64,000 bases of DNA, taken from contig NZ_JAQSDO010000006.1 of the NCBI RefSeq assembly GCF_029945965.1, forward strand, positions 248,001 to 312,000, read 5' to 3'. Below are positions 1 to 64,000 of the stretch, piece after piece (the stretch's first letter is position 1; each line of letters begins with the position of its first letter). The notes beneath the pieces were generated by a model. That model was given only the letters and a program-made list of their open reading frames with translations. It was not told the origin of the DNA and ran no database searches. This stretch comes from Thermomonas sp. (lineage in GTDB: Bacteria; Pseudomonadota; Gammaproteobacteria; Xanthomonadales; Xanthomonadaceae). The translations under genes and the position numbers were made by a program.

Positions 1-33
1 CCCGCTTCCACCCGTAGCGCGGGAGCCGCATAA
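1..33 (+). CDS. C-terminal tail of an upstream gene, probably petA (Rieske protein)
   Basis: Frame 1 is open from the window edge and ends in TAA at 31-33, three bases before petB. Ten codons are visible (P-A-S-T-R-S-A-G-A-A). petA normally precedes petB in proteobacterial bc1 operons, so this is probably its end, but the fragment is too short to identify by sequence. Confidence 0.4.
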   Translation, partial: PASTRSAGAA

Positions 34-36
34 GCC

Positions 37-1320
37 ATGGCAAACAAGATCACCCGTACAGCAACCGGCGCCGCAACTACTGTGGCGGACTGGGTCAATG
101 CGCGCGCACCGGCGCTGATGCCGATGTACCGCAAGCACATGACCGAGTACTACGCGCCGAAGAACTTCAACATCTGGTACATCTTCGGCGTCCTCGCCAC
201 GGTTGCGATTGCCAACCAGATCATCACCGGCATCTTCCTGACCATGCACTTCAAGCCGAGCGTGGCGGAAGCGTTTGGCTCGATCGAATACATCATGCGC
301 GACGTGGAGTGGGGCTGGCTGATCCGCTACATGCACAGCACCGGCGCATCATTGCTCTTCGTGGTGATTTACCTGCACATGTTCCGCGGGCTGATGTATG
401 GCAGCTACCAGAAGCCACGCGAACTGGTCTGGCTGTTGGGCATGGTGATCTACCTGGTGCTGATGGCTGAAGCCTTCATGGGCTACGTGCTGCCGTGGGG
501 CCAGATGTCCTACTGGGGCGCCAAGGTGATCATTTCGCTGTTCGGTGCGATCCCGGTAATTGGTACCGGCCTGACCGAATGGATCATGGGCGACTTCAAT
601 CCGGGTGACGCCACCCTCAACCGGTTCTTCGCGCTGCACGTCATCGCAATGCCGTTGGTGCTGTTGCTGTTGATCGTCCTGCACCTGGGTGCACTGCACG
701 AAGTCGGGTCCAACAACCCCGATGGCGTCGAAATCAAGAAGGGCCCCAAGGGCAACCGCTGGTCGCCAAGTGCGCCCGCGGACGGCGTGCCATTCCACCC
801 GTACTATACGGTCAAGGACACGTTCTACGTCGGCATCTTCCTGATCATCGCCGCCTTCATCATCTTCTTCGCGCCGACCTTCGGCGGCTGGTTCCTGGAG
901 CATGACAACTTCACCGTCGCCAACCCGCTGGTGACCCCGGCGCACATCAAGCCGGTGTGGTACTTCACCCCGTACTACGCGATGTTGCGGGTGATCCCCT
1001 CGTTCTTCGGGATCAAGCTGTGGGGCGTGATTGTGATGTTCGGCGCCATCGTGATGCTGTTCCTGGTGCCGTGGCTGGACAAGTCGCCGGTCAAGTCCTA
1101 CCGCTATCGCGGAATGCTGAGCTGGGCGATGCTGCTGATGTTCGCGACCTGTTTCCTGTGGCTGGCAAAGATTGGTGCCGGCCCGGGCACGGACCCGGTC
1201 GAGGCCATCATCGGCCGCGTGCTGACCTTCCTCTATTTCGCCTTCTTCATCACCATGCCGGTATGGACCAAGCTCGACAGGACCAAGCCGGTGCCGGAAC
1301 GGGTGACGATGCATGACTAA
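37..1320 (+). CDS. petB: Ubiquinol-cytochrome c reductase, cytochrome b subunit
   Basis: This is the cytochrome b of respiratory complex III, an inner-membrane subunit that carries the two b haems and the quinol sites. The 427 aa product has the expected multi-helix profile. The four haem ligands are visible as two pairs, His100/His114 and His201/His216. The Qo-site motif reads PVWY at residues 306-309 instead of the mitochondrial PEWY, a variant known from beta- and gammaproteobacteria. A GGGAG ribosome site precedes the ATG. petC overlaps its 3' end by 8 bases, so the two are co-transcribed and probably translationally coupled. Identification is secure. Confidence 0.97.
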   Translation: MANKITRTATGAATTVADWVNARAPALMPMYRKHMTEYYAPKNFNIWYIFGVLATVAIANQIITGIFLTMHFKPSVAEAFGSIEYIMRDVEWGWLIRYMHSTGASLLFVVIYLHMFRGLMYGSYQKPRELVWLLGMVIYLVLMAEAFMGYVLPWGQMSYWGAKVIISLFGAIPVIGTGLTEWIMGDFNPGDATLNRFFALHVIAMPLVLLLLIVLHLGALHEVGSNNPDGVEIKKGPKGNRWSPSAPADGVPFHPYYTVKDTFYVGIFLIIAAFIIFFAPTFGGWFLEHDNFTVANPLVTPAHIKPVWYFTPYYAMLRVIPSFFGIKLWGVIVMFGAIVMLFLVPWLDKSPVKSYRYRGMLSWAMLLMFATCFLWLAKIGAGPGTDPVEAIIGRVLTFLYFAFFITMPVWTKLDRTKPVPERVTMHD

Positions 1321-2056
1321 GAATTTCGCCTCCCGCGCCGCGGTGTTCGCCGCTGGCCTGCTGATCTCGCTGACCGCACTGGCCAGTGAAACCGCAGGCC
1401 TGCAGCAATCGGGTGCCGACCTCGACGACCAGGCCTCACTGCAGCGTGGTGCCCAGCTGTACATGAACTACTGCAGCGGCTGCCATTCGCTGCAATACCT
1501 GCGCTATGCCCGCATCGGCGAGGACCTCGGCCTGACCGAGGACCAGGTGCAGGCCAACTTGAATCTCAACGGCGGCAAGATCGGCGACCACGTGATTTCG
1601 CCGATGACCGAGGCGATGGGCGTGGCCGCGTTCGGCAAGGCGCCGCCGGATCTGAGCGTGATCGCGCGGGTGCGCGGCAGCGACTGGATCTACACCTACC
1701 TCAAGTCGTTCTACCTGGACGAAAGCCGCCCGGTAGGCTGGAACAACAAGCTGTTCGCCAACGCCTCGATGCCAAATCCGTTGTGGGAGCTGCAAGGCCT
1801 GCAACAGCCGGTGCATGGTGAGAAGAACGCATTCGGCGAAACGCCGGTCGAAGGCTTCACGCTGTCGCAGCCGGGCAGCCAGGATGCCGCCCAGTTCGAC
1901 CAGACCGTGCGCGACATCACCGCATTCCTGGAATACGCAGGTGAGCCCGCGGCGCTGAAGCGCCAGAGCATCGGCGTCTGGGTCATCCTGTTCCTGGCGT
2001 TGTTCACTTTCATCGCTTGGTTGTTGAAGACGGAATACTGGCGGGACGTTCACTGA
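1313..2056 (+). CDS. petC: Ubiquinol-cytochrome c reductase, cytochrome c1
   Basis: Cytochrome c1 takes electrons from the Rieske centre and passes them to soluble cytochrome c. The 247 aa product starts with a signal peptide (residues 1-24, ending ALAS), has the haem c site C-S-G-C-H at residues 54-58, and ends with a single membrane anchor (about residues 220-240) followed by a short basic tail. It faces the periplasm. Its ATG lies inside the last codons of petB, 8 bases before the petB stop ends. It is the last bc1 gene here; sspA follows after about 100 bases. Confidence 0.97.
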   Translation: MTKNFASRAAVFAAGLLISLTALASETAGLQQSGADLDDQASLQRGAQLYMNYCSGCHSLQYLRYARIGEDLGLTEDQVQANLNLNGGKIGDHVISPMTEAMGVAAFGKAPPDLSVIARVRGSDWIYTYLKSFYLDESRPVGWNNKLFANASMPNPLWELQGLQQPVHGEKNAFGETPVEGFTLSQPGSQDAAQFDQTVRDITAFLEYAGEPAALKRQSIGVWVILFLALFTFIAWLLKTEYWRDVH

Positions 2057-2161
2057 CGCAGCGGGGCTTCACGCAGCAACGGGAACGACGCTTGGCGGCC
2101 TCCTGCATCGTGCAGGTGGCGCAAGTGCGGCTGGCGGGGGCTGGCTGCAGGAGTTGTTCTG

Positions 2162-2800
2162 ATGATGGCTGTGAGTCCACGCATGCGTAACGCCCTGACC
2201 CTGTTTTCCTCGGTCGATGACGTCCTCTGCCACCGCGTCCGCCTGGTGCTGGCCGCCAAGGGCGTGACCTACGACATGATTGCGGTCGATCCGCAGAATC
2301 CGCCGGAAGACCTGATCGACCTCAATCCGTACCACTCGGTGCCGACCCTGGTCGAGCGCGATCTGGTGCTGTACGCGGCGTCGGTGGTCAGCGAGTACCT
2401 CGACGAACGCTATCCGCATCCTCCGCTGATGCCGGTCGATCCACTCTCGCGCGCACGCTTGCGACTGGCGATGCTGCGCATCGAGCACGACTGGGTGCCG
2501 CAGGTACAGGCCATCCAGCTGGGCAACAAGCAGCAGGCTGATGCCGGGCGCAAGCGCCTGAAGGAACTGCTGACCGCCTCGGTGCCGCTGTTCAAGGCAT
2601 TCAAGTTTTTCCTCAACACCGAAATGAGCCTGGCCGATTGTGCGATGGCACCGATCATTTGGCGCCTGCGTTCGCTGGGCGTGCCATTGCCGAAGGATGG
2701 CAAGGCGATCGAGGACTACGGCAACCGCATCTTCCGCAATCCCGGGTTCATCCGCAGCCTGACCGAGCAGGAAAAGACCCTGCACGACATGCCCGTTTGA
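2162..2800 (+). CDS. sspA: Stringent starvation protein A / GST-fold regulator
   Basis: SspA is a glutathione-S-transferase-fold protein that binds RNA polymerase and alters transcription during starvation and acid stress. The 212 aa product has an N-terminal thioredoxin-like half (NPYHSVPTLVERDLVLYAASVVSEYLDERYPHP in two stretches around residues 58-90) and a helical C-terminal half. It has no catalytic Cys/Ser of an active GST at the usual place, as in other SspA proteins. An AGGAG site lies 8 bases before the ATG at 2162. The next gene is sspB, an arrangement conserved in proteobacteria. Confidence 0.93.
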   Translation: MMAVSPRMRNALTLFSSVDDVLCHRVRLVLAAKGVTYDMIAVDPQNPPEDLIDLNPYHSVPTLVERDLVLYAASVVSEYLDERYPHPPLMPVDPLSRARLRLAMLRIEHDWVPQVQAIQLGNKQQADAGRKRLKELLTASVPLFKAFKFFLNTEMSLADCAMAPIIWRLRSLGVPLPKDGKAIEDYGNRIFRNPGFIRSLTEQEKTLHDMPV

Positions 2801-2833
2801 TGGTCGTCTGAGATGGGCGAAGACACCCTGCAG

Positions 2834-3298
2834 ATGAGCAGCCAGCGCCCGTACCTGTTGCGGGCACTGTACGAATGGATCGCCGATAACGGCATGACCC
2901 CGCATGTGCTGGTCAATGCCGCCATGTCCGGCGTGCGGGTGCCGATGCATGCAGTGAAGGACGGCCGCATCGTGCTCAATATCGCCGAGCGTGCGGTCGC
3001 CAAGCTTGAGCTGGGTAATGATGTGTTGCGCTTCACCGCCCGCTTTGCTGGCGTGAGCCAGGTCGTCAGCGTGCCATTGGAGGCGGTGATCGCCATCTAT
3101 GCGCGGGAAACCGGGCAGGGCATGGCGTTGCCGGAAGAGGCGCATGCCGATACCACCTCTTCGGCAGCATCCGCGCCTGTTGCAGTCGAATCGGATGCGG
3201 GTGATCCGCAACTGGTGGAAGACGGCAACGACGATAATGGCTCCGACCGCCCGAGCGAGCCACCCAAGCGCGGCAGCCACCTGCGGATCGTGAAGTAG
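2834..3298 (+). CDS. sspB: ClpXP protease specificity-enhancing factor
   Basis: SspB is the adaptor that delivers ssrA-tagged proteins to ClpXP. The N-terminal folded half is recognisable (SQRPYLLRALYEWIADN, then TPHVLVNA and the Gly-Val-x-Val-P strand). It is followed by an acidic, low-complexity linker and a short conserved basic end (HLRIVK) that binds the ClpX N-domain. I chose the ATG at 2834, giving 154 aa starting MSSQRPYLL, because homologues start there. An in-frame ATG at 2813 would add 7 residues. The gene follows sspA by about 30 bases and is probably in its operon. Confidence 0.92.
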   Translation: MSSQRPYLLRALYEWIADNGMTPHVLVNAAMSGVRVPMHAVKDGRIVLNIAERAVAKLELGNDVLRFTARFAGVSQVVSVPLEAVIAIYARETGQGMALPEEAHADTTSSAASAPVAVESDAGDPQLVEDGNDDNGSDRPSEPPKRGSHLRIVK

Positions 3299-3398
3299 TA
3301 GCGCCCTTCAGGGCGCGATTCGTGGCTCTATCGCGCCGTAAACGGTGCTCCTACAGGACCGGGTGGGCTTCGGTCGCGCCGTAAACCGCGCTCCTACT
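3299..3398. repeat. REP-like palindromic repeat cluster (GTAGGAGCG type)
   Basis: Two near-identical 24-base copies lie at 3331-3354 and 3374-3397. On the minus strand they read GTAGGAGC...TTTACGGCGCGA. A GCGCCCTTCAGGGCGC hairpin (3301-3316) precedes them. This is the layout of interspersed REP elements common in Xanthomonadaceae and Pseudomonas. The stop codon of the neighbouring minus-strand gene (3394-3396) lies inside the second copy. Confidence 0.75.
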
Positions 3399-3732
3399 GC
3401 AGCGGAAACGCCTGCACCACTGCCTGCGCGGCCCGGCTGGGCCCGCTGAAACCGACCAGTCGCTGGCCCTGCAACACTACCCGGCCGATACGGCGGTTCT
3501 GGCCATCGTCGGAATATTCGAAGCGGAAACTGCGCTCGATCCCGAGCCAGCCATCGTCGTTCCGGCGCAGGCGCATGCCGATTGCGTGTACCGACTCGTC
3601 CAGCCACTGCACGCCCGCCGCATGGCAGGCGTCACGGCCGATTTCAGCGGCGCGTTCAGCGGCGCCGCGCGCGCTGCTGAAGAAAAAGAACGCAGCAGCG
3701 CCGACGATCATCAGGATCAGCAAGGTAGGCAT
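3394..3732 (-). CDS. DUF3301 domain small membrane-anchored protein
   Basis: The product is 112 aa from the ATG at 3732 (MPTLLILMIVG). It has one N-terminal hydrophobic segment (residues 2-18) followed by a cytoplasmic or periplasmic globular part with R-x-x-R-I-G-R-V-V-L-Q-G-Q-R-L-V-G-F-S-G near the end, which resembles DUF3301. Function is unknown. The longer open frame to 3798 adds a charged stretch before the hydrophobic segment and is less likely. The stop lies within a REP-like repeat. It is followed upstream by nadC on the same strand, 43 bases away. Confidence 0.75.
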   Translation of the reverse strand: MPTLLILMIVGAAAFFFFSSARGAAERAAEIGRDACHAAGVQWLDESVHAIGMRLRRNDDGWLGIERSFRFEYSDDGQNRRIGRVVLQGQRLVGFSGPSRAAQAVVQAFPLQ

Positions 3733-3775
3733 CGGCTTACTGTGGTGGCGAGTTCGCGTAAGCGCAAGAGCCGGG

Positions 3776-4648
3776 TCACTCGCCCGGCGGCAGGCCAAGC
3801 TTCAGCGAAAAATCGATGGCATGGATATGCTTGGTCAGCGCGCCGATCGAGATGCAGTCCACGCCGTCCCCGGCAATTGCACGCACCGTGTCCAAATCCA
3901 CCCCGCCGGACACTTCCAGCGGGATCGCTCCATTGAACGGAGCAGCATGGGCGATGCGCACCGCTTCGCGACGCGTATCGGCATCGAAATCGTCGATCAG
4001 CACGCGTGTACAACCCGTTCGCAGGGCTTCGCGCAACTGAGCCAGCGTCTCCACTTCCACGATCAGCGGTAGTTCCGGATGCAGCGCGCGCGCGCGCTTG
4101 ATGGCTGCGGACACTGATCCGAACGCACGGATGTGGTTTTCCTTGAGCATCATCGCGTCGAACAGGCCGATCCGGTGGTTCATGCCACCTCCGACGCGCA
4201 CCGCGTATTTCTGAGCAAAACGAAGACCGGGTATGGTCTTGCGGGTATCGAGGATCCGCGTGCCGGTGCCACGTACCGCGTCGACATAGGCTGCAGTCAC
4301 GGTTGCAGTGCCGCTCAGCGTCTGCAGGAAATTCAGCGATGCGCGCTCGGCGGTGACCAGGCTGCGATTCCGGCCGACGAGTGTCGCTGCCACCGTGCCC
4401 TTTGCAAGCCGGTCGCCTTCCTCGCAATGCCAGTCGATGCGCACATCCGAATCCAGCGCGCGGTGACAGGCGTCGAACCACGGCCGCCCGGCGACTACGC
4501 AATTTTCCTTGCACAGCAGATAGGCATGGTCCGGTGCATCGTCCAGCAGACTGGCCGTGGCATCGCCGCTGCCAATGTCCTCGGCCAGCGCGGTGGCTAC
4601 ATCAGCCTCGATCAATTCATTCGGTGGTGGCGCAACGCCTGCGCTCAT
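3776..4648 (-). CDS. nadC: Nicotinate-nucleotide pyrophosphorylase (carboxylating)
   Basis: Quinolinate phosphoribosyltransferase makes nicotinate mononucleotide from quinolinate and PRPP, a step in de novo NAD synthesis in the cytoplasm. The 290 aa length is typical. Family motifs seen are D-T-R-K-T-x-P-G-L-R (substrate binding), GGGMNHR-x-GL-x-D-x-MMLKENH, and E-V-S-G-G-V near the C-terminus (PRPP-binding barrel). The start overlaps the stop of the upstream Trm112-like gene by 4 bases (ATGA), so the two are translationally coupled. Confidence 0.96.
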   Translation of the reverse strand: MSAGVAPPPNELIEADVATALAEDIGSGDATASLLDDAPDHAYLLCKENCVVAGRPWFDACHRALDSDVRIDWHCEEGDRLAKGTVAATLVGRNRSLVTAERASLNFLQTLSGTATVTAAYVDAVRGTGTRILDTRKTIPGLRFAQKYAVRVGGGMNHRIGLFDAMMLKENHIRAFGSVSAAIKRARALHPELPLIVEVETLAQLREALRTGCTRVLIDDFDADTRREAVRIAHAAPFNGAIPLEVSGGVDLDTVRAIAGDGVDCISIGALTKHIHAIDFSLKLGLPPGE

Positions 4649-4914
4649 GTTTTCGGGAAGCCCTCGACCTGCGCGGTTGCGATGCCTTCCTCGACCAACA
4701 GCACCGGAATGCCATCGTCGATCCGATACACGGTCTTGCGGTCGCGGGTGAGCAGCGCTTCGCGCAGGGGCTCGGACTGCGCGGTGTCATCCGCGCGGCG
4801 GATGTTGCCGGCCGCAATCGCGTGGTTCAACGCGTCCATGCCGGCCGCATCCAGCATGGCAAGTGGCTGCCGCGAAGCGGGGCAGGCCAGGATGTCCAGG
4901 AGTTTGCGATCCAT
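4645..4914 (-). CDS. Trm112-like small protein (UPF0434 type)
   Basis: The 89 aa product starts MDRKLLDILACPASRQPL, the typical beginning of the Trm112/YcaR family. It lacks the second N-terminal Cys of the classical CPxC zinc knuckle (here C-P-A-S), so zinc binding is doubtful. The C-terminal half has the family signature Y-R-I-D-D-G-I-P-V-L-L-V-E-E. Bacterial members are small and mostly of unknown role. The stop overlaps the nadC start. It is transcribed divergently from purE. Confidence 0.85.
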   Translation of the reverse strand: MDRKLLDILACPASRQPLAMLDAAGMDALNHAIAAGNIRRADDTAQSEPLREALLTRDRKTVYRIDDGIPVLLVEEGIATAQVEGFPKT

Positions 4915-4955
4915 GTCGATTCCGCTCGGCTATGCCGATAAGGGATGGGGATCGG

Positions 4956-4961
4956 TAGAAT
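4956..4961 (+). promoter_or_regulatory. Candidate -10 element for purEK
   Basis: TAGAAT lies 24 bases before the purE ATG in the short divergent gap between the Trm112-like gene and purE. No good -35 is visible at the matching distance (4933-4938 reads TGCCGA), so the call is weak. Confidence 0.3.
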
Positions 4962-4985
4962 AGCGTTTTAGCGCCGGACACAGCC

Positions 4986-5495
4986 ATGCCAGTCACGCCA
5001 GCAATGGACACGCCCCTGATCGGCATCGTGATGGGCTCGCGCTCCGATTGGGAGACAATGCAGCACGCCGCCGAAAAACTTGAGTCGCTGGGCGTGCCGC
5101 ACGAAGTGCGTGTAGTGTCCGCGCATCGCACGCCGGATGTGTTGTTTGAATACGCCGCAAGCGCGCAGTTGCGTGGCCTGCGCGCGATCATCGCCGGTGC
5201 CGGCGGGGCCGCGCATTTGCCGGGCATGCTGGCGGCCAAGACCGTGGTGCCGGTGCTCGGCGTGCCGGTGCAGAGCAAAGTGTTGAACGGGATGGACTCG
5301 CTGCTGTCGATCGTGCAGATGCCGGCCGGGATCCCGGTTGCGACCTTCGCCATCGGCAATGCAGGCGCCGCCAATGCGGCGCTGTTCGCAGCGGCATTGC
5401 TGGCGCATGACCATGCCGATATCGCACAAGCACTGGCGGAGTTTCGCAAGCGCCAGACCGACGATGTCGCCCGCAACGACGACCCCCGTAAATAA
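4986..5495 (+). CDS. purE: N5-carboxyaminoimidazole ribonucleotide mutase
   Basis: Class I PurE converts N5-CAIR to CAIR in purine synthesis. The 169 aa product has the substrate-binding motif GSRSDWETM (residues 17-25), the S-A-H-R-T-P motif and the [11 protein letters not shown] catalytic His segment. It is an octameric cytoplasmic enzyme. A second in-frame ATG at 5004 would drop six residues. purK follows after 12 bases, and the pairing fits class I PurE, which needs PurK for its substrate. Confidence 0.96.
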
Positions 5496-5507
5496 GACGA
5501 CGTGTCG

Positions 5508-6647
5508 ATGACAACCGTAGGCATTCTTGGTGGTGGCCAACTGGCCCGGATGATGGCGCTTGCCGGTGCGCCGCTGGGCCTGCGTTTTCTGGTTCTCGAT
5601 AGCGCGGCTGATGCCTGCGCTGGCCAGTTCGCGCCGATGGTCGTCGGCGATTACACCGACCAGGCTGCACTGGCCGAATTCGCGTCGCGGGTCGATGTGG
5701 CCACGTTCGATTTCGAGAACGTGCCCGCCGAATCCGCGAGCTGGCTCACCGAGCGCGTGCCGGTATTCCCGATCCCGCGCGCGCTCGCAGTGGCGCAGGA
5801 CCGGCTGGCGGAAAAGACCCTGTTCCGCGAACTCGACATACCGGTGCCGCCGTTTGCGGCGATTGCCAGCCGTGAACAGCTTGACGCCGCGGTCGCTGAA
5901 ATCGGTTTGCCCTGCATCGTCAAGACGCGCCGATTGGGTTACGACGGCAAGGGCCAGTTCCGGATCAAGTCGGTAGCCGACATCGACGCCGCATGGCAGG
6001 CGCTGGGCACACAGGCCGAAAGCGTCGGCCTGATCGTGGAAGCGTTCGTGGCCTTTGAACGCGAGCTCAGCGTGGTCGCCGTGCGTGGTCGCGACGGCGA
6101 ATTCCGCGCATGGCCGCTGACCGAGAACTGGCATGTCGATGGCGTGCTGTCGGCCAGCTTGGCGCCCGCAACAGTTGATGCTGCCTTGAACGAGACGGCA
6201 TTGGCTTACGCACGTCGACTGGGCGAAGCGCTGGATTACGTGGGTGTGCTCGCGCTGGAATTGTTCTGCAAGGATGGCCAATTGTTGGCGAATGAACTCG
6301 CCCCGCGCGTGCACAACTCCGGTCACTGGACGATCGAAGGCAGCGAGACCTCGCAGTTCCAGAACCACCTGCGCGCCGTGCTCGGCATTCCACTGGGCAG
6401 CACGCGCATGCTCGGCCATGCCTGCATGCTCAACTGGATCGGCGCGATGCCGGATGCAGGTCCGGTGCTGATTGAGCCCGGTGGCCACTGGCACGACTAC
6501 GGCAAGCAGCCGCGCGACGGTCGCAAGGTTGGGCACGCGACCTTGCGTTCAGATACCACGCATGAACTGGCTGCCACGCTCGGCCGAGTCGGTGTGGCGC
6601 TTGAACGTCAGGCGCAGGTCGCGCCGGTGATTCAGGCGCTGCGCTGA
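5508..6647 (+). CDS. purK: N5-carboxyaminoimidazole ribonucleotide synthase
   Basis: PurK uses ATP and bicarbonate to carboxylate AIR to N5-CAIR. The product has the N-terminal Rossmann-like GILGGGQLARMM segment, an ATP-grasp domain (K-T-R-R-L-G-Y-D-G-K-G-Q glycine loop at about residues 140-150), and N-E-L-A-P-R-V-H-N-S-G-H-W-T for metal and substrate binding. I chose the ATG at 5508 (379 aa, MTTVGILGG); a GTG at 5502 would add two residues. It forms an operon with purE. Confidence 0.96.
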   Translation: MTTVGILGGGQLARMMALAGAPLGLRFLVLDSAADACAGQFAPMVVGDYTDQAALAEFASRVDVATFDFENVPAESASWLTERVPVFPIPRALAVAQDRLAEKTLFRELDIPVPPFAAIASREQLDAAVAEIGLPCIVKTRRLGYDGKGQFRIKSVADIDAAWQALGTQAESVGLIVEAFVAFERELSVVAVRGRDGEFRAWPLTENWHVDGVLSASLAPATVDAALNETALAYARRLGEALDYVGVLALELFCKDGQLLANELAPRVHNSGHWTIEGSETSQFQNHLRAVLGIPLGSTRMLGHACMLNWIGAMPDAGPVLIEPGGHWHDYGKQPRDGRKVGHATLRSDTTHELAATLGRVGVALERQAQVAPVIQALR

Positions 6648-6658
6648 GGCCTCCTGCT

Positions 6659-6764
6659 CCCTCCCCCGCTTGCGGGGGAGGGCTGGGGTGGGGGCAAGCC
6701 TACCGCGCTATCGGACAGCCCCATCCGCCTTCGGCACCTTCCCCCGCAGGCGGGGGAAGGAAGC
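6659..6764. repeat. Paired C/G palindromes (CCCTCCCCCGC..GCGGGGGAGGG type)
   Basis: Two similar palindromes flank about 55 bases: CCCTCCCCCGCTTGCGGGGGAGGG near 6660-6683 and CCTTCCCCCGCAGGCGGGGGAAGG near 6741-6764. They sit between the convergent purK and sodB genes. The type is common as an intergenic repeat in this family and may act as a transcription barrier. Confidence 0.65.
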
Positions 6765-6771
6765 ACAAACA

Positions 6772-6799
6772 AAAACGACCGAATCGCTCCGGCCGTTTT
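6772..6799 (-). terminator. Rho-independent terminator of sodB
   Basis: On the minus strand the stem is AAAACGGCCG pairing with CGGTCGTTTT (one G-U pair) around an 8-base loop, ending in a T run. It lies 22 bases past the sodB stop. Confidence 0.75.
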
Positions 6800-6821
6800 C
6801 ATATCAGCGGATGCAGTCCGC

Positions 6822-7400
6822 TTACTTCAGGTTGCTGGCGACGAAATCCCAGTTCACCAGGTTCCAGAACGCCTCGACGTACTTCGGTCGCGCGTTGCGA
6901 TAGTCGATGTAATAGGCGTGTTCCCAAACGTCGCAGGTCAGCAGTGGGGTGTCCTCGCCGGTCAGCGGGGTGGCCGCGTTCGGCGTGCTGGCCAGGGCCA
7001 GTGAACCGTCGGCGCGTTGCACCAGCCAGCCCCAGCCTGAGCCGAAGGTCTTGACCGCGGTGTCGCTGAACTGTTCCTTGAACTTGGTGAAGTCGCCGAA
7101 TGTGGTGTTGATCGCATCGGCCAGCTTGCCGGTGGGCTCGCCGCCGCCATTGGGTGACAGGCAGTTCCAATAGAACGTGTGGTTCCAGACCTGTGCGGCA
7201 TTGTTGAACATGCCGCCCTGCGACTTGCGGATGATGTCCTCCAGCGACATGTCGGCGAACTCGGTGCCTTCGATCATCTTGTTGAGGTTGGTCACGTAGG
7301 CCTGGTGATGCTTGCCGTAGTGGAAGTCGATGGTCTCACCGGAAATATGCGGTTCAAGCGCGGTGCGGTCGTAGGGCAGGGCGGGCAATTCGATGGCCAT
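6822..7400 (-). CDS. sodB: Superoxide dismutase (Fe type)
   Basis: This cytoplasmic enzyme disproportionates superoxide. The 192 aa length fits Fe-SOD. The metal ligands are in the usual contexts: H in FHYGKHH, H in N-x-x-x-x-W-N-H-T-F-Y-W, and D and H in [11 protein letters not shown]. The W-G-W-L segment and the ending W-D-F-V-A-S-N-L-K are also typical. Fe rather than Mn is inferred from overall similarity. It is divergent from the glutaredoxin gene and has a terminator behind it. Confidence 0.95.
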
Positions 7401-7559
7401 GACGAGACTCCTGGAGAAAGTGGGAAGGGACGTGCGGAATGCATGTGGCGAGATACGGCCTCAGCCGCGCAAACACTTACAATGGGGGATTCTAATCCCA
7501 GGCCCGTTGTCGCCGAGTCAAGGCCGGCGGCGGGCCGCTCGCTCCAGGAGCTAAACCCG

Positions 7560-7877
7560 ATGTCCGTTGAAGACCGTATCCGGGCCGAAATAGAAGGCCA
7601 TTCCGTCGTCCTGTTCATGAAGGGCACCCCGCAATTCCCGATGTGCGGCTTCTCCAGCCGCGCGGTGCAGGTGCTGAAGGCCGCAGGCGCGCAACTGCAT
7701 ACGGTCAACGTACTGGAAGAAGCCGAAGTCCGTGCCAACCTGCCGCGTTATTCCGACTGGCCGACGTTCCCGCAGCTGTTCATCGGCGGCGAATTGATCG
7801 GTGGTTGCGACATCACCGTCGAGCTTTCCGAATCCGGCGAGCTCGCTCGTCTGGTTGCGGATGCGCAGAAGGCGTGA
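7560..7877 (+). CDS. grxD: Monothiol glutaredoxin, Grx4 family
   Basis: Grx4 proteins carry or sense Fe-S clusters bound through a CGFS site. The 105 aa product has F-M-K-G-T-P-x-x-P-M-C-G-F-S-S at residues 18-32 and the glutathione-binding W-P-T-F-P-Q-L-F-I-G-G-E-L-I-G-G-C-D. I set the start at the ATG at 7560, behind a CAGGAG site; the open frame upstream is not part of the gene. The stop overlaps the GTG of the next gene (GTGA). A TACAAT at 7478-7483 may be its -10. Confidence 0.94.
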   Translation: MSVEDRIRAEIEGHSVVLFMKGTPQFPMCGFSSRAVQVLKAAGAQLHTVNVLEEAEVRANLPRYSDWPTFPQLFIGGELIGGCDITVELSESGELARLVADAQKA

Positions 7878-8635
7878 GCGACGCCGCGTCCTGGCAGGGT
7901 CGATCCTTGCAAGATCGCGTGATCCTGGTCACCGGTGCTGCCGGGGGACTGGGCTCGGCCTCGGCGATTGCCTGTGCGCAGGCCGGCGCGACCGTGGTCC
8001 TGCTTGGACGCAAGGTCGCAACCCTTAACCGGGTGTACGACGCGATCAAAGTGGTCGGTGCCGAGCCATTGCTGTATCCGCTGGATCTGGAAGGCGCTTC
8101 GCCCGACGACCATGCCGAGCTCGCTCAGCGCATCGAAGCCGAACTTGGCCGCCTCGATGGCCTGCTGCACTGCGCGGCCGAGTTCAAGGGCCTGACCCCG
8201 CTGCTACATACCGATCCAGCCGACTTCGCGCGCGCGATCCATGTCGGCCTGACCGCCCGCTGGTGGTTGACCCAGGCCTGCCTGCCGTTGCTGGCGAAGG
8301 CCGATGCCGGGGCGGTCGTGTTTGCCCTGGATGATCCGGAGCGTACGAGCGGTGCTTTCTGGGGTGGGTATGGTCTTGCCCAGCAGGTGCAGGCGACATT
8401 GGTGGCGATGCTGCAGGCCGAACTCGGCGAGCACGGCCCGCGGATCTCGGGGCTGCAACCCGGGCCGATGCGCACGCCATTGCGCGCGCGCGCGTTCCAG
8501 CCGAATACCGACATGAAGGCGCGGCCCGCCAGCAATTACGCGGCGGCCTGCGTCGAGTTGCTGTCTGCTGCCGGCGCCGGCCGGCGTGGCCATATTGTGG
8601 ATGCCATGGAATCGGCTGTGGTGTCGGCACGATGA
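7874..8635 (+). CDS. Short-chain dehydrogenase family protein, YciK-like
   Basis: The 253 aa product has the NAD(P)-binding T-G-A-A-G-G-L-G-S-A motif (about residues 20-29) and the H-C-A-A-E (NNAG-like) motif. The catalytic Y-x-x-x-K is changed: the sequence reads W-G-G-Y-G-L-A-Q, so the Lys is Gln. The preceding Ser is also not obvious (V-F-A-L-D-D). It may be inactive or have a different chemistry. The GTG start at 7874 overlaps the glutaredoxin stop, and its stop overlaps the marC-like start, so the three genes form a tight operon. Confidence 0.88.
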   Translation: MSDAASWQGRSLQDRVILVTGAAGGLGSASAIACAQAGATVVLLGRKVATLNRVYDAIKVVGAEPLLYPLDLEGASPDDHAELAQRIEAELGRLDGLLHCAAEFKGLTPLLHTDPADFARAIHVGLTARWWLTQACLPLLAKADAGAVVFALDDPERTSGAFWGGYGLAQQVQATLVAMLQAELGEHGPRISGLQPGPMRTPLRARAFQPNTDMKARPASNYAAACVELLSAAGAGRRGHIVDAMESAVVSAR

Positions 8636-9225
8636 CCGTCACTTCCGCCGCCATCCTGCTGTTCCTGATCCTGGATCCGCTGGGCAATATCCCGGTGTTC
8701 CTGGGCCTGCTGAAGGGACTGCCTGCCGCGCGCCAGCGCATCGTGATCGTGCGCGAGCTATTGATCGCGCTGGCCGTGCTGCTGATGTTCCTGTGGGGTG
8801 GCCGTTACGCGCTGGAGTTGATGCACCTGCGTCAGGAATCGCTGTCGATCGCCGGCGGCATCATCCTGTTCATCATCGGGCTGCGGATGATCTTCCCGTC
8901 CCCACATGGACTGATGGGCGACCTCCCTGACGGCGAGCCTTTCATCGTGCCAATGGCCATACCGATGATCGCCGGCCCTTCCGGCATGGCCGCGGTCATG
9001 CTGCTGGGCAGCCAGGATTCGGGGCGGATGTGGGATTGGACGCTGGCGTTGGTCGTGGCTTGGGCCATCACCGCGACGATTCTGTTCTCCGCCACTTATC
9101 TGGAACGCTGGTTGGGTACGCGCGTGTTGATCGCGATCGAGCGGCTGATGGGCATGGTGATCGTGGCCATCTCGGTGCAGATGCTGATGGATGGCGTGGT
9201 CAGCTTCCTGCGTGTAGTCAGCTGA
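8632..9225 (+). CDS. MarC/YhgN family inner-membrane protein
   Basis: The 197 aa product has six predicted membrane segments and the MarC-family features L-D-P-L-G-N-I-P-V-F near the N-terminus and P-F-I-V-P-M-A-I-P-M-I-A-G-P in the middle. The family (UPF0056) resembles LysE-type transporters. No substrate is established and the old link to multiple antibiotic resistance was not upheld. The ATG overlaps the stop of the SDR gene by 4 bases. Confidence 0.9.
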   Translation: MTVTSAAILLFLILDPLGNIPVFLGLLKGLPAARQRIVIVRELLIALAVLLMFLWGGRYALELMHLRQESLSIAGGIILFIIGLRMIFPSPHGLMGDLPDGEPFIVPMAIPMIAGPSGMAAVMLLGSQDSGRMWDWTLALVVAWAITATILFSATYLERWLGTRVLIAIERLMGMVIVAISVQMLMDGVVSFLRVVS

Positions 9226-9460
9226 TAGCCAACCTGACACTCCTCCGGAGCTGTCGAATGGTCATCTGTGATCGGCTTCGTGTTGCTGTCATGACACAGT
9301 CACTTCCGGTTTCTAAAGTGTTAAACTTTGGTGAACCCATCCGGAATCGCATGGGTCGGGGTTTCCAAAAGATTTGCCGACTCCCGTCGCGAGGCGGACG
9401 TGTGGGCCTATGCCGTACACACGTCCGTCGTTAATTCATCTGATTACTGAGGTTACGAAC
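9226..9460 (+). promoter_or_regulatory. Leader and probable promoter region of the TonB receptor
   Basis: This 235-base region has no gene. It holds a 10-base palindrome TGTCATGACA at 9287-9296 and a TTAAACT stretch near 9319-9325 that could contain a -10, but no matching -35 is clear. A GAGG site precedes the ATG at 9461. The palindrome could be a regulator site; its partner is unknown. Confidence 0.35.
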
Positions 9461-12400
9461 ATGACTCATCCGAACCGCGTCCGGCTGTCGAAGCTGTCGC
9501 TGGGATTGATGGTCGCGCTTGCCGCGGCTCCCGTTTTTGCACAGAACACCACCGCCGGTGTTGGCGGCCAGGTCATGGGTGTGGATAACCAGCCCGTTGC
9601 AGGCGCCGAGGTCACCATCACCCACGTTGATTCCGGCACCGTCAGCCGCATCACCACCGACGCCAATGGTCGCTACAGCGCCCGTGGCTTGCGCGTTGGC
9701 GGCCCGTACACGATCACCATCAACAAGGCCGGTGCTGGTAGCGATACCGAAGAGAACGTGTTCCTGACCCTGGCCCAGAACAACACGGTTGATGCCAAGC
9801 TCAACAATGACGTCACCACCCTGGGCACCGTGCAGGCCGTGGCCAGCGCCGGCACCAGCGTGTTCAGCGCCAGCAAGATGGGCTCGGGCACCAGCGTTGA
9901 CCGCCTGACCATCGAAGCGCTGCCGTCGGCAAACGACAATATCCAGGATTACATCCGCCTCGATCCGCGCGTGAGCTTCGTCGACCGCGCTTCGGGCACG
10001 ATCACCGCCGGCGGCCAGAACCCGCGCTACAACAACATCCGCATCGATGGCGTGTCCGCCAGCGACACCTTTGGCCTGGAAGGCAACAACCTGCCGACCA
10101 AGCGCCAGCCGGTCTCGATGGAAGCCATCGAAGCGCTGAACATCGACCTGGCCAACTACGACGTTGCCATTTCCGGTGCAACCGGTGCGGTGGTCGACGC
10201 GGTCACGAAGTCGGGCACCAACAACTTCCACGGATCGCTGTTCGGCAAGTACCGCGATGGCAACTGGTTCGGCAAGGATCCAAACGGCAAGGCGTTCAAC
10301 GGCTTCACCAAGGAAACCGACTACGGCTTTACCTTGGGCGGACCGATCATGAAAGACAAGCTGTTCTTCTTTGTCAACTACGACAAGTACGTGCAGTCCG
10401 CCCCCGGCGCCGACCTGGCTGGCAGCCCGTTCGGCAAGTCGCCGCAGACCATCACCCAGGCCAATGTTGATCGTGCGGTCTCGATCGCCAACGGCTACGG
10501 CTTCGATGCGGGTAACTTCGACTCCACCGGCGACCTTGAGCTTGAGGAATACGCACTCAAGCTCGACTGGAACATCACTGACGCGCATCGCGCGAGCTTC
10601 CGCTACAGCCACTTGGACCAGACCAAGCTGCGCATCAACGGCCTCAACAGCAGCCAGCTCAGCCTGAACTCCTATTGGTACCAGCACGACAAGGCGATCG
10701 ACAGCTATGTCGGCCAGTTGTTCAGCGACTGGAGTGATAATTTCTCGACCGAGTTCAAGGTGTCCTACCGCGACTACTCCGCGATCCGCACCACCCCGGG
10801 CACCGCGCCGAGCGTACGCATCTATTTCGGCGGTACGCCGACTGCGCCGTCGGGGGACTCGCTGTTCCTCGGCACCGAAACCAACTCACAGGCCAATGAG
10901 CTCTATACCAAGACATGGAATGCCTTCGGTGCCGGCACCTGGACCAGTGGCAGCCATGACGTGAAGTTCGGCTTTGACTGGTCGAGCAACGAGATCTACA
11001 ACATCTACGCCCCGTCCACCCTGGGTGTATACGAGTTCGCCAACCTCGACAAGTTCGCGCTCGGTGAGTGGTACCGCTACAACATCCGCACCCCGCAGCT
11101 TGGCCTGGGCATCGATTCGCTGGCTGCCGACTACACCTACAAGAATCTTGGCCTGTTCGTGCAGGACCAGTGGTACGTCAACAGCAACCTGACCCTGACC
11201 TTCGGCTTGCGCGGTGACAAGGCTTCGACCAACCGCGATCCCGCCTACAACGCGCTGGCGCAGCAGGTGTTCGGCTATGACAACAGCAATTTAGGCATTG
11301 GCAGTTGGTTGCTGCAGCCGCGCTTTGGCTTCAACTACACCTTCGACAGCGAACGCCAGATGCAGTTGCGTGGTGGTATCGGCCTGTTCATGGGTGACTC
11401 GCCGCAGGTCTGGCTGAGCAATGCCTACAACACCACAGGCTTCAACTACATCAACTACAACCCGTCCACCTATACCCCGGACCTGAAGTTCCGTGGTGAC
11501 GGCCACAACCAGCCGATCCCATCGGCGGCCGGTTCGCAGACCCAGAACGTCAATTTCGTCTCGGACAAGTTCGAGCAGCCGTCGGTGTGGAAGGCCAACC
11601 TTGCATTTGATACCGAGACCGGCTTCATGAACACCGTCTTCTCGGCCGAAGTGCTGCTGACCGAAGTCAACAAGGCGCTGTACTACAAGCAGCTGAGCTT
11701 GGGCACGCCGACCGCGATTGGTCCTGACGGGCGCGAGCTGTATTACAACCCGGCACTATTCGGCAAGGCGTGGAGCACCAGCTCCAGCAATGTCCGTTTC
11801 AACCGTGACAAGCGCTTCGATACCGTCTATCTGCTGGATTCGAGTAGCCTCGGCGGCAGCCAGCAGTTGACCGTGTCGCTGAGCAAGCCTTGGACCAACG
11901 ACAGCGACTGGTCGTGGGTCATGGGCTACACCTACACCCACGCCACCGAAGCCAGCGGCCTGACCAGCTCGACCGCCAATTCGGGGTACAACTACACGCT
12001 GCGGTTCCAGGGCAACGAAGAAGTCGAATCGCGCTCGCGTTATGAAATCAAGGACCGCGTGACCGGACAGCTGACCTGGAAGCACAACTTCTTCGGCAAC
12101 TACCGCACGCAAGTGGGCATGGTGTACGAAGGTCGCAGCGGCCGTCCGTTCAGCTACACCTACTTCAATGATTTCAACGGCGACGGTCGTTCGGCCAATG
12201 ACCTGTTCTATGTGCCTGCCGGCCCGGGCGATGTGCTGTTTGGTACGCTTAGCAGCGCCGGCGTGTTCACGCCTGATGCCAACATGGAAACCAGCTTCAA
12301 CCAGTGGCTGGGCGACCAAGAGGTCCTCCAGCAGTTCAAGGGCAAGTACGCTCCGGCCAACATCGGGCGCGCTGCATGGGTCAACACCGTTGACCTGCGC

Positions 12401-12682
12401 ATCAGCCAGGAACTGCCGGGCTTCTTCAAGGGCCACAAGTCCGAGCTTTATCTCGATATCCAGAACTTCGGCAACCTGCTGAACAAGAACTGGGGCGAGA
12501 TCCAGGACTACGGCTTCTTCGCCACGCAGCGCGTGTTGTCTTCGCAGGGCATCTACAACGGCAAGTATGTGTACAACTACCGCGGCGCGGACACCCCGAA
12601 CGTTGCCAACGGCGACTCGGATAGCTTCAACACCGGTGTGTCGCAGTGGTCGGTGCAGGTGGGCTTCAAATACAAGTTCTGA
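9461..12682 (+). CDS. TonB-dependent receptor with carboxypeptidase-like N-terminal domain (Oar type)
   Basis: This is a large outer-membrane receptor of 1073 aa. Residues 1-27 form a signal peptide ending in VFAQ. Next comes a carboxypeptidase-regulatory-like beta-sandwich (about residues 30-110, with G-x-V-x-G-V-D-N-Q-P-V-A-G-A-E-V). A plug domain follows (about 125-245, with I-D-G-V and G-A-V-V-D-A-V-T-K-S-G-T-N), then a long beta-barrel ending in an aromatic residue (Phe). Such receptors take up large substrates or peptides or act in secretion. No substrate or operon partner is visible, and it stands alone with its own terminator. The start was chosen because the signal peptide begins there; the upstream open frame is not needed. 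Confidence 0.92.
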   Translation: MTHPNRVRLSKLSLGLMVALAAAPVFAQNTTAGVGGQVMGVDNQPVAGAEVTITHVDSGTVSRITTDANGRYSARGLRVGGPYTITINKAGAGSDTEENVFLTLAQNNTVDAKLNNDVTTLGTVQAVASAGTSVFSASKMGSGTSVDRLTIEALPSANDNIQDYIRLDPRVSFVDRASGTITAGGQNPRYNNIRIDGVSASDTFGLEGNNLPTKRQPVSMEAIEALNIDLANYDVAISGATGAVVDAVTKSGTNNFHGSLFGKYRDGNWFGKDPNGKAFNGFTKETDYGFTLGGPIMKDKLFFFVNYDKYVQSAPGADLAGSPFGKSPQTITQANVDRAVSIANGYGFDAGNFDSTGDLELEEYALKLDWNITDAHRASFRYSHLDQTKLRINGLNSSQLSLNSYWYQHDKAIDSYVGQLFSDWSDNFSTEFKVSYRDYSAIRTTPGTAPSVRIYFGGTPTAPSGDSLFLGTETNSQANELYTKTWNAFGAGTWTSGSHDVKFGFDWSSNEIYNIYAPSTLGVYEFANLDKFALGEWYRYNIRTPQLGLGIDSLAADYTYKNLGLFVQDQWYVNSNLTLTFGLRGDKASTNRDPAYNALAQQVFGYDNSNLGIGSWLLQPRFGFNYTFDSERQMQLRGGIGLFMGDSPQVWLSNAYNTTGFNYINYNPSTYTPDLKFRGDGHNQPIPSAAGSQTQNVNFVSDKFEQPSVWKANLAFDTETGFMNTVFSAEVLLTEVNKALYYKQLSLGTPTAIGPDGRELYYNPALFGKAWSTSSSNVRFNRDKRFDTVYLLDSSSLGGSQQLTVSLSKPWTNDSDWSWVMGYTYTHATEASGLTSSTANSGYNYTLRFQGNEEVESRSRYEIKDRVTGQLTWKHNFFGNYRTQVGMVYEGRSGRPFSYTYFNDFNGDGRSANDLFYVPAGPGDVLFGTLSSAGVFTPDANMETSFNQWLGDQEVLQQFKGKYAPANIGRAAWVNTVDLRISQELPGFFKGHKSELYLDIQNFGNLLNKNWGEIQDYGFFATQRVLSSQGIYNGKYVYNYRGADTPNVANGDSDSFNTGVSQWSVQVGFKYKF

Positions 12683-12705
12683 TCGAAAGACCAGGATGTG
12701 ATCCA

Positions 12706-12739
12706 GCAAACGGCCGGGGCAACCCGGCCGTTTGCTTTT
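12706..12739 (+). terminator. Rho-independent terminator of the TonB receptor
   Basis: The stem GCAAACGGCCGGG pairs with CCCGGCCGTTTGC around a 4-base loop and is followed by TTTT. It begins 24 bases after the receptor stop. Confidence 0.9.
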
Positions 12740-12793
12740 CAGGTGTGAGTGGCGTTCCTGCGACAGGGCGCGCAGGCGTAAACTGCGCGGTCT

Positions 12794-14200
12794 ATGAATA
12801 ACGACAACACTTCGCCGCAAGCTGCGGCCATTCCCGCACCCATCCTTCCCACCGTCGACGCCCACATCTACCCGAAGGGTGGACTGGACGTCCTTTCCCG
12901 TGAGGAAGTCGCACGTCTGCGCGATGTCTCCGGCGGCATGCACGACCTGCTGCGCCGTTGCGCGCTTGCGGTGCTGACCAGCGGTAGCGCCTCCGACGAC
13001 CCGCGTGCCGCGCAGGAGCTCTACCCCAATTTCGACATCGAGGTCCTGCAACAGGACCGCGGCATGCGCATCGAACTGCGCGGCGCGCCGGCGATGGCCT
13101 TCGTCGATGGACGGATCATCCGCGGCGTCGCCGAACTGTTGTTCGCGGTCGTGCGTGACCTGGCCTATACCGCAATCGAACGGCGCGCGGAATGCGGCGC
13201 GGAACCGCAGACCACGGCTGGCATCACCGATGCCGTGTTCCGCTTGTTGCGCAACGCACGCGTGTTGCAGCCGGGCGACCCCAACCTGGTGGTGTGCTGG
13301 GGCGGGCATTCGATTGGCCGCGAGGAATACGTCTATACCAAGCAGGTCGGCTACGAGCTCGGCCTGCGCGGCATCGACATCGTCACCGGTTGCGGCCCGG
13401 GCGCGATGAAGGGGCCAATGAAGGGCGCCACGATTGCCCACGTCAAGCAGCGCCGGCGCAACAGTCGTTATATCGGCATCACCGAGCCGGGGATCATTGC
13501 GGCGGAGTCGCCGAACCCGATCGTCAATCACCTGGTAATCATGCCGGACATCGAGAAGCGCCTGGAGGCCTTCGTGCGCCTGGGTCATGGGATCATCGTG
13601 TTCCCGGGCGGCGTCGGCACCGCCGAGGAAATCCTGTACCTGCTCGGCATCCTGCTGCGCGAGGAAAACGTCGGTCGATATTTCCCGGTGATCCTGACCG
13701 GGCCCGCAGGCTCGGCACCGTACTTCGAGCAGATCGACCGCTTCATCCGCCTGACCCTGGGTGAGGCCGCGGCCAGCCTGTACGAAATCGTCGTGGCCGA
13801 TCCGGTCAAGGTCGCGCGCCACATGCATGCCGGCATACACAAGGTGCGCGAGCAGCGCATCGCGCAGAAGGATTCGTTCTTCTTCAGCTGGGCGATGCAT
13901 ATCCCGCTGGACCTGCAGTCGCCGTTCGTGCCGACCCACGAGGCGATGGCCGCGCTCGACTTGCATCATGGACGCAAGCCATTCGAACTGGCAGCCGATC
14001 TGCGCCGGGCATTTTCCGGAATCGTGGCCGGCAACGTCAAGGAAGACGGAATGCGCCGGATCGAACAGTTCGGCCCGTTCGAGATCCACGGCGACGCTGA
14101 CATCATGCAGGCACTGGACGCGCTGCTGCTCGCCTTCGTCGAACAGCGCCGGATGAAGATCAGCGGTGAGTACCGCCCGTGCTACCGGGTGGTGCAGTAA
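12794..14200 (+). CDS. ppnN: Nucleotide 5'-monophosphate nucleosidase PpnN
   Basis: PpnN (YgdH) splits purine and pyrimidine nucleotides into base and ribose 5-phosphate and in E. coli is stimulated by (p)ppGpp. The 468 aa product has the full architecture: an N-terminal domain, then a LOG-type Rossmann core with G-C-G-P-G-A-M-K-G-P and P-G-G-V-G-T-A-E-E (about residues 278-286), and a C-terminal domain. It is convergent with the histidine kinase gene, with only 3 bases between their stops. Confidence 0.93.
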   Translation: MNNDNTSPQAAAIPAPILPTVDAHIYPKGGLDVLSREEVARLRDVSGGMHDLLRRCALAVLTSGSASDDPRAAQELYPNFDIEVLQQDRGMRIELRGAPAMAFVDGRIIRGVAELLFAVVRDLAYTAIERRAECGAEPQTTAGITDAVFRLLRNARVLQPGDPNLVVCWGGHSIGREEYVYTKQVGYELGLRGIDIVTGCGPGAMKGPMKGATIAHVKQRRRNSRYIGITEPGIIAAESPNPIVNHLVIMPDIEKRLEAFVRLGHGIIVFPGGVGTAEEILYLLGILLREENVGRYFPVILTGPAGSAPYFEQIDRFIRLTLGEAAASLYEIVVADPVKVARHMHAGIHKVREQRIAQKDSFFFSWAMHIPLDLQSPFVPTHEAMAALDLHHGRKPFELAADLRRAFSGIVAGNVKEDGMRRIEQFGPFEIHGDADIMQALDALLLAFVEQRRMKISGEYRPCYRVVQ

Positions 14201-14203
14201 CGG

Positions 14204-15274
14204 TCAGCTGTTTGGAGTGGCGGCGGCTGGCTCCAATGGCAGCACCATTCGGGCCACATAGCGACCGTCCTCGATACGGGATTCGACACGACCTCGGCCC
14301 TCGGTGAGGGCATCCACCCGCTCGCGCGCGGATGCCAGGCCGACCGCATGCCCGCCACTGCCGCCCGCCAGTGCCGGCAGATCGTTGCCCACGGTCACGA
14401 CCACATCGCCAGCGGCGACGTGCACGCTGACATCCACCCGTCCGCCTTGCGGCAGCCGTTCGATGCCATGACGGATCGCGTTTTCGGCCAATGGCTGGAT
14501 CGACAGCGACGGCACCATGACCTCGGGCAAGGCTTCCGAAATGTTCCACTCGAGCCGCAGGCGTTCGCCGAAGCGCAGCGATTCGATGTCCAGGTAGCGG
14601 CGGGTCAGTGACAGTTCGTCGGCAAGCGGGATCAGTTGCGGCCCCCGCAACGCGCAGCGGAACAGGTCTGCCAGGTCCAGCAACAGCCGTTCGGCCTCGT
14701 CCGGGTGGGCGTGGACCAACGCGGCGCCGGTATTCAGGGTATTGAACAGGAAGTGCGGGCGGATCCGTGCTTGCAATGCCTCCAGCTCCAGTTGCTTGGC
14801 CCGAACCAGCAACTGCCGAGAGCGCGCGTAGTTCTGGAAGGCCACCAGTGCCAGCAGCCCCACCACCAGTGCCATCGCCAGTAGTCGCAGCACGAAGTTC
14901 AAGCGGCTGGTGACCGGATCCATTGCCAGTTGCAGGACCTCCCATGCCGCGGTGGCGACCAGTGCCGTCATCGCCAGCAACAGGCCCAGGCAAGCCCAGG
15001 CCAGTGCAGCGGCTGGCAATTTCGCAAGCCATCGACGCAATAGATAGAGCACCGACAGCGTACCCAGTGCAATCCACTGAATTCCCATCGACGCCAGCCC
15101 GAACCTCACTAAACGGTCGTCGCTGCCTGCTGGAGCCAAGGCCAGTACCAAGGCCAGCGCCTCGCCGGCCAGCAGCACCGTGATCAGTGCGGTGGGACGC
15201 CAAAGGGTTTCCAGTGGATCTTGAATGGGCGAAGGCGACTTCAAGGATGCTTCCGGTTGTGTGTGCCTGGCCAT
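14204..15274 (-). CDS. LytS/FimS(AlgZ)-family sensor histidine kinase
   Basis: The 356 aa product has about four N-terminal membrane segments (residues 25-165) and then a HisKA_7TM-independent His_kinase domain. The phosphoacceptor motif is R-P-H-F-L-F-N-T-L-N-T and the ATP-binding N-box is A-E-N-A-I-R-H-G-I. It should phosphorylate a LytTR-type response regulator such as AlgR, but none is encoded in this window. It is divergent from the minor pilin operon, the same targets that FimS-AlgR controls in Pseudomonas. The ATG at 15274 has no clear ribosome site; a TTG at 15244 is an alternative. The longer frame upstream runs into the pilin gene and was discarded. Confidence 0.88.
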   Translation of the reverse strand: MARHTQPEASLKSPSPIQDPLETLWRPTALITVLLAGEALALVLALAPAGSDDRLVRFGLASMGIQWIALGTLSVLYLLRRWLAKLPAAALAWACLGLLLAMTALVATAAWEVLQLAMDPVTSRLNFVLRLLAMALVVGLLALVAFQNYARSRQLLVRAKQLELEALQARIRPHFLFNTLNTGAALVHAHPDEAERLLLDLADLFRCALRGPQLIPLADELSLTRRYLDIESLRFGERLRLEWNISEALPEVMVPSLSIQPLAENAIRHGIERLPQGGRVDVSVHVAAGDVVVTVGNDLPALAGGSGGHAVGLASARERVDALTEGRGRVESRIEDGRYVARMVLPLEPAAATPNS

Positions 15275-15280
15275 GGTTTT

Positions 15281-15296
15281 TGTGTGTTGGATCACA
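15281..15296. promoter_or_regulatory. Candidate CRP/Clp/Vfr binding site
   Basis: TGTGTGTTGGATCACA matches the CRP-family consensus TGTGA-N6-TCACA at 9 of 10 defined positions. It lies between the divergent kinase gene and the pilin operon, 6 bases from the kinase ATG and about 100 bases before fimT. In Xanthomonas the CRP-like regulator is Clp, which uses this consensus. Confidence 0.6.
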
Positions 15297-15395
15297 CACT
15301 TACCGCCGATGCAGGGGAACTGGCCGCCCATCGGGGATGCGTGGTCATTCCCCGCGACTGCCGCTACCTTAGTCGAACAAGAGTATGGGGGCAGT

Positions 15396-15935
15396 ATGTT
15401 GATTGAGCGCCAAAATCTAACAGGACGACAGAGCCACGGTGGTTTCACCTTGGTGGAGCTGATGGTGGTGGTTGCGGTAATCGCCATCTTGGCCATCGTG
15501 GCCGCCCCCAGCATGTCGGAACTGGTGAGCGCCAATCGCCTGAATGGTGCGGCCGGTGAGCTGACTTCGGCAATCCAGGTTGCCCGCTCCGAAGCCATTC
15601 GGCGCAATGCGCGGGTCACCATCTGCCCCAGTACCAATGGAACCACCTGTGCCAATAGTGGTACCTGGACGCGGTGGATCGTCCATGGTTTTGACAACGG
15701 CGCTACTCCTCCGGCCGACGAAGTCATCCGGGACGATACCCCGACCGGCAATGTTCAGATCAGCGGCCCGGCTGCAGGGATCGTGTTTCGGCCCTCCGGC
15801 ATCATCGATACGCAAACCACGGTGACTGCCTGCTTGCCGGTCACTAGGCCTGCGAAAAACAAGCAGGTCGTCACCGTGATGATCAGCGGCATCGTCTCTT
15901 CAGAAGCCCAGCCCGGTGGTGGAGCCTGCCCATGA
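15396..15935 (+). CDS. fimT: Minor pilin, GspH/FimT(FimU) family
   Basis: First gene of the minor pilin operon. The 179 aa product has a prepilin peptidase site at Gly16/Phe17 with Glu21 at +5 (G-F-T-L-V-E-L), a hydrophobic helix and a GspH-type C-terminal domain (Q-V-A-R-S-E-A-I-R-R-N, then C-P-S-T-N-G). It belongs to the priming complex at the type IV pilus tip. The ATG at 15396 follows a GGGGG stretch; the longer open frame upstream is antisense to the kinase. The stop overlaps pilV by 4 bases. FimU is an equally suitable name. Confidence 0.92.
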   Translation: MLIERQNLTGRQSHGGFTLVELMVVVAVIAILAIVAAPSMSELVSANRLNGAAGELTSAIQVARSEAIRRNARVTICPSTNGTTCANSGTWTRWIVHGFDNGATPPADEVIRDDTPTGNVQISGPAAGIVFRPSGIIDTQTTVTACLPVTRPAKNKQVVTVMISGIVSSEAQPGGGACP

Positions 15936-16411
15936 CGCCTATCCAGCAATCTGTTCCCGTTATTCGCCAGCATCGCAATGGCACGAAGATGCCAGCTAAG
16001 CGCATGCGTGGCCTCAGCCTGATTGAGGTCTTGGTGTCCGTTCTGATATTGGGCGTTGGCCTGCTTGGCATCGCTGCCATGCAGGCCATGGCCCTGCGTG
16101 GTGGCCAGAGCTCTTTGGAGAGCACCCAGGCGGTGATGCAAACCACGGGCATCATCGAGTCGATGCGGGCTAATCCCGCTGCTAACTACAACATCGGCAA
16201 GACCTGTACGGCGCCCGCTGCAAGCACGCTGGTGACCAATGACCAGAACAACTGGATTACGGCGCTGCAAACCAATCTGGGGTCGGCGGCCTGTGGCGAA
16301 ATCTCCGGGTGTCCAGGTGCCTGTGTGATCACGATCTACTGGGATGACTCACGTGCGGGTACTGCCCAGGGCGGTACGTCACGCAACATGGTCACGAGGG
16401 CGCAGATATGA
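15932..16411 (+). CDS. pilV: Type IV pilus minor pilin PilV
   Basis: PilV is a tip minor pilin with a short pseudopilin fold. The 159 aa product has the cleavage site at Gly27/Leu28 (R-G-L-S-L-I-E-V-L) with Glu at +5. The region after it (M-Q-A-M-A-L-R-G-G-Q-S-S-L-E-S) is typical. The start at 15932 overlaps the fimT stop and gives a rather long leader; an ATG at 15989 would give an eight-residue leader and is possible. The stop overlaps pilW. Confidence 0.93.
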   Translation: MTPIQQSVPVIRQHRNGTKMPAKRMRGLSLIEVLVSVLILGVGLLGIAAMQAMALRGGQSSLESTQAVMQTTGIIESMRANPAANYNIGKTCTAPAASTLVTNDQNNWITALQTNLGSAACGEISGCPGACVITIYWDDSRAGTAQGGTSRNMVTRAQI

Positions 16412-17274
16412 ATGCCCAGTCAACTGCAGGCTCCGCCATGCGAAAGACTATGGCAGGCTTCAGCCTGATCGAAATGATGATTGCAATGGTGCTGGGCCTG
16501 ATCGTGCTGGGCGCGGCGATCGCCGTATTCCAGTCCAATCAGCGAACCTATTCGGCCAACCAAGGGTTGAACCGTATCCAGGAAAATGCCCGCGTCGCTT
16601 ACGAGATGCTGTCGCGCGATATCCGGTCTGTCGGCAGTTCGGCCTGCTCCAACGAAGGTCTGGTCCTGGGTACCGATGCCACCAGCCTCAAGTTCAGGGC
16701 CCCGATCACCGGCACCGCCAGTGAATTGACCGTGACTTCCGCAGATGATCTTTCCTATCGGGTGAAAACCGCTACCGCAAGTTCGGTCACGCTGACGGAA
16801 ACTACTCCCGCTGCTTCGGACATCTTCAAGGTCAACGATAGCGTCATGGTCTGCAATGGTTCGATGACTGGCTTCGTGACCGTCGCTTCCATCGCGGGGC
16901 AGGTGGTCAACTTCACCTCTGCTTTGGAGTTCGATCCGACCGATACCACCAATGCGGCGCTGGGCAGCATTTCGATCGCCCGGGCGCGTAGCACCCGCTG
17001 GTACGTAGCGAGCAATCTCAGGGGCGGCAATTCCCTCTGGGTCTCACGATTCGGCGCGGCGGGCGAAGAAGTGGCTGATGGCGTGGAGAGCATGGCGCTG
17101 ACCTACCACCAGTATTCCGGTGGCAATTCCGCGATCTACGTGGCCAGCCCCAGTGATTTCAACTACGTCGATGCGGTGCGCATGGTCCTGCAACTGAAGG
17201 GTAAGGACGTCGACAATCGTGCCCTCACGCGGACCGCTTCTACGACGATCAAGATCAGGAGCCGCCCCCAATGA
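16408..17274 (+). CDS. pilW: Type IV pilus minor pilin PilW
   Basis: The 288 aa product has a prepilin cleavage site at Gly17/Phe18 (G-F-S-L-I-E-M-M, Glu22 at +5) and a long C-terminal globular part, as usual for PilW. It helps form the pilus-tip minor pilin complex that holds PilY1. ATGA overlaps join it to pilV and pilX on both sides, so the operon is translationally coupled. Confidence 0.93.
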   Translation: MNAQSTAGSAMRKTMAGFSLIEMMIAMVLGLIVLGAAIAVFQSNQRTYSANQGLNRIQENARVAYEMLSRDIRSVGSSACSNEGLVLGTDATSLKFRAPITGTASELTVTSADDLSYRVKTATASSVTLTETTPAASDIFKVNDSVMVCNGSMTGFVTVASIAGQVVNFTSALEFDPTDTTNAALGSISIARARSTRWYVASNLRGGNSLWVSRFGAAGEEVADGVESMALTYHQYSGGNSAIYVASPSDFNYVDAVRMVLQLKGKDVDNRALTRTASTTIKIRSRPQ

Positions 17275-17843
17275 GATCTCTCCATCGCAACGCCAACATG
17301 CAGCCGCTTCGCAAGCGGGAGGCCGGCATCTCGCTGCTGGTGGTCCTTATCCTGCTGGTGGTGACCTCCATCCTCGGCATCGCGGTGTTGCGCAGTTCCG
17401 CGATGCAGGAACGCATGAGCGCCAACATGTATGACCGCAGCCTGGCCATGCAGGCAGCGGAGTCGGCACTTATCAGTGCAAGAGCTGCGTTGGGCGCGCA
17501 AACGAAATGGCGGACCACCGACCCGGTGGCTGCGGACTGCACCGCCAGCACGGGCCTGCGTGTGTGCCCGACATTTACCACAACGCCAGCCGATACCAGT
17601 ACCAGTTGGAATACCGGACCTACACTGGGGGGCGGGTCGACAGGCGTCCCCAGTACCTCAACGCAGTACTGGATCGAATATTTGGGTCAGAACCAGACCG
17701 TCATGGAGTCGGGTGGCGTGCTTCCTGCACAGGAAACCAACACCCTGGGCCCGATGTACCGCATCACCGCACGCAGCCAGTCAGCTGGCCGGGCGTCCGT
17801 GACCCTGCAAACCGACGTTATCTACCGCTTCCCGCGGCTGTGA
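17271..17843 (+). CDS. pilX: Type IV pilus minor pilin PilX
   Basis: The 190 aa product has the PilX-type N-terminus E-A-G-I-S-L-L-V-V-L-I-L-L, which keeps the Gly cleavage site (residue 19) but lacks the +5 Glu, as is common in PilX and GspK-like pilins. The helix is followed by Q-E-R-M-S-A-N-M-Y-D-R-S-L-A-M-Q-A-A-E-S-A-L, the PilX/PilX-N signature. It contributes to the tip complex. It overlaps pilW and ends 7 bases before pilY1. Confidence 0.92.
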   Translation: MRSLHRNANMQPLRKREAGISLLVVLILLVVTSILGIAVLRSSAMQERMSANMYDRSLAMQAAESALISARAALGAQTKWRTTDPVAADCTASTGLRVCPTFTTTPADTSTSWNTGPTLGGGSTGVPSTSTQYWIEYLGQNQTVMESGGVLPAQETNTLGPMYRITARSQSAGRASVTLQTDVIYRFPRL

Positions 17844-17850
17844 GTTAATC

Positions 17851-20800
17851 ATGAAGACCCTATTCCCGAAAAACCGCCGCCAGCAGATGTCACGCCCATG
17901 GTGGACTGTGCCGGCCGCATTTGTCGCCACCATGCTGGCCCTGCCGGTAAATGCCGGCATCAGCATTCCGGACTATCCGCTGGACACCGGCATCCGCGTG
18001 GCACCGAATATCTTGTTCATCCTGGACGATTCGGGATCGATGGCTTGGCGCAACATGAATAACCAGGACATCGACACAATTACCGGCTCAGGCGGTTTCA
18101 GCGATGGGCCAGATGCAGATGGCATTTTCAATGGAACCAACAAAACTAGCGAAAGTACTGGTGATTCTGCGACTTATGAGCAGAACTACGTCACCAACAC
18201 GCTCTACTACAACCCTGGGGTGCCTTATCAGCCCTGGATGGACGCTTCCGGCAACCGCCTGACCGGCGGGACCAGCTTTACCTCGGCGTATAGCGACAAC
18301 AATTACGTGAACTATACGGGGGTAGAAGGAAATACGAGCAGTAGCACCAGGGATCTGTCGAACTATACCCAGACCTTCTATGTGCCGATCAATACAAGTA
18401 GTAGCGATAACACGTATCTCTCCAAGATCGACAACTACAACCGTTACCAGATGTTGACCAGTGGCAAAGTGCAGAAAGCGGAGTACGGCACGATCGTCAC
18501 CACCACGCAGATGGTGAAAATCGACGGCGCGAACAGTGTTAGCGGGACATTGAACGATGGAAATACCGTCAGCCACACAGTGGCAAGCGTCTCGGCTGGC
18601 CTCACGTTGAATATCCTCATCGACAATACTTCGTCAGGCGGCCGTTCTAGGGACCTGGACTACCAAGTCTACAATCCTGGTGGCGGCCGGGAGTGCGATG
18701 ACACGGTCAGCAAGGGTAATAACAGAACGTGTACCATTTCTCCCACGGTTTCGGGGCAGTACAAGATCTACCTGCAAAGGGCAGACAGCAGGACGACTGA
18801 CTATACGGTTTCAGCCACAATCTCCCAGACCAACAGCTGCGATGGCGTAGCCTCCGGCTACGGCTGGATCAACTGCACGTTTACGACGCCGACTGGCCGC
18901 ACCGACGCGAATGAGCAAATCAACTTCGCGACCTGGTATTCCTACTATCGCACCCGCATCAAGACCGCCAAGGGTGGTGCCGCCGAAGCGTTCAGGCCGC
19001 TGGGCAACAAGGTGCGCGTGGGCTTCAGGACTCTTCATGAAAACGGTAGCGCAAATTTCGACATCCCCGTCCAGGATGGCAATGATGGTCGTTTCGTCAA
19101 TGGCAGTCTGGCCAACGGGGACGCAGCGGCCACGACGTCGCGCTCGATTTGGTACAACCGCCTGTTCAAGGCTTCGGCCAACCAAGGCACGCCTTTGCAG
19201 GCTGTTTTGAACTCGGCCGGCCAGTATTTCAGCAACAGCAACGCTAGCGGGCCTTACGGGCCGGAATCAGGGGCTGCCCAGTACTCCTGCCGGCAGAACT
19301 TCAGCATCCTCACCACCGACGGTTACTGGAACAGCGGTACGGCAGGCACCGGCGACGTGGACAGCACGAATCAGTCAACCATCACCGGTGCGCCGAAGAA
19401 CAAGGGTGAACCCAACCGGACCTATACCTACACGGCGCAAAGCCCGTACAAGGATGGTACGTCAACTTGGAGTAGTACCTTGGCCGACGTGGCCATGAAG
19501 TATTGGGTGACGGACCTGCGTACTGACATTGATTCGATGGGCAAGCCGGGCCAGCCTGCCGGCAACAACGTGCCGACCAGCGATGATGACCCGGCGTTCT
19601 GGCAGCACATGGTCACCTTCGGCATTTCCATCGGCCTGAAGACCACCTTGGGCTGGAGCAACGTGGCGGACGTTGGGGCCAATCCCAACTGGCCACAGCC
19701 TGGTAGTGACAAAGCCGCAAACGTTGACGACCTGCTGCACGCGGCAGTCAATAGCCGCGGCAAGTTCGTGGCAGCCATCAGCCCGGCGGTGTTCGCGGAT
19801 GGCTTGAGAAAAGCCTTGGCCACCATTGCCCAGCGCACCAGTTCGTTCTCGAACGTCGCCACCAATGCGGCCTCCGTGCGCACGGGCGGCAAGGTGTTCA
19901 ATGCCAGCTACGTGTCCGGTATCTGGACCGGCGCGGTGAGGGCGTATACGTTGGATGCGAACAATGTCCCGTCCACATTGGCCTGGACATCCTCCATTCC
20001 TGCATTCGGTACGCGCAAGAGCAAGGTGTTCACTTTCAATGGAACCGGGGGAACCACATTCCCGACCGGGAACCAGACGACTGCGATGGATCGCAGCACG
20101 GTTGGCCCGGTGGACTACCCGGTGACGGGTGCCAAAAACGCCGATTACATCATGGGCGACCAGTCGGGGGAGGGTACCGCGAGCGGCAAGCTGCGCGTCC
20201 GCGATAGCCTTTTGGGCGACATCATTGATTCTTCACCCGCTTATGTCGATGACACGAAGACGCTCTATGTAGGCGCGAACGATGGCATGTTGCATGCCTT
20301 CGATTCGGACACCGGCGTCGAACGGTTCGCCTATGTGCCTAACATCATTAATTTCGGTGCTCTCGCCCAGCTGAGCCGCGGCGACTATGACCACAAGTGG
20401 TTCGTGGATGGACCTGTGGTGGTGACGGATCGTAGGTTGACTACCGGCGAGAACTGGCTGGTGGGTGCGCTGGGTCGCGGTGGCAAGGGCTTGTTCGGGT
20501 TGGATGTCTCCTCCCCGGCTTCGTTCGGCACCAGCAACGTCAAATGGGAACTGGCTGACACCGCCAACGGCAACATGGGTCTGGTGACCGGGCGGCCGGT
20601 GTTGGCCAAGGTCAAGACCGGGGCCGTGGCTGCCATCCTGGGCAATGGCGTCAACAGCACCAACAACAAGGCAGTGCTGCTGGTAGTCAATGCCAAGACC
20701 GGTGCGGTTATTGCCGAAGTGAACACCAATACCGGCGATTCGACCAACCCGAATGGCCTGTCTGCGCCCACCGGGATTGTGGGGCCGGATGGCAAGACCA

Positions 20801-21588
20801 TTGCCTATGCCTACGCGGGCGACCGGCTCGGCAATGTGTGGAAGTTCGATCTCACTAGCGCCACAGCGTCGAATTGGACAGCAACCAAGCTGTTCACCGC
20901 CAAAGCAGGCGGTGGGTCTGGTGCCGTGCAGCCGATCACCGGCGGCGTGACGGTGGCCACTGACCCGAGAACCTACAAGCGTTGGGTGTTCTTCGGGACC
21001 GGAAGCTATATGACCAATTCGGAGGCCAGCGACAAGACCCAGAACGCGCAGGGCATGTACGGCATCATCGACCAAGGTGCCGCTGTGGCCTACAGCGATC
21101 TGGTTGCACGTGGTATCGCCAATACCGGTGCCACCCAAGACGGTTTCGACGTGCGCACCTTCGATGCGAAGGCAGATTTGCCAGCCGGCAAGCTGGGCTG
21201 GTATGTCAGCTTGCCCGGGAAGGGCGAAAGGATCGTGGTTGACGCACAGGTCGTGTCCAATATCCTGGTGACAGCCAGCATGATTCCGGATGGGAATGGC
21301 TGCGAAGGTGGGGGCACGGGTTACATCAATGCCCTTGATGCGTTCACAGGCACCAGTACCGGCAAGTCGCTCTTCGACCTGAATAACGATGGCTCCACCA
21401 CGGACACTGTTATAGGCGGGGTGCCCATTGGCTCAGTGAACTTTGGCGTTGGCATGCCGACCTTGCCGATCATGCTGGACGGTAAACTGATCGTGGGTGG
21501 TACCAATGCCGGGGAATCTCCAGGCTCGGGTGGCATCACCAACAAGACTTGGGCCCGCGTCTCCTGGCGCGAAATTAGAGGGGACTGA
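17851..21588 (+). CDS. pilY1: Type IV pilus tip adhesin/assembly protein PilY1
   Basis: PilY1 caps the pilus, acts in adhesion and surface sensing, and controls retraction through calcium. The 1245 aa product has a signal peptide (cleaved near residue 35 after V-N-A), a vWA-like N-terminal part with D-D-S-G-S at residues 59-63, and a C-terminal beta-propeller PilC/PilY domain. Propeller motifs include V-G-A-N-D-G-M-L-H-A-F-D near residue 810 and a calcium-loop-like D-L-N-N-D-G-S-T-T-D at 1176-1185. Residues about 222-326 look like an inserted pre-peptidase C-terminal (PPC)-type beta-sandwich. The DNA of the first third is visibly less GC-rich than its neighbours, which may mean faster change or transfer. 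The operon continues with pilE. Confidence 0.93.
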   Translation: MKTLFPKNRRQQMSRPWWTVPAAFVATMLALPVNAGISIPDYPLDTGIRVAPNILFILDDSGSMAWRNMNNQDIDTITGSGGFSDGPDADGIFNGTNKTSESTGDSATYEQNYVTNTLYYNPGVPYQPWMDASGNRLTGGTSFTSAYSDNNYVNYTGVEGNTSSSTRDLSNYTQTFYVPINTSSSDNTYLSKIDNYNRYQMLTSGKVQKAEYGTIVTTTQMVKIDGANSVSGTLNDGNTVSHTVASVSAGLTLNILIDNTSSGGRSRDLDYQVYNPGGGRECDDTVSKGNNRTCTISPTVSGQYKIYLQRADSRTTDYTVSATISQTNSCDGVASGYGWINCTFTTPTGRTDANEQINFATWYSYYRTRIKTAKGGAAEAFRPLGNKVRVGFRTLHENGSANFDIPVQDGNDGRFVNGSLANGDAAATTSRSIWYNRLFKASANQGTPLQAVLNSAGQYFSNSNASGPYGPESGAAQYSCRQNFSILTTDGYWNSGTAGTGDVDSTNQSTITGAPKNKGEPNRTYTYTAQSPYKDGTSTWSSTLADVAMKYWVTDLRTDIDSMGKPGQPAGNNVPTSDDDPAFWQHMVTFGISIGLKTTLGWSNVADVGANPNWPQPGSDKAANVDDLLHAAVNSRGKFVAAISPAVFADGLRKALATIAQRTSSFSNVATNAASVRTGGKVFNASYVSGIWTGAVRAYTLDANNVPSTLAWTSSIPAFGTRKSKVFTFNGTGGTTFPTGNQTTAMDRSTVGPVDYPVTGAKNADYIMGDQSGEGTASGKLRVRDSLLGDIIDSSPAYVDDTKTLYVGANDGMLHAFDSDTGVERFAYVPNIINFGALAQLSRGDYDHKWFVDGPVVVTDRRLTTGENWLVGALGRGGKGLFGLDVSSPASFGTSNVKWELADTANGNMGLVTGRPVLAKVKTGAVAAILGNGVNSTNNKAVLLVVNAKTGAVIAEVNTNTGDSTNPNGLSAPTGIVGPDGKTIAYAYAGDRLGNVWKFDLTSATASNWTATKLFTAKAGGGSGAVQPITGGVTVATDPRTYKRWVFFGTGSYMTNSEASDKTQNAQGMYGIIDQGAAVAYSDLVARGIANTGATQDGFDVRTFDAKADLPAGKLGWYVSLPGKGERIVVDAQVVSNILVTASMIPDGNGCEGGGTGYINALDAFTGTSTGKSLFDLNNDGSTTDTVIGGVPIGSVNFGVGMPTLPIMLDGKLIVGGTNAGESPGSGGITNKTWARVSWREIRGD

Positions 21589-21591
21589 CCA

Positions 21592-22035
21592 ATGACCAAT
21601 TATCGTGATGGCCGCTGTATCCACAGCAGCCGTTCCAGAAGCGCCGGATTTTCCCTGATCGAGGTCATGGTTGTGGTAGCGATCATCGGCATTCTGGCGT
21701 CGATCGCATTGCCGGCATACACCGACCACGCACGAAAGGCCCGGCGTGCGGCGGGTACGGCGTGTGTGGGTGCGGTGGCGCAGGGAATAGAACGCTATTA
21801 CACCGCCAAGCTGACCTACAACGACACTACTGACCCGCTGCCCGCGATAGGTGTTCTGACCGGCATTTGCGAACCCGCCACGCTGGCATTTTATAACTTT
21901 AGTACCTCGAATCTCACAGGCAAGACGTACACAGTCAGTGCTGCCCCCACCGGCAAGCAGTCAGGTGATTCGTGTGGGAATCTGAGCATCAACCAAGCCG
22001 GCACGAAGACACCATCGACAGTAGGGTGCTGGTAA
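21592..22035 (+). CDS. pilE: Type IV minor pilin PilE
   Basis: The 147 aa product has cleavage site Gly19/Phe20 with Glu24 at +5 (G-F-S-L-I-E-V-M-V-V-V-A-I-I-G-I-L-A) and a short C-terminal domain with two Cys pairs. The gene follows pilY1 by 3 bases and ends the operon, as pilE does in the Pseudomonas fimU-pilVWXY1E set. A strong terminator follows. It is called a minor pilin from its position; a major pilin would normally stand apart. Confidence 0.92.
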   Translation: MTNYRDGRCIHSSRSRSAGFSLIEVMVVVAIIGILASIALPAYTDHARKARRAAGTACVGAVAQGIERYYTAKLTYNDTTDPLPAIGVLTGICEPATLAFYNFSTSNLTGKTYTVSAAPTGKQSGDSCGNLSINQAGTKTPSTVGCW

Positions 22036-22058
22036 TAAGCCTAGCCAGTCTGGAAACG

Positions 22059-22084
22059 AAAAACCCGCCGTCCGGCGGGTTTTT
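22059..22084 (+). terminator. Terminator of the minor pilin operon
   Basis: Stem CCCGCCG/CGGCGGG with a 2-base loop, flanked by five A and five T. It starts 24 bases after the pilE stop. The flanking A and T runs would let it also act for transcripts from the minus strand, past tRNA-Asn. Confidence 0.9.
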
Positions 22085-22090
22085 CATATC

Positions 22091-22167
22091 TGGCGCCCGA
22101 AGTTGGACTCGAACCAACGACCCCCTGATTAACAGTCAAGTGCTCTAACCAGCTGAGCTATTCAGGC
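22091..22167 (-). tRNA. tRNA-Asn (GTT)
   Basis: A complete 77-base cloverleaf with encoded CCA. The acceptor stem is GCCTGAA/TTCGGGC with discriminator G. The anticodon arm is CTTGA-CTGTTAA-TCAGG, giving anticodon GTT, and the T-arm carries GGTTCGAGTCC. It lies on the minus strand, just past the pilin operon terminator. Confidence 0.97.
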
Positions 22168-22176
22168 GAGGAGCGC

Positions 22177-22205
22177 ATTGTAGTCGGCCCGCGCGGGCCG
22201 GGCAA
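22177..22205 (-). promoter_or_regulatory. Promoter of tRNA-Asn
   Basis: On the minus strand TTGCCC (22200-22205) and TACAAT (22177-22182) are 17 bases apart, with the -10 ten bases before the tRNA 5' end. Confidence 0.65.
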
Positions 22206-22233
22206 GCCGCCAGGTCGACTCCAGCAAGCTGAT

Positions 22234-22761
22234 TCAGGCCGGGCACGGCGTCGCAGCCTTTGGGGTCTCGGTTCGGGGACGCCCGCCATTGTTGACGATG
22301 ACCTTTCCAAGCAGATCGCCCTTTGTATTGCAGACCGATATGGTCAGGTTGCTTCCCGCACTGCGGCCATCAGGCAGGTAGCGCAGCTGCGGCCTGCCGG
22401 CGGTTCCCGGCAGGCGAAGATGGCGACTCGTCGGGGTGAGGTCGGCGCGCAGGATTTCGTCAGTGACGTCGAACTGGTGGTTGCCGTCCTGGTCAAGAAA
22501 CAACATCCAGCCGCCGCTCCAGTCGCTGCCTGCATCACAGGATGTGCCCGTGGTCGAGGGACAAAGCACCGCTGGCCTGCGATAGGTGATTGCGGCCATG
22601 CGCGCCTGCGCCATGTGGGTGGTCAGCGAACTCATGGCGGCAGATGCATGCTGATGCTCGATCAGCTCGAGGAAGGAAGGGGCAGCCACCCCGGCGAGGA
22701 TGCCGAGCACAGAAACAGAAATCATGGTTTCAATCAGCGTAAATCCGGCGTTGTGGCGCAT
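22234..22761 (-). CDS. GspH/FimT-family pseudopilin
   Basis: The 175 aa product starts MRHNAGFTLIETM, with cleavage site Gly6/Phe7 and Glu11 at +5, then a GspH-like domain (A-Q-A-R-M-A-A-I-T-Y-R-R-P-A-V-L-C-P-S-T-T-G). It resembles the fimT of the nearby operon in plan but is on the opposite strand, beyond tRNA-Asn, and has no pilin partner beside it. Possible roles are an additional minor pilin or a FimT-type DNA-binding pilin for competence. Identification of the family is secure, the role is not. Confidence 0.88.
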   Translation of the reverse strand: MRHNAGFTLIETMISVSVLGILAGVAAPSFLELIEHQHASAAMSSLTTHMAQARMAAITYRRPAVLCPSTTGTSCDAGSDWSGGWMLFLDQDGNHQFDVTDEILRADLTPTSRHLRLPGTAGRPQLRYLPDGRSAGSNLTISVCNTKGDLLGKVIVNNGGRPRTETPKAATPCPA

Positions 22762-22945
22762 GGCAAGCTCCCGTTGGCATGAGCAAGCAGGCTAGGTACT
22801 TGGCTGCTCGGGCGGGATCGGCGAACCAGCGGATCTGGCGTAGGGGAAACCCCCTGAAGCCGCCGCATGAACTCGCTGAACGGCATCCCAAGTCGTAATC
22901 GCCGCGGGGGTTAAACTCAGCGGTTGCCCGCATCAAAGCCCAACC

Positions 22946-24988
<2,043 letters not shown>

Positions 24989-25065
24989 CGACGCGCTTTA
25001 ATCTGTTCATCACGCATGCCGTGACACCCTGACGCACGAATTCCTCCCCCAATCAGGAGTGCGAC

Positions 25066-25590
25066 ATGGGAATGTTCGATTTCATCAAGGATGCCGGCGA
25101 GAAGATCTTCAAGCCGGGCGAAGCGCGCAAGGAAGCGGCGATCAAGGAGCACCTTGGCAGTTATGGCGGCGATTACAGCGGCGTGCATGTCGAAGTCGAC
25201 GGCGGCACCGTGACCCTGACCGGGCAAGTGGCAAGCACTCCGGTGCATGAGAAGGCCGTGCTGATTGCCGGCAATGTCGATGGCATCGACAAGGTCGATG
25301 ACCGCTTGGTAGTGAACACCGCCTCCGTCACGCCGACCGCCACTGTCGTGGCCAAGCCGGATTTCTCCAATGTCACTGGCGGCGTGAACAGCACCGAGGC
25401 ACCGGTCGACGCGGGTTGGGCATCGAAGACCTATACCGTGCAAAAGGGCGACAACCTGTCGAAGATTGCAAAGGAGTTCTACGGCAACGCCAACAAGTAC
25501 CCGCAGATTTTCGAGGCCAACAAGCCAATGCTGAAGGACCCGGACAAGATCTATCCGGGTCAGGTGCTGCGGATTCCGCCGGAGACGTAA
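25066..25590 (+). CDS. BON and LysM domain protein (Kbp/YgaU-like)
   Basis: The 174 aa product starts MGMFDFIKDAGEKIF, has a BON domain (about residues 30-90, H-V-E-V-D-G-G-T-V-T-L-T-G-Q-V), a linker and a C-terminal LysM domain (about 120-170, Y-T-V-Q-K-G-D-N-L-S-K-I-A-K-E-F-Y-G). There is no signal peptide, like E. coli Kbp, a cytoplasmic potassium-binding protein. The length is slightly more than E. coli Kbp because of the linker. An AGGAG site precedes the ATG. Role by homology only. Confidence 0.9.
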   Translation: MGMFDFIKDAGEKIFKPGEARKEAAIKEHLGSYGGDYSGVHVEVDGGTVTLTGQVASTPVHEKAVLIAGNVDGIDKVDDRLVVNTASVTPTATVVAKPDFSNVTGGVNSTEAPVDAGWASKTYTVQKGDNLSKIAKEFYGNANKYPQIFEANKPMLKDPDKIYPGQVLRIPPET

Positions 25591-25729
25591 GCGGGGTAAG
25601 CGAGTGATTGCGAGCGGCAGCTGTTTGGCAGCGGCTACCGTCGGGGAATTCGCTACGCGGCTCTAAATGCCGCTAGGCGAACACCTCGACGGTCTCGCTG
25701 CCTGCAGGTTCGCCGGCTTCGCGAATCAG

Positions 25730-25758
25730 TTGTCTGCAGCCACCGCGCAGGCTAGAAT
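25730..25758 (+). promoter_or_regulatory. Promoter of tRNA-Val
   Basis: TTGTCT (25730-25735) and TAGAAT (25753-25758) are separated by 17 bases. Transcription would start about 15 bases before the tRNA. The rest of the 25591-25780 gap shows no other feature. Confidence 0.7.
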
Positions 25759-25780
25759 GCGCCTCCCTGCGAGGGGATTG

Positions 25781-25855
25781 GGGCGGTTAGCTCAGTGGTA
25801 GAGCATTACCTTGACATGGTAGGGGTCGGGGGTTCGAAACCCTCACCGCCCACCA
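25781..25855 (+). tRNA. tRNA-Val (GAC)
   Basis: Complete cloverleaf with encoded CCA. Acceptor stem GGGCGGT/ACCGCCC, discriminator A, D-arm GCTCAGTGGTAGAGC, anticodon loop TTGACAT (anticodon GAC), T-loop TTCGAAA. Confidence 0.97.
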
Positions 25856-25929
25856 AATGCATCACGTACTTGGCTTCATGTCAGCCTCCGGCGAGGCGGC
25901 CAGTACGGAAAGACAGTACATAAAGAGGG

Positions 25930-25959
25930 AAAACCGCCTTGTAACAGGGGCGGTTTTTT
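25930..25959 (+). terminator. Terminator downstream of tRNA-Val
   Basis: Stem AAACCGCC/GGCGGTTT with a 10-base loop, followed by TTTTTT. It lies about 75 bases after the tRNA, before the convergent broken gene. Confidence 0.8.
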
Positions 25960-25988
25960 CGTTCCCGGGCTTGGCCGGGATCGCGTAT

Positions 25989-26720
25989 TCAAACCACCAA
26001 TCGCACGCCATGCAGGCGTTCGTAATGTGGCAGGCAGGCGTCGGCCACTGCTTCGTACACGGGTGCGAGTTGTTGCGCTTGCTCGCGGGGCGCCTCGAAT
26101 CCAGTCGATGCCCACACCCGCGCATACCAGTGCGGAGCCCAGATGCCGTCGCTGGCCCGTGGCCCGGCTGGCCACGAAAGCATTCGCGGGCTGAATTCGA
26201 TGTCCAGCCAATCGCACATCGCACGCAGGTGCGCTTCCGGCGCACGCAGGAAGTCGCCGGCATCGATCACTGGCGGTGCGTTGCCTGTCTCGCACAAGTG
26301 GTCATATAGCCGCGCCTGCTGCGGCAGGCCGATGTCGTCCGGCGTCACGTCTGCGCGCGATTTCACGTAGGACGCCACCACCTGGCGCGGATCGCGGATC
26401 AGCAGCACGTTGTGCAGGCGCTCGATCCAGTCCAGCGCCATTCCGGGCAACAGATGGTGCGACATGTGCTTCTAGTACCAGACCGGCTGGTTGTCTGGTG
26501 CCGGGCCTTTGGTGAGGGCATCAACCACGCGTCGCCAGTCGGTATCGCCGCTGGCAATCACCTCATCGCTACCCGGGTGGTCCAGACCGGTGGCAAGCAG
26601 ATAGTGCGCGTACAACGGCTCGTCGCTGACTGCGCAATCCTGCCGGTTCTCCCAGGCTCGCATCATCGCCGTGGAGATATTGCGCGGCCCGCTCCACATC
26701 GCGACGCGCAAGGGATTCAT
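25989..26720 (-). pseudogene. Sulfotransferase-like gene interrupted by an in-frame amber codon
   Basis: Both halves lie in one frame. The first (26720 down) reads MNPLRVAMWSGPRNISTAMM and ends P-V-W-Y followed by TAG at 26472-26474. The frame continues directly with K-H-M-S-H-H-L-L-P-G-M, the usual continuation in this family, and later L-I-R-D-P-R-Q-V-V-A-S-Y. Without the stop the product would be about 243 aa, which looks complete. The first half has the PAPS-binding-like loop, so the family is probably sulfotransferase. One C to T change in a CAG (Gln) codon would explain the stop; a sequencing error is also possible. The start overlaps the stop of the aminotransferase gene (ATGA), so the two form an operon. 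Confidence 0.82.
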
Positions 26721-27652
26721 GCGAGCCGAACTCCATCGCGGAAGCGGACATCACGTTCGACCAGCTCCCGGTACAGGCCTTGCAGGCGAGTCACCATCGG
26801 GCCCGGCACGCCATCACCAATGCTCCTGCCGTCCACGCTGCGGACCGGCACCACGCCGGCGAAGGTGCCGGTGCAGAACGCCTCGTCGGCGCCATAGACC
26901 TGGCTCAAGCTGAAATTCTTCTCGAACGCGGGGATATCGGCTTCGCGACACGCCTGCAGCACGTTTGCGCGGGTGATGCCGCCCAGGCAGTAGTCGCCGC
27001 TGGAGGTCCAGACCTCACCTTTGCGCACGATGAAGAAATGGGTCGAATTGCAGGTGGCGACGAAACCGTGCGGATCCAGCATCAGCGCTTCGTCGGCGCC
27101 GGCCTCGATCGCCTGGATGCAGGCGGTGATGCAGTTGAGCTTGCTGTGGCTGTTGAGCTTCGGGTCCTGCACGTCCGGAAAGCCGCGCCGCACGTGCACG
27201 GTGAACAGCTTCAGGCCAGCCGACAGGGTCTCGGGCTTGGGCAGCTTGAACTCGGGAATGATGACCACGGTGGCGCCGCCGGCCGCAGCGCGTGGGTCCT
27301 GATAAGGCGTGCGCTTCGGCCCGCGGGTCACCATCAGGCGCAGGTGCACGCCGTCATGCATGTCGTTGGCGGCAAGGGTGGCGTACAGCGCATCGGTCAG
27401 TGCGCGTCGATCCAGGCCGATGTCGAGCGCGAGTGCTTTCGCACCTTCGTACAGGCGGTCAAGGTGCTGGTCGAGGAAGAGCGGGTGGCCGCCGGCAACG
27501 CGCAGGCCTTCCCATACGCCATCGCCCAGCACGAAGCCACTGTCGAATACCGACACCGTGGCCTCGGCGCGTGGTTTCAAAGTGCCATTGATCCAAATGC
27601 GGATGTCGGCATTGCGTGGGTCGTCGTGGAAATCATGGATGCTCTGCGACAC
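26717..27652 (-). CDS. Class IV aminotransferase (branched-chain / D-amino-acid type)
   Basis: The 311 aa PLP enzyme belongs to fold type IV. Family features are F-D-S-G-F-V-L-G-D-G-V-W-E-G-L-R-V, L-M-V-T-R-G, the PLP lysine in N-S-H-S-K-L-N-C-I, and G-I-T-R-A-N-V-L (phosphate binding). Substrate cannot be told: branched-chain aminotransferase, D-alanine transaminase and aminodeoxychorismate lyase share the fold, and the length fits the first two. It is the first gene of a two-gene operon with the broken sulfotransferase-like gene and is divergent from thrS. Confidence 0.9.
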   Translation of the reverse strand: MSQSIHDFHDDPRNADIRIWINGTLKPRAEATVSVFDSGFVLGDGVWEGLRVAGGHPLFLDQHLDRLYEGAKALALDIGLDRRALTDALYATLAANDMHDGVHLRLMVTRGPKRTPYQDPRAAAGGATVVIIPEFKLPKPETLSAGLKLFTVHVRRGFPDVQDPKLNSHSKLNCITACIQAIEAGADEALMLDPHGFVATCNSTHFFIVRKGEVWTSSGDYCLGGITRANVLQACREADIPAFEKNFSLSQVYGADEAFCTGTFAGVVPVRSVDGRSIGDGVPGPMVTRLQGLYRELVERDVRFRDGVRLA

Positions 27653-27706
27653 GGGCGGGGCCTTGGATTCGGACGATCTTCGAGTCTAGTGCAAAGCCCG
27701 TCTTGA

Positions 27707-27735
27707 TTGACTTTTGGCCTGCCGGCCGCTACTTT
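27707..27735 (+). promoter_or_regulatory. Candidate promoter of thrS
   Basis: TTGACT (27707-27712) and TACTTT (27730-27735) are 17 bases apart. The -10 is weak (3 of 6). A start near 27742 would give a leader of about 160 bases before thrS. Confidence 0.45.
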
Positions 27736-27792
27736 TCATGGCCTCGAAACAAGATCAAGGTGGCCCCGGGAAACTGCGGCCGAGCGTGCGAC

Positions 27793-27882
27793 ATGAGCAC
27801 TACCAACGCCCACTGCTGAACTTCGCCGACGCATTCGAGCCCGCATTTCGTGGGCAATCAAAAGGCGCCTTGGCGCCTTTTT
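27793..27882 (+). promoter_or_regulatory. Candidate attenuator leader of thrS with short Thr-containing peptide
   Basis: A short frame at 27793-27819 reads M-S-T-T-N-A-H-C, with two adjacent Thr codons. A hairpin follows at 27839-27855 (GCCCGC/GTGGGC) and then a terminator at 27860-27882 (AAAAGGCGCC/GGCGCCTTTT plus T run). The GCCCAC of the peptide (27808-27813) can pair exactly with GTGGGC (27850-27855), so alternative folding is possible. The layout matches classical attenuation in size and order. The frame has no strong ribosome site, and an antiterminator that blocks the last stem is not clear, so this is a hypothesis. Confidence 0.45.
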
Positions 27883-27902
27883 CGTTTCCAGAGCCTGACC
27901 CC

Positions 27903-29810
27903 ATGATCGCGATTACCCTCCCCGACGGCAGCCGCCGTGAGTTCGACAACCCCGTCACTGTGTCCGATGTCGCTGCCTCGATAGGTCCCGGGCTGGCCAA
28001 GGCCGCACTGGCCGGCAAGGTCGACGGCCAACTGGTCGACACCAGCTTCCGCATCGACCGCGACGCCGAACTGGCCATCGTCACCGACAAGTCGCCGGAG
28101 GCGCTCGACGTGCTGCGCCACTCCACAGCGCACCTGTTGGCGCAAGCCGTGCAGCGCCTGTTTCCCGGCGCGCAGGTGACCATCGGCCCGGTCATCGACA
28201 ACGGGTTCTTCTACGACTTCGCCTACGAGCGCGCGTTCACGCCGGAAGACCTGCCGGTGATCGAGGCGGAGATGGCCAAAATCGTCAAGGAAGCGTTGCC
28301 GGTGTCGCGCAGCGTGAAGTCGCGCGATGACGCGGTGGCCCACTTCAAGGGCATCGGCGAGGACTTCAAGGCAGAGATCATCGAAGGCATTCCGGCCGAC
28401 CAGGAGCTGTCGCTGTATTCGCAGGGCGAGTTCACCGACCTGTGCCGTGGCCCGCACGTGCCCGGCACCGACAAGCTGCGCGCATTCAAGCTGATGAAAG
28501 TCGCCGGAGCCTACTGGCGTGGTGACCACAACAACCAGATGCTCAGCCGCATCTACGGCACCGCGTGGTTGAACGACAAGGACCTCAAGGCCTACCTGCA
28601 CCAGTTGGAGGAAGCCGAGAAGCGCGACCACCGCAAGATCGCCAAGCAGCAGGACCTGTTCCACCTGCAGGAAGAGGCGCCCGGCCTGATCTTCTGGCAT
28701 CCGAAGGGCTGGTCGATCTGGCAGGTGGTCGAACAACACATGCGCAAGGTCTATCGCGATTCCGGCTACCAGGAAGTGCGTTGCCCGCAAATCCTCGACG
28801 TCGAGCTGTGGAAAAAGTCCGGCCACTGGGACAACTACAAGGAAAACATGTTCTTCACCGAGTCGGAGAAGCGCACCTATGCGCTCAAGCCGATGAACTG
28901 CCCGGGCCATGTGCAGGTGTACAACTCGGGCCTGCACAGCTACCGAGACCTGCCGATTCGTTACGGCGAGTTCGGCGCCTGCCACCGCAATGAACCGTCC
29001 GGCGCGCTGCACGGCATCCTGCGCGTGCGCGGCTTTACCCAGGACGATGGCCACATCTTCTGCACCGAGGACCAGATCGAGGCCGAAGTCACCGCCTTCC
29101 ACCAACAGGCGATGGAGGTCTACAAGACCTTCGGCTTCACGGACGTGCAGCTGAAGATCGCGCTGCGCCCGGAACCGCGCCTGGGTGATGACGCGACCTG
29201 GGACAAGGCCGAACACGCATTGCGCGCCGCGTTGCGTGCCGCCGGGGTGGAATGGGAGGAATTGCCGGGCGAGGGTGCGTTCTATGGTCCGAAGATCGAA
29301 TACCACCTGAAAGACGCGATCGGGCGCACCTGGCAGCTGGGCACGATGCAGGTCGACTTCATGATGCCGGGGCGTCTTGGCGCCGAATACATCGACGAAC
29401 ATAGCCAGCGCAAGCATCCGGTGATGTTGCATCGCGCGATCGTGGGCTCGATGGAGCGTTTCATCGGCATCCTGATCGAACACCATGCCGGCTATTTCCC
29501 GGCCTGGCTGGCGCCGGTGCAGGCGGTGATCATGAATATCACTGATGCGCAGGCGGATTATGTCGACGAGGCTGCGAAAACCCTTGCAAATCAAGGCTTC
29601 CGTGTGATTTCGGATTTGCGCAACGAGAAGATCGGCTATAAGATCCGCGAGCACACGCTACAGCGGTTGCCGTACCTTTTGGTGGCCGGGGACCGCGAGA
29701 AGGAAAATGGCCTGTTGTCGCTGCGCTCGCGGGGTGGAGAAGACCTCGGTACCATGTCCGTTGCCGACTTCGCCGCGCGTTTGCGTGAGGAGCAGGCGAT
29801 CCAGGGTTGA
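27903..29810 (+). CDS. thrS: Threonine-tRNA ligase
   Basis: ThrRS charges tRNA-Thr. The 635 aa product has the N-terminal TGS domain ([14 protein letters not shown]), the editing domain, and the class II catalytic core with the M-N-C-P-G-H zinc segment and the [11 protein letters not shown] motif 3 region, followed by the anticodon-binding domain. I chose the ATG at 27903, where homologues begin; the longer frame to 27714 runs through the leader and terminator. It heads the infC-rpmI-rplT-pheST group. Confidence 0.96.
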
Positions 29811-29852
29811 GCCAGCGTTCGCGCTGGACGACTGTGCAGTAAAGGCAATGCG

Positions 29853-29916
29853 GGCCCGCGATTCCGGAATCGTGGGCCATTCCGGCTTCAGAGAAGCCCG
29901 GCTTTTTAATAAAGCC
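29853..29916 (+). promoter_or_regulatory. Hairpins between thrS and infC
   Basis: A perfect stem with one G-U pair joins GGCCCGCGATTCC (29853-29865) to GGAATCGTGGGCC (29866-29878). A second hairpin, GGCTTT/AAAGCC with a 5-base loop (29900-29916), ends six bases before the infC ribosome site at 29922. They may control infC translation, or act as RNA processing sites. Confidence 0.5.
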
Positions 29917-29933
29917 ATATTGGAGAGTGCGAC

Positions 29934-30458
29934 ATCAGTACCACTGACTCGAAGCAGAACCGCAGGAACCAGGAAATCCGCGTCCCGCGCGTACGCGTGA
30001 TCGGCAGCGATGGCGAAATGATCGGCGTGCTGTCGCGCGACGAGGCGCTGACATTGGCCGAGGCCGAAGCGCTCGATCTGGTCGAGATCCAGCCGAACGC
30101 GGATCCGCCTGTCTGCAAGATCATGGACTTCGGCAAGTTCAAGTTCGAACTGCAGAAGAAGAACAACGAGGCCAAGAAGAAGACCAAGCAGGTCGAGATC
30201 AAGGAAGTGAAGTTCCGTCCGGTCACGGACGAGGGCGACTACCAGATCAAGTTGCGCAAGATGCGTGAATTCCTCGAGGTCGGCGACAAGATCAAGGTCA
30301 ACATCCGCTTCCGTGGCCGCGAGATGAGCCATCAGGAACTGGGCCGCGAGATGGCCGCGCGGATCGAGACCGATCTCGGCGAGGACATCGTCATTGAATC
30401 GCGCCCGCGCCTGGAAGGCCGGCAGATGGTGATGATGATTGCGCCGAAGAAGAAATAA
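29934..30458 (+). CDS. infC: Translation initiation factor IF-3
   Basis: IF-3 binds the 30S subunit and checks the start codon and initiator tRNA. The gene starts at a rare ATC codon at 29934, behind a GGAG site at 29922-29925, so the product begins M-S-T-T-D-S-K-Q-N (174 aa), as homologues do. A shorter frame starting at GTG 29997 would lose the N-terminus and is not preferred. Non-AUG starts are the known way infC is autoregulated: IF-3 selects against them. The C-terminal domain ends [10 protein letters not shown]. Confidence 0.95.
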
Positions 30459-30474
30459 CGCTGCCTTTCCGTAG

Positions 30475-30525
30475 ATGCGGGGCTTGCCCCGCATGTGACG
30501 GGGATGTGCCGGGCAAGCCCGGCAC
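30475..30525. repeat. Two REP-like palindromes between infC and rpmI
   Basis: ATGCGGGGCTTGCCCCGCAT (30475-30494) and GTGCCGGGCAAGCCCGGCAC (30506-30525) are perfect or near-perfect palindromes, about 11 bases apart. Elements of this kind (TGTAGGTGCCGGGC...) are frequent in Xanthomonadaceae. They may end or slow transcription coming from thrS-infC. Confidence 0.7.
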
Positions 30526-30547
30526 CTACAAGTCGGGTCTACCTGCA

Positions 30548-30576
30548 TTGAGCTTTCCGAGCGGATCCGCCATAAT
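30548..30576 (+). promoter_or_regulatory. Internal promoter for rpmI-rplT-pheST
   Basis: TTGAGC (30548-30553) and CATAAT (30571-30576) are 17 bases apart. It follows the REP-like palindromes. The RNA would start near 30584 and leave a leader of about 220 bases before rpmI, beginning with a CCCGG-TTCG-CCGGG hairpin (30583-30596). Confidence 0.6.
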
Positions 30577-30656
30577 AGTCGGCCCGGTTCGCCGGGTTTG
30601 TTGTAGTGCGGCACCCAGGACCCGCCTTGATCCGGCGTTTTAACGCTTAAGGATCA

Positions 30657-30785
30657 ATGGCTTACCACCGGCACAGGCAGGACGGAAAGCCCGGATTTTT
30701 GGGCTTCGCGACGAGGAGCGACGGCCGCAAGGCCTGGCGACGAAGCGCAAAGTACAAAAAGATGGCGCCTCGGCCAGTATGTTGA
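30657..30785 (+). other. 42-codon basic upstream frame in the rpmI leader, or repeat-derived sequence
   Basis: The frame starts at ATG 30657 behind AAGGA (30649-30653), only 3 bases before the start, and ends at TGA 30783-30785. The product is rich in Arg and Lys (its centre reads [19 protein letters not shown]). AAGGATCAATG resembles the true rpmI start AAGGATCCCCAATG (AAGGA at 30792-30796). A GATCC..GGATC hairpin is also present at about 30629-30655. It may be a leader peptide, a decoy for ribosome or L20 binding, or part of an interspersed repeat. The sequence from 30459 to 30802 has no other gene. Confidence 0.3.
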
Positions 30786-30802
30786 TTTCGCAAGGATCCC
30801 CA

Positions 30803-31000
30803 ATGCCCAAGATCAAGACCAATCGCGGGGCTGCAAAGCGCTTCCGGAAGACCGCTTCCGGCAAGTACAAATGCGGCCACGCAAATCGAAGCCACATCCT
30901 CACCAAGAAAGCGACCAAGCGGAAGCGCAACCTCCGGCAGACGAACCATGTTCGTCCCGAGGACGCTGGCCGTCTGGATCGCATGCTTCCGTATTTGTGA
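30803..31000 (+). CDS. rpmI: 50S ribosomal protein L35
   Basis: L35 is a small basic protein of the large ribosomal subunit. The 65 aa product begins [14 protein letters not shown] and has the typical [10 protein letters not shown] run and a C-terminal D[10 protein letters not shown]. The ATG at 30803 is preceded by AAGGA. A longer frame starting at 30779 would add 8 residues and is unlikely. rplT follows after 11 bases. Confidence 0.97.
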
Positions 31001-31011
31001 GGAGATAGAAA

Positions 31012-31371
31012 ATGGCACGAGTCAAACGTGGTGTAACGGCGCGCGCGCGCCACAAGAAAATCCTGAAGCAGGCCAAGGGCTACTACAACGCACGCCGCAA
31101 GGTGTTCCGCGTTGCCAAGCAGGCCGTTACCAAGGCCCTGCAATACGCCTACATCGGCCGCAAGCAGAAGAAGCGTCTTTTCCGCAACCTGTGGATCGCG
31201 CGCATCAATGCTGCGTCGCGGGCCAATGGCATCAACTACAGCCGTTTCATGAACGGCCTGTTGAAGGCGGGTATCACCCTGGACCGCAAGGTGCTGGCGG
31301 ACATCGCCGTGCACGACGCGGCGGGCTTTACCGCCCTGACCGAGAAGGCCAAGGGCGCTTTGGCGGCGTAA
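31012..31371 (+). CDS. rplT: 50S ribosomal protein L20
   Basis: L20 is needed early in 50S assembly and represses its own operon by binding leader RNA. The 119 aa product begins [16 protein letters not shown] and has [24 protein letters not shown] site precedes it. It is followed by a terminator-like hairpin and then pheS. Confidence 0.97.
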
Positions 31372-31395
31372 GCCGTCACTCCACACCAGTTGTAG

Positions 31396-32511
<1,116 letters not shown>

Positions 32512-32521
32512 GGCACGTTGC

Positions 32522-34939
32522 ATGAAGTTCCCTGAAAACTGGCTGCGCCAACACGTCAAGACATCCGCCACGCGCGATGAGCTCGCGGCGACGCTGACTG
32601 CCATTGGCTTGGAGGTCGAAGAGATGACCGTGCTCGGCGCGGCGCTGGACGGCGTCGTGGTCGCGCGCATCGTCGGATGTGCCAAGCACCCGCAGGCTGA
32701 CAAGCTGCAGGTCTGCCAGGTCGATGCGGGGAGCGACAAGTTGCTGCAGGTCGTCTGCGGCGCACCGAACGCGCGTCCGGGCCTGGTTGCGCCGCTCGCG
32801 ACCATCGGCACCCGGGTCGGCGAGTTGACGATCAAGGCGGCGACGCTGCGTGGCATCGACTCCAATGGCATGTTGTGTTCGACAAAGGAACTCGGCATCG
32901 ATGCCGATGCATCCGGCCTGCTGGAACTGCCAGCGGATGCGCCAGTGGGCACGCCGTTGGCGGAGTATCTCGGGTTGCCGGATACAAGCTTCGAACTGAA
33001 ACTGACCCCGAATCGCGCCGACTGTTTCAGCGTGCGCGGGATCGCGTTCGATGTTGCCGCTGCTACCGGTTGCGAAGTCGAGGCGCTGGACAGCGTGCCG
33101 ATGCCGGCTTTACACCAGGCGACGCTGCCGGTCGAACTGAACGCAGGCAGCGATGCACCTCGCTATATCGGGCGGATCATCGAAGGGCTCGATGCCACGC
33201 TGAAGACGCCGCTATGGATGGCCGAACGCCTGCGCCGCAGCGGCGTGCGTCCGATCAGCCTGCTGGTCGATGTCACCCAGTACGTGATGCTGGAACTCGG
33301 GCAGCCGTTGCATGCCTTCGACCGCGACCTGCTCACGGGTCCGGTCGGCGTGCGTCGCGGACGCGCAGGCGAATCGTTGAAGTTGCTCGATGGTCGCGAT
33401 GTCGTGGTTGATCCCGAATTCCTGCTGATCACCGACGCCGACCGTCCGGTCGCGCTTGCGGGCGTGATGGGCGGCTTCGATACGCGCGTCACCGACACGA
33501 CCCGGAATGTGTTCCTCGAGGCCGCACACTTTGCGCCGTCGGCGATCATTGGCCGCAGTCGCAAACTGGGCATGCACACCGATGCGGCGCATCGGTTCGA
33601 GCGTGGCGTGGATCCGGAGTTGCCACGTATTGCGATCGAACATGCCTCGCGCCTGATAGTCGAGATCGCCGGCGGTGCGCCTGGTCCGGTGATCGAGGCT
33701 GTCCTGCCCGAATACCTGCCACAGCCGAGTCCGATCCAGTTGCGCCGCACACGGTTGGCCCGCGTGCTGGGGACGCAGGTTGCTGATGGCGAAGTAACGC
33801 GCATCCTCACCGCACTCGGATTGGATGTGGTCGTGCAGGCCGATGGCTGGATGGTCACGCCACCGGCACGTCGTTTTGATCTGGCGATCGAGGAAGACCT
33901 GATCGAGGAAGTCGCTCGCATCCATGGTTATGACGCGATCCCGGTGACGCTGCCAGGCGGTGGCACGCGCTTGGTGGCACCCAGCGTCGCTTCTGACGGA
34001 CGAATGTCCGTTCAAACCCGGAGCAGCGAACACGACGCACGCCGGCAACTGGTCGCACGCGATTATCTGGAGGCGATCAATTACGCCTTCGTCGATGCCG
34101 CGCAGCTGGGCGAATGGACACTTGGCGGGCAGGGCGTGACGCTGGCCAATCCACTCAGTGCCGAACTCGGCGTAATGCGGCCTTCGTTGTTGCCGGGGCT
34201 GGTGGCAGCACTGGCTCGCAACGTCGCGCGCCAGCAATCGCGCGTGCGCCTGTTCGAAATCGGCAAGACCTTCGCCATGGCCGAAGTCGGTCAGGCGCCT
34301 CGCGAAACCTGCCGGATTGCCGCCGTGGCCTGTGGCAATACCACAGCCGAGCAATGGGGCGTGCCAGTGCACGCGCTGGATTTCCACGACATCAAGGGCG
34401 ACCTCGACAGCCTGGCTGCGCTGTCTGGTGCGGTGCTCGACTATCGCGCATCCAGTGAAGCGTTCGCGCATCCCGGACGTTCCGCCGATGTTTATCGCCT
34501 GGACGAAGCCGGCGGCGACGTGCGCATCGGTTGGATCGGTCAGGTGCATCCGCGCCTGCAGCGGGCACTCGGGATCGATGTCGATGTGCTTGCCTTCGAA
34601 CTCGATCTTGACCTGTTGCTCGCCCGCGACCTGCCACGCGCAGGTGCGATGTCGAAGTATCCGTCCGTCCGCCGGGACCTCGCGTTCGTCGTCGCGGAAT
34701 CGGTGTCCTGGGAGGCCATGCAGACGACTGTCAGGCAGGCTGCGGGGCACTCACTGCGCGAGTTGCGGCTGTTCGACCGCTATGCCGGGAAGGGCGTGGA
34801 AAACGGATTCAAGAGTCTCGCTATGGGCTTGATTTTGCAGGATGAAACGCGCACCCTGATAGACCGCGATGTGGAGGCGGTGGTGGCCGAAGTGGTCGCC
34901 GCGCTGGAACAGGAACACGGAGCGGCCATCCGGCGCTGA
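32522..34939 (+). CDS. pheT: Phenylalanine-tRNA ligase beta subunit
   Basis: The beta subunit binds tRNA and edits mischarged Tyr-tRNA. The 805 aa product has the N-terminal [12 protein letters not shown], the tRNA-binding EMAP-like domain (residues about 40-150, with [10 protein letters not shown]), the B3/B4 editing region, B5 and the C-terminal FDX-ACB domain ([12 protein letters not shown]). It is slightly longer than the E. coli protein. ihfA follows after 11 bases. Confidence 0.96.
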
Positions 34940-34950
34940 AGGGGACAGCA

Positions 34951-35253
34951 ATGGCGTTGACCAAGGCGGAAATGGCGGAACGTCTGTACGAGGACGTTGG
35001 CCTGAACAAGCGTGAGGCGAAGGAATTCGTCGACGCATTCTTCAATGCATTGCGCGAGGCGCTGGAGCATGGACGGCAGGTCAAGCTGTCAGGCTTCGGC
35101 AACTTCGACCTGCGCCGCAAGAACCAGCGGCCTGGCCGCAACCCGAAGACCGGTCAGGAAATCCCGATTTCCGCACGCACCGTGGTGACCTTCCGACCCG
35201 GTCAGAAATTGAAGGAACGCGTGGAAGCTTTCGGCGGAGTCCACCATGCTTGA
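34951..35253 (+). CDS. ihfA: Integration host factor alpha subunit
   Basis: IHF-alpha pairs with IHF-beta to bend DNA. The 100 aa product has [20 protein letters not shown], the DNA-binding beta-arm with [13 protein letters not shown], and the final helix. The position after pheT is the conserved gammaproteobacterial one. Its 3' end overlaps the next gene by 8 bases. Confidence 0.96.
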
Positions 35254-35602
35254 TCCGGGCAGTAACCGCGAACTTCCGCCGATCCCGGCCAAGCGCTATT
35301 TCACCATCGGTGAAGTGAGCGAGCTCTGCGACGTCAAGCCACACGTGCTGCGTTACTGGGAAACCGAGTTCCCGAGCCTGGAGCCGGCCAAGCGTCGCGG
35401 CAATCGGCGCTACTACCAGCGCCATGACGTGCTGATGGTGCGGCAGATCCGCAGCCTGCTGTACGAACAGGGCTACACGATTGGTGGTGCGCGCCTGCGC
35501 CTTGAAGGCGACGGAGCAAAGCAGGAATCGGCATTGAGCAACCAGATCGCCAAGCAGGTGCGGATGGAGCTGGAAGAAGTCCTGCAACTGCTGCGTCGCT
35601 GA
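35246..35602 (+). CDS. MerR-family transcriptional regulator
   Basis: The 118 aa product has one MerR-type winged helix ([24 protein letters not shown]) and a short C-terminal coiled coil (about residues 85-118), with no effector domain. Genes of this type sit next to ihfA in many gammaproteobacteria, usually annotated only as MerR family. It overlaps ihfA and is therefore co-translated. Its targets are unknown. Confidence 0.92.
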
Positions 35603-35636
35603 GTTGCCGGGCAGGCTATAATTCCCCGCCTGTCAT

Positions 35637-35713
35637 CGGGGTATAGCGCAGCCTGGTAGCGCACTTGTCTGGGGGACAAGTGGTCGTCGGTTCAAATCCG
35701 GCTACCCCGACCA
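35637..35713 (+). tRNA. tRNA-Pro (GGG)
   Basis: A complete 77-base tRNA with encoded CCA. Acceptor CGGGGTA/TACCCCG, discriminator A, D-arm GCGCAGCCTGGTAGCGC, anticodon arm CTTGT-CTGGGGG-ACAAG giving anticodon GGG, T-loop TTCAAAT. A TATAAT at 35617-35622, followed by a GC-rich discriminator, is the likely -10; the matching -35 is poor. Confidence 0.97.
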
Positions 35714-35720
35714 AATCAGA

Positions 35721-35756
35721 AACAACAACGCCCGGCAAGCCGGGCGTTGTTGTTTC
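35721..35756 (+). terminator. Terminator of tRNA-Pro
   Basis: Stem AACAACAACGCCCGG/CCGGGCGTTGTTGTT with a CAAG loop and a short T run, eight bases past the tRNA. Confidence 0.85.
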
Positions 35757-35848
35757 TGGAAATCGGTACGCGGTTCAGTGTGCGGTCGAACTTCATTGCG
35801 TGCGTGCAGTCACACTGCGGCACTTGTCTCTGCCCATTGGGAATTCGG

Positions 35849-36895
35849 ATGCGACGCATGTTGATGCTGGGATTGTGTTTGGCATTGGTGTCACCTGTTC
35901 ATGCACAGCAAGTGCAGTCGCCGCCGGTCGACGCCAATCCGGCGATACCCGTTGCAACGGGTGTGGGAGCCGATGGCATCCGAACCGAAGAAACCGTCAT
36001 CGTCATCGGCGAGCAGCCTGGCCCGGGTCTGTGGCTGGTGCGCAAGGGTGGTCACGACCTGTGGATCCTGGGGACGCTGAATCCGTTGCCGGCGAAGATG
36101 CAGTGGCAGTCGAAGCAGGTCGAAGACGTCATCGCCAACGCACAGGAGGTGATTCGCCCGCCGTCGGTGCAGTTAGGGGTCAAGGTCGGCTTCTTCAAGT
36201 CGCTGACGCTGCTGCCTTCATTGCTGGGTGTACGCAAGAACCCGGACGACAAGACACTTGAACAGGTAGTGTCGCCGCAGTCCTATGCGCGCTGGAAGGC
36301 ACTGAAAACGCGCTACATCGGTAGTGATCGCGGTATCGAAAAGTGGCGGCCGATGTTCGCGGCACTAGAGCTCTACAACGATGCGATGAAGAAGTCCGGC
36401 TTGGAGAACGGAAAATCCGTCTGGCCGACGATTAACAGGGCGATCGAAGCCCACCACCCCAGCGTCACGATGGTGAAGGAGGAGATCGTGGTCACCGATC
36501 CGAAACCTCTCGTCAAAGAGTTCAAGCGGACCACGCTGGACGACCTTGCCTGCTTCGACAACACAATGACCCAGATTGAAACCGATCTCGATGCCATGCG
36601 GTTGCGCGCGAACGCATGGGCGACCGGCGACATGGCCGCCTTGCAGGCGCTGCCACCGCCCTACCAGTGGGAAGCGTGCAGCAGTGCGATTACCGAGGCC
36701 GGCATCGGCAAGCGACTGGGTTTCGGCGACGCGCAAAAGAAGGTGGGGGCGAAGTGGATGGCTGCCGCAGAGGCTGCCCTGGACAAGAATGCGGTGACGT
36801 TCGCTACCCTCGACATGAAGGACATGCTTGGCCCGAATGGCTACCTGGCCAAGCTCAAGGCCAAGGGCTACATGGTGCTGGCGCCTGACGAATAA
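35849..36895 (+). CDS. TraB/GumN family protein
   Basis: The 348 aa product starts MRRMLMLGLCLALVSPVHAQ, a signal peptide, so it is exported. The mature part begins with the TraB/GumN features L-W-L-V-R-K-G-G-H-D-L-W-I-L-G-T-L-N-P-L-P and later L-D-D-L-A-C-F-D-N-T-M. GumN-like proteins are common in Xanthomonas and may be metalloprotease-like, but the second G-x-H-x-x-H type motif is not evident, so activity is unclear. I chose the ATG at 35849 because a signal peptide begins there; the longer frame crosses the tRNA terminator. Convergent with dxs. Confidence 0.82.
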   Translation: MRRMLMLGLCLALVSPVHAQQVQSPPVDANPAIPVATGVGADGIRTEETVIVIGEQPGPGLWLVRKGGHDLWILGTLNPLPAKMQWQSKQVEDVIANAQEVIRPPSVQLGVKVGFFKSLTLLPSLLGVRKNPDDKTLEQVVSPQSYARWKALKTRYIGSDRGIEKWRPMFAALELYNDAMKKSGLENGKSVWPTINRAIEAHHPSVTMVKEEIVVTDPKPLVKEFKRTTLDDLACFDNTMTQIETDLDAMRLRANAWATGDMAALQALPPPYQWEACSSAITEAGIGKRLGFGDAQKKVGAKWMAAAEAALDKNAVTFATLDMKDMLGPNGYLAKLKAKGYMVLAPDE

Positions 36896-36904
36896 GCAGT
36901 GAGA

Positions 36905-38815
36905 TCAACGCGCCGCTGTGCGAGCCTGTTCTGCAGCATGCGCCTGCGGCCAGCGCGCAAGAACCGCGGCGCGAATACCGTCGACATCCAGCCCCGCCTC
37001 GGCCAGCAGGTCCTCGCGGCTGGCGTGATGCTGGAATGCATCCGGCAGGCCCAGGTGCAGGATCGGCAAGGTAATCCCGGCATCGCTGAGCAGTTCGGCG
37101 ATGCCTGATCCGGCGCCACCGGCCACGACGTTGTCTTCCAGCGTAACGAAGGCCGCGTGCGATTGCGCAAGTTCCAGCAATAGCGCGCGATCCAGCGGCT
37201 TCACGAAGCGCATGTTGACAATGCTCAGGCCAAGTTCGGCGGCAACGGTTTCAGCCGCCGGCACCAGTGCGCCGAAGGCGAGCAGGGCGATGCGTGAACC
37301 CTTGCGGCGTAGCTCGGCTTTGCCAATCGGCAGCGTATCTAGCGATGTCTCGATAGCCACGCCAGGACCGGTGCCACGGGGATAGCGCACCGCAGCTGGG
37401 CCGACGTGCTTGAAGCCAGTGGTCAGAAGCTTGCGGCATTCGTTCTCGTCGGCGGGCGCCATCACCACCATGTTCGGCACGCAGCGCAGGTAACTGAGAT
37501 CCAGGTTGCCGGCATGGGTTGCGCCATCCGGGCCAACCACGCCGCCGCGGTCGATCGCGAACAACACGTCGAGCTTCTGGATCGCGACGTCATGCACCAG
37601 CTGGTCGTAGCCGCGTTGCAGGAAGGTCGAATAGATCGCGACCACGGGTTTGGCACCTTCGCAGGCCATGCCCGCCGCAAGCGTCACCGCATGTTGCTCG
37701 GCGATGGCGACATCGAAATAGCGTTGAGGGTATTCCTTGCTGAAGCGGACCAGGCCCGAGCCTTCGCGCATCGCCGGGGTAATCACGAGCAACTTGTCGT
37801 CGGCTGCGGCCATGTCACACAGCCAGTCGCCGAACACGTCGGTATAGGTCGGCTTCTTCGCGCCGGGCTTGCTGACCAGGCCTTTTGCGGGATCAAACGG
37901 CGACACCGCGTGGTAGCCGATCTGGTCGCCTTCGGCGAGTTCGTAGCCCTTGCCCTTGGTGGTGATGACATGCAGTAGTTGCGGACCCTTCATGCCTTTC
38001 AGCGTGGTCAGTACGTTGAGCAGCGCTTCGGTGTCGTGGCCATCGATCGGGCCGGTGTAGTGGAAGCCCATTTCCTCGAACAGGGTGGATGGCACGAACA
38101 TGCCTTTCCAGTGTTCCTCCCAGCGCCGCACGAAGCGCGCTGTGCCGCTGCTGCGCTTGTCACCGAGGATTTTCTTGCCGCCTTCGCGCAACGCATTCAG
38201 CGTCTTGCTGCCGGTCATCCGGCCAAGCATGCGGGTGAGTCCACCGACCGCTTCGCTGATCGACATCCGGTTGTCGTTGAGGATCACCAACAGGTTGGGT
38301 TCCTCGTCCATGCCGCCGGCGTGGTTGAGCGCCTCGTAGACCATGCCTGCGGTCATCGCGCCATCGCCAATCACCGCCACGACCTTGCGCTCGTTGCCGG
38401 CGCGGGCATTGGCAATGGCCATGCCGAGCGCGGCCGAGACTGAGGTCGAGGAATGGCCGACGCCGAAGGTATCGAATTCACTTTCCTCGCGCTTCGGGAA
38501 CGGCGCGACGCCGTCCTTCTGCTTGACCGTATGGATGCGGTCGCGTCGGCCGGTGAGGATCTTGTGCGGGTAACACTGGTGGCCGACATCCCAGACGATG
38601 CGGTCGTCCGGAGTGTTGTACAGGTAGTGCAGCACCGTGGTCAGCTCGACCACCCCGAGGCCGGCACCGAAGTGTCCGCCCGACTTGCCGACCGATTCGA
38701 TCAGGTAGGCGCGCAGTTCGTCGGCGATCACGCGTAGTTCGCTCGCATCGAAGCCACGCAGGTCGGCGGGGCTGTCGATCTTCGATAGCCGGGGGTAACG
38801 GGTTGCATCGATCAT
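36905..38815 (-). CDS. dxs: 1-deoxy-D-xylulose-5-phosphate synthase
   Basis: DXS is the thiamine-diphosphate enzyme that starts the MEP isoprenoid pathway from pyruvate and glyceraldehyde 3-phosphate. The 636 aa product has the N-terminal [17 protein letters not shown], the ThDP motif G-D-G-A-M-T-A-G-M...N-D-N, and the C-terminal transketolase domain ([15 protein letters not shown]). Length fits well. It appears to be a single-gene unit. Confidence 0.96.
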
Positions 38816-38910
38816 CCCGCTATTGTCGCGCCGGGGGCCGATGTGGGCAATGAAGACGGCGAGCTGTTGAAAACAAAGGCCAGGACATGCCGGGCAGCGA
38901 GTTGTTCAAA

Positions 38911-38935
38911 AGAAAGGCCCGGACAATCCGGGCCT
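38911..38935 (-). terminator. Terminator of the first M13 peptidase gene
   Basis: Stem AGGCCCGGA/TCCGGGCCT with a 3-base loop. On the minus strand a T-rich tail (TTCTTTTG) follows. It lies 38 bases after the stop. Confidence 0.75.
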
Positions 38936-38973
38936 CTGTTGCAACCACGCGGGGGAGGTGCGCTGGTGCTGAA

Positions 38974-41052
38974 TTACCAGATCACCACGCGGCTGTCGTC
39001 CGGGCGGACCATCGCGTCGCCAGCCTTGCAGCTGAATGCGGCGGCGAAGGCGGGCAGGTTGGACGGGGTACCGATCGCGCGGAAATTCGCCGGGGCGTGC
39101 GGATCGGTGTTCAGGCGCACCTTGAGCTCGTCCGGGGTGAAGTTGCGGCGCCACACGGTGGCCCAATTCAAGAAGAAGCGTTGGTTCTCGGTGTAGCCGT
39201 CGACCTTGTCGTCGCCTGACTTGCCGGCATCGGCCAATGCTTTCTGCAGTGCGTCGTAGGACACGGTCAGGCCGCCAAGGTCGGCGATGTTCTCGCCCAA
39301 GGTCAACTCGCCCTTTACATGGATGCCGTCAATCGCCTCGTAGCCGTCGAACTGCTTGACCAGTTTGGCGGTGCGCTCCTTGAAGCCCTTGGTGTCGCTG
39401 TCCGTCCACCAGTTGTTGAAGTTGCCCTTGGCGTCGAACTGGCTGCCCTGGTCGTCGTAGCCATGCATCATCTCGTGGCCAATCACCGCGCCGATGCCGC
39501 CATAGTTCAGCGCCGGATCGGCCTTCGGATCGAAGAACGGCGGCTGCAGGATCGCGGCCGGGAACACGATCTCGTTCATCAGTGGGTTGTAATAGGCATT
39601 CACCGTCTGCGGGGTCATGCCCCATTCGGTGCGATCAACCGGCTTGCCGATCTTGCCCATTTCGAAGGCATGGTTGAACTTGGATGCGGCCAGCACGTTC
39701 TGCACGTAGCCATCGCGGCTGGTGGCCAGGCCGTCCCAGCTGCGCCACTTGTCCGGATAGCCGATCTTGGGCTTGAAGCTGGCCCACTTCTCCATTGCCT
39801 TGGCCTTGGTCTCCGGGCTCATCCAGTCGAGCTTCTCCAGCCGCACCTTGAGGGCGTCGCGCAGATTGCCGACCAGCTTCTCCATGGCCGCCTTGGATTC
39901 AGCCGGAAAATATTCCTTCACGTACAGCTGGCCCAGTGCTTCGCCGCTGCTGCCTTCCACGGTGTCCAGTACGCGCTTCCAGCGAGCCTTCTGTTCCTTC
40001 TGGCCGCGCAGTGTTTTCGAGTAGAAATCAAAGCGCTCGTCGTTGAACTTCGACGGCAGGTACGGCGCCATGCCGTCGATCGCGCTGATCCGCAGGTAGG
40101 CTTGCCACTGCGCCACCGGCACGTCGGTCAGCATCTTGTTGAACTCGACGAAGAACTGCGGCTGCGACTGCGAGAAGTTCTCGATCTTCAGGCTGTTGGC
40201 CGCGAAGAATTGCGACCAGCTGAAGTTCGGCGAAGCCTTGTCGGCATCGGCCACGCTGACCAGGTGGTACTGCCGCTTCGGGTCGCGCAGTTCGATCCGC
40301 GAGAACGAAGCTTTGGCCAGGCGGGTCTCGAACGCCAACACGTCCTTGGCTTGCTGCTGGGCGGCATCGGCGACGACGCCGGCGTTCTCAAGCTGCTTGG
40401 CGATGTGGGTGACGAAGGCTTCGCGGATGGTCTTGTACTTGCCGTCCGGGCCATCTTCCAGGTAGTAGGCCTTCTCCGGCAGCGAAAGCCCGCTCTGGTC
40501 GGTATAGGCGATCACCATGTCGGAGTTCTTGAAGTCGGCCTGGGGGTAGAAGTTGAAAACCTCGCCACGCCCGGCGGCGAATTCATCGCGCAGGTAGCCG
40601 CCGATATCGGCCGGGGTCTTCAGTGCGTCGATGCGATCCAGCATGGGCTTGAGCGGGGTGATGCCAGCGGCTTCGATCGCGGCATCGTCCATGCCGGTGG
40701 CGTAGATGTCGCCTACGAGTTTCTCGAGCCCGCCGGCCTCTTTCTTCGCTGCAGCGGTTTCGACCAGCGCCTTGCTGGCGGCCTCGGAACGTTCGTCCAG
40801 CATCTCGAAACTGCCCCAGGCGGTCTTGTCGCCCGGCACCGGATTGGCGGCCAGCCATTTGCTGTTCACGAAATCGCCAAGGTTGGTGCAGGCGTTCTTG
40901 CTGGTGTCCAGATCGCTGATCTTGAAGCCGGCGAGCGGTGGCAGTTCGGCCTTCGGCGCAGGCGCATCGGCGGCTGGCGCCTTGTTGCCGGTGCAGGCGG
41001 ACAGGGCGGTGGCGATGGCAAGCGACAACAGCAGGGTGTTGGGTGTCTTCAC
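38974..41052 (-). CDS. M13-family (neprilysin/PepO-like) metallopeptidase, lipoprotein
   Basis: The 692 aa product is from the GTG at 41052, which follows a CTGGAG site. It begins with a lipoprotein signal (L-L-L-S-L-A-I-A-T-A-L-S-A-C, lipobox Cys about 20), so it is anchored in the periplasm or outer membrane. The zinc site G-H-E-M-M-H lies near residue 525, with the third ligand in E-N-I-A-D-L-G-G, and N-A-Y-Y-N-P for substrate binding. M13 enzymes cut oligopeptides. A paralogue, with the same layout, lies 208 bases upstream, suggesting tandem duplication. The longer frame starting at 41112 has no signal. Confidence 0.93.
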   Translation of the reverse strand: MKTPNTLLLSLAIATALSACTGNKAPAADAPAPKAELPPLAGFKISDLDTSKNACTNLGDFVNSKWLAANPVPGDKTAWGSFEMLDERSEAASKALVETAAAKKEAGGLEKLVGDIYATGMDDAAIEAAGITPLKPMLDRIDALKTPADIGGYLRDEFAAGRGEVFNFYPQADFKNSDMVIAYTDQSGLSLPEKAYYLEDGPDGKYKTIREAFVTHIAKQLENAGVVADAAQQQAKDVLAFETRLAKASFSRIELRDPKRQYHLVSVADADKASPNFSWSQFFAANSLKIENFSQSQPQFFVEFNKMLTDVPVAQWQAYLRISAIDGMAPYLPSKFNDERFDFYSKTLRGQKEQKARWKRVLDTVEGSSGEALGQLYVKEYFPAESKAAMEKLVGNLRDALKVRLEKLDWMSPETKAKAMEKWASFKPKIGYPDKWRSWDGLATSRDGYVQNVLAASKFNHAFEMGKIGKPVDRTEWGMTPQTVNAYYNPLMNEIVFPAAILQPPFFDPKADPALNYGGIGAVIGHEMMHGYDDQGSQFDAKGNFNNWWTDSDTKGFKERTAKLVKQFDGYEAIDGIHVKGELTLGENIADLGGLTVSYDALQKALADAGKSGDDKVDGYTENQRFFLNWATVWRRNFTPDELKVRLNTDPHAPANFRAIGTPSNLPAFAAAFSCKAGDAMVRPDDSRVVIW

Positions 41053-41190
41053 GGAATACGGCTCCAGTGACGGGAAAGGATGAAAAACGTGCGGCGCTCG
41101 GATGCGCGGCAACAGAACACTGTAGCCGCTCGGTGTGGTTTTGGCGGGTGCCGGAGGTCACCGCTGGCAGGCGTACCTGCCTTGGCCATG

Positions 41191-41221
41191 AACAAACAAG
41201 GCCCGGTTCAACCGGGCCTTG
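41191..41221 (-). terminator. Terminator of the second M13 peptidase gene
   Basis: Stem CAAGGCCCGGT/ACCGGGCCTTG with a 3-base loop; on the minus strand it is followed by TTTGTT. It lies in the 208-base gap between the two M13 genes, which otherwise holds the promoter of the downstream copy. Confidence 0.8.
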
Positions 41222-41260
41222 TCGTTTCAGGTGGGGCCACGGGGCCGGGCGCCAAATGGT

Positions 41261-43357
41261 TTACCAGATCACGACCTGCTGATCGCCACCACGCATCATC
41301 GCGTCACCGGCTTTGCACTGGAACGCGGCGGCGAAGGCGGGCAGGTTGGCTGGTGCACCAACCGCCCGGAACTGCGGTGGCGCATGTTCGTTCGACGCCA
41401 CAATCAGCTTGGTCACGTCCGGCGTCATCTGTGAACGCCAGCTGGTGCCGAAGTTGAGGAAGAAGCGCTGATCGCGGCTCAAGCCGTCGGTCTTCGGATC
41501 GGGCGTGCCTGCAGTCGCCAGGTTCATCGCATCGTAGGCCGTCGCCAGGCCGCCAAGGTCGGCGATGTTCTCGCCCAAGGTGTGCTTGCCGTTGACGTGC
41601 AGGCCCGGCATCGCCTCGTAGGCGTCGAACTGCTTGACCAGCTTGTCGGTGCGCGAGGCGAAGCCCTTTGCGTCGGCGGGCGTCCACCAGTTCTCGAAAT
41701 TGCCAGTGGGTCCGAAGCGGCTGCCCTGGTCATCGAAGCCGTGAGTCATTTCGTGGCCGATCACCGCACCGATCGAGCCGTAGTTCATCGACGCATCGGC
41801 GTTCGGATCAAAGAACGGCGGCTGCAGGATTGCGGCGGGGAAGGTGATCTGGTTTGCCAGCGGGTTGTAGTAGGCGTTGACCGTCTGCGGCGTCATGCCC
41901 CACTCGGTCTTGTCCACCGGCTTGCCGATCTTGCCCAGCGCCCACTTGTAGTTGAACGCAGATGCGGCCAGTGCGTTGCCGATGTAGCTGTCGCGCGAGG
42001 TCTGCAGGCCGGTGAAGTCGCGCCATTTATCCGGATAGCCGACGCGTGGCTCGAACGTGGCCAGCTTTTCCAATGCCTTCTTCTTGGTTTCGTCACTCAT
42101 CCAGGCCAGGTTCTCGATGCGTGATTTCAGCGCGACGCCGAGATTCTTGACCAGTGACTCCATCTTGGCCTTGGACTCCGCCGGGAATGCGACCTTGACG
42201 TACAACTGGCCCATGGCCTCGCCGGCGTTTTCCTCGATCGCACCCAACACGCGCTTCCAACGGGCCTTCTGTTCCTTCTGGCCGGCCATCGCCTGGTTGT
42301 GGAATGCGTAGTGCTCTTGCACGAAGGGCTCGCTCAGGTACGGTGAGGCGCCATCGACGGTGTGGTAGCGCAGGAACGCCTTCCAGGTGTCGGCTGGAAC
42401 GTCCGCAATCATCTTGCTGGCCTCCGCATGGAAGTCGGGCATCGCCAGCGAGAACATCTTGGGTGTCTCGACGCCCTGCGCCTTGAAGAATTCTTCCCAC
42501 GAGAAGTTCGGCGTCAACTTGTCGGCATCAGCCGGTGACACGGGGTTGTAGTACAGCGACACGTCGCGCGACATTTCCTCGCTGGATTTCGAGGCCTTGG
42601 CGAGACGAGTTTCGAATGCAATCACGGCGTCGGCCTGCTTGGCTGCGTCCTCGGCTTTCGCCCCGGACAGCTCCAGCACCTTGGCGATGTGGGCCTTGTA
42701 GGCATCCAGCTTGTCCTTCTTGTCGGCGTCGAAGTAGTAGCCCTTGTCGGGTAGTCCGAGCCCGCCCTGGGTTGCGTAGGCGATGCTCATCGACGAATTC
42801 TTGAAGTCGGCTTCGGGGCCAAATCCGAACAGGTCGTTCTCGCCGTCTGCCGCACTCGTGCGTAGGTAATTTGCGATGCTGGCAGCGTCAGTCACAGCGT
42901 CGATTTTCGCCAGCCGGTCGTTCAGCGGCGATATGCCTTGCGCATCGATCTTCTGCTGGTCCATGCCGGTTGCCCAGAAATCGCCGACGATCTTGTCGAT
43001 GCCGGTGGCCTTGGCGTCCGCCGCGGATTGCTCGGCCAGTTGGTGCTGGATCGCGAGCGAACGCTCGGCCAGTACCGCGCCCGGACCCCAGCTGCTGCGG
43101 TCGGACGGGATCGGGTTGGCGGCGATCCACTTGTCGTTGACGTAACCGCCAAAGTCATTGCAGGCGTCCTTGCTCTTGTCCAGGTCGTCAGGCGAAAAAT
43201 GGATCACCGACGGCAGTTTGGATTCGTCCAATGTGTATGCAGTGGGCGACGTGGCTTTTGCATCACCGGCCGCAGCAGGCGCGTCGGCGGGCTTGTTGCA
43301 GGCAGTCAGTGCTGCCGTGATGGCGAGCGACAGCAGCAGGGTCTTGGGCGTCTTCAT
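41261..43357 (-). CDS. M13-family metallopeptidase, lipoprotein (paralogue of the adjacent gene)
   Basis: The 698 aa product begins MKTPKTLLLSLAITAALTAC, a lipoprotein signal with the lipobox L-T-A-C. The zinc site G-H-E-M-T-H is near residue 533, with N-A-Y-Y-N-P and E-N-I-A-D-L-G-G, as in the neighbour. Both proteins end in C-K-A-G-D-A-M...V-V-I-W, and share leader sequence, which points to a tandem duplication. The two differ enough in the N-terminal half for distinct substrates. It is followed upstream by the M16 pair on the same strand, 37 bases away. Confidence 0.93.
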   Translation of the reverse strand: MKTPKTLLLSLAITAALTACNKPADAPAAAGDAKATSPTAYTLDESKLPSVIHFSPDDLDKSKDACNDFGGYVNDKWIAANPIPSDRSSWGPGAVLAERSLAIQHQLAEQSAADAKATGIDKIVGDFWATGMDQQKIDAQGISPLNDRLAKIDAVTDAASIANYLRTSAADGENDLFGFGPEADFKNSSMSIAYATQGGLGLPDKGYYFDADKKDKLDAYKAHIAKVLELSGAKAEDAAKQADAVIAFETRLAKASKSSEEMSRDVSLYYNPVSPADADKLTPNFSWEEFFKAQGVETPKMFSLAMPDFHAEASKMIADVPADTWKAFLRYHTVDGASPYLSEPFVQEHYAFHNQAMAGQKEQKARWKRVLGAIEENAGEAMGQLYVKVAFPAESKAKMESLVKNLGVALKSRIENLAWMSDETKKKALEKLATFEPRVGYPDKWRDFTGLQTSRDSYIGNALAASAFNYKWALGKIGKPVDKTEWGMTPQTVNAYYNPLANQITFPAAILQPPFFDPNADASMNYGSIGAVIGHEMTHGFDDQGSRFGPTGNFENWWTPADAKGFASRTDKLVKQFDAYEAMPGLHVNGKHTLGENIADLGGLATAYDAMNLATAGTPDPKTDGLSRDQRFFLNFGTSWRSQMTPDVTKLIVASNEHAPPQFRAVGAPANLPAFAAAFQCKAGDAMMRGGDQQVVIW

Positions 43358-43394
43358 CGATGGGACTCCGATTGATGTGGAAAAGGGATTCGGC

Positions 43395-44807
43395 TCAGCG
43401 TGCGGGGCTGAAGTGCGGATCGGTGATCTTCATTTCGGTCATCGGGCCGTAGGTTTTGATGACATCGCGGATCTTGGCGGCATCGCCGATCACCACCAGC
43501 ACCTGGTCCTGGCTGGGCGCGAACACGCTGCGCGCATCGGCGATCTGTTCTGGCGTTGCCGCCGAGACCTTGCCCAGGTAGTCGTCGATGGTGTCGCGAC
43601 GGTCGCCGTAAAGGCTCAGCTCGACCAGGCTACCGGCAAGCTGCGGAGCAGTTTCGAAATCAGGTGCGAACTGGCCGGCGATGTAGTGCTTGGCGGAGTC
43701 GATGGTAGCGGCATCCAGCCCCGCCGTGTGCAGGCCATCAAGCGTGGCCAGTGCAAGATCGATCGCCGCCTTGGTCGATTCGGTCTTGGTATAGCTGCTG
43801 ATGCTCGATGCGCCCGGCGCGCGCGGTCGGTCGATTCGTGAATTGGCGCCGTAGCTCAGGCCCGACTTGATTCGAAGTTCGGTATTGATCATCGAGGTGA
43901 AGCGCCCGCCGAATGCGGTCTGCACCAGGTCTTGCGCAGCTTCTGCCGGGTCACCGTGTTGGCTGCCGATGTTGGCAAAGGTGAAGTAGGTCTGGGTCGC
44001 GCCGGGCTTGTCGACCAGCAGCACGCGGCGGCCGGTTTCCCGAGTCTTTGCGGCGATCTTTGGCAGGCTGCCGCTGGCCTTGGCCCAGCTGCCGAACGCC
44101 TGCTTGACCTGCGCGGTGACGGCCTTTGCGTCGAAATCACCGGCAATCGCAATGAGCAGCCGGTCGCCGCCCATCTGCTGCTGGCGGAAGGCTTGCAAGT
44201 CAGCCATCGAGATCGTGGCCAGGCTGGTTTCATCACCGCCAGTCGAACGCCCGTAGGGATGCTCGCGGAACAACCAGCCGCTTGTGTAGATGCCGATGAG
44301 CTGGCGCGGGTCGGAATCCTTGGCATTGGCGATGCCGTCGATCGCGCGCTTGCGCAGCTTGCCGAACTCGGCAGCGTCCATCTTGGGGCGCACCAATGCA
44401 TCTGCCAGTAATGACAGCATCAGTCCGGCGTCCTTGGACAGGAACTCCGCATTGGCAGTGATCGCCTCGCGTGAACTCCCGAAGTCCAGACTGCCGCCAG
44501 CCCCGTCGACCGCTTGCGCGAATTCCAGTGCATTGCGGGTGCCAGCGCCCTTGGACAGCAACTCGCCGAGCAGGTCGGCGGTGCCTTCCTTGCCGGCGGC
44601 ATCGGCCAGCGCGCCACCACGCACCGCAACCGAGGCAGCGACCAGTGGCACGTCCTTGCGTGGCATCAACAACACGGTAGCGCCGTTGTCCAGGGTCACG
44701 GTCTGAAAGTCGGGCAGGCGGATGTCGCCTGCGTTAGCGATACCGCTGAAGCCAAGCAACGCGACGACTGCGAAGGTGGCCGTACGAATCAATGCGTGGC
44801 GGCTCAT
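43395..44807 (-). CDS. M16-family peptidase-like protein, non-catalytic subunit
   Basis: The 470 aa product has a signal peptide (S-G-I-A-N-A) and two M16 domains. The zinc site H-x-x-E-H of the first domain is missing (here G-T-A-D-L-L-G-E-L-L). The second domain keeps the L-R-x-K-S-G-L-S-Y-G segment that completes the active site in M16B heterodimers. So it is probably the non-catalytic partner of the next gene, in the periplasm. Start and stop of the two genes overlap by one base (TAATG), consistent with a 1:1 complex. Confidence 0.88.
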   Translation of the reverse strand: MSRHALIRTATFAVVALLGFSGIANAGDIRLPDFQTVTLDNGATVLLMPRKDVPLVAASVAVRGGALADAAGKEGTADLLGELLSKGAGTRNALEFAQAVDGAGGSLDFGSSREAITANAEFLSKDAGLMLSLLADALVRPKMDAAEFGKLRKRAIDGIANAKDSDPRQLIGIYTSGWLFREHPYGRSTGGDETSLATISMADLQAFRQQQMGGDRLLIAIAGDFDAKAVTAQVKQAFGSWAKASGSLPKIAAKTRETGRRVLLVDKPGATQTYFTFANIGSQHGDPAEAAQDLVQTAFGGRFTSMINTELRIKSGLSYGANSRIDRPRAPGASSISSYTKTESTKAAIDLALATLDGLHTAGLDAATIDSAKHYIAGQFAPDFETAPQLAGSLVELSLYGDRRDTIDDYLGKVSAATPEQIADARSVFAPSQDQVLVVIGDAAKIRDVIKTYGPMTEMKITDPHFSPAR

Positions 44808-46216
44808 TACTTGCCCTCCTTGGTTGCGACGGGCCGGGTAGCAGGTGGAGCCGTGACTGGTTTCAGTAGACCAGTCGTACGGTTCTGCACACGCAGGATC
44901 TGCTTCGCCAACGCCTGGACATCGGCGGCGGTGACTGCTTCGTATGCGGCGGGCGCATCGAACAATTGGCGGTAGTCGCCGTTGAACACTTCGTATGTGC
45001 CCAGCTCGCGCGCCTTGCCGTTGATCGTGGCCATGCCGCGCCAGAAAGCCGATGTCTTCAGGTTGCGCGCCTTGTCGAGTTCCGCGGCAGTGACGCCATC
45101 GCGGACGATCTTGCCGAGCTCGTCATCCAGCAACGCTTCGACCTTGGTCGTGTCCCGCGAAATGTCAGAGCTGGGCGGCAGCATCGCGTAAACCCATAGC
45201 AGGCCGGGGTCGAAGCCGCCGTCGGCGAACGCACCGGCTTGCACCGCGGCTTGTTCGCGTTCGACCAGGCGCTGGTTGAGCCGCGAGGACTCTCCCTCGG
45301 CCAGGATCGTGGTCAGTAGTTCAAGCGCCGGATAGCGCTTGTCGCCGGCGCCCATGCCGCTGTGGAACGCGTAGGCAACGATCGGCGACTGTGCATCGGC
45401 GCGTTCGACCACCAACCGACGTTCGCCCTGTTGCTCAGGTTCGATGGTGGTGATCGGCGTCGGCGTCGGTTGCATGGACAGCGGTGCCAGGTATTTATCC
45501 GCCATCGCGAACACCTGCGCCGGCTCGACATCGCCGGCAATTACCAGTACGGCGTTGTTCGGTGCGTAATAGGTCTTGAAGAACTGCTTGAGGTCATCAA
45601 GTTTCCAGCGCTCGATGTCGGACGGCCAGCCGATGGTCGGGATCTGGTACGGATGCGCAGTGAAAGCGGCCGCCTGCATCTGCTCCATCAGGGTGCCGAA
45701 GTTGTCGTTGTCCACGCTGGATCGGCGCTCGCTGTAGACCACGCCGCGTTCGGTTTCGATCACCTTCGGGTCGAACGCCAGATGCGCCATGCGGTCGCCT
45801 TCCAGGTCGAAGATCGTCTCCATCGCACTGGACGGGAACCAGTCGGTGTAGACGGTTAGGTCGCTGCTGGTACTGGCGTTGTTGCTGCCGCCGGCGGCCT
45901 CCATGGTGCGGTCGAATTCACCCGGCTTGCGGGTGCTGGTGCCGTTGAACATCATGTGTTCGAAGAAGTGCGCCAGGCCAGTAATGCCGGCGTGTTCATT
46001 GCGGCTGCCGACCTTGTAGAAGGTGTAGTAATTCGCGCTGGGGATGTCGTGGTCGGGCCACACCACGATCTTCAGCCCGTTGGCTAGCGTCTTGCTGACG
46101 ATCGCATCGGCGCCCGGCACCTGGGTGGCGGTGGCCTTGGCAGGCGGCGTGGCAGCGTGGGCGATGACTGAGGTGCTACCCAGCGCTAGCGCGCAGGCAA
46201 GTGACAGCAGGCGCAT
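44807..46216 (-). CDS. M16-family zinc peptidase, catalytic subunit
   Basis: The 469 aa product starts MRLLSLACALALG, a signal peptide ending near A-H-A. It has the inverted zinc motif H-F-F-E-H in G-I-T-G-L-A-H-F-F-E-H-M-M-F-N-G-T and the downstream Glu region E-R-G-V-V-Y-S-E. M16 peptidases degrade oligopeptides in the periplasm, and M16B types work as a heterodimer with a partner that lacks zinc ligands. The earlier frame start at 46273 is 19 codons further upstream without a signal peptide. It is divergent from the MBL gene. Confidence 0.92.
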   Translation of the reverse strand: MRLLSLACALALGSTSVIAHAATPPAKATATQVPGADAIVSKTLANGLKIVVWPDHDIPSANYYTFYKVGSRNEHAGITGLAHFFEHMMFNGTSTRKPGEFDRTMEAAGGSNNASTSSDLTVYTDWFPSSAMETIFDLEGDRMAHLAFDPKVIETERGVVYSERRSSVDNDNFGTLMEQMQAAAFTAHPYQIPTIGWPSDIERWKLDDLKQFFKTYYAPNNAVLVIAGDVEPAQVFAMADKYLAPLSMQPTPTPITTIEPEQQGERRLVVERADAQSPIVAYAFHSGMGAGDKRYPALELLTTILAEGESSRLNQRLVEREQAAVQAGAFADGGFDPGLLWVYAMLPPSSDISRDTTKVEALLDDELGKIVRDGVTAAELDKARNLKTSAFWRGMATINGKARELGTYEVFNGDYRQLFDAPAAYEAVTAADVQALAKQILRVQNRTTGLLKPVTAPPATRPVATKEGK

Positions 46217-46330
46217 GTGTATTTCCCTTAGACGTATCCGCGCCACCTTGCACGAAGCGCAGGTCGGCGTCACATGCCTAAAGTCGTGGCGCTGCTACGC
46301 TCGGCGCTTTCCCGCAGTTGGAGCAAAGAC

Positions 46331-47719
46331 ATGCGCTTGCATTTTCATGGTGCCGCAGGTGAGGTCACTGGTTCCATGCATCTGGTCGAAGCCGCTGGCA
46401 AGCCAGGCTCCAGCAAGAAAATTCTGCTCGACTGCGGAATGCGTCAGGGCAGCCGCGAGATGGAAGCCGGCAACGCCGATCCGTTTCCGTTCGACGTGGC
46501 ATCGGTCGATGCCGTCGTGCTCAGCCACGCGCACATCGACCACATCGGCCGGGTACCGCTGCTGGTCAAGCGTGGTTACCGCGGGCCGATCTTTACCCAG
46601 CAGGCCTCGGCCGACCTGCTGCCGATCATGCTGATGGACGCCGCCTCGATCGCCGAGGGCGATGCCGAACGCTTCAACCGCAAACGGCGTGCCGGCGAGC
46701 GGGAGTTGGTGCCGCTGTATACCCGCGATGACGTGAAGTCGGTACTGGAGCAGGTGCAGCCGCTGGCCTACGAGACACGGACCACGATCCTGGAGGGAGT
46801 CGAGCTCAACCTTCTGGATGCCGGGCACATCCTTGGTTCCGCCATCGTGGAGTTGTGGGCCGATGGCAAGAAGCTGGTGTTTTCGGGTGACCTCGGCCCG
46901 AATGGCACGCCAATCCTGCGCGATCCAACTCCCGTGAGCGAGGCCGACCTGGTGCTGATGGAATCAACGTATGGCGATCGTAATCACAAGGATCGCGCCG
47001 AGACCATCGTCGAACTGGGCGGCATCCTGGATGCCGCCTGGCGCGATGGCGGCAATGTGTTGATCCCGGCGTTCGCGGTCGGTCGCACGCAAGAACTCAT
47101 GTACTGGTTCGCACGCCATTGGGACGATTGGCAACTGTCGCGCTGGAAAATCTTCCTGGACAGTCCGATGGCGGGCAAGGTGGTCGAGGTCTATGACCGC
47201 CACCATGACCTGTTCGATGCCGAGGCGCAGGAAATATGGCGTGGTACCCCGAACCCATTCCGCCTGCCAAACCTGCATACGACCGCGAGTACCGAGGAGT
47301 CGATGGCGATCAACCGCATCGAACATGGCGCGATCATCATCGCCGGTAGTGGCATGGCCAGTGGCGGACGCATCCTGCACCACCTCATCCAGAACCTCGG
47401 CCGGCGTGCAGCCCATGTCGTGTTCGTCGGCTACCAGGGCAACGGGACGCTTGGTCGGCGCTTGGTCGATGGGGCCCGCTGGGTGCGGATCCACCAGCGC
47501 GATATCCGGGTGAATGCGCAGGTCCATACCGTTGGCGGCTTGTCCGCACATGCTGACCAAAACGGTTTGATGGAATGGTTCGGTAATTTCCAACCGAAGC
47601 CCGCGCTGGTGCTGGTGCATGGCGAAGACAAGGCCCGCGAAGCATTGGCGGGTGAGATCGGAGAGCGCGATGGGGTTGATGTCACACTGGCGCGGCCAGG
47701 CATGACACTCGACGTCTGA
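46331..47719 (+). CDS. MBL-fold beta-CASP metallohydrolase (RNase-like)
   Basis: The 462 aa product has the metallo-beta-lactamase core with S-H-A-H-I-D-H-I-G (HxHxDH), D-A-G-H-I-L-G-S-A, G-D-L-G, and a beta-CASP domain ending in A-G-S-G-M-A-S-G-G and G-G-L-S-A-H-A-D-Q. Such proteins resemble CPSF73 and archaeal/bacterial RNases. The start at ATG 46331 lies behind GGAG; a longer frame at 46274 is not needed. No operon partner is visible. Role in RNA processing is by family only. Confidence 0.9.
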   Translation: MRLHFHGAAGEVTGSMHLVEAAGKPGSSKKILLDCGMRQGSREMEAGNADPFPFDVASVDAVVLSHAHIDHIGRVPLLVKRGYRGPIFTQQASADLLPIMLMDAASIAEGDAERFNRKRRAGERELVPLYTRDDVKSVLEQVQPLAYETRTTILEGVELNLLDAGHILGSAIVELWADGKKLVFSGDLGPNGTPILRDPTPVSEADLVLMESTYGDRNHKDRAETIVELGGILDAAWRDGGNVLIPAFAVGRTQELMYWFARHWDDWQLSRWKIFLDSPMAGKVVEVYDRHHDLFDAEAQEIWRGTPNPFRLPNLHTTASTEESMAINRIEHGAIIIAGSGMASGGRILHHLIQNLGRRAAHVVFVGYQGNGTLGRRLVDGARWVRIHQRDIRVNAQVHTVGGLSAHADQNGLMEWFGNFQPKPALVLVHGEDKAREALAGEIGERDGVDVTLARPGMTLDV

Positions 47720-47766
47720 TGGGTTTGTCGCGCCGCACCGCGACCCGGGAGAGTCGCGGCGATCCC

Positions 47767-48117
47767 TCAGCGCCGCCTACCACCTGTCGCCATCGATGAC
47801 AGCAACAGCAAGCCACCGACGAAACCGACGTTCTTCATGAAATGCAGCAGCTGGGCGGCCTGCTCGGCGCCGCCGAATTTCCAGAACGGGTGCGACATCA
47901 CTGCATCGACCACCAGCAATGCAGCGGCGAGCAGGGCGACCATGCGCAGTCTCCAGCCGGAGGCCAAGGCCAGGCCGATCACGAATTCGATCGCGCTGAA
48001 CACCATGGTGCCGTTTGCAATCGGCGCGCCATGCATGGCCTGCCACAGGCGATAGCCACCCATTACCAGGAACACGCTGGCCATCAATAGTTGGGCGATG
48101 CGGGCTTCGGGCTTCAT
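47767..48117 (-). CDS. DoxX-family membrane protein
   Basis: The 116 aa product has four predicted membrane helices and DoxX features (L-M-A-S-V-F-L-V-M-G-G-Y-R-L-W-Q near the N-terminus, G-L-A-L-A-S-G-W-R-L-R-M-V-A-L in the middle, and F-M-K-N-V-G-F-V-G-G-L-L-L-L near the end). Members are thought to act in redox-linked membrane functions, but no specific role can be assigned. It is divergent from rhlE and convergent with the MBL gene. Confidence 0.85.
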   Translation of the reverse strand: MKPEARIAQLLMASVFLVMGGYRLWQAMHGAPIANGTMVFSAIEFVIGLALASGWRLRMVALLAAALLVVDAVMSHPFWKFGGAEQAAQLLHFMKNVGFVGGLLLLSSMATGGRRR

Positions 48118-48433
48118 GTGGTCATCCTGTTCGAACTGGTGCCTAGGGTGGCATGGTCATGGGTGTCAAAAAAGAGTCATGCGTCCCAGAGGTCGCCCAA
48201 AGATGCGCATTCAGCTTGATTCGCGTATGATGCCGCTCATTCTGCGCACGGCTGATCGTTTTCCCGGTCACGCCTGCCGCCCCGGCGGCCAGCTTCTCCC
48301 ACACGCCTTTCGTCGCGCAGACACGGCACCGGAACTCCGGCGTCGTGCCATCGTCGACTCGCAGCGCGGTTACAGGGAAACGCTCGGGTTCGTCCACGCC
48401 TTTCGCGTGGGAATTACACCGGAGTCATCTTCA
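48118..48433 (+). promoter_or_regulatory. Long 5' leader of rhlE
   Basis: No gene is seen in this 316-base gap. TATGAT at 48226-48231 may be a -10, without a clear -35. That would leave a leader of about 195 bases with a strong hairpin GCCGCC..GGCGGC (about 48278-48291) and another, CCACGCCTTTCGCGTGG (near 48396-48412), just before the GGAG site. The CACGCCTTTCG sequence also occurs at about 48301. Long structured leaders are common for RNA helicase genes that respond to cold. Confidence 0.4.
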
Positions 48434-49756
48434 ATGTCGTTTGAAACCCTCGGGCTTGCGCCCGCGTTGCTGCGCGCGCTTGCCGAAAACAATTACATCA
48501 CCCCCACCCCGATCCAGGCCGAAGCGATTCCGCTGGTACTGGCCGGGCATGACGTGCTGGGCGGCGCCCAGACCGGTACCGGCAAGACCGCGGCGTTCGC
48601 GCTGCCGGTCCTGACCCGCCTGTCCAAGACCACCCCGCCGGCCGGCCCGCGCAAGCCGCGCGCGCTGGTGCTGGTGCCGACCCGCGAGCTGGCGGTGCAG
48701 GTCGCCGAAAGCTTCAAGACTTACGGTCGCCACTTGAAACTCAATGTGACCACGCTGTTTGGCGGCGTCGGCATGCAGCCGCAGATCGACCAGCTGCGTC
48801 GCGGCGTGGACGTGCTGGTGGCCTGCCCGGGCCGTTTGATTGATCACCTGGATCGCGGCAGCGTCAAGCTCGACGGCGTTGAAGTGCTGATCCTGGACGA
48901 AGCCGACCGCATGCTCGACATGGGCTTCCTGCCGGCGATCAAGCGCCTGCTCAACCGCCTGCCCAAGCAGCGCCAGACCCTGCTGTTCTCGGCCACGTTC
49001 GAAGCGCAGATCAAGCAGCTCGCACTTGAGTTCATGAACAACCCGCAGCAGGTGCAGGTCGCGACGCAAAACATGATCGCGCAGACCATCACCCACACCG
49101 CGCATCCGGTCGATGGCTCGCGCAAGCGTGACCTGCTGATCAAGATCCTGTCGGATCGCCACACAGACCGGGTGCTGGTGTTCGGCAAGACCAAGCATGG
49201 TTGCAATCGCCTGGCCGAACAGCTGGAAGAAGCCGGCCTGCCGGCAGTTGCGATCCACGGCAACAAGAGCCAGGCCGCACGCCAGAAAGCCCTGCGTGAC
49301 TTCAAGTCGGGCAAGGCACGGATCATGGTTGCCACCGACGTCGCCGCGCGCGGCCTGGACATCCCGGACCTGCCGCTCGTCATCAACCACGACCTGCCGA
49401 TGGTCGCCGAGGATTACGTGCACCGCATCGGCCGTACCGGACGCAACGGCGTGCAGGGCGAAGCACTGACCCTGGTGTCGCCGGAAGAGGGTGGCTTGTT
49501 GCGGCAAATCCAGCGCCTGCTGAAGGTCGAGCTGGTGATGGACGTGGTGCCGGGCTTCGCGCCCAGCAAGCCGATCCGCCTGGACACCCCTATCCCGAAG
49601 AACGGCGGTGGCGGTGGCCAGCGTTCGCCAGGACGTCCGGGTGCTGCCCCGCGTCCGCATGCACGCCCGGCCGCTCGCCCCGGCCATGCCGGTCCGAAGC
49701 AACATCGCCCCACCGGCCAAGGTGCCTACGCCGGCAAGCGCGGTTCGCGCGCCTGA
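48434..49756 (+). CDS. rhlE: DEAD-box ATP-dependent RNA helicase, RhlE type
   Basis: The 440 aa product begins MSFETLGLAPALLRAL and has all DEAD-box motifs: Q-motif P-T-P-I-Q, Walker A A-Q-T-G-T-G-K-T, D-E-A-D, S-A-T and H-R-I-G-R-T-G-R. The C-terminal tail (about 40 residues, rich in Gly, Pro, Arg and His) is typical of RhlE and binds RNA. It acts in ribosome assembly and RNA turnover. I chose ATG 48434, behind GGAG; the long upstream open frame is not coding. Confidence 0.94.
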   Translation: MSFETLGLAPALLRALAENNYITPTPIQAEAIPLVLAGHDVLGGAQTGTGKTAAFALPVLTRLSKTTPPAGPRKPRALVLVPTRELAVQVAESFKTYGRHLKLNVTTLFGGVGMQPQIDQLRRGVDVLVACPGRLIDHLDRGSVKLDGVEVLILDEADRMLDMGFLPAIKRLLNRLPKQRQTLLFSATFEAQIKQLALEFMNNPQQVQVATQNMIAQTITHTAHPVDGSRKRDLLIKILSDRHTDRVLVFGKTKHGCNRLAEQLEEAGLPAVAIHGNKSQAARQKALRDFKSGKARIMVATDVAARGLDIPDLPLVINHDLPMVAEDYVHRIGRTGRNGVQGEALTLVSPEEGGLLRQIQRLLKVELVMDVVPGFAPSKPIRLDTPIPKNGGGGGQRSPGRPGAAPRPHARPAARPGHAGPKQHRPTGQGAYAGKRGSRA

Positions 49757-49779
49757 TTGCAAGCGTCATCCGATAGACG

Positions 49780-49808
49780 AAAGGGCCGGCATTGCCGGCC
49801 CTTTTTTT
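49780..49808 (+). terminator. Terminator of rhlE
   Basis: Stem AAAGGGCCGGC/GCCGGCCCTTT with a 3-base loop and a seven-T tail, 23 bases after the stop. It lies before the convergent ABC-M1 gene. Confidence 0.92.
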
Positions 49809-49846
49809 GTCTGCGAAAAGGTTTGCAGATCGCGTGCGACACCCTG

Positions 49847-52800
49847 CTATTCCACCGTCACCTTCTTGCGATTGTCCCCGGAATCACGATCCACCAGCTT
49901 GTTGTAAGGGTCGATGCCGGCCTCGTAAGGCGCCTGGTCGAGCACCAGTTCGATGGTGGTATCAGGCGTAGTGATATGGCGCTTCTGCAGGTACAGCACC
50001 TTCTCGTCCTCTTCGTCACCACCCGGCGGGCGCGCAAACACGCCGATATCGACCAGCTCGTCGATCTTCTCGTCATGCTCCTTGCCCTTGCCATCGGCGA
50101 CGAGCTTGGCCGAATGCAGCTTGAGCGTCAGCACGTATTTGCCGTCCGCACGTTTTTTCGCCGTTGCAGCAACCGCGCGGTTGTCCCAGAACACGATGCG
50201 TTCAAACAGATCCTTGATGAAAGGATGGAACTTCGGATCGGTCCCGGCGTACAGGTCAGCCATGAAATCGCGCGTGGTCGGGTAGGGCGGACCCTTGAAC
50301 GCCCACTTCTTCAGGAAGCCAGCAAGCACCTGGTTCAGCGTGTCTTCGCCAATCGCGTCCTTGAGTGCATAGAACACCACCGAGCCCTTGCGGTAATGGA
50401 TGTACTGCTGGTTCTCATTGAGTGCCAGCGGCATTTCCTCGCGACGCTCCGTTGCACGGCTGCTCAGGTACCTGTCGAGCTCGTACTTGAGGAACTTGCG
50501 CATCTTGTGGGCGCCGTATTCGTGTTCCATCACCATGAGCGCCGAGTATTGCGACAACGACTCCGACAGCATCGTGGCGCCCTGCACGTTGGCGCCCGTC
50601 ACCTGGTGCGCCCACCACTGGTGCGCGACTTCGTGGGCGGTGACGTAGAACACGTAGTCGATGTTCTTCTTGTCGCGCAGGTCGGCGATGAAGCCGATCG
50701 ACTCGGAGTACGGAATGGTGTTCGCGAAGGATTGCGCGAAGGATTCGTAGCCGGGGAACTCCAGGATGCGCAGCTGCTTGAACTGGTAGGGCGAGAAATT
50801 ACTCGTGTAGTAGTCCAGGGACTTCTTCGCGGAGTCGATCATCCGCTCGACGTTGTAGTAGTGCTGGGGATCGTAATAGACCTCCAATGCCACGTCCTGC
50901 CAGCGGTCACGCTTGACCTTCCAGTCCGCAGACAGCCAGGAGAAGAAAGGCATCAGTTTGGTTTCGGACTTGTAGTGGAAATAGTGGCGACCGTCCTTGG
51001 TCCATTGTTTCTGCAGGTAGCCCGGCGCCAATCCGATTTGCCCGCTGCTGGTCGACACGGTGGTCTCGAACGTCACCCAATCGGCGTCGTTCGAAATATA
51101 GGTGTTGTTCCACTGTGAGCGGTCGTCGATCGGTGCCATGCGGGGCAGGTCTGGCAGGCCGTACTTGCGTCGGTCGTTGCGATCCTGCAGCTGTGCGCCG
51201 GCGTTGTAGCCCAGCTGCGGCAACGATGCCATGTTGTTGAAGAAGCTGCCGTTGTAGACCACCGCGGTATCGCCACCATTGAGCGGAAAGCCATGCGGCT
51301 CAAAGCGCAACGTGTAGTCGAGGTCCATCGACGCGCCCGCGGCAAGTGGGGTCTGCAGTTGATAGATGGTGTAACCGGAAACCTCATCGCGGCTGACCAG
51401 TGTGTGTGCGGGGAACTCAAGCCGCTCGACCTTGGTTTGTGGATCAATCGTGAGGTGCAGCTGCGTGATCGGCTGGCTGGTCTTGTTCTGCATCGCGTAA
51501 TGGCCGCGAATGGTCACCGTGCGGGTTTCCGGGAAGATGTCGACATCGGCGCGGATGTCGGTGATCCGCGGCTGCGGCAGGTCCAGGTATTTGCGGAAGG
51601 CCTTCTCGTAGTCGGCCGCCTGTTGCTTGGCCAGATCGCCCGGGACGTGGCGATTGAGGACGTTGTTGTTGTAGTAGATCCAGCTTCCCAATCCAACGAA
51701 AGCCAACACTGCAACTGCCAGCGTGGCACGCAGCGGCATGCTGCGCAGGCGCTGTTTCGCCGTCTTGCGCCGGTCGTGCCAGGACAGCGAAGTGCCGCGT
51801 GGCCAGAACGCCACTGCGAGCCCAAGTAGGATGACTGCGAACACGCCCCAATACGCGCGGTCCCAAAGCCACGGGCCGATGAAGTGGCCGTAGCCATTCA
51901 TGTCCGAATACGGCGTCGGCGACGATTTGCCGTAGTTGTAAAGGATCTGGTCAAGGTCCCAGAAGCCCATCGCCATGCGACTGATCAAGTAGCCAATCAT
52001 CAGCACGTAGCCGATGAACTTGTTGCCGCTCAGCACCTGCAGGAATACCGCCAACACCGCCATGAAGACGAACGGCACCAGCTGCAACAGCAAGCCTTTG
52101 GCATAGAGCACAGGTTCGATATTGCTGTAGCCGTTGACCAGCTGATATCCCATGGTGAATAGCGCACATGCCAACAGCACCACGGCAATGACGCCGATCA
52201 GTGCAGTCAGCTTGGCGGCAAGCGGTACCCAGTTCGGCGCGGCATAGGCATCGGTGGCCTCGGCGACGCGCAGCGAGCGTTCGCGCCAGATCATCTCCCC
52301 TGCGTAGAAGGTGACGATGATGATCAGGAACAGGCTCATGCCGCCTGTGATGATCGTCAGCATCTGCGCAGTCACCGGATAAGTTGCGGTGCCGTATATC
52401 TCGCCACTGGATTTGAGCGCTGCCAGCATCAACAGCAAGCCCAGCACCAGCATCACGATGAAAGGGGCGCCGCTCAATGTGTCACGCAGGTCGAACCAGG
52501 ACTGGTGCAAGTACTGCCGGAATTGCGCACGTCCGTCGCTGCGCAACGCCACTTGCGGAATCTGAACTGGCGAGGTTTGTTTGATGGGTGCATCGGCACG
52601 AATGGCCTTGCGCTTGCGCAGCACCAGGCCTTCGCGATCGACGCGGAAAAGATGGAACGCCAGCCACAGCAACACCCCGGCAAGCCCGAGCCAGAGTGCG
52701 CGGTTGCCCAGCAGCTCTCCATTGAGTCGCGGCAGTTGCGTGTTCATCTGCGCGCTTGACCAGTAGCGAATCTGCTCGCCAATGGCGGTAGTGCCGGACG

Positions 52801-53428
52801 GGTCGATCAAGCTGCCGATCCAGCGCGAATCCAGGTCACGCGTGAAGTAGCCAGCCATCGTCCACAGCACGAAAAACGCGATTACGCCCAGGTAGGTATA
52901 GAGCATGGAACGGGTGAGCGTTGCCAGCAGGAACATCAGGGCCGACACGAACAGCAAGTTGGGAATGACCAGCACCGTGAACGTCCAGGCATAGGCAGCC
53001 CATGGCGTCGGGCCGAGCCGACTGGCGTCCAGCCACGGCATCAGCGAGCCCAGCAGCAATCCCAGGGCCATTGCCAGCATGATCGCGACCGCGGCCATCA
53101 TTCCACCGCCAAAGCGACCGAGCAGGTAGTCGCGACGCTTCATTGGCGTGGCAAAGAACAACTCCGCCGTGCGCAGCTCGAAATCGCGCAGCGCGATCCC
53201 TGCGACGAAGATGGTGGCCAGCAACACGCTGAACACGCTGAAGGTGCCCAACACCATGAGCACCACGGTCGGCGCATTGCGCATGACGTTGCCGACGCCG
53301 CCACCGAAACTGACGTTGTCCGACGCCATCGCACCGAAGCCGATCAGCGCGAACACGACGAGCGCGATCCAGAACACGCCATTGCGCAGCAGCTGTTGCC
53401 GCTCGAACGCAAGCAGGTGACCGAGCAC
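49847..53428 (-). CDS. ABC-2 type permease fused to an M1-family metallopeptidase
   Basis: The 1193 aa product combines an ABC-2 permease with a peptidase. Residues 1-about 560 hold about 12 membrane segments in two permease halves. The part after about residue 590 is a beta-sandwich and an M1 gluzincin domain with zinc site H-E-V-A-H (about 931-935) and the further Glu in L-S-E-S-L-S-Q-Y-S. M1 enzymes are aminopeptidases. The start is a GTG at 53428. The gene follows the ATPase gene by only 3 bases, so the two make one exporter. Such permease-peptidase fusions are known from database annotations but their substrates are not established. Confidence 0.9.
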   Translation of the reverse strand: MLGHLLAFERQQLLRNGVFWIALVVFALIGFGAMASDNVSFGGGVGNVMRNAPTVVLMVLGTFSVFSVLLATIFVAGIALRDFELRTAELFFATPMKRRDYLLGRFGGGMMAAVAIMLAMALGLLLGSLMPWLDASRLGPTPWAAYAWTFTVLVIPNLLFVSALMFLLATLTRSMLYTYLGVIAFFVLWTMAGYFTRDLDSRWIGSLIDPSGTTAIGEQIRYWSSAQMNTQLPRLNGELLGNRALWLGLAGVLLWLAFHLFRVDREGLVLRKRKAIRADAPIKQTSPVQIPQVALRSDGRAQFRQYLHQSWFDLRDTLSGAPFIVMLVLGLLLMLAALKSSGEIYGTATYPVTAQMLTIITGGMSLFLIIIVTFYAGEMIWRERSLRVAEATDAYAAPNWVPLAAKLTALIGVIAVVLLACALFTMGYQLVNGYSNIEPVLYAKGLLLQLVPFVFMAVLAVFLQVLSGNKFIGYVLMIGYLISRMAMGFWDLDQILYNYGKSSPTPYSDMNGYGHFIGPWLWDRAYWGVFAVILLGLAVAFWPRGTSLSWHDRRKTAKQRLRSMPLRATLAVAVLAFVGLGSWIYYNNNVLNRHVPGDLAKQQAADYEKAFRKYLDLPQPRITDIRADVDIFPETRTVTIRGHYAMQNKTSQPITQLHLTIDPQTKVERLEFPAHTLVSRDEVSGYTIYQLQTPLAAGASMDLDYTLRFEPHGFPLNGGDTAVVYNGSFFNNMASLPQLGYNAGAQLQDRNDRRKYGLPDLPRMAPIDDRSQWNNTYISNDADWVTFETTVSTSSGQIGLAPGYLQKQWTKDGRHYFHYKSETKLMPFFSWLSADWKVKRDRWQDVALEVYYDPQHYYNVERMIDSAKKSLDYYTSNFSPYQFKQLRILEFPGYESFAQSFANTIPYSESIGFIADLRDKKNIDYVFYVTAHEVAHQWWAHQVTGANVQGATMLSESLSQYSALMVMEHEYGAHKMRKFLKYELDRYLSSRATERREEMPLALNENQQYIHYRKGSVVFYALKDAIGEDTLNQVLAGFLKKWAFKGPPYPTTRDFMADLYAGTDPKFHPFIKDLFERIVFWDNRAVAATAKKRADGKYVLTLKLHSAKLVADGKGKEHDEKIDELVDIGVFARPPGGDEEDEKVLYLQKRHITTPDTTIELVLDQAPYEAGIDPYNKLVDRDSGDNRKKVTVE

Positions 53429-53431
53429 GGC

Positions 53432-54328
53432 TCAGACCGCCTGCGCGCGTGAGGAGTCGGCTGCGGCGTGTCGCAACTCGCCGAAGTAAACGTCCTCCAG
53501 GTCCGGTGCCACGGCGCTGAAGCCGTCACCTGGATTGGCGTCATCCAGCACGTGGATTACCGAACGTCCACCGACCAGGCGCGTGGACAGCACCGTATGC
53601 GCGGCGATGTGTTTGGGCAGCGATTCTTTGGACACGGTCTTCTGCCAGACCCGGCCTTCGAGAGAACGAATCGTTTCGATCGGCTCGCCGCTTAGCCGCA
53701 GCTGGCCTTGGGCAATGATGGCCATCCGCGGGCACAGGTCGGTCACGTCCTCGACGATGTGGGTGGACAGGATCACCACCACCTGCTCGCCGACTTCGGC
53801 CAGCAAGTTGAGGAAACGGTTGCGCTCTTCAGGATCAAGACCGGCGGTGGGTTCATCGACGATCAGCAGGTCCGGCTGCCCGATCAACGCCTGCGCGATG
53901 CCGAAACGCTGGCGCATGCCGCCGGAAAACGTGCCCAGCTTGCGGTTGCGAACCTGCCACAGGTTGACCTGGTTGAGCAGCGCTTCGACCAGTGCCTTGC
54001 GCGGCTTGCGCTCGACCACGCCCTTGAGGATCGCGAAATGGTCGAGCATTGCTTCGGCCGTGACCTTCGGATAGACACCAAACTCTTGCGGCAGATAACC
54101 CAGCCGCCGCCGTGCTTCGACCTTGTCCGTCAGCACGTCGAGATCCCCGAGATGCACGCTGCCGCCGTCGGCATCCTGCAGCGTGGCAAGGGTCCGCATC
54201 AGCGTGGACTTGCCGGCGCCGTTGGGGCCGAGCAGGCCGAACATGCCGGTCGGGATATCCAGCGTGATGCCCTTGAGCGCCTGCACGCCGTTGGCATAGG
54301 TCTTGGACAGGTCGCGGATCTTGAGCAT
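53432..54328 (-). CDS. ABC transporter ATP-binding protein
   Basis: The 298 aa product starts MLKIRDLSKTYANG and has Walker A G-P-N-G-A-G-K-S-T, signature F-S-G-G-M-R-Q-R-F and Walker B L-L-I-V-D-E-P-T-A-G-L-D-P. It is the ATPase of the adjacent permease-peptidase. It resembles ABC-2 exporter ATPases with a C-terminal extension. The longer frame to 54397 has no features. The gap from 54329 to 54446 toward DUF502 is not coding. Confidence 0.95.
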   Translation of the reverse strand: MLKIRDLSKTYANGVQALKGITLDIPTGMFGLLGPNGAGKSTLMRTLATLQDADGGSVHLGDLDVLTDKVEARRRLGYLPQEFGVYPKVTAEAMLDHFAILKGVVERKPRKALVEALLNQVNLWQVRNRKLGTFSGGMRQRFGIAQALIGQPDLLIVDEPTAGLDPEERNRFLNLLAEVGEQVVVILSTHIVEDVTDLCPRMAIIAQGQLRLSGEPIETIRSLEGRVWQKTVSKESLPKHIAAHTVLSTRLVGGRSVIHVLDDANPGDGFSAVAPDLEDVYFGELRHAAADSSRAQAV

Positions 54329-54446
54329 GGATGATTCCCCGGAAGCAAGTAGGCATCCTAAACGCTGCCGTGCGTCCGCGATCCCGCCACAAGTCATGCC
54401 GTGGCCATGTTCGATGGCATCGCCGGCCTTTCGTTTGCTTGCGTTA

Positions 54447-55175
54447 TCAATCAGCCGTCGCTGGCGGGGTCGTTGCCTGGGTCGGAGTCGAGCGTGGTGT
54501 TGGCGGGCTGAAGGGGATCGTGCTGGGCGCCACCGCGCCGCCGCTGATGATGAAGCTCATCGCCTGATCCACCGTCCAGTCGGTCGGCGTCATTTTCTCG
54601 ACCGGCACGATTTCGAGATAGCCCGAGGTCGGGTTGGGCGTGGTCGGCACGTAGACCGCGGCGAGCTCCCGACCGGTACCGATCTCGCGCATCACCCGGG
54701 TGACGAAACCAAGCGTCTTCATCTCTGGATGCGGGAAATCGATCAGCACCACGCGCTGGGCGCCATCAGGTTTCGTCTGCAGGATGTCGAGCAGCTTGCG
54801 CGCGCTGCCATAGATCGTGCTGGCCAGTGGAATCCGGGCGACCATTGCCTCGAACCAGCGCAGCAGGCGCTGGCCCACCACGTGTCGGGTCAGCCAGCCG
54901 ACCAGCAGGATGGACAACACCGTGGCGATCATTGCAATCGCACCCAACACCCACGAATCGTCCAACCATTCCAGCGCCGCAGGATTCAAGGCGGCCATAC
55001 CTTGCAATACCGGTTCGACCACAGGCCGGCTGAGGTCGCTCAGCATCACGAACAGGAACTTCACCACCACCCAGGTCAGCCACAGTGGCAGCAGGGTCAG
55101 CAGGCCAGTGATGAACAGTCGTTGCAGGCGCGAGGACAGCGGGTCGGGGGCGGGGGATGAGGCGGGTGTGGACAT
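54447..55175 (-). CDS. DUF502 domain membrane protein
   Basis: The 242 aa product has two to three N-terminal helices (about residues 20-100) and a C-terminal conserved part with G-x-x-Y-G-S-A-R-K-L-L-D, V-L-I-D-F-P-H-P-E-M, and V-Y-V-P-T-T-P-N-P-T-S-G-Y. The last features define DUF502, a family of uncharacterised inner-membrane proteins. The C-terminus is rich in Pro and Thr. It lies 42 bases from the Ser/Thr kinase gene on the same strand, and an operon is possible. Confidence 0.88.
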   Translation of the reverse strand: MSTPASSPAPDPLSSRLQRLFITGLLTLLPLWLTWVVVKFLFVMLSDLSRPVVEPVLQGMAALNPAALEWLDDSWVLGAIAMIATVLSILLVGWLTRHVVGQRLLRWFEAMVARIPLASTIYGSARKLLDILQTKPDGAQRVVLIDFPHPEMKTLGFVTRVMREIGTGRELAAVYVPTTPNPTSGYLEIVPVEKMTPTDWTVDQAMSFIISGGAVAPSTIPFSPPTPRSTPTQATTPPATAD

Positions 55176-55217
55176 TGGCGCATTGTAGGGCGGATGCGCC
55201 TCGATCAGAATCCTGGA

Positions 55218-57215
55218 TCAGCCTTCGCGGACCAACCGAATGCCGACATCGTTGTAACCGCGGTCGGCATCCAGGGGTTTGGGCTTGCCGCTGACCACGC
55301 GCTTGCTGCAGTTGTTGTCAGCGCACAAGGTCAGCCAGCCGGACACTGGCGACGTTGCCTGCGACCTGGCTTCGCCGACACTGGGCAGGCGGTAGCGTCG
55401 TTTCTCGTGGGCACTCAGCCAGCGGGCATAGGCATTTGCATCGTCCGCTGAGACGCAGACCACTGGCGCGCTGTCGGCCTGCTTGTCACCCGGTACTTTC
55501 CAACTGCGACGTGTGGTGCCCAAGAAGCCAGTGCGGCCGCAATCCGCGGCTGCACGCGCGGTCTCGTTGGCGAAGCGGGAATATTCCGTGCGACTGACGG
55601 TGAGTATTTCAACTGGAGGCGGGGGTGCGGAAGTGCCGTTTGCTGCGGAAGTGCCGGTTGTTGCATTCACGGGCAGGCGCGCCAATCTGGCCTGCAGCGC
55701 CTGGCTGCGCGCCGGGTCCAGGCCAACCCATCGTGCATTGGCCAGCAATGCTTCGGCGCTACTTCGATCAGGCTTCGCGATGAGCACAGCCAGCCGTGAC
55801 GTCAACGCGACCTCCAGCCGCTTGCGCAGCAAGACGATGGCGCTGCCGTCGCCGCCACGGCGGGCGTCCAGTTCGCGTGCGCGGTCGAACGCTTGGCGTG
55901 CGCCGGAAGCATCGCCATTGCTCAACGCCTGTTCACTGGCATTGCCCAGGGCATCGAACAGGTGCGCGCTCAGCATCAGCATCTGCAGGTCGGTCGGATT
56001 CACCCGGCGCGCGGCATCCAGGCTATCCCAGGCATTGCCATTGGTCGGTGCCAACAACTGGCCATCACGCAATTGCTGCTCGGCATTGGCGAGATAGGCG
56101 CTCATGCCGGCGGTCGTGGTCGGGTTGATCCCGCCCAGCACGCCTTCGCCTGCCTTGGCGCTCGGCACGGGCAAGCCGCCCGACGTGCTTGCATCGATGC
56201 CCGTGGTTTCAGGTTGCCCAGGCAGGGCGTCGCTGCCTTGGCTCAGTAGACGCGGCAGGCCGAATGCCAACACAACGACGCCAACCAGTACGGCCGTGGC
56301 CAATGCAACAGGTTTCCAGCCGATGCCGCGACGCATGCTGTTGCCGCCATCGGTCGCGGGTTGTGGAACTTCGACGATGCCGAAATGCTTGCCGGCGCGC
56401 ACCTTGATCTGCTCAAGCGCTTCCAGCATGTCCTGTGCGCTGGCGTAGCGGTCATCAGGGTTCTTCGCCATGCTCTTGTCGATCAGTCCCTGCCAATGCT
56501 TCAGCGATGCCGGCAGGCGCGGGACGGGATTTTGCACGTGCATCATCGCCATCGACAGCGCATCGCCGGCGTTATAGGGCAGGCTGCCAGTGAGCATTTC
56601 CCAGGTCAGTACGCCCAGGCTGTAGAGGTCAGCGCGGCGATCAACAGTGGCGCCGCGCGCCTGTTCCGGTGGCATGTAGGCGGTACTGCCCACGGCAAGC
56701 CCCGTTGAGGTCAGGCGCGGGTTGCTGCCGCGCCGCAGGGCGATGCCGAAGTCCGCCAGTTGCGGGCGCTCGTTGTCGTCGAACAGCACGTTCTCGGCCT
56801 TGACGTCACGATGCACCACACCTCGCACGTGTGCGTAGTCCAGCGCCTGCAACAACACGCGCAGGATCTCGGCGACGCGTGGCTGGTCGCCGCGCAGGTC
56901 GCGCTGCGCCAGGTGGCCGTGCGACAGGTAGGGCATCGAATAGAAGGGCAGGCCTTCGCTGGTGCGACCGACTTCATGGATGCCGACGATGTTCGGATGC
57001 TGCATTCGGGCAATCGTGCCGGCTTCGTTTTCGAAACGGCCACGGCTGACTTCATCGGCCAATGCTTCCGGCAACATGACCTTGAGCGCGACCTTGCGCC
57101 CCAGCGATGTCTGGTCGGCCAGGTACACGGTGGACATGCCGCCATGGCCGATGACCTTGACGATACGGTAGCCATCGACCTGCGGCCGATCGGTGTCGAG
57201 AGTGCGATTGGACAC
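55218..57215 (-). CDS. Membrane Ser/Thr protein kinase with FGE/SUMF1-like C-terminal domain
   Basis: The 665 aa product has a Hanks-type kinase domain (residues about 16-280) with G-H-G-G-M-S, Lys45, H-R-D-V-K-A-E-N (Asp137) and D-F-G (155-157). A single membrane helix follows (about 300-322). The extracellular part has a helical, low-complexity region and ends in a formylglycine-generating-enzyme-like domain (residues about 540-665: V-S-R-T-E-Y-S-R-F, P-V-V-C-V-S-A-D-D-A-N-A-Y-A-R-W-L, Y-R-L-P-S-V-G-E-A, G-I-R-L-V-R). The FGE core is shortened and lacks the R-G-G-S motif, so it is probably a binding domain. Confidence 0.9.
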   Translation of the reverse strand: MSNRTLDTDRPQVDGYRIVKVIGHGGMSTVYLADQTSLGRKVALKVMLPEALADEVSRGRFENEAGTIARMQHPNIVGIHEVGRTSEGLPFYSMPYLSHGHLAQRDLRGDQPRVAEILRVLLQALDYAHVRGVVHRDVKAENVLFDDNERPQLADFGIALRRGSNPRLTSTGLAVGSTAYMPPEQARGATVDRRADLYSLGVLTWEMLTGSLPYNAGDALSMAMMHVQNPVPRLPASLKHWQGLIDKSMAKNPDDRYASAQDMLEALEQIKVRAGKHFGIVEVPQPATDGGNSMRRGIGWKPVALATAVLVGVVVLAFGLPRLLSQGSDALPGQPETTGIDASTSGGLPVPSAKAGEGVLGGINPTTTAGMSAYLANAEQQLRDGQLLAPTNGNAWDSLDAARRVNPTDLQMLMLSAHLFDALGNASEQALSNGDASGARQAFDRARELDARRGGDGSAIVLLRKRLEVALTSRLAVLIAKPDRSSAEALLANARWVGLDPARSQALQARLARLPVNATTGTSAANGTSAPPPPVEILTVSRTEYSRFANETARAAADCGRTGFLGTTRRSWKVPGDKQADSAPVVCVSADDANAYARWLSAHEKRRYRLPSVGEARSQATSPVSGWLTLCADNNCSKRVVSGKPKPLDADRGYNDVGIRLVREG

Positions 57216-57274
57216 GAATACCCCGGTTCATCTGCTGCCCCGAGCATAGTCCGGAGTTAAGCGTGATGGAACGA

Positions 57275-57724
57275 TCAGCGTCCCGGTTTTCGCCTCACGT
57301 ACAGCTGCTTGCGGGTGCGCGCCACTACCTCGCCCTGCGCATCGAGCACATCGGCATCGAACCAGCGCAGGATTTTCTCGCCACCTGCGGTCGCTGCACG
57401 CAATTCATCCAGCACCACGTTGTCCAGGTCGAAACACGCGTGAACGGTGCCGCGCCCGGGCTTCACGAATTCGATCTCGCCCGCCTTGTCCCATACGATG
57501 TAATCCGGCCCCAGGCAGTGCAGGATCGGGATCATCCGGAACGGATCGGTCATCGCGAACAGACTGCCGCCGAAGTGGGTGCCGACGTAATTCCCGTTCC
57601 AAGGGCGCTTGCGCAGCTCGACGCGGACATGGCGCCAGTCGTTGCTGATGTGGGTGATATGGATGCCGCTGAACAGGAACGGTGGCCACAGGTTCATGCC
57701 GTGGCGAATGGTGTTGGCCCTCAC
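57275..57724 (-). CDS. DUF4442 domain protein (hotdog-fold thioesterase-like)
   Basis: The 149 aa product has the DUF4442 signature Y-V-G-T-H-F-G-G-S-L-F-A-M-T-D-P and D-K-A-G-E-I-E-F, which suggest a hotdog-fold acyl-CoA thioesterase. It starts at a GTG at 57724. The stop of the YbbN gene on the same strand is 6 bases upstream, so both are probably in one operon. Substrate unknown. Confidence 0.85.
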   Translation of the reverse strand: MRANTIRHGMNLWPPFLFSGIHITHISNDWRHVRVELRKRPWNGNYVGTHFGGSLFAMTDPFRMIPILHCLGPDYIVWDKAGEIEFVKPGRGTVHACFDLDNVVLDELRAATAGGEKILRWFDADVLDAQGEVVARTRKQLYVRRKPGR

Positions 57725-57730
57725 CAGCGG

Positions 57731-58606
57731 TCAAGCCAGCAGCAGCGACGACATCTTGCGCCGGTAGCGGCTGATCAGGTCCTCGTCTTCAAGCACGCGG
57801 AAGGCATCGATCAGGGTCTTGCGGGCCAGTCCATTTGCATAAGCACGGTCGCGCTGCAGCATCTCGATGAACTGGATCAGCCCGGCCTCGGCATCGCCTG
57901 ACACCAACCGGCGAACACCCAGCAAGTGGCGCGCACGCAGGTCGGTCGGATCAGCGTTGATCGCGGCTTCCAGCACTTCCGCGGGCGGCGCGTCCTTCAG
58001 CAATGCAGCAAACCCGAGCCGCGCGTGCGCCTTGATCGTGCGGTCGTCCGTGGCCAGGTTGGCGGGCAGGCCGTCAAGCAACTGTTCGGCCTCGCCGGTG
58101 GCGCCGGTCTGCAGCAGTACCAGCGCCAGGTCGAGCTTGAGTTCGGCTGTGTCCGGTTGGGCTTCGATCGCCTTGCGCAGGCGCATCACCTCGGTGTGTG
58201 GATCGACGGGCGGTGCTTCGACTTCGACGATCTCTTCCTCGACCATCGGCGGTGCGGGTTCGATGCCGTGATGGGTGAGGAATTCCTTCAACTGGCCTTC
58301 CGGCAATGCACCCGGGAAGCCATCGACCAGTTGCCCGCCCTTGACCAGAATGACCGTGGGCACGGACTGGATCTGGAATGCCGAGGCCAACTCCTGCTCC
58401 TGCGCCACGTCGACCTTGGCTAAAAGGAAGGCGCCGTTGTAGTCGGCAGCCAGCCTTTCCAGCAGCGGGCCAAGGGTCTCGCACTGCTCGAACCCGGCTG
58501 CCCAGAAATTGATCAGGATCGGGGTTTCCAGCGAGGTGCTGATTACCGTGTCCTCGAAGGTCGCGGCGGTGGCGTGGAAGACGTGGGGCGTGGGGGCGTC
58601 GGTCAT
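57731..58606 (-). CDS. ybbN: YbbN/CnoX-like co-chaperone (thioredoxin fold plus TPR)
   Basis: The 291 aa product has an N-terminal thioredoxin domain (residues about 5-115) and a C-terminal TPR part (about 145-290). The active site reads W-A-A-G-F-E-Q-C, so it keeps only the second Cys, as in E. coli CnoX/YbbN. This type of protein holds unfolded substrates and passes them to chaperones such as GroEL, especially under oxidative stress. I chose the ATG at 58606 (MTDAPTPHVF); an ATG at 58618 is also possible. Confidence 0.9.
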   Translation of the reverse strand: MTDAPTPHVFHATAATFEDTVISTSLETPILINFWAAGFEQCETLGPLLERLAADYNGAFLLAKVDVAQEQELASAFQIQSVPTVILVKGGQLVDGFPGALPEGQLKEFLTHHGIEPAPPMVEEEIVEVEAPPVDPHTEVMRLRKAIEAQPDTAELKLDLALVLLQTGATGEAEQLLDGLPANLATDDRTIKAHARLGFAALLKDAPPAEVLEAAINADPTDLRARHLLGVRRLVSGDAEAGLIQFIEMLQRDRAYANGLARKTLIDAFRVLEDEDLISRYRRKMSSLLLA

Positions 58607-58664
58607 GGGCAGCTGCATGTATGGGATGTCTTGGAAATGGCGATGGCCGTGACGATAACAAGGC

Positions 58665-58719
58665 AATGTAAAAAATACTTGACATAGCAAAATTCAAATG
58701 TAAATTAAACATTACATTT
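58665..58719 (+). promoter_or_regulatory. AT-rich promoter and palindromic operator of the XRE module
   Basis: TTGACA (58679-58684) and TAAATT (58701-58706) are 16 bases apart. AAATGTAA (58696-58703) and TTACATTT (58712-58719) form a palindrome with an 8-base centre that overlaps the -10. A further AATGTAA half-site is at 58665-58671. The region is far more AT-rich than its surroundings. A likely binder is the XRE protein of this operon. Confidence 0.6.
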
Positions 58720-58795
58720 AGTCCGCCAGAGGTTACATGGCAAGAGCTTTGCCCTCACGCGCTCTTTGATGGCCTCACTTTTCCCTAGGACAACG

Positions 58796-59266
58796 ATGAT
58801 GCATCCAGAAGACATCCGGAAGACTGGAATGGAGCCGCCAGTTGCAGGCTTTGGGGAACGTTTCGCATCGAGTATGGCAATCGCATTTTCCGGAATGGCA
58901 CTGATGCTATGCGTAGGCTCACTTGTGAGGCCGAGCCCGTGGTCGTTTTATGCGGTAGCGTTTTCGCTTGTGCTCTCGTACTGGTTTCGCAGGCGTTTAG
59001 CGTCAGACGAGCAGCGCCACAACGAAGTGATGGAAGACGAGCGCGACGCTGCAATCCTGGCGCGTTCGGAACGCGTTTTCCGGCGCTTCGCTTCCTGCTG
59101 GTTCGTGGCGCTGGCTTTGATCTTGAGCATGGATGCGACTCGGAGCGTTATCCCGGCGCACGCTTACGCATTGCCATCCTTGGTCTTGCTGGGCGTCGTA
59201 GGTGCCAACATCGCCGGCCACTTTGCGGCCGCCATGGCATATCGTCGGGATCGATTGGCGCAATGA
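58796..59266 (+). CDS. Four-helix membrane protein of an XRE-regulated module
   Basis: The 156 aa product has about four membrane segments (residues about 24-42, 48-65, 96-115 and 120-150). An acidic-basic stretch between them ([17 protein letters not shown]) resembles DUF2178-like proteins that occur next to small XRE regulators. I chose the ATG at 58796, behind AGGA; an earlier ATG is at 58769 and the TTG at 58766. No homologue is recognised with confidence. Its stop overlaps the regulator start. Confidence 0.72.
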
Positions 59267-59481
59267 GCGGCACGCCCGTCACCAACCAGATCCGGCGCCT
59301 GCGCTTCGAACGCGGCGAGATGACCCAACAGGTGTTGGCTGATGCCTGCAGCGTGACCCGACAGACCATCATCGCGCTGGAAGCCGGCAAGTACGCACCA
59401 TCGCTGGAACTGGCATTCCGCATCGCCGACGCGCTCGGCGTGCGCATCGAAGACGTCTTCCAGTGGAGCAGCCCCCAATGA
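59263..59481 (+). CDS. Small XRE-family transcriptional regulator (YozG/YgzD type)
   Basis: The 72 aa product consists only of a helix-turn-helix: N-Q-I-R-R-L-R-F, then [32 protein letters not shown] in two short stretches, and [13 protein letters not shown]. It overlaps the upstream and downstream genes by 4 bases each. It is likely to bind the palindrome upstream and regulate the operon. Such proteins occur with membrane-protein partners in many bacteria. Confidence 0.93.
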
Positions 59482-60128
59482 ACACGCCTTCCGAATTGAT
59501 CCGGGGCAAGGAAAACGCGCTAACCATGCTGCCGTGGCTTGCAGTTGCCTCGTTCGTAGTCGGGCTGTTGCTGGCGAACATTGGCCTGCCCGAGTATTCG
59601 CATCTGATGCATCCGGTCGGTCTGCGCGGTGCGACCGGCTTGCCTTACGCGATGGCGTTCAACCTGCTGCTGTTCGTGGTGCCGGGTGTGTTGCTGGCAG
59701 TGGCGGGGCAGGGGCTGCGTCGCGGACTGCCGGATGCCGGGTGGCTGGCCAGGATCGGCATCGTGCTGGTGCAATTGTCGGCATTCGCGTTCGCAATGCA
59801 GGGCGTGATGTCGCTGGACCCGGCCGACATGGACGCGACCATGAGTCGATTGCATGCGCTGGCGTGGATGCTGTGGTGGATCGCCTTCGTGCCCGGTGCG
59901 CTGCTGCTGGCGCTGGGTGCGCGGCGTGGCGCGACATTCGCCCTGGTTTCTCTTGCGGCCGCAGTACTCGTACCGATCATCGCAGTATTCGCACCGGTCG
60001 AGCTGTGGGTGGGCGTTGCACAGCGGTTGGCGTATGCCTTGTGGTTTGGCTGGTGGGTGTTTGCTGCGAGCAGGCTCAGCCGTGTTTCACCTTCAGTCCA
60101 AGGATCGTCGCCGACAACAGGAAGGTGA
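59478..60128 (+). CDS. DUF998-like six-helix membrane protein
   Basis: The 216 aa product has six predicted membrane segments and conserved [20 protein letters not shown] and V-W-G-type features near the end. It matches DUF998 in layout, with moderate confidence. The ATG at 59478 overlaps the regulator stop (ATGA). Its 3' end overlaps the convergent SemiSWEET gene by 53 bases. Confidence 0.78.
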
Positions 60129-60327
60129 TCGCATTCGACACGATCATCGGCCATGAGTGCAGGTAGAGCCCATAGCCGAACCAGAAGCCGATGCCGATGG
60201 TGAAAACCAGGTACATCCACAACGAGATGCCGCTGGTGTCGCGGGTCTGGATGGTCTTTACCGCCTGCGGCACGAACGAGAGCGTGGTGCAGGTCGCGGC
60301 CACCACGCCCAGCCACTCCAGGTTCAT
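60076..60327 (-). CDS. SemiSWEET family sugar transporter
   Basis: The 83 aa product has one triple-helix bundle with the conserved T-L-S-F-V-P-Q-A-V-K-T-I-Q-T-R-D-T-S-G-I-S in two short stretches, and L-W-M-Y-L-V-F. SemiSWEETs dimerise to form a sugar transporter. Length is typical. The start overlaps the stop of the amidohydrolase gene by 4 bases. Its 3' half overlaps the convergent DUF998-like gene. Confidence 0.92.
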   Translation of the reverse strand: MNLEWLGVVAATCTTLSFVPQAVKTIQTRDTSGISLWMYLVFTIGIGFWFGYGLYLHSWPMIVSNAITFLLSATILGLKVKHG

Positions 60328-61655
60328 TCACCCACCGCGTGGCCGTCCTGGCGGTAGACCGTGCCGGCCTTCATCACGAAGCCGACCTTCTGCATGATCG
60401 TGATGTCGGCCAGCGGATCGCCGTTGACTGCGATGATGTCGGCGTACTTGCCCGCATCAATGCTGCCCAGGTCCTTCGACTTTTTCAGCAACTCGGCTGC
60501 ATGCGTCGTAGCGGCTTGCAGGGCATATGCGGGTGGCATGCCGGCATCGACCATGTACTTGAATTCGCGTGCGTTCTCGCCATGCGGGTACACCGCCGCG
60601 TCCGTGCCAAAAGCGATCTTCACCCCTGCCCGATAGGCCCTGCCGGCGGTGCCCTGGATGATCGGCCCCACCTTCAGTGCCTTCGCGGCGATCTGCGACG
60701 GGTAATAGCCCGGGATTTTCGCTTTTTCTTCGACATACTTGCCGGCAATGATCGTCGGCACGTACCAGGTGCCGCGCGCCTTCATCAACTGCATGTCGGC
60801 ATCGTCCATGAAGGTGCCGTGCTCGATCGAATCCACACCGCCTTCCACCGCGCGACGGATGCCCTCGGCGCCATGTGCGTGCGCGGCCACGGTGAAGCCG
60901 TAATCGTGCGCGGCGGCGACCACCGCCTTGATTTCTTCAAGCGTCATTTGCGGGTTGTCAGCGCTGGCGCTTTCATCCAGCACGCCGCCCGACGGCATGA
61001 TCTTGATCGCGTCGGCGCCGTCTTTGTAATGCTGGCGAACCGCCTTCCAGGCGTCTTCCGGCCCGTTGATGATGCCTTGCTTCGGGCCGGGGTCGCCCTG
61101 CAGGTCCTTGCGGTAGCCATCGCTGCCGTCGGCATGGCCACCGGTAGAACCAATGGCGGTGCCGGCTGTGAAGATGCGCGGACCGGAAATAACGCCGACA
61201 TTGATCGCGTTGCGCAGCGAGATCGATTCGCCATCGCCGTCACCGAGGTTGCGCACGGTGGTGAAGCCAGCCTGCAGGGTGCGGCTGGCATACACAGTGG
61301 AACGGATCGCGTAGTCGGCCACGTTCCAGCGGAACTGGTCGGAAAAACCCGTGGGGCTGGTTTCGAAGGTCAGGTGGGTATGGCTGTCGATCAGGCCGGG
61401 CAGGCAAGTGGCGCTGCCAAGCTCGATGCCGGTTGCCCCGGCAGGCAGCGCGATTGAGCCTGGCTGCACCGATTCGATGCGCTCGCCACGCACGATAATG
61501 CTGGTTTCGCCCAGCATGCGTCCGCTGCCGGCATCGAACAGATGGCCGCAATGCACCACGCGCAGCGCTGGCGCGGAATTGGCCGTGGCGTTGTCGGCAG
61601 CTTGGGATGAGGTGCAGGCAAGCGCCAGTAATACGGCGGTGCTGAGTCGGTTCAT
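60324..61655 (-). CDS. Secreted amidohydrolase of the M38/imidazolonepropionase-like group
   Basis: The 443 aa product starts MNRLSTAVLLALACTSSQA, a signal peptide, so it is exported. The metal-binding core has D-S-H-T-H-L-T-F (HxH), V-A-A-H-A-H-G-A-E-G, D-S-I-E-H-G-T-F, and F-G-T-D-A-A (Asp), typical of Xaa-Pro dipeptidase-like amidohydrolases. The longer frame to 61775 has no signal peptide. It is in an operon with the SemiSWEET gene (4-base overlap) and divergent from leuS. Confidence 0.9.
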   Translation of the reverse strand: MNRLSTAVLLALACTSSQAADNATANSAPALRVVHCGHLFDAGSGRMLGETSIIVRGERIESVQPGSIALPAGATGIELGSATCLPGLIDSHTHLTFETSPTGFSDQFRWNVADYAIRSTVYASRTLQAGFTTVRNLGDGDGESISLRNAINVGVISGPRIFTAGTAIGSTGGHADGSDGYRKDLQGDPGPKQGIINGPEDAWKAVRQHYKDGADAIKIMPSGGVLDESASADNPQMTLEEIKAVVAAAHDYGFTVAAHAHGAEGIRRAVEGGVDSIEHGTFMDDADMQLMKARGTWYVPTIIAGKYVEEKAKIPGYYPSQIAAKALKVGPIIQGTAGRAYRAGVKIAFGTDAAVYPHGENAREFKYMVDAGMPPAYALQAATTHAAELLKKSKDLGSIDAGKYADIIAVNGDPLADITIMQKVGFVMKAGTVYRQDGHAVGE

Positions 61656-61689
61656 CGAAAATTTCCCCCTGAGAGTGGGGGCATCATAA

Positions 61690-64000
<2,311 letters not shown>

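Follow-up and report, generated by a model that had tools for sequence, protein, structure and literature searches.

A putative ribosome-mediated transcription attenuator with a threonine leader peptide before thrS in Thermomonas sp. and its relatives

What controls thrS in Thermomonas sp., and do the short threonine-containing frame and the T-tailed hairpin in front of this gene act together as an attenuator? A preliminary description of the window (the whole stretch of 64,000 nucleotides analysed here) had named a promoter-like pair, a frame reading MSTTNAHC, a hairpin and a T-tailed terminator before thrS, and every one of these parts is present. The features of the locus are as follows.

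27707 to 27735, + strand: likely promoter, TTGACT (27707-27712), 17 bases, TACTTT (27730-27735); a motif match, with a poor -10 box
27757 to 27762, + strand: Shine-Dalgarno sequence AAGGTG of the leader peptide, its GG invariant across the 88-sequence alignment A1
27762 to 27781, + strand: hairpin P1 between Shine-Dalgarno sequence and AUG (27762-27769 with 27774-27781, C.C mismatch at 27766/27777), identified by covariation
27793 to 27819, + strand: leader peptide MSTTNAHC, ATG AGC ACT ACC AAC GCC CAC TGC TGA, with Thr codons ACT ACC as codons 3-4 and the stop codon at 27817-27819
27824 to 27832, + strand: 5' strand of the putative antiterminator (segment 2), CGCCGACGC, starting 5 bases past the leader stop, identified by folding and covariation
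27839 to 27855, + strand: small hairpin GCCCGC/GTGGGC (27839-27844 with 27850-27855), not conserved and nested in the antiterminator loop
27860 to 27885, + strand: intrinsic terminator AAAAGGCGC-CTTG-GCGCCTTTT followed by T's (hairpin 27860-27881); 27865-27867 and 27870-27875 also form the 3' strand of the antiterminator
27903 to 29810, + strand: thrS (threonyl-tRNA synthetase, ThrRS), the gene under putative control; NCBIfam TIGR00418, 697.9 bits against a cut-off of 383.65

The 5' neighbour of the leader region is a leftward aminotransferase gene, and on the other side the terminator is less than 25 bases away from the start of thrS. A promoter scanner run over 27000-28600 reported no promoter, and a search of the whole window against Rfam at the gathering score returned three tRNAs only, with no match at the thrS leader. 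Taken alone, the 156-base leader folds no better than its shuffles (z -0.76), and it is judged to be beyond chance because of the comparison among relatives. The thrS loci with names that lie nearest to that of the window, which comes from the family Lysobacteraceae, belong to Lysobacter, Thermomonas and Luteimonas. Thermomonas beijingensis is probably a member of its genus group, since G020, of the same genus, has the thrS position and upstream sequence in common with the named locus L034.

This comparison was made on 138 thrS loci of the order with upstream DNA, consisting of 58 of the 60 relatives searched (the genome of the window included) and 80 named loci; some genomes are present twice, and the partial matches G031 and G050 lie outside the sample. 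The order also holds Xanthomonas and Stenotrophomonas, and the loci examined include none with either name. A short leader frame was identified before thrS in 132 of the 138 loci (108 by pattern, 20 assigned by hand and 4 added later), while no leader was found at six (L057, L116, L126, L129, L138 and L139). Counts given below rest on the first 128 leaders, which amount to 122 distinct ones, the later additions L061, L062, L064 and L067 being outside these. A strict rule, fixed in a script, required an ATG-initiated frame 5-14 codons long that contains Thr-(x)-Thr and a terminator starting 14-60 bases past its stop, both before thrS. Of 139 loci in the order (one duplicate removed from the 138 and two further loci added; near-identical loci are included and the loci are not independent), 123 passed this rule, against none of 278 dinucleotide shuffles. 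None of 87 thrS loci from other gammaproteobacterial orders passed it.

Conservation of the threonine codons, which the preliminary description had proposed as a check, is borne out: 115 of the 122 distinct leaders possess at least two of them, the other seven having a single one (as does L064, outside the 122), and 87 of the 122 consist of exactly 8 sense codons. Threonine makes up 32.5% of leader residues in frame, its share in the two remaining frames being 9.5% and 2.3%, and all four of its codons are used (ACT 116, ACC 113, ACG 43 and ACA 10); it is therefore the peptide that has been kept, not a string of DNA. The codons are likewise kept in leaders of unrelated sequence such as MTRTAFNA, MNVSFRTTT, MCQQATTTTTP and MKTTTKN. 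On a ThrRS tree of 67 rows, built by a quick method and containing long branches, the rows with leaders cluster together (7 changes, compared with a value of 22.7 for shuffles) and do not form one clade. In eight loci (L113, L114, L115, L117, L118, L119, L120 and L123) the ThrRS is only about 50% identical to that of the window over the first 200 residues and is preceded by the same leader; here the thrS gene may have been exchanged, or may have diverged, under a control region that was kept. A separate resemblance was observed at the start of infC in the window (29923-29948), where GAGAGTGCGAC ATC AGT ACC ACT GAC is similar to the leader start, GAGCGTGCGAC ATG AGC ACT ACC AAC. Among relatives infC often starts with I-S-T-T or I-A-T-T and the leader with M-S-T-T or M-A-T-T, the resemblance being close in the window and looser in the relatives; it may be fortuitous or may reflect an origin of the leader as a copy of the infC start.

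Upstream of the leader ATG, a TTGA[CT]N - 16 to 18 - TANNNT pair was found within 150 bases in 51 of the 122 distinct leaders, and a tRNA T-loop string within 160 bases in 41, the overlap of the two sets being uncounted. A tRNA-Val(GAC)-like gene stands directly before thrS in many genomes, both in and outside the order (L005, L033, L035, L111, L144 and L199). In the window, tRNA-Val (25781-25855) is located about 2 kb from thrS, with leftward frames between the two.

Downstream of the leader stop, a terminator with a score of at least 13 was found before thrS in 121 of the 122 distinct leaders, compared with 11 of 366 after these stretches had been shuffled, and the distance from the leader stop to thrS ranges from 64 to 269 bases. 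Among Dyella genomes (L099, L101, L103 and L105), palindromes resembling CCGGCCATCCATGGCCGG, some of them repeated, place thrS farther from the terminator. Elsewhere in the window, a further terminator-like element was observed between rplT and pheS (31420-31455), consisting of the hairpin GGGGAAGG...CCTTCCCC and a T-rich stretch; a Phe-rich leader frame before this hairpin was not evident by eye.

The preliminary description regarded the absence of a clear antiterminator as its main weakness. One does exist, formed by pairing of 27824-27832 with 27865-27867 and 27870-27875, though the equilibrium model shows it to be weak in the window. Across the leaders, segment 2 pairs with its own terminator at a mean of -16.6, compared with -15.1 (sd 0.2) for exchanged terminators, and none of 2000 permutations was as good, a comparison in which shared ancestry remains. 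Against its own shuffles the gain of the cognate segment 2 is modest (mean z -0.82, with z below -1 in 49 of 122). Exact complements to the terminator loop region are likewise longer in cognate combinations (4.85) than in exchanged ones (3.66, sd 0.15); when one row was kept for each distinct loop (64 rows), the values were 4.53 and 3.50, and none of 1000 permutations was as good. Examples of such complements between segment 2 and terminator are CCCAAGG/CCTTGGG (L042), GCCAGGC/GCCTGGC (L047) and GCCACGC/GCGTGGC (L081). An alternative switch had been suggested in the peptide frame, where GCCCAC (27808-27813) is indeed complementary to GTGGGC. We discarded this pairing, which is probably not the switch: the small hairpin lacks conservation (it is missing, for example, in L014) and is nested within the antiterminator loop.

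The dependence of these structures on the ribosome was analysed for the 122 leaders with an equilibrium model in which the stretch covered by the ribosome is left out of the fold. The mean probability of the terminator was 0.88 with the ribosome at the stop codon and 0.49 with the ribosome at the Thr codons, the latter value rising to 0.75 when segment 2 was shuffled. Between the first and the second of these states the probability fell by more than 0.2 in 66 of the 122 leaders, rose by more than 0.2 in one and did neither in 55. For the leader family as a whole, the predicted antiterminator and the terminator thus exclude each other, and the balance between them depends on where the ribosome stands. 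The window itself shows no switch at equilibrium (0.945 with the ribosome at the stop, 0.941 with the ribosome at the Thr codons), and 105 of the 121 other terminators are better pairing partners for its segment 2 than the terminator of the window. When the window transcript was folded as it grows (ends at 27871, 27874, 27877 and 27881), the antiterminator was the best fold at 27874 (-18.8) and 27877 (-21.4), and the terminator was the best fold at 27881 (-24.6). An antiterminator that stays ahead until the terminator is complete is what a kinetic switch needs, and we infer from this model that such a switch may operate in the window. Pairing of the 14 bases before the ATG with segment 2, a candidate protector (1:2) helix that would allow termination in the absence of translation, had a value of -11.7, compared with -10.6 when shuffled, and was better than shuffled in 67 of 103 leaders of the main type.

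This main type is defined by GTG[CT]GAC directly before the ATG, a string present in 103 of the 122 leaders (L042 and L048 among them, which do not have P1); its order is Shine-Dalgarno sequence, P1 and then a nearly invariant G.GTGYGACATG. Covarying stems, the other sign of conservation that the preliminary description had called for, were identified both in the antiterminator and in P1, a 5' hairpin that does not figure in that description. Seven of the eight pairs of P1 are changed on both sides, giving 37 such cells against 9.7 in shuffles (none of 500 as high). Its cells are paired in 86% of cases, compared with at most 47% when the two strands are slid, one position being a mostly unpaired C.C. 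Counted from the window sequence, folding of P1 would reduce the spacing between Shine-Dalgarno sequence and AUG from 30 to 11 bases. P1 is missing in L042, L048, L111, L122 and L124, and in these the Shine-Dalgarno sequence is located directly before the ATG. Variants of this sequence are AGGAA (L030, L055 and L058) and AGGAG (L026, L027 and L121). A second 5' type, whose leaders start M-T-R, was found in L024, L026, L027, L031, L112, L121 and L125, and also in L061, L062 and L064. In the place of P1 it possesses a hairpin with compensatory stems (GTTC/GAAC, GTCC/GGAC and GCCC/GGGC), and hairpins of differing sequence therefore occupy the gap between Shine-Dalgarno sequence and AUG. Seven distant leaders (L127, L128, L130, L131, L135, L136 and L137) have a TANNNT box ending 6-7 bases before the ATG, which suggests a leaderless start for these peptides. 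A search of 60 genomes with a model of the main 5' type (R1) gave 35 strong sites (E of at most 1.6e-10), each in a different genome. All 35 are located just before thrS (positions compared by eye), the next best match having an E of 0.0067; no strong match of the R1 element was found before genes other than thrS in the 60 genomes. Judged from these matches, the main leader type is dedicated to thrS.

Outside the order, a thrS match was obtained in 181 genomes, and the upstream DNA was read at 87 loci, most of them from the more similar genomes. A looser screen of 89 loci for Thr leaders listed 23 with candidates, of which L140 and L142 belong to the family of the window; ten upstream sequences from this screen were inspected, and in L153, L194 and L197 the candidates overlap the start of a tRNA-Val gene. 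Many of the outside loci possess, close before thrS, a hairpin with a G[TC]GGCC-like stem, an NGU loop and CACTG. This hairpin shows covariation, with 27 cells in which both sides are changed (8.1 in shuffles), and is also present at thrS of E. coli K-12. It has been described that in E. coli a hairpin within the ribosome binding site of thrS is bound by ThrRS, which represses translation (PMC3858243, in part), and we read the NGU-loop hairpin as this known operator. As an observation apart, the loop triplet of operator-type hairpins varies between CGU, AGU, GGU and UGU (e.g. L172, L192, L201 and L224), matching different tRNA-Thr anticodons. With an E of at most 1.3e-4, a model of the operator (R2) identified it in 43 of the 87 outside loci; 38 of these were training rows and five were not. 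The model also matched E. coli, which lies outside its training rows. Within the order it was run over 85 loci (of the 138) and found nothing near thrS, its sole match (E 0.54, in L016) being located about 800 bases from the gene. Within the order the leader-peptide attenuator therefore appears, on sequence comparison, to stand in for the ThrRS operator, an apparent change in the autoregulation of one gene from an operator in the mRNA bound by protein to attenuation by a leader peptide.

Apart from the protector helix, the parts that define a ribosome-mediated attenuator can be read from the sequences, namely an ORF with Thr codons, its ribosome binding site (with P1), an intrinsic terminator and an antiterminator dependent on the ribosome. 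The "possible thrS attenuator with a Thr-Thr leader peptide" of the preliminary description gains support from the conserved Thr frame, the terminator and the covarying antiterminator, and it is very likely that a compact ribosome-mediated transcription attenuator before thrS senses charged tRNA-Thr. RNA polymerase would start near 27742, and a ribosome would bind AAGGTG, with P1 presumably bringing the AUG to within about 11 bases. When Thr-tRNA is plentiful, the ribosome would translate all 8 codons, reach the stop codon (27817-27819) and cover segment 2; the terminator (27860-27881) would then form and transcription would end before thrS. When Thr-tRNA is scarce, the ribosome would wait at codons 3-4 and leave segment 2 free to pair with the 5' arm, the loop and the 3' arm of the terminator as these emerge, provided that pairing keeps pace with transcription. 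The terminator would thereby be blocked, and the polymerase would probably read on into thrS. For a whole bacterial order this offers a concrete, testable means of control for an essential gene.

Other explanations of the locus have to be weighed against this attenuator. The terminator might merely end transcription coming from upstream, for instance from the tRNA-Val gene often found before thrS, with the Thr frame being fortuitous. The T-loop strings within 160 bases of 41 of the 122 leaders speak for such a role, whereas in the window tRNA-Val is some 2 kb away, and the gap of fewer than 25 bases between terminator and thrS lies in a region (27000-28600) where the scanner found no promoter-like match. 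Furthermore, conservation of the Thr frame exceeds chance and extends to unrelated sequences, segment 2 covaries with the terminator, and outside the order, where tRNA-Val also often precedes thrS, none of the 87 loci has the Thr arrangement. This explanation is highly improbable. It is still less credible that the leader ORF acts at the level of translation, by re-initiation or by coupling to thrS, instead of at that of transcription. According to one proposal, leader genes enhance translation of the gene that follows them through re-initiation (PMC4833913, in part), but a terminator stands between ORF and thrS in 121 of the 122 leaders, and the spacing of leader stop and thrS, anywhere between 64 and 269 bases, is ill suited to coupling.

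Binding of the leader by ThrRS itself, in the manner of E. coli and with the peptide being secondary, is very unlikely as the main mode of control. P1 is located within a ribosome binding site, as is the hairpin bound by ThrRS that interrupts the ribosome binding site of E. coli thrS (PMC3858243, in part), and both P1 and many of the operators in alignment A2 begin with GTGGCC. Against this, the operator model found nothing near thrS in the 85 loci of the order, and the loops of P1 vary, an NGU triplet occurring in only 12 of 88, with that of the window not among them. A related and rather doubtful idea, to be given somewhat more credit, retains attenuation and takes P1 as a second sensor gating ribosome start on the leader: P1 might be a former ThrRS operator hairpin, and a two-input attenuator might have replaced the translational operator. 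If so, thrS would integrate two signals, one of them being charged tRNA-Thr as sensed by the Thr codons.

Lopatovskaya et al. (2010, Mol Biol 44:128) are said to have treated attenuators of amino acid and aminoacyl-tRNA synthetase operons. A report of an attenuator of this kind for thrS was not found in the literature searched; the surveys of Lopatovskaya et al. (2010) and Vitreschak et al. (2004) may already list thrS, and no priority is therefore claimed.

Classical attenuators of synthetase operons have been described for pheST in gammaproteobacteria (its leader gene, pheM, is annotated in E. coli) and for trpS and leuS in Streptomyces (PMC1262725, in part). The thrS leader resembles them in that a synthetase gene is preceded by a leader peptide and by alternative structures; it differs in the gene and amino acid concerned (thrS and threonine), in its length of mostly 8 codons, in the position of the Thr codons near the start, in the hairpin between Shine-Dalgarno sequence and AUG and in lacking a well-supported protector (1:2) helix. 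In bacilli, His leader peptides found by terminator screening precede hisZ and a hisS paralogue (PMC2965389, a source whose main text has no occurrence of 'thrS'; consulted in part); these also control genes of the synthetase family through a leader peptide, and they concern another amino acid and another phylum. A T-box precedes thrS in almost all Firmicutes (PMC2494555, in part) and likewise makes thrS transcription dependent on tRNA, by direct binding of the tRNA, whereas the leader described here would rely on decoding by the ribosome and has no Rfam match at the locus. The E. coli operator controls the same gene and also interrupts a ribosome binding site with a hairpin (PMC3858243, in part); unlike the leader, it acts on translation and possesses the NGU-loop hairpin, which was not found near thrS in the 85 loci of the order. 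Among these systems, and as far as its predicted parts indicate, the thrS leader is a new member of the ribosome-mediated attenuators, with the split start site as a variant part. For such a site the closest parallel is found in genes 38 and 25 of phage T4, where a hairpin shortens the spacing between Shine-Dalgarno sequence and AUG from 22 to 5 and from 27 to 11 bases, respectively (PMC3014915, in part), as the covarying P1 would do here from 30 to 11. Unlike these phage genes, the predicted split site of the thrS leader starts the leader peptide of a putative attenuator, and with P1 a split ribosome binding site would be conserved on bacterial chromosomes.
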